In this document: positions 1-39,553 of the stretch, in pieces
Numbering within the stretch: the stretch's first letter is position 1
Layout of the letters: each line of letters starts with the position of its first letter
From: Pseudomonadota bacterium
GTDB taxonomy: Bacteria > Bdellovibrionota_C > UBA2361 > OMII01
Direction: 5' to 3'
Assembly (NCBI GenBank): GCA_900299035.1
Contig: OMIG01000107.1
Coordinates: 1-39,553 of the forward strand
Length of the DNA stretch: 39,553 nucleotides
Made by a program: the position numbers and the translations under genes
The notes under the pieces: generated by a model
Databases searched by the model: none
The model's input: the letters and a program-made list of their open reading frames with translations, nothing else
Told to the model about the DNA's origin: nothing

Positions 1-2
1 AG

Positions 3-1040
3 TCAGTCACGAAGAGCAGCAATCACCGCTACTCGGTTTCTCGTGGAGTGCGCAGGCTGCGCGAGGCCTTCGCCGACAAGTACCAGTCAAAGTTCGCCGT
101 CTCGCTCGATCCGGAGACGGAGGTGTGCGTGTGCTTGGGCAGCAAGGACGCAACCTTTCATGCCCTGCGCGCAGTCACGCCGCCTGGAACCAGTGTGGTG
201 GTGGCTGCGCCCGCCTACCCAGCGCACCTGTCAGCGGTAGCCCTGGTTGGTGGGGTTGTGGCTGAGTGGCGCGCGGCGCTGGATCCGGCGCTCGCCGCCA
301 AGAGCCTGGCGAAGCTGCTGGATGAAACTGGAGCGCGCACGGTGCTGCTCAACTTTCCCAGCAACCCTTCAGGTATGTCGGTTTCTCGTGAGTGGTGGGT
401 TGAGGTAGCCCGTGTCTGCGCGGCCCGCAGCGTGTGCATCATCAACGACTTCGTGTACGGCGAGATGTGCTTCAGTGGAGAGCCGGCGGTAAGCGCCCTG
501 GCTGTCCGAGAGCAGGGCGGCTGCTGCCTGGAGGTGTACTCTCTGTCTAAGGCGTACAACGTTCCCGGCTGGAGAGTGGGGGCCCTGGTGGGAGACGCGC
601 GGGTAGTTAAGGCGGTTTCTCGCCTCAAGTCCCACGCCGACTACGGGCTCTTCCTGCCGCTTCAGTACGCGGCGGCTTTTGCCCTCTCGTCGAAAGAGGA
701 CCTCGTTCGTCCAACCACCAAGGCGTACGAACGCCGCGTGCGAGTGCTAACCCAGGGTCTCGTGAAGCTAGGGTGGGAGTGCTCGGAGCCCGCAGCAGGG
801 GCCTGCGTATGGGCGCGCTTTCCGAAGGCGCTCAATGCTGCTGCCAAAGGCAACAGCGAGTTCGCCTCGGTGCGAGTGGCAGAGCATATCCTTAACGAGA
901 CAGGCGTGCTGGTTGCTCCAGGGCTCGTGTTCGGCCAGGGGTTCGACGACTTCGTTCGTTTCTCGGCAGTTGTGAGCGAAGAGAGGATGCGTGATGTGGT
1001 CGCGGCGATTGCGGCTCTCAGCCACGCCAATTCTGTGTAG
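3..1040 (+). CDS. Class I/II PLP aminotransferase, AlaC-like (5' partial)
   Basis: The reading frame is open from base 3, and the codons before the first in-frame GTG (48) already encode family sequence (HRYSVSRGVRRLREAF), so the gene starts upstream of the window. The fold-type I aminotransferase pattern is clear: LNFPSNPSG, the acidic NDFVYGEM region, and the PLP-binding lysine in SLSKAYNVPGWRVG (codon 549-551), followed by RLKSHADYG and a C-terminal VRFSAVV. The sequence most resembles AlaC/LL-DAP-aminotransferase-like enzymes, which move an amino group between alanine or a related amino acid and 2-oxoglutarate in the cytoplasm. The exact substrate cannot be read from sequence. The TPR gene begins 14 nt downstream and may be cotranscribed. 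I am confident of the family and less so of the AlaC subfamily. Confidence 0.9.
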   Translation, partial: SVTKSSNHRYSVSRGVRRLREAFADKYQSKFAVSLDPETEVCVCLGSKDATFHALRAVTPPGTSVVVAAPAYPAHLSAVALVGGVVAEWRAALDPALAAKSLAKLLDETGARTVLLNFPSNPSGMSVSREWWVEVARVCAARSVCIINDFVYGEMCFSGEPAVSALAVREQGGCCLEVYSLSKAYNVPGWRVGALVGDARVVKAVSRLKSHADYGLFLPLQYAAAFALSSKEDLVRPTTKAYERRVRVLTQGLVKLGWECSEPAAGACVWARFPKALNAAAKGNSEFASVRVAEHILNETGVLVAPGLVFGQGFDDFVRFSAVVSEERMRDVVAAIAALSHANSV

Positions 1041-1054
1041 GAGAGGCTCGACTC

Positions 1055-2248
1055 ATGAGTCGCGAGATGAGCGTAAGGGCAGGTTTCCTGAGTCTCTTCT
1101 TGTGGGCATTGCTGCCATGCGCGGCAACCAGCGCGAGTGCCGCCGAGCCCCCGTGCTCAGAGGCGGCAACCCTGATCAAGCGCGGCGTTGCAATCGGCGA
1201 TGGCTCTGAGCAGGAGATGGAGTTTTATCGAAAGGCGGAAGAGCTCTGCCCTAAGATGCCAGAGAGCCACTTTAACCTCGGCATCGCGATGCAGCGCCGT
1301 GGCCAGCTAAACGGCGCGGAAGACGAGCTGCGCAAGGCGATCTCTATTAAGGACGAGGACAAGTTTCGAATAGGGCTCGCCTCGGTGCTGCTTCAGAGGG
1401 GCGAGGTTTCGGCCTCAAAGGACCAGTACGAGCGCGTGCTCCAGCGTGAGCCGGCAGACGTTGAGGCGCTGCAGGGCTTGGCCCTGGTGCTTGAGAAGCA
1501 GGGGAAGATTCACGAGGCAGTCGACTCTCTCCAGAAAGCGCAGCGGCATGCGCCCAACAATCCCACGACCGCGTTCAACTTGGCTGTGCTTCAAGAGAAG
1601 CTCAAGCGCGACGACGTAGCGATTGCTGAGTACCGGCGAGTTACGGAGCTACAGCCGAAGCACTTCTTGGCGCACTACTACCTTGGACTTTTGCTGACCA
1701 AGACTGGGTCGATAACAGAGGCGCGGCGAGTTTTGGAGCATGCAGCGGAGCTTAAGCCAGAAGACGTGAAGGTTCAGCTTGCGCTTGCGGAGGTGTACGA
1801 AAGGTCTGGAGACGAGGAGCAGGCAGGCAGCGCCCTGAAGCGTATCGCTGTGCTAGCTCCGACGAGTGCTGTCGCCCAAGCCAACTTCGGGCTGTTTCTG
1901 CTGCACCGTGGAGAGCTTGAGGAATCGGTCTCGCGCCTCACCGTGGCGTCAACGCTCGACCCAAAGAGCTCTCACATCTGGAGCGCCCTAGGGCATGCAC
2001 AGATTGAGGCGGGGCAGCTTGCCGACGCTGAGCAAAGCTTGCGGCAGGCAGTCTCGCTGGACCCGTCCAACCCTAATGCGCACAACAACTTGGGAGTCCT
2101 GCTCGATCGCACCGGGCACCCAGACGAGGCGCGCCAGCAGTTCGCCGAGGCGCTGCAGCTCAACCCGAAGCTCGAGGCTGCGCAGAAGAACTTAGAGGCC
2201 ACCGAGACCTGGTACCCCCTGACAAGTATTTTTAAGAGCTTACGGTAG
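1055..2248 (+). CDS. Secreted/periplasmic TPR-repeat protein
   Basis: A 397-residue protein with an N-terminal signal peptide: a basic start, a hydrophobic run FLSLFLWALLPCAA, and a likely signal peptidase I site after SASA. The Cys within LLPC is a poor lipobox, so a lipoprotein is less likely. The rest is about nine to ten tandem tetratricopeptide repeats from roughly residue 65 to 375, each with the usual small/aromatic pattern (SHFNLGIAMQRRGQL, AFNLAVLQEKL, AHYYLGLLLTKTG, AHNNLGVLLDRTG). TPR arrays are protein-interaction scaffolds, and no enzymatic domain is visible. A good ribosome site (AGGAGAGG, 1040-1047) overlaps the stop of the upstream aminotransferase, so the two are probably cotranscribed. 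The partner protein is unknown. Confidence 0.85.
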   Translation: MSREMSVRAGFLSLFLWALLPCAATSASAAEPPCSEAATLIKRGVAIGDGSEQEMEFYRKAEELCPKMPESHFNLGIAMQRRGQLNGAEDELRKAISIKDEDKFRIGLASVLLQRGEVSASKDQYERVLQREPADVEALQGLALVLEKQGKIHEAVDSLQKAQRHAPNNPTTAFNLAVLQEKLKRDDVAIAEYRRVTELQPKHFLAHYYLGLLLTKTGSITEARRVLEHAAELKPEDVKVQLALAEVYERSGDEEQAGSALKRIAVLAPTSAVAQANFGLFLLHRGELEESVSRLTVASTLDPKSSHIWSALGHAQIEAGQLADAEQSLRQAVSLDPSNPNAHNNLGVLLDRTGHPDEARQQFAEALQLNPKLEAAQKNLEATETWYPLTSIFKSLR

Positions 2249-2607
2249 GCTGCTCCGAGCTGCCGCCGCATCGGGGACGGCGTTACAAAAAAAATAGGCG
2301 TCGCAACGGCCTGCCCTCAATTGGCGGTTACTCAAGTGATCTCGGTGCCTTGAAGATTTTAAGCGGCTTGCACTAACAACTTCGTTTGGCACTTAGTCGG
2401 TAGTGCGCCCCAGGGGTGGTCCATATACTGCGCCGTACCTCTGGGGTCTGGCAGCGCTCATGCGGCAGCCAGCCGCCCCATTAGGCCACGCCCGGAAGAG
2501 AAGGTTTTTGTGGCTTAAGTCGGGGGAAGTGTGGTGAACTTCTCAAGTTCGGCCCGCAGTTCCCTTGCTATCGAGGCTAGTCGTGTGGTGTGGGTTAGGT
2601 GTAGGTC
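2249..2607. other. Intergenic region, hairpin-rich
   Basis: This 359-nt gap contains no convincing ORF. Its first part holds a short A-run near 2286. From 2408 to 2550 it carries four consecutive hairpins, listed separately. No clear promoter or intrinsic terminator with a T-tract was found. Confidence 0.6.
2408..2550. ncRNA. Candidate structured RNA (four tandem hairpins)
   Basis: Four stems follow one another. Stem 1 pairs 2408-2416 with 2438-2446 (9 bp, one G-U). Stem 2 pairs 2448-2452 with 2468-2472, with extra inner pairs. Stem 3 pairs 2481-2489 with 2510-2518 (9 bp, one G-U). Stem 4 pairs 2536-2541 with 2545-2550 (6 bp, 3-nt loop). I do not recognise a known riboswitch, 6S, SRP, tmRNA or RNase P signature. 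It could be the leader of the methyltransferase-fold gene at 2608, a separate small RNA, or chance pairing in GC-rich DNA. The strand is unproven; plus fits the downstream gene. Confidence 0.3.
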
Positions 2608-3759
2608 ATGTCAGCAGTACTCAAGCTCGTTCAACAGCCGAAGTTTAGCGAACAGGTCGAGGTAGGCCTCGATACCCATTCGCGCCACGGGCACTCACTT
2701 CAGACTGCGCTCTCGTACCTGTCGCTCTGGCAGCCGTCGGTCCTTAGTCACGTGATCGAGCGCTTCTCGGCGAAAGGCAACACGGTTCTCGACATGCACT
2801 GCTCGGCGGGCTCTGCCGGAGTAGATGTGCTCTCGCTCGGCAGGCACTTCGTTGGCTGTTCAAACGATCACGGCCTCGTAAAGCTCGCGAGGGCCAGAGT
2901 CAACCCCGCGGACCTCGCAGAGGTAGTGTTGCGGCTCCAGTTCATAAACCTTAAGCGGCCGGTGGATGTGCGCGGATTCCAGGCGCCATGGCCGGTCTTC
3001 TACGATGTCGACACGTACTGTGAGTTGATGAACCTGAAGAGCGCTCTTCGGGGCTCGGCAGATAGGGTTGATGAGTTCCTCTGTTTCCTCGTGGCGGGGA
3101 TTCTTCACGGTCACACCACTGCGCACCTCACGGGCTACTCATCTCCCGAGGCAGCGCTCTCGCCCGAGGCCCAAGCAGCGCTCAATCGCAAGCGTTCAGA
3201 GGTGCCGTCGTACCGCGCAGTGAGCCCGCGCGTGATTAAAAAGGCGGCTTCTGTTCTTCGAGACGGCATCCCATCTGCGCTCCTCGACCGCGCTCTTGAG
3301 CGGTCGGTGTTGCATGCGGAGCCCAACAACTTAGGCGGAGTGAAGACGGGCAGTATAGACCTGGCGCTTCTCTGCCCAGAACAGCCAGGTGGTATCGAGC
3401 ACGGTCTTCGCTCCTGGCTCCGTTCGTGGTGGCTCGGCTTGGAGCTGCCGGGAGAGAGGACTGTTCCCGCCAGCATTGAGGCTTGGCAGGACGGCATGAG
3501 CGAGCAGCTGCTCGAGGCGGCGCGCGTTGTGCGGCGCGGCGGAAGAGCGGTGGTTCGCGCGGCAACAGGCCGACTCGGCACAAAGCCCGTCAACTACCGT
3601 GAACAGGTAACCCAAGTTTTGCAGTCCTGTGTTCCAGCCTACTGGCAGGTCGAAGGAACGATCGTTGAGCGCTACGCGAAGAGTGGCAGCGCAGTCAGGG
3701 GCGCCGCAGGCGCTGCGCGCGATGCAGCGGCTGAGCTTGTAGTTCTTAGGCGCAAGTAG
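2608..3759 (+). CDS. DNA-methyltransferase-fold protein with degenerate catalytic motifs
   Basis: A 383-residue protein that aligns by eye to SAM-dependent DNA methyltransferases of the N4/N6 amino-MTase type. It has an upstream HSLQTALSYLSLWQP block, then an IERFSAKGNTVLDMHCSAG block matching motif I (usually VLDPFCGSGT), then LGRHFVGCSND. A central FLVAGILHGHTTAHLTGY region resembles the ILHG segment of some family members. The SAM-binding F-x-G-x-G is altered to H-C-S-A-G. The position expected for motif IV (S/D-P-P-Y) reads ALLCPEQPGG, so Pro-Tyr is lost. An active DNA methylase is therefore doubtful; it may be a regulatory or DNA-binding relic. The start is ATG 2608 with only a weak upstream purine run. 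Family placement is by pattern recognition. Confidence 0.6.
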   Translation: MSAVLKLVQQPKFSEQVEVGLDTHSRHGHSLQTALSYLSLWQPSVLSHVIERFSAKGNTVLDMHCSAGSAGVDVLSLGRHFVGCSNDHGLVKLARARVNPADLAEVVLRLQFINLKRPVDVRGFQAPWPVFYDVDTYCELMNLKSALRGSADRVDEFLCFLVAGILHGHTTAHLTGYSSPEAALSPEAQAALNRKRSEVPSYRAVSPRVIKKAASVLRDGIPSALLDRALERSVLHAEPNNLGGVKTGSIDLALLCPEQPGGIEHGLRSWLRSWWLGLELPGERTVPASIEAWQDGMSEQLLEAARVVRRGGRAVVRAATGRLGTKPVNYREQVTQVLQSCVPAYWQVEGTIVERYAKSGSAVRGAAGAARDAAAELVVLRRK

Positions 3760-3982
3760 CGCCACGCCTTCTGGGTCCACTTCCAGTACAGCAGTGAGGT
3801 GCCTGTGGGGCGCCTTGAATGCCGTGTCGTAAGGCTTTGAAGCCAGCGGTGAGGGAGGGGATTCAGGAGTTTAGTCAGTGGCTTACCGTGGCCTCTCCTG
3901 CTTGCGAGGGGCGCCGAGCCGCACACGCTAGGGTTCCGCCCAAAAAGTGCCGATACCCCTTTCGGGGCTTGAGGGGCAGGTA

Positions 3983-5404
3983 ATGTTTTCAGCTAAGATT
4001 TCGCGCATCATCTTGTCGGTCGCCTCCGCTGGCGCGGGCAAGTCGGCCATTACGCTCGGCCTGATGGCAGCCCTCCGCAAGCAGGGCTTAAGTGTTTCGT
4101 GCTGCTTGAGCGGTGAGTCCTGGAGGCAGGCGCCGCTCTTTACGCGGCTTAGCGGACGCAGCGCCCGGGTATTAGACCAGGCAATTCTCAATCCTGAACA
4201 CCTGCGTCTCGCGCTCTGCCAAGCTTCTCTTGGCTCAGATGTTGTCATCGTAGAGGGGCACCAGCTTACACAGCAGGAAGGGGAGGGTGCAGCAGGTCAG
4301 AGCAGCGACGCGTACCTGGCGGCTCTGACGGGCACTCCGATCGTCCTGGTGGCCGACTTCAGCCTTGAGCCAACACTGGCTTTTGGGCTGGTGGCAGACA
4401 TGCTCAGCCGTCCAGGGACGCCGCCGATTGCAGGAATCATAGCCAACCGAGTGCCCGATGCCTTCGACGTGGAGCTGCTGCGGAATCGGCTGCGAGACGG
4501 CGGATTGCCGCCGCTGCTCGGAGCGGTGCCAGAAGATCCGCGGTTGTCAGGCTTTCCTTCTGCGGAGCTGCCGCAGCGCGCGGGCAGTGTCTCCTTGCCG
4601 CCGACGTTCCTCTCAGAGGCTGGCGGTTTGATCGATCACTGCGTTGATCTTGAGGCGCTCTTAGGAGTCGCTTCCAAGGCCGAACAGATTCAAGCGGAGG
4701 GAGATGCCCCGCAGACAGCCGGACGTACCTGCCGCTTCGCCGTCAGTGACGACATCTGCTTCAATGTGAGCTACCCCGATAACATCGATCTGCTCAGGCT
4801 CGCTGGCGCGTGGATCGTGCCGTTTTCTCCGGTTGCCGATAGCAAGCTGCCGCAGCAGATTGATGGGATTTACCTGACGAACGCTTTTCTGCACGAGTAC
4901 GGGGCGGACCTGGCGCGCAACGAGCACATGCACCGGGCTATCAGGCAGTTCGTGGACGGCGGTGGTGTGGTGTACTCTGAGGCTGCGGGCTCAGCGTTTC
5001 TCTGCCGTTCCTTCCAGCTTGAGCCAGGTGGCGAGAGGTTCCAAGGTGCAGGCGCCATTCCCGCTGAAGCTGTTGCTGCGCAAGATGGCCAGGCGTACTG
5101 CTTCTCAGCTGACCTAGTAGACGACTCGGTGCTTGGCATGACAGGAGTGTCGGTGCGTGGCCGGAAGCTCGGTGAGTGGTCGCTCGGTGCGGCGCTCGTG
5201 GGAGCCGTGGGCCGCCTACCCACGGCGATGCGCATCCATACCCCATTGGGAGGGGCTTTGCTCGAGGGGTACTCGGCATCGGCGCAGTCGTTCAATACCT
5301 TCGAGCTCCTGCACTTCGGAGCATCGCCGGAGGTAGCGAGGGCCCTCGTCGAGGCGGCCCAGGTGGTGCAGCGGGCACGGAATCGCGCAAGCCGCCGCGA
5401 TTGA
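3983..5404 (+). CDS. CobB/CbiA-fold protein lacking the glutaminase cysteine
   Basis: The protein matches cobyrinate a,c-diamide synthase (CobB/CbiA) over its length. The N-terminal P-loop ATPase carries SVASAGAGKSAIT near residues 10-22. DVVIVEGHQL and PIVLVADFS follow, then a class-I-glutamine-amidotransferase-like half with CFNVSYPDNIDLLRLAGA and VPFSPVADSKLP. The nucleophile motif, normally Y-A-E-C-G-G, reads Y-S-E-A-A-G, so the catalytic Cys is gone. The C-terminal Y-L-H-L-H-F-G equivalent reads F-E-L-L-H-F-G, with one His lost. Glutamine-dependent amidation is thus unlikely unless ammonia comes from elsewhere. I chose ATG 3983 over GTG 3947 because GAGGGG (3971-3976) sits 6 nt upstream and homology starts there. 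No other cobalamin gene or B12 riboswitch is in the window, so a cobalamin role is uncertain. Confidence 0.75.
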   Translation: MFSAKISRIILSVASAGAGKSAITLGLMAALRKQGLSVSCCLSGESWRQAPLFTRLSGRSARVLDQAILNPEHLRLALCQASLGSDVVIVEGHQLTQQEGEGAAGQSSDAYLAALTGTPIVLVADFSLEPTLAFGLVADMLSRPGTPPIAGIIANRVPDAFDVELLRNRLRDGGLPPLLGAVPEDPRLSGFPSAELPQRAGSVSLPPTFLSEAGGLIDHCVDLEALLGVASKAEQIQAEGDAPQTAGRTCRFAVSDDICFNVSYPDNIDLLRLAGAWIVPFSPVADSKLPQQIDGIYLTNAFLHEYGADLARNEHMHRAIRQFVDGGGVVYSEAAGSAFLCRSFQLEPGGERFQGAGAIPAEAVAAQDGQAYCFSADLVDDSVLGMTGVSVRGRKLGEWSLGAALVGAVGRLPTAMRIHTPLGGALLEGYSASAQSFNTFELLHFGASPEVARALVEAAQVVQRARNRASRRD

Positions 5405-5423
5405 GCGAGTGCTGGCGTATCGT

Positions 5424-5451
5424 TTGCCCCGGCACTCAAAGGGTGTACAGT
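5424..5451 (+). promoter_or_regulatory. Candidate sigma70 promoter for hflX
   Basis: TTGCCC (5424-5429) and TACAGT (5446-5451) are separated by 16 nt. The predicted transcript would start near 5458, giving a leader of about 16 nt before ATG 5474 with no visible Shine-Dalgarno. A second -10-like TATAGA at 5451 is too far from the -35. Confidence 0.35.
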
Positions 5452-5473
5452 ATAGAACTCTTCAGTCTTTAGT

Positions 5474-7159
5474 ATGTCGAAAGAAGTATCAGGCAACACC
5501 AAAGGCCTCGCTCCCTCCGAGCTCAAGGCCGTCCACAAGCTCTTCTCGCGGTCGCTCGGCGCGCAAGAAATCGTGTCGCTCGATGTCGCGCGTGAGATGA
5601 CGTTGCTCGCCGAGAGGCTGCGGCGCCGAATCGGAATACTAGTCGATCGCCAGGGACACATCGTCGAAGTGGTGCTCGGAACCAAGGACATCCTGTACCT
5701 GCCTGACCTCGGCCGTTACCGGCTCGGCCGCGGCCGCTTGAGGACGTTGCGGCTGGTCTTTACCGATCTCTCAAAGGAGAGCGACGACGCAACGATTCCG
5801 TACGACATTTACGCCGACTTGGAGCGGCTCCGATTCGACGCGGTGGTGAGCCTGCGTGGCGGGAAGAATCGTGTCTCGATGTCGTACGCCTACCTGGTGC
5901 CGGCTAACCGCAGCGAGGGGGCTGCGGTCATGACCGAGCAGGTGCGCGACATCGGTGCGTTTGAGATGGACTTTCGGGAGTTCATCGACTCCGTCGAGCG
6001 TAGCCTCGCCTCTGAGGTTGCGCAGCTCGACGCGGGCGACAGCGTGGGTGCCGTCGTGGTGGGAGTCTACGATAAAGACGACGACCCGGAGGCCTCGCTC
6101 GCTGAGCTGCGCGAGTTGGCGCGTACTGCTGGAGTAACCATCGTTGACGCGGTTGTGCAGCGCCGCAAGCCAGACCCCAAGACCTTCATTGGCAGCGGAA
6201 AGCTTGAAGAGCTCGTCATCCGCTGCATCAGGCTCGGCGCGGACATGCTGATCTTTGACACGGAGCTCAAGCCGTCGCAGTGGCGCGCCATCACCAACTC
6301 GACCGAGCTTAAGGTGATCGATCGGAGCATGCTGATTCTCGACATCTTTGCGCAGCGTGCAGGCAGCGCCGACGGACGCCTGCAGGTGGAGCTGGCCCAG
6401 CTCAAGTACAACCTTCCCCGCCTGGTGGAGAAGGACGCGGGCCTGTCGCGACTGAGCGGAGGCATCGGTGGCCGGGGTCCGGGAGAAACGAAGCTAGAGA
6501 TCGGCCGTCGCCGCATCCGTGATCGCATCGCAGATATCGAGCGCAGGCTGGAGAAGGTCAAGGAGTCGCGAGACTTCCGCCGGACCAGGCGCCGAGAAAA
6601 CAAGGTGCAGCTCGTCTCTATCGTTGGCTACACCAATGTTGGTAAGTCGACCCTCTTCAACGTGCTCACCAATAGCTCTGTCACGGCGGAGAATAAGCTC
6701 TTCGCCACGCTTGACCCGAGCCAGCGAAAGCTCTACGTGCCGCCGTCTAAGCCCGAAGCCGACGGTGGCGTGGGCAGGATGGCGATTGTGAGCGACACGG
6801 TAGGGTTCATTCGCAAGCTGCCGGTGGAGCTTGAGACCGCTTTCCGCGCAACCCTTGAGGAGCTGTACGAGGCCACGCTTCTTGTGCACGTGGTTGATGC
6901 GTCTGACCGCGACGCGCTCGGCAAGTACCGGGCGGTTCGACGCATCTTGGAGCAGATGAGCCTGGCAGATGCGCCTGAGCTCGTCGTGCTCAACAAAGTC
7001 GACCGTATTTCGGAGGCTGAGGTGCTCTCTCTCAAGGCTGAGCTTCCCGGTGTCGCTGTGTCAGCAGTCAAGAAGATCGGGCTGGGGGAACTGCTCGCGG
7101 AGATCGACGCCCGGCTTCCGCGGGTAACGCCCTATGGCGCCGCGCTGCCGTTGCCCTAG
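5474..7159 (+). CDS. hflX: GTPase HflX
   Basis: A 561-residue HflX-family GTPase. After an N-terminal extension of about 180 residues comes the HflX core: ELARTAGVTIVDAVVQRRKPDPKTFIGSGKLEEL, then DRSMLILDIFAQRA and the Gly-rich LSGGIGGRGPGETKLE linker. A coiled region with ERRLEKVKESRDFRR precedes the G domain: G1 GYTNVGKST at 385-393, G3 DTVGF from 441, G4 NKVD from 507. HflX binds ribosomes, can split 70S particles and helps rescue stalled ribosomes after stress. The N-terminal extension makes it longer than the E. coli protein, a form known in other lineages. The gene is convergent with the metallo-hydrolase at 7188 with only 28 nt between stops. Confidence 0.95.
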   Translation: MSKEVSGNTKGLAPSELKAVHKLFSRSLGAQEIVSLDVAREMTLLAERLRRRIGILVDRQGHIVEVVLGTKDILYLPDLGRYRLGRGRLRTLRLVFTDLSKESDDATIPYDIYADLERLRFDAVVSLRGGKNRVSMSYAYLVPANRSEGAAVMTEQVRDIGAFEMDFREFIDSVERSLASEVAQLDAGDSVGAVVVGVYDKDDDPEASLAELRELARTAGVTIVDAVVQRRKPDPKTFIGSGKLEELVIRCIRLGADMLIFDTELKPSQWRAITNSTELKVIDRSMLILDIFAQRAGSADGRLQVELAQLKYNLPRLVEKDAGLSRLSGGIGGRGPGETKLEIGRRRIRDRIADIERRLEKVKESRDFRRTRRRENKVQLVSIVGYTNVGKSTLFNVLTNSSVTAENKLFATLDPSQRKLYVPPSKPEADGGVGRMAIVSDTVGFIRKLPVELETAFRATLEELYEATLLVHVVDASDRDALGKYRAVRRILEQMSLADAPELVVLNKVDRISEAEVLSLKAELPGVAVSAVKKIGLGELLAEIDARLPRVTPYGAALPLP

Positions 7160-7187
7160 AAAGCGTGATCCTGAGAGAGCCAGCGCA

Positions 7188-7961
7188 TTAGAGCGTCAAC
7201 GTAAGCCCGTCGTACCCTAGTTCGATGCCCTTAGGCAGGGTGGGGTTTACCTCTTCGTAGTCGACGGAGTGCGTCGTGTGAATGATGTAGGCGCGGCCAG
7301 CGCCGATTTTTTGCGCGATTTCTACGGCCTCGTCGATGGTGTTGTGGGTCGGGTGAGGCTCGAACCGGATGCCATCGATAAAGAGGTGCTTCACTCCACG
7401 CAGGACCGCTTCCGCTTCTGTCGGCAATCCTTTGAAGTCGGTTAGGTAGGCGACTTCCCCGAGCCGGAAGCCGGTCACGTTCACGTTGCCGTGAGGCAGC
7501 GAGAATACCTTCAGGAGGGCTTCCCCGATCTGCAGCTCGCCGTGCGGCTCGAACTCGTGCAGGTCCAGCTGGGGCAGCAGCCCGCCGAGGTAGCCGGATT
7601 GAGGCTCGAAGATGTACTTGAAAGAGCGCTTGAGACTCGACAGCGTCTCAGACGTTCCGTAACACAAGATTCGGGAGCGGGAGAGGAAGTTGAAGGAGCG
7701 AAGATCGTCAGTGCCAAGGATGTGGTCGGCATGTCCGTGGGTGTAGAGCACGGCGTCTACACGGGTAACTCTGTGAGCGATGCACTGGTGCCGCAGGTCA
7801 GGGCCCGCATCGACTAGGATTGTGAACCCGGACGGCAGCTCAATCAGTGCCGCAGTCCGGTTGCGGAAATTGCGTGGGTGTTTCGATGTGCAGACAGCGC
7901 ACTGGCAGCCGGCGATCGGAACGCCAGTTGAGGTGCCAGAACCGAGCAGAGTGAAACGCAT
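7188..7961 (-). CDS. PhnP-like MBL-fold metallo-hydrolase
   Basis: A 257-residue beta-lactamase-fold hydrolase of the PhnP type. It starts with the diagnostic GSGTSTGVP loop, followed by a Cys cluster (C19, C21, C24) that in PhnP-like proteins holds a structural metal. The metal-binding H75-G-H77-A-D79-H80 motif is intact, as are SLPHGNVNVTG, LTDFKG and a late HTTHS. Family members are phosphodiesterases acting on cyclic phosphates or nucleotide-like substrates; the substrate here is unknown, and no phn gene cluster is nearby. There is no obvious Shine-Dalgarno, but a good promoter lies just upstream on the same strand. It is convergent with hflX and divergent from the DUF1844 gene. Confidence 0.88.
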   Translation of the reverse strand: MRFTLLGSGTSTGVPIAGCQCAVCTSKHPRNFRNRTAALIELPSGFTILVDAGPDLRHQCIAHRVTRVDAVLYTHGHADHILGTDDLRSFNFLSRSRILCYGTSETLSSLKRSFKYIFEPQSGYLGGLLPQLDLHEFEPHGELQIGEALLKVFSLPHGNVNVTGFRLGEVAYLTDFKGLPTEAEAVLRGVKHLFIDGIRFEPHPTHNTIDEAVEIAQKIGAGRAYIIHTTHSVDYEEVNPTLPKGIELGYDGLTLTL

Positions 7962-7987
7962 AGGGGGCTTTTTTTCGAGTCGTCGGC

Positions 7988-8016
7988 ACTATAGTAGGAG
8001 ACGGTGTGCCTGCCAA
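7988..8016 (-). promoter_or_regulatory. Sigma70-type promoter for the metallo-hydrolase
   Basis: Read on the minus strand, TTGGCA (8016-8011) and TATAGT (7993-7988) are separated by exactly 17 nt. Transcription would begin near 7981, about 20 nt before ATG 7961. Confidence 0.6.
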
Positions 8017-8035
8017 TCCAGGGCAAAACCACCCC

Positions 8036-8063
8036 TTGAAGTCCGGTGCTGCGGTGCTAGGAT
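8036..8063 (+). promoter_or_regulatory. Extended -10 promoter for the DUF1844 gene
   Basis: TTGAAG (8036-8041), a 16-nt spacer, then TGC directly before TAGGAT (8058-8063), a TGn extended -10. The predicted start is near 8070, only one or two bases from ATG 8072, so the mRNA may be leaderless. It is divergent from the promoter at 7988-8016. Confidence 0.5.
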
Positions 8064-8071
8064 ACGGGGTC

Positions 8072-8488
8072 ATGAGCAACAGTGAAGACAACGAGGCAAA
8101 GAAGACTGTCAACGTGGTAGACCGGCGCCGTTTCGACTCGTCGGGCTCGGAGCGCCAAGAGTCCCCAGAGAGCAAGCCTGAGGAGCAGCCACAGGCCGCC
8201 TCTGATGCGGGCTTTAAGTTGGAATCGGGACCTGGCGAGGAGGAGGTTGCGTTCGGCTCATTTATCATGTCGCTCGCTACGCAGGTCCTCGTGCAGATGG
8301 GTGAGATGCCGTCTCCCAAGGGGATGAGCATACCAGTAGACCTCGCCGCTGCGCGCCAGACGATCGACATCATCGCTATGCTACAGCGCCGTACCCGCGG
8401 CAATCTCTCGGCTGAAGAGTCTCACTTCCTTGAAGAGGTGTTGCACTCGCTTCGCAGCTCGTTCGTAGTTAAGTCGAAAAAGCCTTAA
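8072..8488 (+). CDS. DUF1844-domain protein
   Basis: A 138-residue protein. The first 60 residues are polar and Ser/Glu/Pro-rich and look disordered. The rest matches DUF1844: FGSFIMSLATQVLVQMGEMPSP, then DLAAARQTIDIIAMLQRRTRGNLSAEESHFLEEVLHSLR. The domain is small and helical, occurs in several diderm phyla, and has no established biochemical role. I chose ATG 8072 over in-frame upstream codons because the domain is intact and an extended -10 promoter ends 8 nt before it. Confidence 0.85.
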   Translation: MSNSEDNEAKKTVNVVDRRRFDSSGSERQESPESKPEEQPQAASDAGFKLESGPGEEEVAFGSFIMSLATQVLVQMGEMPSPKGMSIPVDLAAARQTIDIIAMLQRRTRGNLSAEESHFLEEVLHSLRSSFVVKSKKP

Positions 8489-8790
8489 TCGCTTCGCAGC
8501 TCTCGTAGCGAGCTGTTCCGCGTCTCGCACAAGCTAATTTTGCCTGCTCTCCCACTGCCTGCACGGGCAAGTTCTGCCTCCTTTTTGACACCCGCCCCCA
8601 AGAAACTGACACCGCTGTCGCTTTCCAGGACACGTCTGCCTGACCGGATTCGCTAACCTGCTGAATTCGCGGGGCGCATCCTTTTTTGAGCTTCCTGCAT
8701 CGTGGGGGTTGGCGCGTGGCAAGGTTTTCGCATGGGAGAGGTCGATGCTGCCGAATGTGGAGGCCGCTGTAACGGACTAAGAGAGGTTTT
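8489..8790. other. Intergenic region upstream of the ECF sigma gene
   Basis: A 302-nt gap with no supported gene. It contains one hairpin just after the DUF1844 gene (8497-8502 pairing with 8510-8515, 7-nt loop) with no T-tract, and a TTGACA-like box at 8585-8590 without a convincing -10. The Shine-Dalgarno of the ECF gene (AGAGAGG) lies at its end. Confidence 0.5.
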
Positions 8791-9420
8791 ATGCAGATTA
8801 GGAAGAAGTCGGATCTGGATCTGATACAGGACTTTCGCAAGGGCGATCAGCAAGCCTTTGAGGAGCTTCTGTCACGCTACAGCAATAAGGTGTTCAGCCT
8901 CGCTTCGCGCCTGACTCGCAACAACGAGGACGCAGAAGAGGTGCTGCAAGATGTCTTTATCACGGTGCACCGCAAGATAGCGGGCTTTGAGGGCAAGTCG
9001 TCGTTCTCAAGCTGGCTGTACCGCGTCACCGTCAATGCCGCTTTCATGAAGCTGCGCAAGCGACGCCAGGATCCAGCGATTCCGCTCGAGGATGTTGCGC
9101 AGAGCTCCGGCCCGATTGCGGCACTCAGGAGCCCTGAGACTGCGTTCGTTGATTCCCAGACGATTCGCCATGAGATGCTAGAGGCCCTTGAGTCGGCGAT
9201 CAAAAAGCTTCCGGACGACTACCGCCCGGTGTTTGTCCTGCGCGATGTCGATGGCCTTACGAGCCGTGAGGTAGGAAGAATCCTCAATCTCACGGTCCCC
9301 GCGGTTAAGTCTCGATTACACCGCAGCCGCCTGATGTTGCGTCGCCGCTTGAGCCGGTTCTTCGAGGAGCCGGGCACTCGTCGCCAGGCCGTAGATTTCG
9401 TTGCTGGCACAGGCAAGTAA
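8791..9420 (+). CDS. ECF (RpoE-like) RNA polymerase sigma factor
   Basis: A 209-residue extracytoplasmic-function sigma-70 factor. Region 2 covers about residues 12-82: FEELLSRYSNKVFSLASRL, then DAEEVLQDVFITVHRKI and FSSWLYRVTVNAAF. A short linker leads to region 4 at about 135-195: LESAIKKLPDDYRPVFVLRDVDGLTSREVGRIL, then VPAVKSRLHRSRLMLR. It directs core RNA polymerase to alternative promoters. AGAGAGG lies 5 nt before ATG 8791. The gene is closed off by a strong terminator, and no anti-sigma (zf-HC2 or membrane) gene adjoins it, which is unusual for RpoE-type factors; its control must be encoded elsewhere or rest on its own expression. Confidence 0.93.
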   Translation: MQIRKKSDLDLIQDFRKGDQQAFEELLSRYSNKVFSLASRLTRNNEDAEEVLQDVFITVHRKIAGFEGKSSFSSWLYRVTVNAAFMKLRKRRQDPAIPLEDVAQSSGPIAALRSPETAFVDSQTIRHEMLEALESAIKKLPDDYRPVFVLRDVDGLTSREVGRILNLTVPAVKSRLHRSRLMLRRRLSRFFEEPGTRRQAVDFVAGTGK

Positions 9421-9439
9421 GCCTTACAAATAGAAAGTC

Positions 9440-9491
9440 GGGCACGGCTATCTGGCGCAAGTCGCCGATAGTTGTGCCCGCCCTCTTTTTT
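9440..9491 (+). terminator. Rho-independent terminator after the ECF sigma gene
   Basis: A long stem pairs GGGCACGGCTATC (from 9440) with GATAGTTGTGCCC (ending 9479), with an inner GGCG/CGCC continuation and a small loop. It is followed by a T-rich tract (9485-9491). It sits 19 nt after the stop codon. Confidence 0.85.
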
Positions 9492-9521
9492 CTAGGCGGC
9501 GGGGCGGTGTAGGCTACCCCC

Positions 9522-10403
9522 ATGCCGATGCCCACTCGCGTCACAGCACCACTCGGAGCGCTCATAGGCGCGGCTATCTTCCTCGCTTGCAGCCCGGTGG
9601 AGGCGCCGGTGCCCCCGATACCGGCGACTCCCGAGCTCGCTCTTCAAGGCCAAGTGATTGTGAACGGCCTTGGGGCTTGTGGCCACTGTCACTCGCTTGC
9701 TGGGGAACCAGGCGCGCCTCTCTCCGGAGGCCGCAAGTTACGAGACGAGTTCGGGGATATCGACGCGCCGAACATCACGCTCGCCAAAACTGGCCTCGGC
9801 TCTTGGAGTGAGGGAGACCTCATCAGAGTCTTCCGCGCGTACGTGAAGCCAGACGGTTCAGAGGTTGCCCCGAGTTTCCACTCGGGTGTTGAGTGGATGT
9901 CTGACGTAGACCTCGGAGCTGTAATGACCTACGTGCGCACTCTGCCGCCTGTGGAGAGCGAGATTCAGCCTAGGAGTATCACGTGGCTCGACCGAAACAC
10001 GGTTGGGTTCTTTGATTCGAAGTCAGAGGTCCGCGGCTTTGTTCCGCAGATTCCAAGGGCTTTCAGGGTGGAGTATGGCCAGTACCTCGTGGATCACGTT
10101 GCACACTGTGGAAGCTGCCACTCGGTGCCTGAGGGGATCATCTCGTCGTCTCGTTACATGGCGGGCGGAGAGGATGTCTGGTTTGATGGTGAGGGGAAGG
10201 TTGCGCCGAACATCACAGCGAGCCCGGAATCTAGGCTCGCTGGCTGGAGCGAGAGTGACTATCGGACCTTCTTCGCCTCCGGGCGCACCCCCGATGGCCG
10301 GCAGATTGACGAGCGTTTCTGTCCGTTGAAGTTCTACCGCCGCGCCCCTGCTGATGAGCTTGAGGCGATGATCGCCTACCTTCGCACTATCCCGGCTCCG
10401 TAG
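9522..10403 (+). CDS. Di-haem c-type cytochrome (probable lipoprotein)
   Basis: A 293-residue exported protein with two CxxCH haem-c sites, CGHCH and CGSCH, in two similar halves. Each half continues with an APNIT loop (possible distal ligand region), a W-S-E-x-D motif, and an MTYVRTLPP or IAYLRTIPAP end. This is the layout of paired cytochrome c domains in periplasmic electron carriers or dehydrogenase subunits. The N-terminus has a hydrophobic segment ending FLAC, a weak lipobox, so it may be lipid-anchored. A TAGGCT -10-like hexamer (9510-9515) is 6 nt before ATG with no Shine-Dalgarno, hinting at a leaderless mRNA. tsaD starts 10 nt after the stop. The electron-transfer partner is not apparent. 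Confidence 0.88.
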   Translation: MPMPTRVTAPLGALIGAAIFLACSPVEAPVPPIPATPELALQGQVIVNGLGACGHCHSLAGEPGAPLSGGRKLRDEFGDIDAPNITLAKTGLGSWSEGDLIRVFRAYVKPDGSEVAPSFHSGVEWMSDVDLGAVMTYVRTLPPVESEIQPRSITWLDRNTVGFFDSKSEVRGFVPQIPRAFRVEYGQYLVDHVAHCGSCHSVPEGIISSSRYMAGGEDVWFDGEGKVAPNITASPESRLAGWSESDYRTFFASGRTPDGRQIDERFCPLKFYRRAPADELEAMIAYLRTIPAP

Positions 10404-10413
10404 GCGAAAAAGC

Positions 10414-11436
10414 ATGAGAGTTCTAGGAATCGAGTCAAGTTGTGACGAGACCGGCCTCGCGGTGCTCGATGTCGAGAGAAGCGGAGAGGCGCGCATCGTA
10501 GCCGAGAGCCTCGCCTCGCAGGTTGCTCTGCATGAGAAGTACGGTGGAGTAGTGCCGGAGCTGGCCTCTCGTGAGCACATGAGAAGCCTGCCGCTCCTGC
10601 TCGATGAAGTGCTGCAGAAGGGCGGGGTGTCCCTCAAGGATATTGAAGCGATTGGCGTCACGTGCGGCCCGGGCCTCAAGGGCTGTCTGCTTATCGGAGT
10701 GACTTTCGCGCAGGGGCTCTCCGCAGCTCACAAGGTCCCGCTCTTTCCGGTCAACCACATCGAAGGGCATATCCTATCGGGGGAATTGCACTCGCCTGGC
10801 CTCAAGCCTCCGTACCTCACGCTGGTGGTGTCGGGCGGGCACACCGAGATAGTGCTCGTTGAGGGGCTCGGCCGCTACACCTGCCTGTGCCGAACGCGAG
10901 ACGATGCTGCGGGAGAGGCCTTTGACAAGTCGGCTAACCTGCTCGGACTAAACTACCCTGGCGGCGCGCGGCTGGCAGCCGCGGCCGACACGGTAGCAGG
11001 GCGCCGCTCGCGATTCTCTCTGCCGAGGGTAGGGCGCGAGATGGATGACTTTAGCTTCTCGGGGCTTAAGACTGCGGTGCTGCTCCTCATCAGAAAAAAT
11101 CAGGAGGCTCTCGCGGCTGACCCGACCGCACTGCCGGAGATCTGCTGGACGATCCAAGATGCGATCGTTGACGCGCTCGTAGTAAAGGTAGAGCGGGAGG
11201 TGAAGAAGCGAAAGCTTCCGCTCGTAGTCTGTGGCGGGGTCTCCGCAAACACCGAGCTTCGGCGCAGGCTACAGGAGCGATGCCCGGAAGTGCACGTCCC
11301 GCCGCTTCGGCACTGTGTCGACAATGGCGCAATGATCGCATACGTCGCGGGGCGCTACTTGAGCGCAGGGGCTTCAGCCGGACGGCTGGACATTCACAGC
11401 CGATGGCCTGTCGAGACTCTGGGGGTCTGCGCATGA
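10414..11436 (+). CDS. tsaD: tRNA N6-adenosine threonylcarbamoyltransferase TsaD
   Basis: A 340-residue Kae1/TsaD protein of normal length. It transfers the threonylcarbamoyl group to A37 of ANN-decoding tRNAs (t6A) in the cytoplasm, together with TsaB and TsaE. Visible motifs are IESSCDETG at the start, YGGVVPELASREH, the metal-binding NHIEGH (H115, H119), VVSGGHTE, FDKSANLLGL, FSFSGLKTAV, the Gly-rich CGGVSANTELR and the late HCVDNGAMIA acidic site. Its stop overlaps the start of rsmA (ATGA), implying translational coupling. It follows the cytochrome gene by 10 nt. Confidence 0.97.
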   Translation: MRVLGIESSCDETGLAVLDVERSGEARIVAESLASQVALHEKYGGVVPELASREHMRSLPLLLDEVLQKGGVSLKDIEAIGVTCGPGLKGCLLIGVTFAQGLSAAHKVPLFPVNHIEGHILSGELHSPGLKPPYLTLVVSGGHTEIVLVEGLGRYTCLCRTRDDAAGEAFDKSANLLGLNYPGGARLAAAADTVAGRRSRFSLPRVGREMDDFSFSGLKTAVLLLIRKNQEALAADPTALPEICWTIQDAIVDALVVKVEREVKKRKLPLVVCGGVSANTELRRRLQERCPEVHVPPLRHCVDNGAMIAYVAGRYLSAGASAGRLDIHSRWPVETLGVCA

Positions 11437-12257
11437 GGCACGGCAACCGGCCCAAGAGGCAGAAAGACACCCTCAGGGACCTGCGAGTTCGGCCCACGAA
11501 GGAGCGGGGGCAGAACTTTCTGATTCGTCCAGACGTGCCTGAGGCGATCGCCCAGTTCGGAGAGCTGAAGCCTGGAAGGCACGTCGTTGAGATCGGGCCG
11601 GGCACTGGAGCCCTTACAGCCTTCCTGGCTCCGCTTGCTGGCTCGCTTACGCTGATTGAGCTTGAGCCGAGCTTCTGTCCGCACCTTCAGCAGGCATTTC
11701 CTGCGGCGAAGATCATCAACCAAGATGTGCGCACGGTCGACTTCTCTTCAATCGGCAGCAACCTGTGCGTGTACGGAAATATTCCGTACGTGTTCTCGAC
11801 AGACATCGTGTTTCAACTCATAAAGAACCGCGCGAGCATCGACCAGGTCGTGCTAATGACGCAGCGAGAATTCGCCGAGCGCCTCGCGGCCGAGCCGGGG
11901 GGGCGAGACTACGGCAGCATATCGGTCGCGGTTCAGCTCTTCGCCGACATCGACCTGGGTATGGTCGTGCCCGGGACAGCTTTTCATCCGCCGACCGAGG
12001 TGGAGTCGCAGGTGCTCAGGATGCGGCTCCTTCCGAAACCGCGCGTGGAGGTCGGAGAGCCGCAGCACTTCGAGCGAGTGGTCCGTAGTGCGTTTGCCCA
12101 ACGCCGCAAGAAGCTCATTAACAGCATCGTGTCGCGCGGAATTTGGAGCAAGGAAGTCGCGCTCGAGGCCCTGAACCGTGCCGGAATCTCCCCGGACGTG
12201 AGAGCGGAGCAGCTCTCGATTGAGCAGTTTGCGGCCCTCGCGCGGGAGCTGCCCTAA
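11433..12257 (+). CDS. rsmA: 16S rRNA (adenine(1518/1519)-N6)-dimethyltransferase RsmA/KsgA
   Basis: A 274-residue rRNA adenine dimethylase that methylates two adjacent adenines in helix 45 of 16S rRNA as a late 30S-assembly check. The SAM-binding motif I is VVEIGPGTGALT (about 51-62) and the catalytic motif is N-I-P-Y (116-119). GQNFL near the start and RSAFAQRRKKLINSI near the end are typical. I placed the start at ATG 11433, overlapping the tsaD stop by 4 nt; a more upstream in-frame start would run inside tsaD without homology. The first 20 residues are Arg/Lys-rich. Confidence 0.95.
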   Translation: MRHGNRPKRQKDTLRDLRVRPTKERGQNFLIRPDVPEAIAQFGELKPGRHVVEIGPGTGALTAFLAPLAGSLTLIELEPSFCPHLQQAFPAAKIINQDVRTVDFSSIGSNLCVYGNIPYVFSTDIVFQLIKNRASIDQVVLMTQREFAERLAAEPGGRDYGSISVAVQLFADIDLGMVVPGTAFHPPTEVESQVLRMRLLPKPRVEVGEPQHFERVVRSAFAQRRKKLINSIVSRGIWSKEVALEALNRAGISPDVRAEQLSIEQFAALARELP

Positions 12258-12558
12258 CCAGCACGCAGCCTACGGCTCGTCTACAACGCAGTCTCCAACA
12301 CGCGCCCATCGCATCCTAGAAACCGACCTCGCTTCTAACCCCCCGAATCAACAGCGCTCCCTCTCGGCGCATTCTCAGAGACCGCGCCGCCCACGGACCG
12401 CGAAGTCTCTGAGAGTTCGTGGAAGCGGAGTTGACGAACCGGGAAGCTGACGGGTGTCATCCAATGCGGAACTGCCCCTTTCTCACTAGCTGGTAGACGA
12501 CCGCAAGACCGGGGCGTTGACTGCATCACTGGAACGAGCGTAGCGAAGGGAATAGCAC
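12258..12558. other. Intergenic region with palindromic repeat
   Basis: A 301-nt gap without a supported gene. It contains one copy of the TCTCTGAGA repeat family as an imperfect inverted pair (listed separately). The probable Shine-Dalgarno AAGGGAA of the gene at 12559 lies at its end. No convincing promoter was seen. Confidence 0.5.
12372..12415. repeat. Palindromic intergenic repeat, copy A
   Basis: An imperfect inverted pair: TTCTCAGAGACCGCG (12372-12386) against CGCGAAGTCTCTGAGAG (12399-12415), loop about 12 nt. The same core occurs at 14976-15035, 19847-19873 and 20003-20050. Confidence 0.65.
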
Positions 12559-13011
12559 ATGACCACTACAGAGCAAGATAAGAACCCGTCCGTGCAAACT
12601 CAAACCGAGGCTTCCGCGGGCGCCGAAGGAGACTGGATTATGAAGGCAAGTCCAGGCTCGTTCTGGAAGTTCTTTCTCGGAACGAATTTCTTCAAGCGAT
12701 GCCAGCTCGATTTTGTTGAGAAGAAAGGGGACACCATTACCGTTGCTGTGCGGAGCGGCAAACGCTGCTGCTTTCGTATCGGTGAATTCTCAGTAAAGTA
12801 CATGCGGACGAATCAGGGAATTCGAGACTTCATGTTCAAGAGCACTTCGGGACCTACCCAGAAAGTCGTATTTCGTGAAACGATCTTGCAAATGCCAGAG
12901 GAATGGTGGGACGAGCTTGAGTCAAAACTTGGCGTATCTGAGAGTGCTATCTCAAGGGTTTTTCACAAGGTGCGCGAAACTGCAGAAGACATTGCAGACA
13001 CGCTTTCTTGA
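12559..13011 (+). CDS. Hypothetical protein, no recognised family
   Basis: A 150-residue soluble-looking protein without signal peptide or membrane segment. The first 25 residues are polar and probably disordered. The remainder mixes aromatic and basic residues (FWKFFLGTNFFKRCQLDF, then KGDTITVAVRSGKRCCFRIGEF, consistent with beta strands) and ends in an amphipathic helical stretch (ESAISRVFHKVRETAEDIADTL). AAGGGAA at 12545-12551 supports ATG 12559. Its base composition is visibly more A/T-rich than rsmA. It opens an orphan block bounded by the repeat family. I do not recognise it. Confidence 0.65.
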   Translation: MTTTEQDKNPSVQTQTEASAGAEGDWIMKASPGSFWKFFLGTNFFKRCQLDFVEKKGDTITVAVRSGKRCCFRIGEFSVKYMRTNQGIRDFMFKSTSGPTQKVVFRETILQMPEEWWDELESKLGVSESAISRVFHKVRETAEDIADTLS

Positions 13012-13326
13012 GGCGTTCGAGCGCCAGTGCTTCGAGTTGCCTAAGAGTTCGCGCCGGGTGTAACGACTGAGACAAGCGGTGTCAGCAGATGCCGCTCCCG
13101 ATCTTCTTGAGGTGCTCCACCTCGACCCTTCAGCCCTGTGAACGGGAGGCGATATCTGGGGTTTTAGTCGATACGCGATCCTTTGAGATCGATTTGGTAA
13201 CTACGTCCAGGCCTGGTGCCTCACCTGTCGTTCATTCGACCATACCCTTAACGGACCGAGAAAAAAGTGTCGGCGCGAATGGGAATCAGACCCGGCGCCA
13301 CTAGCGACTGACTGAAGGACTAGTCC
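13012..13326. other. Intergenic region, no gene seen
   Basis: A 315-nt gap. Only a GGCGC/GCGCC hairpin (13272-13276 with 13295-13299) and the AAGGA ribosome site of the next gene are visible. No convincing promoter was identified. Confidence 0.45.
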
Positions 13327-14352
13327 ATGTTGCAGGTATTTGTGGTTTTGTGTGCAGCTCGCGCTGCTAAAGAGCAAGGTGTAACCAGGCTTTTTGTGAG
13401 CGTGGCTTTGAGCGTGGCCGCGATGCTCGTTCCTCTGTCGTCGGCTTCCGCTGCTCCATCGTCTTTCGGCGGGGGAGCAAATGCTGGAGGCTACCACATG
13501 GACAAAAACGACTGCCCTCCCGAAACGATGCAGCCTCCTCGAAACTGCGAAGATGTCCGTCGAATGGCGTACTCGAATGCCCTCCGAAGAGGGTACATGA
13601 ACAACAACGGGAACGGCATACCTGACGTCATGGAGCGGGCGTACCTGGTCGATTGGAACGACTGCTCGACCGCCAATGCGCACATGGCGTGTATGTTCAA
13701 TGACCGCTGCACGGAGCAGCATGGAACCCTTATGGGTCTCCGCTCAGCAGCTGCGTGGCACGCCACCACGCTGTACAGAGGCAATGACGGCCGAGAGTTT
13801 GAGTGTGATTTTACTCCAGGTAGCTCTGGGATCTTCATCCGCAACAGGCCCGACGCCAGGGTGGGCCCGGCTTTTCCCGATGCGGGTGAGTCCATTGACC
13901 CGCAGTACGCAAAAGATGGCTGCGAGACGAACGGGGCCTCCTACTCAGCGCTTAATCCAGGTGGCATGTTTGGAGCAGGGGGCATAAGTGCGATGCAGGG
14001 CGCTATGCTGGCCGCTATCAGCAAGCTGCTCAAGGGAGGACAGAATCCTGCCATCGGGCAGCCACCATCAATCGGACAGCAACCGGGCAACGGTAATGGC
14101 CCGCAGCCAGGCACCGGGCAGCCCCCAGTAAATCCTGGCATTCGGCCAACGCCAACACCGACCCCTCAACCTGTGCCGACGCTGACTACAGAACCAAAGA
14201 ATGAGGGCAAAAGCCTGTCGACGGAGATCTCTGACGCGGCTATCGTCTCTCGCGAATCAGCCAGCTCAGAATTCGGAAGCGCAACGAGCGCCGAGGTTTC
14301 AGATGGCCGCTCGACAGCAGCGTGGGAAGATAAACGGGCCGGCATGTTTTGA
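13327..14352 (+). CDS. Secreted hypothetical protein with Pro/Gly/Gln-rich linker
   Basis: A 341-residue protein. A rather long signal region (a cytoplasmic lead of about 20 residues, then LFVSVALSVAAMLVPLSSASAA) predicts export, cleaved near ASA-A. The mature N-terminal domain (about 45-230) has several Cys that could form disulphides (NDCPPE, RNCEDV, NDCST, MACMFNDRCTE, FECDF, DGCET) and a GYMNNNGNGIPDVMERAY stretch that resembles a Ca-binding-like Asn/Asp loop. A low-complexity Pro/Gly/Gln/Thr linker follows (about 240-285), then a Ser/Ala/Glu-rich tail. No known domain is recognised. GAAGGA precedes ATG 13327. The gene at 14392 starts 39 nt later, and both encode Cys-containing exported proteins, so they may act together. 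Confidence 0.7.
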   Translation: MLQVFVVLCAARAAKEQGVTRLFVSVALSVAAMLVPLSSASAAPSSFGGGANAGGYHMDKNDCPPETMQPPRNCEDVRRMAYSNALRRGYMNNNGNGIPDVMERAYLVDWNDCSTANAHMACMFNDRCTEQHGTLMGLRSAAAWHATTLYRGNDGREFECDFTPGSSGIFIRNRPDARVGPAFPDAGESIDPQYAKDGCETNGASYSALNPGGMFGAGGISAMQGAMLAAISKLLKGGQNPAIGQPPSIGQQPGNGNGPQPGTGQPPVNPGIRPTPTPTPQPVPTLTTEPKNEGKSLSTEISDAAIVSRESASSEFGSATSAEVSDGRSTAAWEDKRAGMF

Positions 14353-14391
14353 TCTTTGGGCAGTCGACGGAACCAAGAGAGAGGGGAAGAT

Positions 14392-14859
14392 ATGAGAGCA
14401 GCAACGCGATCAAGTGAAATGTGGCGAGTAGTCGTCGCCTTTGTCTCGGTTCTGCTGCTTGCCGCTCATCACGCTGAAGCTCAGAAACCTGTTGATACTG
14501 TCGAGGAAAGCAAAGTCGCAGTAGTCCAGGCTTTTTGCGCGGGAGATGGGAAGATAGCGAAGTGCGTTGGTTTGTCAGGAAGTGACTGTCAGGCAGCGAT
14601 GCGCCCGTTCGTTGACACCTGCTATGAGAAGAAAGATGACCTAAAAGCTAGTCAAAATCCGCACGCGGCTTTTAGCACCTGCTTCTGGGTCGAGTTCAGC
14701 AAAAAGTACGGCCAGAGCGTGCAGTACACGGATGAGTGCTTCCCTTCCAGCAAGGATGCCCCGGCAGCGCGACCTATTCCGCGCCATCTTGAAAAAAAGA
14801 TGGAGATTCTCAACCCTGAGGGCGCGCAGCGCAGCAACGTAGGAGAGCTAGGCTACTGA
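14392..14859 (+). CDS. Secreted Cys-containing hypothetical protein
   Basis: A 155-residue exported protein. The signal peptide is WRVVVAFVSVLLLAAHHAEA, followed by a mature part with six Cys (AFCAGD, AKCVGL, SDCQAA, DTCYEK, STCFWV, DECFP), which suggests three disulphides in a small periplasmic or extracellular domain. ATG 14392 is preferred over an earlier in-frame codon because GAGAGGGGAAG lies just upstream and the signal peptide begins there. It follows the other exported orphan gene closely, and a 60-bp perfect palindrome lies downstream and may end its transcript. Family unknown. Confidence 0.7.
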   Translation: MRAATRSSEMWRVVVAFVSVLLLAAHHAEAQKPVDTVEESKVAVVQAFCAGDGKIAKCVGLSGSDCQAAMRPFVDTCYEKKDDLKASQNPHAAFSTCFWVEFSKKYGQSVQYTDECFPSSKDAPAARPIPRHLEKKMEILNPEGAQRSNVGELGY

Positions 14860-14906
14860 CGCAGTGGTCGCCTGCACGCAGCTCGGGCGCAGCGCAGCGC
14901 ATGCGT

Positions 14907-14932
14907 TTAACGCAGTGCAGAAGCTGCGTTAA
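14907..14932. repeat. Short inverted repeat, TTAACGCAG type
   Basis: TTAACGCAG (14907-14915) and its exact reverse complement (14924-14932) enclose an 8-nt loop. Related TTTAACGCAG or TTCAACGCAG sequences recur at 19733-19750 and 19887-19909, again beside the TCTCTGAGA repeats. Confidence 0.55.
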
Positions 14933-14975
14933 TCCGGCCGCGCCCCGTAACCCCCAAAAACCACTCGCCCCAATT

Positions 14976-15035
14976 CCCGCAAACTCTCAGAGAACTCGCG
15001 GTCCCGCGACCGCGAGTTCTCTGAGAGTTTGCGGG
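14976..15035. repeat. 60-bp perfect palindrome, repeat copy B (possible bidirectional terminator)
   Basis: The two 28-nt arms (14976-15003 and 15008-15035) are exact reverse complements around a 4-nt CCGC loop, and contain the TCTCAGAGA/TCTCTGAGA core. It lies between the converging genes 14392-14859 and glpD, where such a hairpin could stop transcription from both sides, although there is no T-tract. Confidence 0.8.
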
Positions 15036-15066
15036 TGCGCTGGTGCTAAAGGGCGTGGCGCGGAGG

Positions 15067-16695
15067 CTAGCGTAAGAGCTGGTCTATCAGCTCCATTCTC
15101 TCGCGGTAGCTGACCGCTTGGGCGTCGAAATCTGCCTCGGGACGGAGACGCCGGAATACGTCTCGCAGCATCGGCAGGTGGTGAATCCCGTGGCCCGGCA
15201 TCATCTCTAGCTCGAGCCGCCTTCGCATTAGGTCTTCGAGCGTCTCTGCCTGCTCGGTCTGTAGGGCGATCTCGGCTTCGAGCGCGAGCTGCCTATCTGA
15301 GCTGGTTGAGGCTAGTTCGCAACAGCTTTCAAGCAGCCGCTTGCCGTACCGAGATGTGAGGCGGAGCTGATCGGAAGCAGAGCTGCCTCTGAGCAGCTCT
15401 TGGACTCGCAGCTCCTCATCAGGCGACATGCTGCCGGGCAGCTTTTTGAGCGACTCGTTTGACTGAAGCGCTTCCATGTCGAGCTCGCGGCCCAACAGCC
15501 TCGCTGCTTCGTGCAGCCCCTCAACGGCTGTCCACCACGCAGTAGTGTACTTTCCGCCGCTGAGGGAGAGGACTCCATCGCTAGCCAACCAGATGTGTTT
15601 GCGAGAGAGGGCCGAGGATTCGGAGCTAGAGCTGCGCAAGGGCAGCGTACGGATCCCTGCGTAGCAGTAGCACGCATTCTCCCGACGAAGACCTGCGTCT
15701 GGGATGTCTCGCTCAAGTCGTGAGAGGATCTCATCGATCTCATCTTTCGACGGCAATGGGTCTAGCGGTAATGCATCCACCTCTCGCTCAGTGGTCCCGA
15801 CCAGCGTGCCAGCAGGATGCGGCCAGACGAAGTAGTAGCGAGCTTTGCCTTCCATCGGCAAAAACAGGCTCGGGCCCGTCCATGGCTTGGCGAAGACAAT
15901 GTGCGCCCCACGGCTGAAGCGCAGCCGTGGCGGCTGAGCGGCGAGCTGCTGCGCGAGCTCTGAGACCCAAGGGCCGGAGCAATTAACGACCAGACGAGCC
16001 TGTAAAGAAATCGATCGGCCGGAGAGCGTGTCTCGCGCCGATACGATTGAGGTGCCATCAAGCGAGCGAACGCGAGACAAGACTTCGCAGTAGTTGAGGC
16101 AGCTCGCGCCGAGACGTCTTGCGCCAAGGATGTTCTCGATGACGAGGCGAGTGTCACTCATTATTCCGTCAGTGTAGGCGAAGCAGCCCATCAGGTCTGC
16201 GCGCGAGCTGTTGAAGCCCGGGAAGGCAAGCTTTGCTCTCGGAATCCAGCGGTGACGACGGTCCCGACGCTTCAACATCAGGTCGTACAGAAAGAGCCCG
16301 AGCGAGAGCTTCCACCTAAAAACATGCCGTCCCGCAGGAACTGGAATCAGAAATTCCTGGGGCTTCACCAGGTGTCCTACGTGCTCAAACAGGTCGTCTC
16401 TAGCCTTGATGCCCTCGAATACCTGCTGAAAATCGAGCATCTCGAGGTAGCGAAGGCCGCCGTGGGCCATCTTCGAGCTGCGGCTTGAGGTGGCCCCTCC
16501 GAAGTCAGCCCGTTCGAGGAGCGCAACTGAGAAGCCGCTGGCGGCCGCAAGCCGTGCTAGCACAGCGCCGTGAATGCCGCCGCCTACGATTGCGAGGTCG
16601 AGAGGTTGGCTGCGGTCGAGCAAAGCGAGCTGGGCGCTGCGAGTCGCACAGTCAGCACTGTCCGCAATTATTTGTGATGGAGAGTGTTCGGCCAC
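15067..16695 (-). CDS. glpD: Aerobic glycerol-3-phosphate dehydrogenase GlpD
   Basis: A 542-residue FAD-dependent glycerol-3-phosphate dehydrogenase, which oxidises sn-glycerol-3-phosphate to dihydroxyacetone phosphate at the membrane and passes electrons to quinone. The dinucleotide fold LAIVGGGIHG lies at 34-43. It is followed by SSRSSKMAHGGLRYLE, the FAYTDGIMSDTRLV substrate region, RLVVNCSGPWV, HIVFAKPWTGPSLFLP and the C-terminal LSLSGGKYTT. Annotated from GTG 16695, with about 30 residues before the FAD fold; no good Shine-Dalgarno is visible, so the start is the least certain part. No glpK, glpF or regulator is adjacent. Its 3' end faces the 60-bp palindrome. Confidence 0.95.
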   Translation of the reverse strand: MAEHSPSQIIADSADCATRSAQLALLDRSQPLDLAIVGGGIHGAVLARLAAASGFSVALLERADFGGATSSRSSKMAHGGLRYLEMLDFQQVFEGIKARDDLFEHVGHLVKPQEFLIPVPAGRHVFRWKLSLGLFLYDLMLKRRDRRHRWIPRAKLAFPGFNSSRADLMGCFAYTDGIMSDTRLVIENILGARRLGASCLNYCEVLSRVRSLDGTSIVSARDTLSGRSISLQARLVVNCSGPWVSELAQQLAAQPPRLRFSRGAHIVFAKPWTGPSLFLPMEGKARYYFVWPHPAGTLVGTTEREVDALPLDPLPSKDEIDEILSRLERDIPDAGLRRENACYCYAGIRTLPLRSSSSESSALSRKHIWLASDGVLSLSGGKYTTAWWTAVEGLHEAARLLGRELDMEALQSNESLKKLPGSMSPDEELRVQELLRGSSASDQLRLTSRYGKRLLESCCELASTSSDRQLALEAEIALQTEQAETLEDLMRRRLELEMMPGHGIHHLPMLRDVFRRLRPEADFDAQAVSYRERMELIDQLLR

Positions 16696-16768
16696 GTCAA
16701 ACAGTTTGGACGGGGCATGGAATTATCGAAAGAGGGGATTGCAAGAACCTTCAAGGGTCACGAAGTGC

Positions 16769-16824
16769 AAAAAGGCGAAGGGCACATCATCCGTCGGCGG
16801 TGCCGGGAAGATGTGCCCTTCGCC
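16769..16824 (-). terminator. Rho-independent terminator of the HTH gene
   Basis: Perfect 15-bp stem: 16774-16788 pairs with 16810-16824. On the minus strand it is followed by TTTTT (16773-16769). It ends the small HTH gene at 16870-17124, separating it from glpD on the same strand. Confidence 0.85.
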
Positions 16825-16869
16825 TTGATAAGCTACAGCCTGAGAGGACCGTTGCAGCGCAACGGGCTC

Positions 16870-17124
16870 TTACGAGGCAAGCTTAACGTGGTCGCCAGCG
16901 TTGGAAGCCGCTTTCTTGACGCCAGTCTTGGACGGGAAGAAGTCCTCTGGGATGTCGCCAATCAGCTTCTCAACCGACTCGCGCTTAACGCGCCAGTCTG
17001 AGCCAAGCTTGAAGCCATCAATCGTTCCCGCCTTGATCAGGTCGTAGACCTTCGGGCGGTGAATACGAAGAAGCTTGGCAACTTCCTTTACAGTGAGCAG
17101 AAGGGGCTGCGGTGCATTTGTCAT
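16870..17124 (-). CDS. Small excisionase/MerR-type helix-turn-helix DNA-binding protein
   Basis: An 84-residue protein made mainly of one winged-helix domain: LLTVKEVAKLLRIHRPKVYDLIKAGTIDGFKLGSDWRVKRESVEKLI (about residues 9-55), the hallmark of the helix_turn_helix_17/excisionase family. A basic tail follows. Such proteins bind short DNA sites as regulators; the family name does not imply an integrated element here, since no integrase or att repeats are seen. GAGAGG precedes ATG 17124 on the minus strand. It is monocistronic with its own strong terminator and diverges from the glycosyltransferase-K+ channel pair, so that promoter region is a reasonable target. Confidence 0.88.
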   Translation of the reverse strand: MTNAPQPLLLTVKEVAKLLRIHRPKVYDLIKAGTIDGFKLGSDWRVKRESVEKLIGDIPEDFFPSKTGVKKAASNAGDHVKLAS

Positions 17125-17253
17125 ACTCTAGTCCTCTCGATTAACAACCGGCCAAACAACACACTAGCCAGTTGACAAGAGGGTTATGGTAGTAGGCTGT
17201 TCGTATGTGACTTTTATTTGCTGCAAAGAGCTAAGATAGTGAGGTTCCAAGCT

Positions 17254-17279
17254 TTTAGATCCCTTTAGGGTTATCTAAA
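17254..17279. promoter_or_regulatory. AT-rich palindrome, possible operator
   Basis: TTTAGAT (17254-17260) and ATCTAAA (17273-17279) flank an inner CCC-TTTA-GGG, giving a near-perfect palindrome in an AT-rich patch. It lies between the HTH gene and the divergent glycosyltransferase, so it is a candidate binding site for the HTH protein. It could instead be an RNA hairpin. Confidence 0.4.
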
Positions 17280-17385
17280 TGTGAGGCATACTTGAAGCCC
17301 GTTTTGGCGGTTTTTTGAGCTGTTGTAGGGGTGTCTAGATCGAGCGCTCCTAAGCAGCTGAGATCGCTACTACTATCGACTTCTA

Positions 17386-18609
17386 ATGAGCCGCAAAAGT
17401 TACTGTTTTGTTGTGCCCCGCTTCTTTGAGGGGATCGCCGGTGGGGCAGAGACTCTGGTCGGAGGACTAGCGCATGCACTCGCCTCTCGCGGTGATACGG
17501 TCGAGATAGTCACCACGTGTGCGCGCGATAATCGCACCTGGGCTAACGAACTTCCGGCTGGTGAGGTCTCAGTAGACGGACTGAAGGTCACGAGATTTCC
17601 GGTAGACCCGCGCAACCTCGATGCTTGGGTGCCGATTCAGCTTGCTATCTCCGAGGGCAAGCCAGTCACTGTTGCTGATCAGCTAACATGGATGTCAGAG
17701 AGCGTTAGTTCCAAGTCGCTGTACTCATACTTGGTGAACAACTCGGCGCGCTTCGACCTGTCCTTTTTTGGGCCGTACCTGTTTGGCACCACGTTCTGGG
17801 GTGCGATGCTAAATCCCGCAAAGAGCGTGCTCATCCCTTGCTTGCATGATGAATCGTATGCATACCTCGACGTGGTAGCCTCGATGTTTCGGCAGGTGAG
17901 GGGTTGCTTGTTCAACGCCTTGCCAGAGATGCATCTCGCCCGATCGCTATACGGCGACATCCCAGGTGATGTCGTTGGAATGGGCTTTGAGCCGCCGGAC
18001 AGAGGCTACGTGGAGCAGCTTCAGCCCTTCTTCTCAGACAACTCGCCGTACATCCTCTACCTGGGACGAAAAGAGACGGGCAAGAACGTACATGCTCTCA
18101 TCGACTACTTCTGCACCGCAAAAGATGAGGGCTCTCTTCCGAGAGAGGTGAAGCTGGTGATTCTTGGCGGAGGTAGCTTTGAAGATTTACACCGTAGCTC
18201 GGCGCTCTCGCGTGGCGACATTCTTGACCTTCCGCATGTAGATGAGCGCGACAAGCAGCGGCTCCTGCGGCACGCTCTCTACCTGTGCCAACCCTCGACC
18301 AATGAGTCTTTCTCGATCGTGATCATGGAGGCGTGGATGGTTGGCACTCCAGTCGTTGTTCATGGCAAGTGCCCTGTTACGCGGCATCACGTGGTTGAAT
18401 CACGCGGAGGCCTCTACTTTAGCTCTTCGGGAGATCTAGGGGCCGTGACATCTTTCTACTTAGAGCACCCGGAGGTTCGGCGCGCACATGCAGACGCTGG
18501 ACGCAGCTACGTACAGTCTGAGTATTCCTGGAGCGCGACAATCAGGCGATTTGATGCGGCCGTGTCGACGATCCTCCGAGCGAGGCTGGGAGTAGTGCCG
18601 GGACTATGA
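17386..18609 (+). CDS. GT-B glycosyltransferase, GT4-like
   Basis: A 407-residue glycosyltransferase of the GT-B fold. The N-terminal half opens with CFVVPRFFEGIAGGAETLVGGLAHALASRGDTVEIVT, the Gly-Gly-Ala-Glu acceptor-side loop of GT4 enzymes. The C-terminal half has SPYILYLGRKETGKNV, VILGGG and the donor-binding E-x7-E pair (E307 and E315) in NESFSIVIMEAW. It probably transfers a sugar from a nucleotide-sugar to a cell-surface or soluble acceptor; donor and acceptor are unknown. No Shine-Dalgarno is visible, but a TACTAT hexamer (17371-17376) lies 9 nt before ATG 17386. Its stop overlaps the K+ channel start by 4 nt, so the two proteins are co-translated. Confidence 0.85.
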   Translation: MSRKSYCFVVPRFFEGIAGGAETLVGGLAHALASRGDTVEIVTTCARDNRTWANELPAGEVSVDGLKVTRFPVDPRNLDAWVPIQLAISEGKPVTVADQLTWMSESVSSKSLYSYLVNNSARFDLSFFGPYLFGTTFWGAMLNPAKSVLIPCLHDESYAYLDVVASMFRQVRGCLFNALPEMHLARSLYGDIPGDVVGMGFEPPDRGYVEQLQPFFSDNSPYILYLGRKETGKNVHALIDYFCTAKDEGSLPREVKLVILGGGSFEDLHRSSALSRGDILDLPHVDERDKQRLLRHALYLCQPSTNESFSIVIMEAWMVGTPVVVHGKCPVTRHHVVESRGGLYFSSSGDLGAVTSFYLEHPEVRRAHADAGRSYVQSEYSWSATIRRFDAAVSTILRARLGVVPGL

Positions 18610-19646
18610 AGCTCGCAGGTGGCCAAGAAATCGAGGCTAACCCCCGCCCGGACCAGCGCCAGGAGTTCATAACCTACCTGCTCCTAATAGCGCTCGTGTT
18701 CGCTTTGGGCACGTTTGGCTACGTGTTGATCGAGGGGTGGCCGGTCTTTGACGCCTTCTACATGACAACTATCACCCTCGCCACAATCGGGTACGGCGAG
18801 ACGCACGAGCTCTCGACAGCCGGCAGGGCATTCACCATCCTGCTCATCTTTCTCGGTGTCGGGATAGGCACAGTGGTCGTTGGCGCAGCGACGAAGCTTG
18901 TTATCGAGCGGCAATTCTCGAGAATGTTCGACAGGAGAAGGAAGATGGCGGAAAAAATCGAAGGGCTCTCGGGCCACACGATATTCTGTGGATTTAGCAG
19001 GCTAGGCGGCCTTGCAGCTGAAGAGCTGCGCAAGGCAGGAACCACCGTTGTCGTGATTGAGACCAATAGTGTGCGGGCAGATGAAGCCGAGCGCCTTGGC
19101 TTCTTCGTAGTGCGTGGTGACGCGACCCTCGATGAGTCCCTCAACAAGGCGGGCGTTGCGCGGGCCGCCAGGCTGGTGTCGCTCTTGCCCCGAGACTCAG
19201 ATAACCTGTACGTGATCTTGATGGCACGGGAGATCAATCCGTCGCTCTACATCGTCAGCCGCGCCGAAGACGACGTCGGAGAGACGCGCCTCAAGCGAGC
19301 CGGGGTAGACAAGCTCATCTCGACCTACCGCCTTGCCGCACGCAAGCTCTCTGATGCGCTCGTGCGCCCCTTCATCACAGACTTCTTTGAGGTAGGCGGC
19401 GCAGGGAGTGAGGGGTGGCGTATTGAGGAGATCCGAGTGCCGCCCAGCTCCCCAATCTGCGGGCAGTCGCTCAAAGACCTATCGTTGCGCCAGAGCACCC
19501 ACGTCGGCATCGCCGCGGTTGTCTCCCCCTCTGGAGACCTCGAGGTGAATCCAGGAGGAGCTACCGTTCTCATGCCGGGCGCAACGCTGATAGCGATTGG
19601 CTGGAAGCGAGATATAGAGAAGCTTGAGCACATGGTGCTTGGCTAG
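18606..19646 (+). CDS. K+ channel with RCK (TrkA-N/TrkA-C) domains
   Basis: A 346-residue MthK/Kch-like channel. A first membrane helix (about 22-42) leads to a pore loop with the K+ selectivity filter TIGYG (60-64) and a second helix (about 75-95). This is followed by a RCK/TrkA-N Rossmann domain beginning HTIFCGFSRLGG (the usual GxGxxG has Ser at the middle Gly), with VVVIETN and VVRGDAT, and a TrkA-C domain (about 260-346). It conducts K+ across the inner membrane under ligand or nucleotide control of the RCK ring. ATG 18606 overlaps the upstream glycosyltransferase stop (ATGA), implying translational coupling. Confidence 0.93.
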   Translation: MKLAGGQEIEANPRPDQRQEFITYLLLIALVFALGTFGYVLIEGWPVFDAFYMTTITLATIGYGETHELSTAGRAFTILLIFLGVGIGTVVVGAATKLVIERQFSRMFDRRRKMAEKIEGLSGHTIFCGFSRLGGLAAEELRKAGTTVVVIETNSVRADEAERLGFFVVRGDATLDESLNKAGVARAARLVSLLPRDSDNLYVILMAREINPSLYIVSRAEDDVGETRLKRAGVDKLISTYRLAARKLSDALVRPFITDFFEVGGAGSEGWRIEEIRVPPSSPICGQSLKDLSLRQSTHVGIAAVVSPSGDLEVNPGGATVLMPGATLIAIGWKRDIEKLEHMVLG

Positions 19647-19732
19647 AGTTGGCTCTGGATTTGCCCCCGGCCAGCTCTTTTTGGGACACCCGCCGTAATT
19701 TTAGGAAATCAGTTGGCGCTTTCTTGCGCGCT

Positions 19733-19750
19733 ACGCTGTGTTCAACGCAG
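19733..19750. repeat. TTCAACGCAG-type element
   Basis: ACGCTGTGTTCAACGCAG, nearly identical to the element at 19887-19909 (one base different over the shared part) and related to the inverted repeat at 14907-14932. Confidence 0.5.
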
Positions 19751-19846
19751 CTTTGGACTGCTGCCCGCAAAATTTGCCAAGCCGAAAGCCCGACTGAAAC
19801 CCGACACTTACCCCATTCCCTCAAAGCCGCCGCACATCACCCGCCT

Positions 19847-19873
19847 GCGCGAGTTCTCTGAGACTTTGTGGGG
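19847..19873. repeat. TCTCTGAGA repeat, copy C
   Basis: GCGCGAGTTCTCTGAGACTT followed by TGTGGGG, matching one arm of the palindrome at 14976-15035 with few changes. The opposite arm is not intact, though a CAAAG remnant lies upstream. Confidence 0.6.
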
Positions 19874-19886
19874 AGTGGTAGGGGGC

Positions 19887-19909
19887 AACGCTGTGTTTAA
19901 CGCAGCGTT
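19887..19909. repeat. Inverted repeat AACGCTG/CAGCGTT
   Basis: AACGCTG (19887-19893) pairs with CAGCGTT (19903-19909) around a 9-nt loop containing TTTAACG. Same family as 14907-14932 and 19733-19750. Confidence 0.55.
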
Positions 19910-20002
19910 GGGTACGGGCTGGGCGAGGGTGTTGAGGCTGTAACTCGCGAAAAGAAGGGCGGTTAGCTCATGTGTTAAAGCGCGCCGACATGCCGCCGCT
20001 TA

Positions 20003-20050
20003 GCGCGAAGTCTCTGAGACTTTGGGGGACGCGGTCTCTGAGACGAGGGG
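20003..20050. repeat. TCTCTGAGA repeat, copies D1 and D2 in tandem
   Basis: Two direct copies: GCGCGAAGTCTCTGAGACTT continuing with TGGGGG (20003-20028), and GCGGTCTCTGAGACGAGGGG (20031-20050). They abut the stop codon of the MFS gene. Confidence 0.6.
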
Positions 20051-20051
20051 G

Positions 20052-21236
20052 TTATTGGGTGGCTTGGCGGGGATAGGCGAGGAAGCAGGCTAGTCCGACG
20101 ACGGAGACTCCAATTGCCATCGCTGCCAAGGCGTAGGAGAGCGAGAGGGCATCTGCGAGGTAGCCGAGCAGTGGCGAAAAGGCGGCGAAGAGCAGCGAGG
20201 AGAGCATGTTCTTGACTGACAGGACGGTTGCTCGCGTGGCGGACTCGATGCGCGTGTGGATCATGTGGTCGGTTGAAACGAAGAAGATGCCGCTCGCGAA
20301 GCTCTGAGAGAGGAGGAACAGGGCTCCAAGTATCCATGGGCAGGAGGCTTCTCCCGCCAGCGTCAGTCCTAGCAACAGGGGCGGGATGAGCAGGATAGAC
20401 TTTGCGCTAAGCCGCCGCTCGAGCCATGCGACGGCGCTGCCGCCGTACCCGCCCGCCACTCCGGTGAGAGCGTACAGCACGCCGAACCACGCCACGGGGA
20501 CGCCGATGCTCGTGAGGTATGGCTGCCAGAACCAGAATGCGGTCCCGAAGAAAAGCCAGACCGACACGGCGTACATCACGAAGAAGCGGGCGTGAGAGCG
20601 GAAGACCGTCTTGAGGCTCTCTTGCAGGTGGCTGAAGACGGAGTCTGGCCGCGCATGGTTTGCGACCTTGGGTTCAGTGATGAAGAGCGCGCTCACGAAA
20701 GCGAGAGCAACCAAGGCTTCCCAGCACCACCAGGCGAGAGAGGGATTAATCGCCCCGAGCGCACCGCCGCCCAGCGACGCCGCTAGGCCGGTGTAGCCGG
20801 ACCACTTTCGCAGCTTGCCGTTTAGCCGCGTGTACTCATCCTCGCGCTTCATCGCCTTGAGCGAGTCAAAAAAGAGAGCCTCGTCGGCTCCAGAGCGCAG
20901 GGCGCCGCTGAGCCCGCCCAAGAAGGAGGCGGAGTACAGCACCCACAGATTGTCGGAAAGGATGAACAGCGGGTTGCAAACGAGCCCGAGGGCGAGGCTC
21001 GTCACAATGCTAAACTTTCGCCCTAGACGGTCAGCGAGAATGCCGGTGGGCAGCTCAAGAACCAGGGCCGTGATTGAGCCGACAGACTGAATCACAAAAA
21101 ACTGGGTGAGCGAGATGCCTTTATTCAGGAAGAGCAGGGTGAACACCACGAGGTGTGGCTGCGTGCTCCACAGGAGCAGGCTCAGGAACAGTGCTCGGAA
21201 ACCCCGTTCAGAATCTTTATTGGAGAGGGCGTTCAT
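20052..21236 (-). CDS. MFS transporter
   Basis: A 394-residue major facilitator superfamily protein with about 11-12 hydrophobic segments. The loop between helices 2 and 3 has the MFS signature in LELPTGILADRLGRKFS. Further segments include FLGGLSGALRSGADEALFFDSL, the latter resembling the DEA-x-x-x-DS motif of some efflux or orphan MFS groups. It moves a small solute across the inner membrane; the substrate is unknown. A TAGGCT-like hexamer on the minus strand (21249-21244) ends 7 nt before ATG 21236 and there is at best a weak Shine-Dalgarno. Tandem repeats D1/D2 adjoin its 3' end. It diverges from the TPP-riboswitch locus, but nothing links it to thiamin directly. Confidence 0.88.
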   Translation of the reverse strand: MNALSNKDSERGFRALFLSLLLWSTQPHLVVFTLLFLNKGISLTQFFVIQSVGSITALVLELPTGILADRLGRKFSIVTSLALGLVCNPLFILSDNLWVLYSASFLGGLSGALRSGADEALFFDSLKAMKREDEYTRLNGKLRKWSGYTGLAASLGGGALGAINPSLAWWCWEALVALAFVSALFITEPKVANHARPDSVFSHLQESLKTVFRSHARFFVMYAVSVWLFFGTAFWFWQPYLTSIGVPVAWFGVLYALTGVAGGYGGSAVAWLERRLSAKSILLIPPLLLGLTLAGEASCPWILGALFLLSQSFASGIFFVSTDHMIHTRIESATRATVLSVKNMLSSLLFAAFSPLLGYLADALSLSYALAAMAIGVSVVGLACFLAYPRQATQ

Positions 21237-21375
21237 TCCGCTAAGCCTAAACCAGCGCTATGGCTCTGGCACTCCCCAAAAAGAGCGGCCAATTGGCTCG
21301 CCGCAGCGTATCGGCAACATTCCGGCCACAGAGCTTGAGTTTTAGCTCGGCCTGCGCTACCTCTTTCGACCAGCA

Positions 21376-21463
21376 ACCCAGGGGAGGCCAGCAGTTTGGC
21401 CTGAGACGCTCATGACGGGCGAGACCCTTTGAACCTGAGACGGATAATACCGGCGTAGGGAGA
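21376..21463 (+). promoter_or_regulatory. TPP riboswitch (THI element)
   Basis: The conserved TPP-riboswitch core is present in order: AGGCC/GGCCT stem (21385-21389 with 21398-21402), CTGAGA (21401-21406), ACCCTTTGAACCTGA (21424-21438), CGGATAATACCGG (21441-21453), then GCGTAGGGA. It binds thiamin pyrophosphate. The 3' end runs straight into AGGGAGAGG, which is also the Shine-Dalgarno of the receptor gene, and ATG follows 6 nt after the aptamer. Ligand binding would thus hide the ribosome site, giving translational repression when TPP is plentiful. The exact P1 pairs are not certain by eye. Confidence 0.93.
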
Positions 21464-21469
21464 GGAATC

Positions 21470-23611
21470 ATGTTCGGCCTTGCATTTTTCTTTAGGCGCG
21501 TGCCGCGCTCGACCGGCTTCTCATTAGCTACTCTCGTGTTTGGACTCCTTTCGCCGCTAGGAGACCAGCCAGCTGCCCAAGAGCTCGACTACTCACAAGA
21601 CCAGCCAGCCACAGAGCTCTTCATCAACGGCGCGCCATTTCAGGCGCCCCTGATCGATGTGCCAGAGAGCGCGACGGTGGTTCAGGAAGAGCGCATGATC
21701 GAGAAGGGAGAGAACAACTTCCAGAACGAGATCGAGGCGATTCCCAACATGATGTACTCCGGAGGAACCTCGCGCCCTCGCTTCTTGCTGATTCGCGGAA
21801 TAGGAGAAGTTGAGCAGTACGAGGGGGCTCCCAACCCTTCAGTGGCCACCATCATCGATGACATAGATTTTAGCGGCCTCGGCATCGTGGCGCCGATGTT
21901 CGACGTCGAGCAGGTGGAAGTCTTGCGCGGTCCGCAGGGCATCCGCTTCGGCTCAAGCGCCCTGGCCGGCGCGCTCAACGTTCGTTCGCACAACCCGACC
22001 GAGTTCACGACAGGGCGCCTTGAGGTGATGGGAGGCAACGACGACCTGCTCGCCGGCGGCGTTGCTGCCGGCGGCGCCGTGCCCGGCAGCGACGGCAAGC
22101 TACAGCTCCGCATCTCGGCATTCACGACGCAGAGCGACGGCTTTCGGCACAACCTGTACTACGACCGCTACAACACCAACCAGCGCGATGAGTCGATCCT
22201 GCGTCTCAAAGCCCGGTACCGGCAGTCAGGCAGGCTCTGGTACGACCTCGCGCTGTGGGGAACACAGGCGAGCAACGGCTTCGACGCATTCGCTATCGAC
22301 AATTCCCGCAACACGCAGTCCGACCGCCCCGGCCAGGACGCGACCCAGTCACGCGCCGGCTCATTCAAGATAACGTCGCGCCTCTCAAGCGCCACAAAGC
22401 TGGAAGCGATCACGACAGCCGCCCGGACGCGCATCAACTACAGCTTCGACGGCGACTGGGGCAACAACCCGTTCTGGGCTCCGTACGACCCGTACGACTA
22501 CTTCTCCGACTCCAGCAGAGTGAGACGAATGGTGGCGGAAGAGCTGCGCTTCAGCTCCGATGACCCGCTCTACGAGCACGGCGAGAAATGGCGATGGATC
22601 GGGGGAGCCTACTTCCAGCGACTGACCGAGGGCACGTCCACCACCGAGTCCTCAAACGGCGAGCCGTACGACTACCTCAAGAGCGACTACGCTGCGAACC
22701 AGGGCTCAGTGTTCGGCGATGTGGAGATGCCGCTCGGGGGCGGCGCGAGCCTCTCGACAGGCTTGCGTGTGGAGCAGCGTGGAGCGAGCTACTCAGACAC
22801 CACCGGGTCCGAGTTCACTCCGAACTACACCATGCTCGGCGGGGCGGTGACCCTGCAGCAAGATGTAACCGAGTCGTTGCGCAGCTACGCCACCGCGTCA
22901 CGTGGCTACAAGGGCGGTGGCTTCAACGCTGGACCGAGTGTGCCGTCGCAAGATCGACAGTACGACCCTGAGTACCTGTGGAACCTCGAGGTCGGGCTCA
23001 AAGGCGTATTCATGCAGCGGCGCCTCGAGACGAACCTCGCAATTTTCCACGACCTGCGCCAAGACACGCAGCTCAAGTTTGCGATCCAGGACAATCCCGA
23101 TGACCCGCTGTCTTTCACGTACGTGACAGACAGCTCTGGGCGCGGACAGAGCACAGGCCTGGAGCTTGAGAACGCCTTTCATGCCACGCCGTGGCTCGAC
23201 CTCTTCGCGTCGGGTTCGCTCATGGCTTCTGAGTACACGCAGGTGCCGAGTGCCGCGCAGTACCTTGAGGGGAGGGCGTTTTCGTACGCCCCGCCGTACC
23301 AGTACTCCGCCGGCACCCGTATGCTGCTGGGCGGAGGGGCGTTCCTGCGCATCGAAGAGACCGGCAAGGGGAGCTACTACTTCGATGATTCCAACGACCA
23401 GAAGAGCAACGCGTACAACCTCTTCAATGCCACCCTCGGGTGGGAGCATGAGGGGCTCAAGGTTCTCCTCTGGAGCAGGAACCTCTTTAACCAGGTGTAC
23501 GCGGTGCGGGGCTTCTACTTCGGAAACGAGCCACCCGACTACCCCAATAAGCTCTACATCCAGCAGGGTGACCCTCGTGCGTATGGAGCAACGGTGACCT
23601 ACGTTTTTTAG
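21470..23611 (+). CDS. TonB-dependent outer-membrane receptor, probable thiamin uptake
   Basis: A 713-residue TonB-dependent receptor. A signal peptide (about residues 1-38, ending near QPAAQ) precedes a plug domain (VPESATVVQEERMIEKG, FLLIRGIGEVEQYEG, VEQVEVLRGPQGIRFGSSALAGALNV). A 22-stranded type beta-barrel follows, ending YGATVTYVF; the terminal Phe is the usual barrel-assembly signal. Such receptors import scarce ligands across the outer membrane using TonB energy. The TPP riboswitch directly upstream and the PnuT-like permease downstream argue that the ligand is thiamin or a thiamin precursor. No TonB, ExbB or ExbD gene is in the window. Confidence 0.93.
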   Translation: MFGLAFFFRRVPRSTGFSLATLVFGLLSPLGDQPAAQELDYSQDQPATELFINGAPFQAPLIDVPESATVVQEERMIEKGENNFQNEIEAIPNMMYSGGTSRPRFLLIRGIGEVEQYEGAPNPSVATIIDDIDFSGLGIVAPMFDVEQVEVLRGPQGIRFGSSALAGALNVRSHNPTEFTTGRLEVMGGNDDLLAGGVAAGGAVPGSDGKLQLRISAFTTQSDGFRHNLYYDRYNTNQRDESILRLKARYRQSGRLWYDLALWGTQASNGFDAFAIDNSRNTQSDRPGQDATQSRAGSFKITSRLSSATKLEAITTAARTRINYSFDGDWGNNPFWAPYDPYDYFSDSSRVRRMVAEELRFSSDDPLYEHGEKWRWIGGAYFQRLTEGTSTTESSNGEPYDYLKSDYAANQGSVFGDVEMPLGGGASLSTGLRVEQRGASYSDTTGSEFTPNYTMLGGAVTLQQDVTESLRSYATASRGYKGGGFNAGPSVPSQDRQYDPEYLWNLEVGLKGVFMQRRLETNLAIFHDLRQDTQLKFAIQDNPDDPLSFTYVTDSSGRGQSTGLELENAFHATPWLDLFASGSLMASEYTQVPSAAQYLEGRAFSYAPPYQYSAGTRMLLGGGAFLRIEETGKGSYYFDDSNDQKSNAYNLFNATLGWEHEGLKVLLWSRNLFNQVYAVRGFYFGNEPPDYPNKLYIQQGDPRAYGATVTYVF

Positions 23612-23773
23612 GGCATTAGGGGCAGGGTTGCAGGTGCAAGATGAAGGGGAGCCGCTGCCTTTGGCTCGGAAAAGTCCCCGTGTGGCAGGTTGAGAGCTTG
23701 TTGATGGCGAAATATTCCGGAAGCTGCGCTACAGTGCGGCGGCGATGAAGGGAGTGAGGATAAGAACCGCAGT

Positions 23774-24352
23774 ATGTCACAAGCCTTAGAGATAGCCGGG
23801 GCTGTCCTCGGCCTGGCCTACCTCGTGCTCGCCGTAGCGAGGCGCTGGTGGGCCTGGATTCCGTACATCTTGTCATCGGCGATCTATTTGCCAGTTTTCT
23901 GGGCGAGCGGCTTCGTGTTCAACGCGCTGCTCCAGCTCTTCTTCGTTGGGATGGGAGTTCACGGACTGTCGCAGTGGAGGCAGGAAGGCGAGGTGGTGGC
24001 GCCGGTGCAGTGGCCGGTAGCATGGCACGCCTGGATAGTGACGGTGTCGTTGGCCCTCTCTGCTCTCTTGGGGTGGGTTGCCGCTCCCGAGGGCCTGAAC
24101 GCAGTCACGTTCGCGGACTCTACGATTACTGTGTGCAGCGTAGTGGCGACCTACCTGACGGTGAAGCGGGTGCTTGAGAACTGGGCGTACTGGCTCCTGA
24201 TAAATGCCTTGGCAGCGTGCACCTTTGCGGCGCAGGGCCTCACGGTAACGGCATGGCTCTACGGTGCGTACGGGCTGCTCTGCGTCTCAGGACTAATCGC
24301 GTGGCGACGAGCAGCACCGACAGTGAATAGGGCAGGCTCCCCCTCGTCGTAG
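23774..24352 (+). CDS. pnuT: PnuC-family permease, probable thiamin transporter PnuT
   Basis: A 192-residue inner-membrane protein with about six to seven hydrophobic segments. It shows the PnuC-family pattern: RRWWAWIPYILSSAIYLPVFW, FNALLQLFFVGMGVHGLSQW and a C-terminal YWLLINALAACTFAAQGLTVTAWLYGAYGLLCVSGLIAWRR. PnuC proteins carry vitamin-like compounds by facilitated diffusion coupled to intracellular phosphorylation; PnuT members carry thiamin and often sit next to TPP-regulated TonB receptors. The gene follows the receptor by 162 nt and has no riboswitch of its own, so read-through is likely. GGAGTGAGG lies rather far before ATG 23774. No thiamin pyrophosphokinase gene is adjacent. Confidence 0.85.
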   Translation: MSQALEIAGAVLGLAYLVLAVARRWWAWIPYILSSAIYLPVFWASGFVFNALLQLFFVGMGVHGLSQWRQEGEVVAPVQWPVAWHAWIVTVSLALSALLGWVAAPEGLNAVTFADSTITVCSVVATYLTVKRVLENWAYWLLINALAACTFAAQGLTVTAWLYGAYGLLCVSGLIAWRRAAPTVNRAGSPSS

Positions 24353-24506
24353 TGCGGTGCCGGGCAGGAGCCTTCGCCGGGCAATGCCTTTGGCGCTGAA
24401 AATACTGTAAAAATCGCCAGCACTCCACGCACCCGAGCGCTGTTGGCAGGTGACCGAGATCGCTGGACGAGGCGGTAGAGGCACCCGAAAATGGCTCAAT
24501 CGACAA

Positions 24507-24536
24507 TTGCGGAGGCCGCGGCTCCGTACCTATACT
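24507..24536 (+). promoter_or_regulatory. Sigma70-type promoter of the Gly/Tyr-rich lipoprotein gene
   Basis: TTGCGG (24507-24512), an 18-nt spacer, then TATACT (24531-24536). The -10 ends 8 nt before ATG 24545, so transcription would start at about the start codon. It lies inside a longer in-frame stretch beginning at 24491, which argues against that earlier start. Confidence 0.45.
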
Positions 24537-24544
24537 TTTGTGCT

Positions 24545-25009
24545 ATGACAACTCGCCAAACGATCTGCCTCATCTCGTTACTAACACTCTCTGCAGCGCT
24601 CACGGGCTGTGCCAACCTCAACGACCCGTACGGGCAGGGCGGCTACGGCGGATACGGCGCTCCGTACGGAGGTGCCCCGTACGGAAATGCGCCCTACGGC
24701 TACAACGCTCCGCCGCCGTACTACGGCGGCCCGGGCTACTACAACGGATACCCAAACTATCAGCAGCAGCAACAGCAGCGTGAGCTCGACCGGGAGCGAC
24801 GTCAGCTCGAAGAGGAGCGTCGGCGGCTTGAGCGGGAGAGAGACTCGTACCGCGCCCCCAATCCGCCTCCGCCGCCAGCGTCGCGCCCGATTCCTGATCG
24901 GTGCCCAGCAGGCTTTAGCCCGAGCGAGAGAAAGTGCTCCCCTCAAGAGCGCAGGAATGGCTGCCGCGACATTCGGCTCTCGAGCGGCTTAGGGTGCGTG
25001 TCGCGCTAG
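24545..25009 (+). CDS. Gly/Tyr-rich lipoprotein with coiled-coil segment
   Basis: A 154-residue probable lipoprotein. The signal peptide ends in the lipobox L-T-G-C (Cys22). The mature chain begins with a Gly/Tyr/Pro/Ala-rich stretch of about 50 residues with GGYGGYGAPYGGAPYGNAPYG-like repeats. A Gln run follows, then a highly charged Glu/Arg heptad-like segment (RELDRERRQLEEERRRLERE), a Pro-rich linker and a short C-terminal part with four Cys (DRCPAG, RKCSPQ, NGCRD, LGCVSR). This layout suggests an envelope or surface protein, but no family is recognised. I moved the start to ATG 24545 because the lipobox is then correctly placed and a promoter ends just before it. Confidence 0.78.
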   Translation: MTTRQTICLISLLTLSAALTGCANLNDPYGQGGYGGYGAPYGGAPYGNAPYGYNAPPPYYGGPGYYNGYPNYQQQQQQRELDRERRQLEEERRRLERERDSYRAPNPPPPPASRPIPDRCPAGFSPSERKCSPQERRNGCRDIRLSSGLGCVSR

Positions 25010-25062
25010 CGCGCGTTCTGCGCATGAGCTCCCTCTACCCAGGAACCCGAGCGATTGTGTAG

Positions 25063-27147
<2,085 letters not shown>

Positions 27148-27184
27148 CGGCGATTTAGTCGTCTTGAGGCCTCTCCTAAGTGTT

Positions 27185-27213
27185 TTGCCAAGGGCCCAGG
27201 GCTGTTCTATATT
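27185..27213 (+). promoter_or_regulatory. Sigma70-type promoter for gltX-efp-greA
   Basis: TTGCCA (27185-27190), 17-nt spacer, TATATT (27208-27213). Start predicted near 27220, 19 nt before ATG 27239, with GGAGG (27227-27231) between them. Confidence 0.6.
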
Positions 27214-27238
27214 CCAGGCGTTTGTTGGAGGAAAAATC

Positions 27239-28720
27239 ATGACCGAAGTCCGCACCCGTTTCGCGCCGTCTCCGACAGGCTTTCAGCACCTCGGCGGCTT
27301 CCGCACAGCCTTCTTCGCGTACCTGCTCGCCAAGAAGCACGGCGGCCAGTTCCTGCTGCGCATTGAGGACACCGATCGCGAGCGGCTCGTGCCGGGGGCA
27401 ATCCGTTTCATCGTCGAGGAGCTAGGCTGGCTTGGAATCCAGATCGATGAGGGCCCGAGCCGAGAGGAGCTCAAGGCGATCGGCGAACTTTGGGATGGCG
27501 CGCCTGAGATTGGCGGACCGTGCGGCCCGTACATTCAGAGCCTCAAGCTCAAGCGCTACAAAGAGGTTGCAGAAGAGCTCATCTCGAAGGGCTTCGCCTA
27601 CCGCTGTGACTGCACCCCAGAGATGCTTGAGCGGGAGCGCGCTGAGCAGATGGCCCGCCGCGAGCTTCCAGGGTACTCAGGCTACTGCCGCACCCGTGAA
27701 GTTTCTGCTGACCGCCCGCACGTCGTGCGCTTCAAGATTCCGCAAAAGCGCGCCCTGACCTTGAACGACGCCGTGCGCGGCCGCGTTCACTGGGATTCTA
27801 TACCGCTGCGTGACACGGTGCTGCTCAAGAGCGATGGCTTTCCGACCTACCACCTGGCAGCGATGGTTGACGATCACGACATGCGCATCTCTCACGTCTT
27901 GCGAGGGGTGGAGTGGCTCTCGTCAGCCCCGGTTCACCTGCTGCTGTACGAGGCTCTGGGCTGGCAGCCGCCGATCTTCGCGCACTTCCCGCTCGTGAAC
28001 GGGACAGACGGCAAGAAGCTCTCAAAGCGCAGTGGCGCACTCAACGCCCGTCAGGTGCGGGAGATGGGGTACCTGCCTGAGACCGTGCTCAACTTCGTGT
28101 CGCTGATCGGCTGGGCGCCAGGAGAGGGGAGCAACCAGGAGATCTTTACTCGCGACGAGCTGATCAAGTCCTTCTCCCTCGAAGGGATCAACCAGGCCAG
28201 CGGCGTGTTCGACGCGACCAAGATGGCGTGGATGAATGGACTCTACATTCGCAACCTCTCCGTTGGAGAGTTCATTGAGCGCTGCAAGCCGTACATGGAG
28301 CTGGCCGGAGTGCAGGTGCCAGCCGAGCAGTTTGCTGCGCTTGCCCCGCACGTTCAGGAGCGCGTGAAGGCGCTGACTGAGGTTGCTCCAATGCTCGACT
28401 TCCTGGCGGATAAGCCGCTCACTCGCGAGATGGACTCTATGTTCCAGAAGGGCATAGACGCCCCTAAGGCGCGTGAAGTGCTCAACCGCTCGCTGGTCGT
28501 GCTTGAGGCCCTTCCGGATTTCACGGTGGAGGCTATTGATCAAGCATTGCGAGGGGTTGCGACTGAGCTTGGGCTCAAGGCCGGACCCGCATTCGGGGTG
28601 CTGCGCGTTGCCGTGACCGGCAAGACAATAACGCCGCCGCTCTTTGAGTCGTTTGCAGTACTCGGCAAGGATACTGTACTATCCCGCATTCGAGAGACGC
28701 TTGATCTCATACCCGCGTAG
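27239..28720 (+). CDS. gltX: Glutamyl-tRNA synthetase
   Basis: A 493-residue class I aminoacyl-tRNA synthetase that charges tRNA-Glu. The HIGH-type motif is in RFAPSPTGFQHLGGFRTAFF (His-Leu-Gly variant) and the KMSKS-type motif is DGKKLSKRSGA. FKIPQKRALTLNDAVRG, DGFPTYHLAAMVDDHDM and the helical anticodon-binding C-terminal domain are all present. The start is ATG 27239, with GGAGG 7 nt upstream and a promoter before it; a longer in-frame start at 27095 lies within ligA and lacks homology. efp follows after 15 nt and greA shortly after, so the three are probably one operon. Confidence 0.96.
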   Translation: MTEVRTRFAPSPTGFQHLGGFRTAFFAYLLAKKHGGQFLLRIEDTDRERLVPGAIRFIVEELGWLGIQIDEGPSREELKAIGELWDGAPEIGGPCGPYIQSLKLKRYKEVAEELISKGFAYRCDCTPEMLERERAEQMARRELPGYSGYCRTREVSADRPHVVRFKIPQKRALTLNDAVRGRVHWDSIPLRDTVLLKSDGFPTYHLAAMVDDHDMRISHVLRGVEWLSSAPVHLLLYEALGWQPPIFAHFPLVNGTDGKKLSKRSGALNARQVREMGYLPETVLNFVSLIGWAPGEGSNQEIFTRDELIKSFSLEGINQASGVFDATKMAWMNGLYIRNLSVGEFIERCKPYMELAGVQVPAEQFAALAPHVQERVKALTEVAPMLDFLADKPLTREMDSMFQKGIDAPKAREVLNRSLVVLEALPDFTVEAIDQALRGVATELGLKAGPAFGVLRVAVTGKTITPPLFESFAVLGKDTVLSRIRETLDLIPA

Positions 28721-28735
28721 TAACGGAACAAGACT

Positions 28736-29290
28736 ATGAAAGCGAAAGATGTGCGCCGTGGCACGGTAATCGTGCTCAAGAACAACCTCTACAGCGTGAT
28801 GGACTTCCATCACCACACCCCGGGCAACCTGCGCGCCATGGTTCACATGAAGCTGCGGAACTTGAGCACCGGCACCCAGATGGAGCAGCGCTTCAGCTCG
28901 ACAGAAGAGATCGACACGGCTGACGTCTTTAACCAGTCGGCGACCTTCCTGTACGCTGACGCCAACGGCTTCCACTTCATGAACTCAGAGACCTACGAGC
29001 AGGTTGCCATCACCCCAGAGATGATCGGCGACGGCAGGTACTACATCCAGGAGGGCATGCAGGTGCAGCTCTCGATGTACGAAGAGAACCCGATCGGCAT
29101 CCAGCTCCCGCAGACCGTTATCCTCACGATCGCTGAGACGGAGCCGGGCCTCAAGGGCGCAACGCAGACCAACTCTCCCAAGCCGGCAAAGACTGAGACA
29201 GGGCTCCAGCTCAACGTTCCTCAGTTCGTCAACATCGGTGACAAGGTGATTATCAACACCGAAACCGGTGAGTACCAGAGCCGCGCGTAA
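28736..29290 (+). CDS. efp: Elongation factor P (Asn-tip type)
   Basis: A 184-residue EF-P with the three expected beta-barrel domains: KOW-like N-terminal, OB, and the C-terminal ending VNIGDKVIINTETGEYQSRA with the family signature. EF-P enters the ribosomal E site and relieves stalling at consecutive prolines. In E. coli the loop that reaches the tRNA ends in Pro-Gly-Lys, with the modified lysine; here it reads HHTPGNLRAM, with Asn31 at the tip, so neither beta-lysylation of Lys nor rhamnosylation of Arg is possible at that spot. No epmA, epmB or earP gene is nearby. It is in operon order gltX-efp-greA. Confidence 0.95.
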   Translation: MKAKDVRRGTVIVLKNNLYSVMDFHHHTPGNLRAMVHMKLRNLSTGTQMEQRFSSTEEIDTADVFNQSATFLYADANGFHFMNSETYEQVAITPEMIGDGRYYIQEGMQVQLSMYEENPIGIQLPQTVILTIAETEPGLKGATQTNSPKPAKTETGLQLNVPQFVNIGDKVIINTETGEYQSRA

Positions 29291-29317
29291 CGCAGCACAG
29301 GAGAGGGGCCGCTCGCC

Positions 29318-29812
29318 ATGAAACGACCGATGACTCCGCGCGGCTACGCTGCGCTCCGCAACGAACTGACCAAGCTCAAGGCGATGAGGCCTGAGATCGC
29401 CCGTGCGATCGAGGTAGCTCGCGGGCACGGTGACCTGTCAGAGAACGGCGACTACGACGCGGCGAAAGAGAAGTCGGGCATGACCGAGGCCAAGATCAGG
29501 GACATCGAGGCTCGGCTGGCCATGGCTGAGATTATCGACCCGCGCAAGTTCGGGGAGCTTACCCGAGTTGTGTTCGGCGTTAGCGTAAAGATCGAGGATG
29601 TAGACTCGGGCGAGCAGCGCACACTGAGCATTTTTGGCGCAGAGGAGTCTGACGTTGAGCGGGGCTGGATCTCGTTCGAGGCGCCGCTCGGCAAGGCGCT
29701 GATCGGCAAAGAGATCGGCGATGTCGCCAAGGTCCCACTGCCAGGCGGCGCGCGAGAGTACGAGATCGTTGAGATCTTCGTGAGCTACGAAGAAGAGTCC
29801 ACCGAAGGCTAA
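29318..29812 (+). CDS. greA: Transcription elongation factor GreA
   Basis: A 164-residue GreA/GreB-family factor that enters the RNA polymerase secondary channel and stimulates cleavage of backtracked RNA. The N-terminal coiled coil carries the acidic tip in HGDLSENGDYDAAKEK (Asp39 and Glu42 correspond to the essential acids). The C-terminal FKBP-like domain has WISFEAPLGKALIGKEIGDVAKVPLPGG. Length and motifs fit GreA rather than GreB. AGGAGAGG precedes ATG 29318; the gene follows efp by 27 nt. Confidence 0.95.
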   Translation: MKRPMTPRGYAALRNELTKLKAMRPEIARAIEVARGHGDLSENGDYDAAKEKSGMTEAKIRDIEARLAMAEIIDPRKFGELTRVVFGVSVKIEDVDSGEQRTLSIFGAEESDVERGWISFEAPLGKALIGKEIGDVAKVPLPGGAREYEIVEIFVSYEEESTEG

Positions 29813-29813
29813 C

Positions 29814-29832
29814 AGCGGCGCACTCAGCCGCT
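29814..29832 (+). terminator. Weak terminator-like hairpin after greA
   Basis: AGCGGC (29814-29819) pairs with GCCGCT (29827-29832), 7-nt loop, followed only by TTCCC, so termination may be partial. Confidence 0.3.
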
Positions 29833-29970
29833 TTCCCAAAGTTCTGGTAGTTAGCTGGTCCTGTGGCGCCTGGGCGGTTCTCTAGCCGCAAAATCAGGGA
29901 CGTCTGAACTGCCTTGCCAGCGGTGTCGATCCCTTTTCAGGTTTTGGCCACAACGTGCTACGGTTCACCC

Positions 29971-31893
29971 GTGATTTCCCAAGAGAGCATAGAGCGGGTC
30001 AAGTCTGAAGCCAGCATCGTTGAGGTCGTCTCAGAGACCGTCAAGCTGCGCCGGGCAGGGATGTACTACTCCGGCCTTTGCCCGTTCCACTCCGAGCGCT
30101 CTCCGTCCTTCTTCGTTAGGGAGTCGTCCAATTCGTACCACTGCTACGGGTGCAGCGCCTCGGGCAACGTAATCTCGTTCGTGATGGCTTCGCGCGCTAT
30201 GACCTTTCCCGAGGCAGTCGAGTTCCTTGCAGGCCGCTTCGGGATCGAGCTCAAGCGCGACAACAGCCGCAGAGGGCAGGGGCCGAGCGTCGACCGAGAG
30301 AAGCTCTTTGCGGTGTGCGCCACGGCGCAGAACTTTTTTCGCCAGTCGCTCATGCAGGTCAAGAAGGGCGCCGGAGAGTTCGCCAAGGTAGGCGAGTACC
30401 TGCGCAAGCGCGGGCTCACCGCTGACGCCATCAATACGTTCGGCATCGGCTACGCCCCCAACCAGCGCGGCGCCTTGGCGGAGACCCTCAAGAAGGCCGG
30501 CTTCAGCGAAGAGCTGATCATTCAGTCGGGGCTGGCAAGGCGAGCATCGGGCGGAGAGCTGTACGACTTCTTCCGCGGGCGGCTCATCTTTCCCATCTTC
30601 CTCGACGTAAAGCGCATCGCTGGATTTGGCGGCCGCATCGTCCCAGGCGTGAACGACCCGGCTTTTGAGCAGCAGGCGCCGAAGTACCTCAACTCGCCAG
30701 AGACGCCGATTTACCAGAAGAATCGCACGCTGTACGGGCTGCCGCAGGCGATGAGCGCCATCCGCGAGGCGGGCGAGGCCTACATCGTCGAGGGGTACAT
30801 GGACGTCGTTGGGCTTGCGATGCGCGGGGTCAACAACGTGGTTGCCTGCTGCGGCACAGCGATGACCGAGCAGCACCTCAAGCGCTTTTCAGGGCTGTGC
30901 AGCCGAGTGCACCTGCTGTTCGACGGTGACACAGCAGGCCGTGGGGCTGCCGCCAAATCGTTCGTGTCCGCGCGCAATGCGGATGTGGACGTGACAGCCT
31001 GCTTCCTGCCGGATGACGTTGACCCGGATGACTTCGCGTCGCAGCACGGTGCTGAGACGCCTCACGCCCTGAAGGGCGTGCAGAAGTCTGAGCTCATAGA
31101 CACCTACATCGATTGGCTCCTGACTCGTGCTGGATGCTCGGTTACCGAGAAGCCAGGAGCCAACCTGCTCGGCAAGCTGAGCGAAGAGGTCGCTAAGGCG
31201 CTCAGCGGCGTAGAGCGCGAGGTGGTGCGTTCCACCCTAACGGCCCGAGCAGCGCGCAGGCTCGGCATAGAGACGCCGCAGCTTGAGCGGCTCGTGGCGA
31301 AGGGCTCTTCAGGTAGCGCGCAGTCCGCCGGCAAAGAGCCAGCGAAGGCTCGTTCATCAGAGAGCAAGCAAGACTCAGCGGAGGGGATCGCCGCCTCGCC
31401 GCAGCAGGCGCGAGGGGCGGCTGAGCTGCCCCGAGTTGACCTCGACATGCTGCGCTCACTCATGGTGCTCAAGGGAGAGGTCATCCCGGACCTGCTGCGG
31501 AACCCGGAGATGTGCGAGATCCTCCAGCCCGAAACGGTCAGCTTCGCCATGGACCTCGGGCAAGCCCTGGCCGACCACCCGGACGATGAGCAGGGTCAGA
31601 GACAGGCCGCCAAGGAGCTCTTACAAACCCTCGGACCAGACTGGACCAGGCTCTGGAAAGAGGCCTTCAAGATGGTCGAAGCGGGGGTAAGTATGCGGGA
31701 CCTGTACCGGGAAAGCCTGCTGGCCCTGCGTCGGCAGAAGCTTCGGGGGCTCCTTGATGAGTGCAAGGAGGAGCTGGTTTCGGGAGAGGGGGATTCTCAG
31801 AGACAGCTCGAGATTTCTGAGCGGATTCGTATCCTGAAAAATCAGATAGATGGGCTGGCTCGGGGGGTGGACCTGCAAAGCTCAAATAGCTAG
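29971..31893 (+). CDS. dnaG: DNA primase DnaG
   Basis: A 640-residue bacterial primase that lays down RNA primers for replication. The CHC2 zinc-binding domain has Cys37, His40, Cys58 and Cys61. The catalytic core carries EYLRKRGLTADAINTFGIGYAP, a TOPRIM site in AYIVEGYMDVVGL and HLLFDGDTAGRGA, and a longer C-terminal helicase-binding region. Translation from GTG 29971 gives the normal N-terminus (SQESIERVKSEASIVEVV); an earlier in-frame start at 29914 would add 19 atypical residues. A TACGGT hexamer (29959-29964) ends 6 nt before GTG and no Shine-Dalgarno is visible. It precedes rpoD as in the classical macromolecular synthesis operon, but rpsU is absent. Confidence 0.95.
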   Translation: MISQESIERVKSEASIVEVVSETVKLRRAGMYYSGLCPFHSERSPSFFVRESSNSYHCYGCSASGNVISFVMASRAMTFPEAVEFLAGRFGIELKRDNSRRGQGPSVDREKLFAVCATAQNFFRQSLMQVKKGAGEFAKVGEYLRKRGLTADAINTFGIGYAPNQRGALAETLKKAGFSEELIIQSGLARRASGGELYDFFRGRLIFPIFLDVKRIAGFGGRIVPGVNDPAFEQQAPKYLNSPETPIYQKNRTLYGLPQAMSAIREAGEAYIVEGYMDVVGLAMRGVNNVVACCGTAMTEQHLKRFSGLCSRVHLLFDGDTAGRGAAAKSFVSARNADVDVTACFLPDDVDPDDFASQHGAETPHALKGVQKSELIDTYIDWLLTRAGCSVTEKPGANLLGKLSEEVAKALSGVEREVVRSTLTARAARRLGIETPQLERLVAKGSSGSAQSAGKEPAKARSSESKQDSAEGIAASPQQARGAAELPRVDLDMLRSLMVLKGEVIPDLLRNPEMCEILQPETVSFAMDLGQALADHPDDEQGQRQAAKELLQTLGPDWTRLWKEAFKMVEAGVSMRDLYRESLLALRRQKLRGLLDECKEELVSGEGDSQRQLEISERIRILKNQIDGLARGVDLQSSNS

Positions 31894-32174
31894 TATCCTG
31901 AGATTCTTGGGGGCATGTAGCCCCATTCCGTTGCCCCTAGGGTGAGGGCCACTCCTGACAGCAGAGAGTGTGAGGCCCCTATAGGGTGAGAGGAAAAAAC
32001 GAGGAGCGCAGCGCGCTCACTCGGAGAGTTTTTCGTCGGGCGACCCCCTTGTGGCGGGGTGTCTCCATCGGCAGGTTCAGGGGCGCGCCCCCGCGTTTTT
32101 GCTTTTACGTGATCTCAATGTGTGTTGCCTCCGTCTTCTGTGGATGACGAGGGGCGTGTTGATTCGGAGTGGCA
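31894..32174. other. Structured dnaG-rpoD intergenic region
   Basis: About 280 nt with no gene but many short inverted repeats. These include GGGGC-ATGTA-GCCCC just after dnaG, CCCCTAGGGTGAG near 31936 and CCCCTATAGGGTGAG near 31977 (two related mini-palindromes), GAGCGC-AGC-GCGCTC, ACCCC...GGGGT, and a GGGG-CGCG-CCCC hairpin followed by a short T-run (32080-32100). These may be attenuation or processing sites between primase and sigma factor; no promoter was convincingly found. Confidence 0.45.
32080..32100 (+). terminator. Weak terminator-like hairpin before rpoD
   Basis: GGGG (32080-32083), CGCG loop, CCCC (32088-32091), then CGCG and TTTTT (32096-32100). The stem is short, so at most partial termination of dnaG transcripts. 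Confidence 0.3.
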
Positions 32175-34514
<2,340 letters not shown>

Positions 34515-34517
34515 CCG

Positions 34518-35120
34518 ATGGTGCTGCCGATGAGACGAGCCCGAGTCGCCTGGCTGCTGACCATGATAGCGTCCGCGGGCTGCGGCAAGTACCTGCCGCC
34601 CATCCCCCCCGAGATGGTGGCTCCCAAGGCGGTTGAGGCTCTTGAAGCGTCAACAACGGCGGAGCAGGTTTCGCTCAAGTGGACCTCGCCGGAGCAGGAC
34701 CGGCGCGGCAAGGAGCTCCAGGCGATAGACGGTTACACGGTGCAGCGCAAGGAGATCGCCGCGCGCGGTGATGAGACAAACCCTAACGTAGAGTTCGTTG
34801 ACCTCGGCTTCGTAAAGGACAGTCACGTGCAGGTGCGTGAGCGGCTGCGCAAGGAAGCCAGGGAGCAGGGCAAGATCGGGCGCACCGTCAAGGCGCCAGC
34901 AGAGCTGACGCAGTTCGCCTTCGCTGACTCGAAGGTGCAGAACGGGAAGACGTACCTGTACCAGGTAGTTCCGCAGAACCAGGGCGGTGTCGACGGCGTT
35001 GTGAATCAGGTCGTGCGTGTGGTCTTTAAGGGCCAGGAAAGCAACGTGGTGATCCTGGCGGCAAAGGACGTCGAAGCATCGCCGGAGCCTGATGCCAACT
35101 TGCCGGTCGGGCAGCAGTAG
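34518..35120 (+). CDS. FN3-like lipoprotein upstream of dapA
   Basis: A 200-residue probable lipoprotein. A basic start is followed by a hydrophobic segment and the lipobox A-S-A-G-C (Cys22). The mature N-terminus [20 protein letters not shown] resembles the CGK-x-G-x-x-x-PP opening of small lipoproteins found beside lysA/dapA genes. The rest has a fibronectin-III-like pattern ([36 protein letters not shown]). Its role is unknown; an envelope-maintenance function is possible. It follows rpoD by 3 nt and precedes dapA by 76 nt. ATG 34518 and ATG 34530 are both possible starts. Confidence 0.78.
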
Positions 35121-35181
35121 TCACGAGAGTCTCCTCTTCGGGGAGAGCCGTGGTAAGGTCTGATTCAGAGTTTCTCTTTTT

Positions 35182-35190
35182 GAAAGGAGG
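35182..35190 (+). promoter_or_regulatory. Strong Shine-Dalgarno of dapA
   Basis: GAAAGGAGG lies 6 nt before GTG 35197 and fixes that non-ATG start. It is the best ribosome site in the window. Confidence 0.8.
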
Positions 35191-35196
35191 ATTACC

Positions 35197-36084
35197 GTGA
35201 GCACGCCCCCCCTCGACCTCCGCGGAGTTTTTACCGCACTAGTCACTCCATTCACCAAAGACGGCTCTGCCGTTGACTTCAAGTCACTTGAGAAGCTGAT
35301 CGATTTTCAGCTCGGAGCAGGAGTACAGGGGTTTGTCGCCTGCGGCTCGACAGGGGAGGCAGCAACGCTATCGCCACAAGAGTACGTTGACGTCGTCCGC
35401 TGCGTTCGGGCCCGAACGCGAGGGGTCTGCCCGTGCATCGCCGGGATCTCGGTCAGCGCAACGAAGCTGGCGATAGACACAGCGCGGGCCGTCGAGGAGT
35501 TGGGGTGCGATGGCATCCTCCTCGCGGCGCCTCCGTACAACAAGCCCTCTCAGGCCGGGCTCATCGAGCACTTCCGCGCGATCGCCGACTCGGTTGAGAC
35601 CCCGCTCATTGCCTACAACATCCCTGGCAGAAGCGGCGTCGGATTCTCTCCCGCCACCCTCGGCACGCTCAGCAAAGAGAAGCTGATCGTAGGGATCAAG
35701 GAGTCGTCCGGATCGGTTGACGCCTTGGCCGACACCATGAACGCAGTCTCGCCGTCGTGCCAAGTCCTCTCTGGCGAAGACTCGCTGGTGCTCGCGGCGC
35801 TTGCCTACGGAGGCACAGGCGTCATCTCAGCGTCCGCTAACGCGCTGCCGAAGGAGTTCGTCGATCTCACCACATCGTTCTTTGACGGCAGAGTGGCGGA
35901 CGCCCGGCGGGCGCAGCTCGCGATCTTGTCGCGCATACGAACGCTTTTCATTGAGTCCAACCCAGTGCCCGTCAAGACGGTGCTGGCGCTGCAGGGCGTA
36001 ATATCAGAGCCAACGGTGCGCCTGCCGCTCGTGGCGCTCTCAGCGGCGAGCCTCAAGGCAGTCCGCTCGGAGTTCTCGCTGTGA
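35197..36084 (+). CDS. dapA: 4-hydroxy-tetrahydrodipicolinate synthase DapA
   Basis: A 295-residue class I aldolase that condenses pyruvate with aspartate semialdehyde, the first committed step to diaminopimelate and lysine. Visible features are VFTALVTPF, the GSTGEA substrate loop (50-55), AAPPYNKPSQAGL, the catalytic Tyr140 in YNIPGRSG and the Schiff-base Lys168 in GIKESSG. GTG 35197 has an ideal Shine-Dalgarno. The stop overlaps the dapB start (GTGA), so the two enzymes are coupled. A separate promoter is likely but only a TAAGGT-like -10 near 35154 was noticed. Confidence 0.96.
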   Translation: MSTPPLDLRGVFTALVTPFTKDGSAVDFKSLEKLIDFQLGAGVQGFVACGSTGEAATLSPQEYVDVVRCVRARTRGVCPCIAGISVSATKLAIDTARAVEELGCDGILLAAPPYNKPSQAGLIEHFRAIADSVETPLIAYNIPGRSGVGFSPATLGTLSKEKLIVGIKESSGSVDALADTMNAVSPSCQVLSGEDSLVLAALAYGGTGVISASANALPKEFVDLTTSFFDGRVADARRAQLAILSRIRTLFIESNPVPVKTVLALQGVISEPTVRLPLVALSAASLKAVRSEFSL

Positions 36085-36836
36085 TTCGGGTTGGCGTTGT
36101 AGGCGCCTCAGGGCGCACCGGGTCCAAGGTCGTTGAGGCGCTCTCCGTCAGCGATGGCGCGGTGTTGGGGGCGGCTATCGTGTCACAAGGCTCATCTCGG
36201 CTAGGAGCGAACGTGCCAGGAACTCAGCTCCAGTACTCGGCAAGCCTGGAGGCCCTCAGAGGCTGCGACGTGGCCATCGAGTTCTCGACTCCGGAGGTTT
36301 CGGCTGCTGTAGCCGAGAAGTGCGGCGAGTGGGGCGTGCCGCTGCTCGTTGCTACCACCGGACACTCCCCGGCGCAGGCGGAGCAGATCAACGCGGCAGC
36401 TCGCGAGGTTGCGATAGCGGTTGCGCCGAACACGTCCCTGGGGGCGGCCCTCCTGGCGCTCGCCGTGGAGCAGGTAAGAGATGCCGCGCGCGGCGCCTTC
36501 GACATCGAGGTTATGGAGATCCACCATCGAATGAAGCGTGACGCCCCCTCGGGAACAGCCCGCGCACTCGTCAACGCCGCAATCGTTCCGGGCCAGGAAG
36601 CGGTCTTTGGCCGCGAGGGGCTGCGACGCTCTCACGAGATCGGGGTGAGCGCCCTGCGGGGAGGAGACATCCCAGGCGACCACACCGTGTACTTCCTCGG
36701 CGAGGGTGAGAGGCTTGAGCTCACACACCGTGTCCACGACAGGCGGGTTTTCGGAGCGGGGGCGGTAGTGCTCGCTCGCCGGCTGGTTGGCAGGCCTAGT
36801 GGGCTCCATTCAGTTCGAGAGCTGCTCCTGACCTAG
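36081..36836 (+). CDS. dapB: 4-hydroxy-tetrahydrodipicolinate reductase DapB
   Basis: A 251-residue NAD(P)H-dependent reductase, the second step after DapA. The Rossmann motif is VGVVGASGRTGSKV at the start. VAIEFSTPE and TGHSPAQ follow, then APNTSLGAALL and the substrate site MEIHHRMKRDAPSGTA. Its GTG start lies inside the dapA stop, a 4-nt overlap typical of translational coupling. Normal length for the family. Confidence 0.96.
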   Translation: MIRVGVVGASGRTGSKVVEALSVSDGAVLGAAIVSQGSSRLGANVPGTQLQYSASLEALRGCDVAIEFSTPEVSAAVAEKCGEWGVPLLVATTGHSPAQAEQINAAAREVAIAVAPNTSLGAALLALAVEQVRDAARGAFDIEVMEIHHRMKRDAPSGTARALVNAAIVPGQEAVFGREGLRRSHEIGVSALRGGDIPGDHTVYFLGEGERLELTHRVHDRRVFGAGAVVLARRLVGRPSGLHSVRELLLT

Positions 36837-36973
36837 CTTGGCAGCGTCAATTCAAAGCCGCCGCGAGCGGGTGGTGGCGTCACAGATCCGCGAATTTTCG
36901 GGGTGTATTGCGCTTCCCGTTGGGCCCGCGGTTGTGCGCGCTGGCTGCCTATTAAACCCCTGAAAATAGTGCG

Positions 36974-37002
36974 TTGCGTTTTGGGGATCCCCCTGTTATA
37001 AG
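36974..37002 (+). promoter_or_regulatory. Sigma70-type promoter with palindromic spacer
   Basis: TTGCGT (36974-36979), 17-nt spacer, TATAAG (36997-37002). The spacer contains the perfect palindrome GGGGATCCCC, which could be an operator. Start predicted near 37009, over 200 nt before the IclR start codon. Confidence 0.55.
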
Positions 37003-37008
37003 CCGCGA

Positions 37009-37227
37009 ATAGGGCTATAGAACAGCATTGTGAGTCTGTCGGTCCTCTTTTTTGTGGTTGAGCTTCGGTGCCGAGAAGTTGTTCTGTAGGGCGCGAGCTT
37101 GCCGAGCCAGTGGGTCGTTAGCTGCTCGGTTGTAAAGAGAGGTTTGGCTGTCACAAGGGTGGCGCAAGAGCAGTAAGCCGCGGCTGGGTTTGAGGACTAG
37201 TTTAAAGGAAGCAGGGGAATTGACTCT
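37009..37227 (+). ncRNA. Structured leader or small RNA upstream of the IclR gene
   Basis: Downstream of the promoter, 37015-37026 pairs with 37078-37089 (12 bp including two G-U pairs), enclosing about 50 nt with an inner TCGG-TG-CCGA hairpin. A second stem pairs CCGAGC with GCTCGG about 20 nt further on. The strong outer stem suggests a folded RNA, either a separate small RNA or a cis-acting leader. No known riboswitch consensus was recognised. Confidence 0.35.
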
Positions 37228-38097
37228 ATGAAGCGCGAGAAGTCTAACTACATGATTCAATCAGTTTCTCATGCTCTCGACGTCCTTGAGGAGCTGTGCA
37301 AGGCGGCCGGAGAGGTTGGAGTAACTGAGCTGTCGAAGCGTCTCAAGCTTCACAAGAATAACGTCTTCCGCCTCCTGGCGACGCTTGAGCTCCGCGGCTA
37401 CGTCGACCAGAACAAGGACACTGAGGATTACCGTCTCGGGGTAAAGGCTCTCCAGATGGGCCAGTCGTACCTGACGCAGAGCACGCTCGTTGGGCGCGCT
37501 ACTCCGATTCTGCGCGAGCTTTCGGATGCTATCGGCGAGACTGTCAGCCTCGCTGTTCTGCAGGCCGGACAGGTGCAGTTCCCGGTTAGCATCGAGTCGA
37601 AGCGCCCCGTGAAGGCCGCTCCTCGAATCGCGGTTTCTTTCCCTGCCAAGCTGAGTGCCGCTGGACGCCTCCTTACAGCTCAGCTCTCGGATGCTGCCCT
37701 GACAGAGGTGCTCGCAGGCAACACAGTGCAGGACGCTGCCATCCGTAGCCAGCTCAACGAGCTGCGCTCGACCGGCCTGATAATCGACCGCGGCGCTATC
37801 GAGGCCGACGTTGTATCGATCTGCAAGATCATCCGTGGCAGCAACGGCGATGCCGTTGGCGCAATCGAGGCCCTCGTGCCTCAGTACCGCGCCAAGATCG
37901 ACTCGCTTACGCCACGCATCGACGAGGCGGCGGCGCTGCTCTCGACGGCGCTCGGCTCTGCAGCGTCAACGCGGGCTCCGCTCACGACTTCGCTTGAGAA
38001 GGAGGTCTCCACTCCGGCGCCGACCCAGCCGGGCACGACCCCTCCGACCGGCACAACGACTGCAACAACGCAGCCAACTGCGCGGCTGACGAAGTAG
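37228..38097 (+). CDS. IclR-family transcriptional regulator with low-complexity tail
   Basis: A 289-residue IclR regulator. The winged HTH covers about residues 5-65 (SNYMIQSVSHALDVLEELC, GVTELSKRLKLHKNNVFRLLATLELRGYV). The effector-binding domain follows (about 75-250: LRELSDAIGETVSLAVLQAGQ, FPAKLSAAGRLLTAQL, GLIIDRGAIEADVVSI). The DNA-binding half resembles deltaproteobacterial members. After about residue 255 comes a Thr/Pro/Ala-rich tail not found in typical IclR proteins. AGGGGAA precedes ATG 37228. The downstream acyl-CoA dehydrogenase, separated by a terminator, is a possible target; the effector is unknown. Confidence 0.9.
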   Translation: MKREKSNYMIQSVSHALDVLEELCKAAGEVGVTELSKRLKLHKNNVFRLLATLELRGYVDQNKDTEDYRLGVKALQMGQSYLTQSTLVGRATPILRELSDAIGETVSLAVLQAGQVQFPVSIESKRPVKAAPRIAVSFPAKLSAAGRLLTAQLSDAALTEVLAGNTVQDAAIRSQLNELRSTGLIIDRGAIEADVVSICKIIRGSNGDAVGAIEALVPQYRAKIDSLTPRIDEAAALLSTALGSAASTRAPLTTSLEKEVSTPAPTQPGTTPPTGTTTATTQPTARLTK

Positions 38098-38102
38098 CAA
38101 AG

Positions 38103-38129
38103 CGCGCCCCTTGAGGGCGCGTTTTTTTT
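38103..38129 (+). terminator. Rho-independent terminator after the IclR gene
   Basis: CGCGCCC (38103-38109), 5-nt loop, GGGCGCG (38115-38121), followed by eight T (38122-38129). Confidence 0.92.
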
Positions 38130-38171
38130 CTTGGCGGCTTAGTCCGCGCACCGGTCTGGCCTGGAGGTTCT

Positions 38172-39317
38172 GTGCACTCTCAATTTGGTCTTACACCTGA
38201 GCAGGAGTCTCTTCGTGAGATCGCTCACCGTTTCGCGGCTGATCGTATTCGTCCGGCAGCGCCAGGGCTCGATGAGCGCGCGGAGTTCCCAGCGGCGCTT
38301 ATCCGTGAGGCGCACTCGCTAGGGCTCATCAACCTTACCATCCCCGTTGAGTTTGGCGGTTCCGGACTCTCGATCTTCGACGGCTGCTTGGTAATCGAGG
38401 AGATAGCCTGGGGCTGCTCAGGGTTTGCAACTTCGATGGTGGCAAACGACCTGGCCCTCACGCCAATACGGATAGGCGCAAGCGAAGAGCAGAAGAAGCG
38501 GTTCCTTGAGCCGATAACCACGGGCGGCATGCTCGCATCATTCTGCCTCACCGAGCCAGGAGCGGGCTCCGACGCAGCCGGATTGCAGACTACTGTTGAA
38601 GATGGCGGGGACTGCTGGATTATCAACGGCGCCAAGCAGTGGATAACCAACGCCGGGCACGCCTCTCAGTACACGGTGTTCGCCTCAATCGACCGCACAA
38701 AGAAGCACAAGGGCATCTGCTGCCTTGTGGTGCCGAGATCTTCTCAGGGAATTACGGTCGGGCACCACGAGAACAAGATGGGCCAGCGCTGCTCGGACAC
38801 GTGCAGCGTCGTGTTCGACAAGGTTCGAGTGCCGAAAGACCACATGATTGGCGCGCCGGGAGAGGGCTTTAAAATCGCCATGCAGACCCTAGACGCTAGC
38901 CGTCCGATGACTGCTGCGATAGCCGTAGGGATAGCCCGAGCCGCCACGGAGCACGCCATCGGTTACGCCAAAGAGCGCAAACAGTTCGGCGTTCCAATAA
39001 GCAGCTTCCAGGCCATACAGTTTATGTTGGCCGACATGGCCACGGCGACCGAGAGTTCCAGGCTGCTGACCTGGAAGTCGGCCTGGCTGCTCGATCAGGG
39101 CAAGCCGGCAAGCATTGAGTCGAGCATGGCTAAGCGCATGAGCGCCGATACGGCCATGAGCGTCTCGACAGACGCAGTCCAGATCTACGGCGGGTACGGC
39201 TACACGAAGGATTACCCTGTGGAGAAGCTGATGCGCGACGCAAAGCTGCTCCAGATTTACGAAGGCACGAGCCAGATCCAGCGAGTGGTGATTGCCCGAG
39301 AGCTCCTCAAGCAGTAA
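38172..39317 (+). CDS. Acyl-CoA dehydrogenase
   Basis: A 381-residue flavoprotein of the short/medium-chain acyl-CoA dehydrogenase family, introducing a 2,3-double bond into an acyl-CoA and passing electrons to ETF. Motifs are [54 protein letters not shown], the ACAD signature near [22 protein letters not shown] and the catalytic base Glu364 in [13 protein letters not shown] lies 4 nt before GTG 38172. It has its own space after a terminator. Chain-length or branched-chain specificity cannot be read from the sequence. Confidence 0.95.
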
Positions 39318-39382
39318 CAGCAGCGCCCAGGCAGGGGCGTGAATGCCGCGCGCGTTGGTGCGGGGCTGCTGCGTGACTAAGT

Positions 39383-39553
39383 CTAGTTTGCGACCACCGA
39401 CGAGATCTGCCGCAGGGTCTGAACGCCCTGAGTGGTGATCTGCCAGGTGCGGGAAGTGAAGTCGCCCTCTGGGAACGGGCTAACGAGCTTCTGTCCCTCA
39501 AGGATGAACAGGAAGCGCTGAGTCTCTTTCTCGTCGCGCAGGCCGCTGATCTC
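39383..39553 (-). CDS. Hypothetical protein, C-terminal fragment
   Basis: An uninterrupted minus-strand frame enters from the right edge and stops at 39383-39385. It encodes 56 residues beginning EISGLRDEKETQRFLFILEG and ending LRQISSVVAN. Codon use matches neighbouring genes and the gene converges on the acyl-CoA dehydrogenase. Most of the protein lies outside the window, and no family is recognised. Confidence 0.6.
   Translation of the reverse strand, partial: EISGLRDEKETQRFLFILEGQKLVSPFPEGDFTSRTWQITTQGVQTLRQISSVVAN

Follow-up and report, generated by a model that had tools for sequence, protein, structure and literature searches.

C0, a protein of 473 amino acids encoded at positions 3983..5404 (+) of the window (the whole 39,553-nucleotide stretch of DNA analysed here), derives from CobB, the cobyrinate a,c-diamide synthase, and belongs, as judged from sequence comparison, to a phylum-level family of CobB-fold proteins that have neither the catalytic Cys nor the catalytic His. 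Its likeness to CobB is one of ancestry and not of working, as C0 is predicted to be non-amidating and no longer a glutamine amidotransferase. The best explanation, to which we give somewhat better than an even chance, is that C0 is a neofunctionalised, non-amidating CobB-fold protein that partners the methyltransferase-like protein C1, encoded directly upstream, as a regulator or a scaffold. No described Cys-less CobB and no described CobB-methyltransferase pair were found in a literature search that covered few subscription journals.

The C0 reading frame starts with ATG and is uninterrupted. Two Pfam domains, AAA_26 (1.6e-8, 35.1 bits; cut-off 27) and GATase_3 (3.3e-10, 40.4 bits; cut-off 27), are found in C0, and both Pfam and the AlphaFold (AF2) model, which is confident (pLDDT 92.2, pTM 0.91), divide the protein into an N-terminal P-loop amidoligase domain and a C-terminal GATase_3 domain. 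The NCBIfam CobB model PRK01077 matches residues 7-394 (5.7e-50). The three family matches bear out the original prediction that C0 aligns with both halves of CobB. The top PDB matches of the model in Foldseek are CTP synthase, GatD, HisH and P-loop folds of the ParF/MinD type, as is expected for the CobB architecture. With 170.4 bits, C0 of the window does not reach the curated NCBIfam CobB score of 254 bits. Three of its Cys-less relatives (L018, L022 and L017) exceed it, scoring 265.8-268.8 bits, so automatic annotation would name them CobB.

The residues on which CobB chemistry depends were compared in an alignment of 51 rows, consisting of 24 members of the C0 clade and 27 canonical CobB proteins. 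The original prediction had reported an intact P-loop, a nucleophile motif E-C-G-G that reads E-A-A-G and a Leu in place of one His of the C-terminal motif, and all three readings hold. The P-loop is SAGAGKS (residues 15-21; 4025..4045, +), and its Lys (Lys20 in C0) is kept in 15 of the 16 clade members from the order of the window, in none of the eight from other orders and in 27/27 canonical proteins. The former nucleophile motif is E333-A334-A335-G336 (4979..4990, +), preceded by Ser; its Glu333 is invariant (24/24 in the clade and 27/27 in canonical CobB), and the Cys at position 334 is found in 0/24 clade members versus 27/27 canonical proteins. The commonest replacement of this Cys in the aligned clade is Gly (21/24), while Ala is the window's own version. 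Leu442-Leu443-His444 (5306..5314, +) stands where canonical CobB has H-x-H, and His442 is present in one of the 24 clade members and in all 27 canonical proteins. The catalytic dyad of GatD is C94/H189 (PMC5871853), and His189 falls on the first His of H-x-H when GatD is aligned with a profile of CobB glutaminase domains; hence Leu442 marks the loss of the catalytic His, and His444, the second His, is kept. Two further changes lie outside the dyad: Ser46 (4118..4120, +) replaces the invariant Asp of the canonical GPD[YF]xD motif (Asp in 27/27 canonical and 1/24 clade proteins), and Arg394 (5162..5164, +) replaces the invariant His of the canonical RGHEFHYS motif (His in 27/27 and 0/24, respectively). 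A sequencing error or frameshift is rejected as the source of the missing Cys. The open reading frame is intact, and an error is very unlikely because the Ala334 codon (GCT, 4982-4984) would have to change at two or more bases to encode Cys and because the Cys is missing from every relative in the lineage. Cys341 (codon 5003-5005), seven residues past the nucleophile position, is conserved in 23/24 clade members and variable in canonical CobB, and may have acquired a function in the clade. As a compensating Cys it was set aside, as it is seven residues off the nucleophile position.

C0 homologues were sought in 46 genomes of the window's class, and a search of the phylum gave the same 46. At E<=1e-20 they are present in 27/46 genomes, with one further, more distant homologue. 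When named genomes were scanned, a single-protein query returned no matches and an alignment query returned matches; the named lineage members are uncultured metagenome-assembled genomes labelled 'Deltaproteobacteria bacterium' or 'bacterium'. The original prediction proposed to survey whether Ala replaces Cys in all close homologues: the Cys is lost in all of them (Gly, Ala or Ser in 27/27), while the replacing residue is mostly Gly. The nucleophile motif is ECGG, with the Cys, in all 51 CobB proteins examined from other lineages. In a tree made without the P-loop and nucleophile columns, a single branch with an SH-aLRT value of 100 splits the clade from canonical CobB. Early in this phylum-level lineage, a CobB gene would have lost the Cys and His of the dyad together with conserved substrate-side residues.

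The same lineage uses B12 and does not make it. Proteins with a B12-binding domain are found in 44/46 lineage genomes, CbiC in 0/46, and CobS in 3/46, none of which belongs to the order of the window. A GATase_3 scan of the window's genome and its class relatives detected no second full-length protein of the CobB/CobQ type, so the intact second CobB in the host for which the original prediction proposed to look was not found; the remaining matches are short frames of about 110-330 amino acids, which by their length alone were taken for small amidotransferases of the HisH/PdxT type. Because CbiC and detectable intact CobB/CobQ are missing from the lineage genomes, C0 does not serve B12 biosynthesis. 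With the dyad lost lineage-wide and no intact CobB/CobQ detected in these genomes, the earlier judgement that a glutamine-dependent amidation is improbable stands. So does the earlier statement that no cobalamin gene or B12 riboswitch is nearby, as the window holds no cobalamin gene besides C0, and the sole riboswitch found in it is a TPP riboswitch (21370-21478, 58.9 bits). The latter precedes an open reading frame for a TonB-type receptor (21470-23611), which is followed by a PnuC/PnuT-family gene (NMN_transporter, 23774-24352), and the three probably constitute a thiamine uptake operon.

The neighbor that probably matters most to C0, and that was missed in the original prediction, is the co-encoded C1, a methyltransferase-fold protein of 383 amino acids (2608..3759, +). 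C1 of the window matches PDLC03325, the PADLOC MTase_II model for type II DNA methyltransferases, at 1.4e-28 and scores 23.2 bits in Pfam, below the cut-off of 26.7; intact C1 relatives match PDLC03325 at about 1e-104 (4e-104). The best Foldseek match of C1 is Trm11, which is a weak match, and the fold comparison fits either a DNA or an RNA target. Intact C1 relatives carry VLDPFCGRGTT as motif I and SPPF as motif IV, which in the window read VLDMHCSAG (2785..2811, +) and CPEQPG (3373..3390, +), respectively. The motifs (DPFxGRGTT and SPPF) are intact in most C1 members of other orders, mixed in the window's order and both altered in all 10 members of the window's genus. Among C1 of the window, L031-L039 and L176, which have both motifs replaced, most carry a new conserved motif, xPxQPG, in place of SPPF. 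In the C1 tree, a long branch (1.56 changes per column) leads to the clade of the window's genus and ends in short tips, a pattern of fast change followed by constraint. Despite its replaced motifs, the protein is strongly conserved within the genus. C1 is present in 38/46 lineage genomes, including 20/20 of those of high quality. In L182-L189, the closest C1 relatives outside the lineage, the motifs are intact and a CobB neighbor is missing, and a CobB-C1 pairing beyond the lineage was therefore rejected.

C1 lies directly upstream of C0 at 23 of the 26 testable loci, which come from many families, or at 24/27 if G029 is counted; in G013, G038 and G039, the two genes are not adjacent. The gap between them is 12 bp or less in several families (0-12 bp, with one 4-bp overlap) and about 220 bp from C1 to the ATG of C0 in the window, where the two genes may therefore not be co-transcribed. 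C1 is present in every one of the 27 genomes that carry C0, versus 11 of the 19 without C0 (Fisher p=0.0003, a value that ignores kinship and genome incompleteness). At several C1 loci C0 is gone without a remnant, which indicates that C1 can work without C0. The reduced genome G029, which measures about 1.2 Mb, has C0 located 6 bp downstream of C1 (L164/L190, G029:C46), and both are diverged: C0 is without P-loop or Cys, and C1 is without the methyltransferase motifs. Profile comparisons identified the two with 97.4 and 99.0% probability. No other indirect sign of joint action by the two proteins, independent of their original chemistries, is as strong as this retention of the pair with neither active site. 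The gene hflX (5474..7159, +) follows C0 in the window and is near the pair in 19 loci; it is probably a neighbor and not part of the pair. At another locus (L169 2350-8727, G023:C42), an open reading frame of 2125 amino acids adjoins C1 at the place expected for C0 or hflX. The locus was not classed as a defence system because the CobB-like proteins have no PADLOC match and the locus is syntenic and vertically inherited.

C0 of the window is 46% identical to C0 of the sister G002, versus 84-90% for C1 and HflX, and dN/dS in this comparison is about 0.22, versus 0.05-0.09 for the neighbors of C0, with synonymous sites near saturation. This fast change may reflect relaxed constraint or adaptation. 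It also favors the view that C0 is a decaying relic on its way out, without a selected function in the organism of the window, as do the C1 loci from which C0 has vanished. We consider this unlikely, given that the open reading frame is intact in essentially all C0 carriers, that dN/dS remains below 0.25 where measurable, that the P-loop Lys and Glu333 are retained, and that the operon-like pairing persists across families, even in the genome of 1.2 Mb.

CobB amidates acetate side chains. If the glutaminase half of C0 were dead, its N-terminal half could still amidate a carboxylate with ATP and free ammonia, and the carboxylate might belong to a base that C1 has modified. The P-loop Lys kept in the window's order and the partial retention of E91/D98 are in line with such an ammonia-dependent amidoligase, for which human carbamoyl phosphate synthetase 1 (CPS1) offers a precedent: its GATase domain is without the Cys (Ser294), yet the domain is kept, and the use of ammonia is retained (PMC4655335). 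Against it stand the loss of the GPD[YF]xD Asp and the RGHEFHYS His, the loss of the P-loop Lys in all eight other-order relatives, the loss of Asp98 as well in the window, and the missing B12 pathway, so that we regard it as improbable. On account of the lost GPD[YF]xD acid, RGHEFHYS His and other-order P-loop Lys, the earlier suggestions that C0 uses free ammonia or acts as a ligase on another substrate are likewise weakened. A corrinoid-binding role, in which the CobB fold was kept to bind cobalamin or its precursors, for sensing or transport in B12-dependent non-producers, would agree with the B12-binding domains in nearly all of these genomes, the absence of CbiC and near absence of CobS, and a fold shared with an enzyme whose substrates are corrinoids. 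We hold this role to be very unlikely, as the replaced residues of GPD[YF]xD and RGHEFHYS are the most conserved of canonical CobB outside the nucleotide site, and the window is without a B12 riboswitch.

We instead propose that C0 is probably an ATP-binding subunit of regulatory or structural kind. The gene order suggests its partnership with C1, and we further infer a physical complex, a role for ATP and a nucleic-acid target. Points against the partnership are the C1 loci that have lost C0, the separated genes of G013, G038 and G039, the faster change of C0 between the window and G002, and the gap of about 220 bp in the window. The C0 gene would have come to share an operon with C1, a gene of the nucleic-acid-methyltransferase fold, early in the lineage, and the two proteins may form a complex in which C0 is the non-amidating partner that regulates or scaffolds C1. 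With its P-loop kept, C0 of the window's order would serve as a switch that binds ATP. Where other orders have an active-looking methyltransferase, C0 has lost the P-loop Lys and would, as a subunit, contribute structure or specificity. The earlier suggestion of an ATP-dependent regulator, here taken as working like ParA/MinD, is compatible with the window's order, where 15/16 members keep the Lys; in the other orders 8/8 have lost it. Because the methyltransferase motifs of C1 have changed too in the window's genus, the complex there would probably attach to nucleic acid and not carry out ordinary N-methylation. A more specific proposal, that C0 and C1 make up a phylum-specific, ATP-gated machine for binding DNA or RNA, or for modifying it in a different way, whose methyltransferase is non-canonical in some branches, is possible but doubtful.

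Known systems resemble the pair in part. CobB/CbiA share with C0 the P-loop amidoligase domain followed by GATase_3, homology over the whole length and the invariant Glu before the nucleophile position; unlike them, C0 is without the Cys, the catalytic His, the GPD[YF]xD Asp and the RGHEFHYS His, occurs in a lineage without a cobalamin synthesis pathway and has C1, of the methyltransferase fold, as its paired gene. GatD of MurT-GatD, which is grouped with CobB/CobQ, has the same GATase fold (Foldseek TM 0.65), and its Cys94/His189 can be aligned with C0. However, GatD is an active glutaminase subunit, whereas both dyad residues are replaced in C0. CPS1 differs in that it retains its synthetase sites and uses ammonia, while C0 has also lost synthetase-side residues. 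The N6/N4 amino methyltransferases described by PDLC03325 are like the intact C1 relatives, which carry DPFxGRGTT and SPPF; C1 of the window's genus differs from them in that both motifs are replaced and its gene is syntenic and vertically inherited, not mobile.

The Cys-less relatives that pass the curated CobB score are a likely source of false predictions of B12 synthesis. The C0-C1 pair offers a clear test case of two enzymes becoming a non-enzymatic or re-tasked complex, since the relatives span the range from an intact methyltransferase to the loss of both active sites. C0 has probably been put to a new use, and in this phylum-level lineage the fold of a cobalamin enzyme persists past the loss of its chemistry, tied to a methyltransferase-fold gene.
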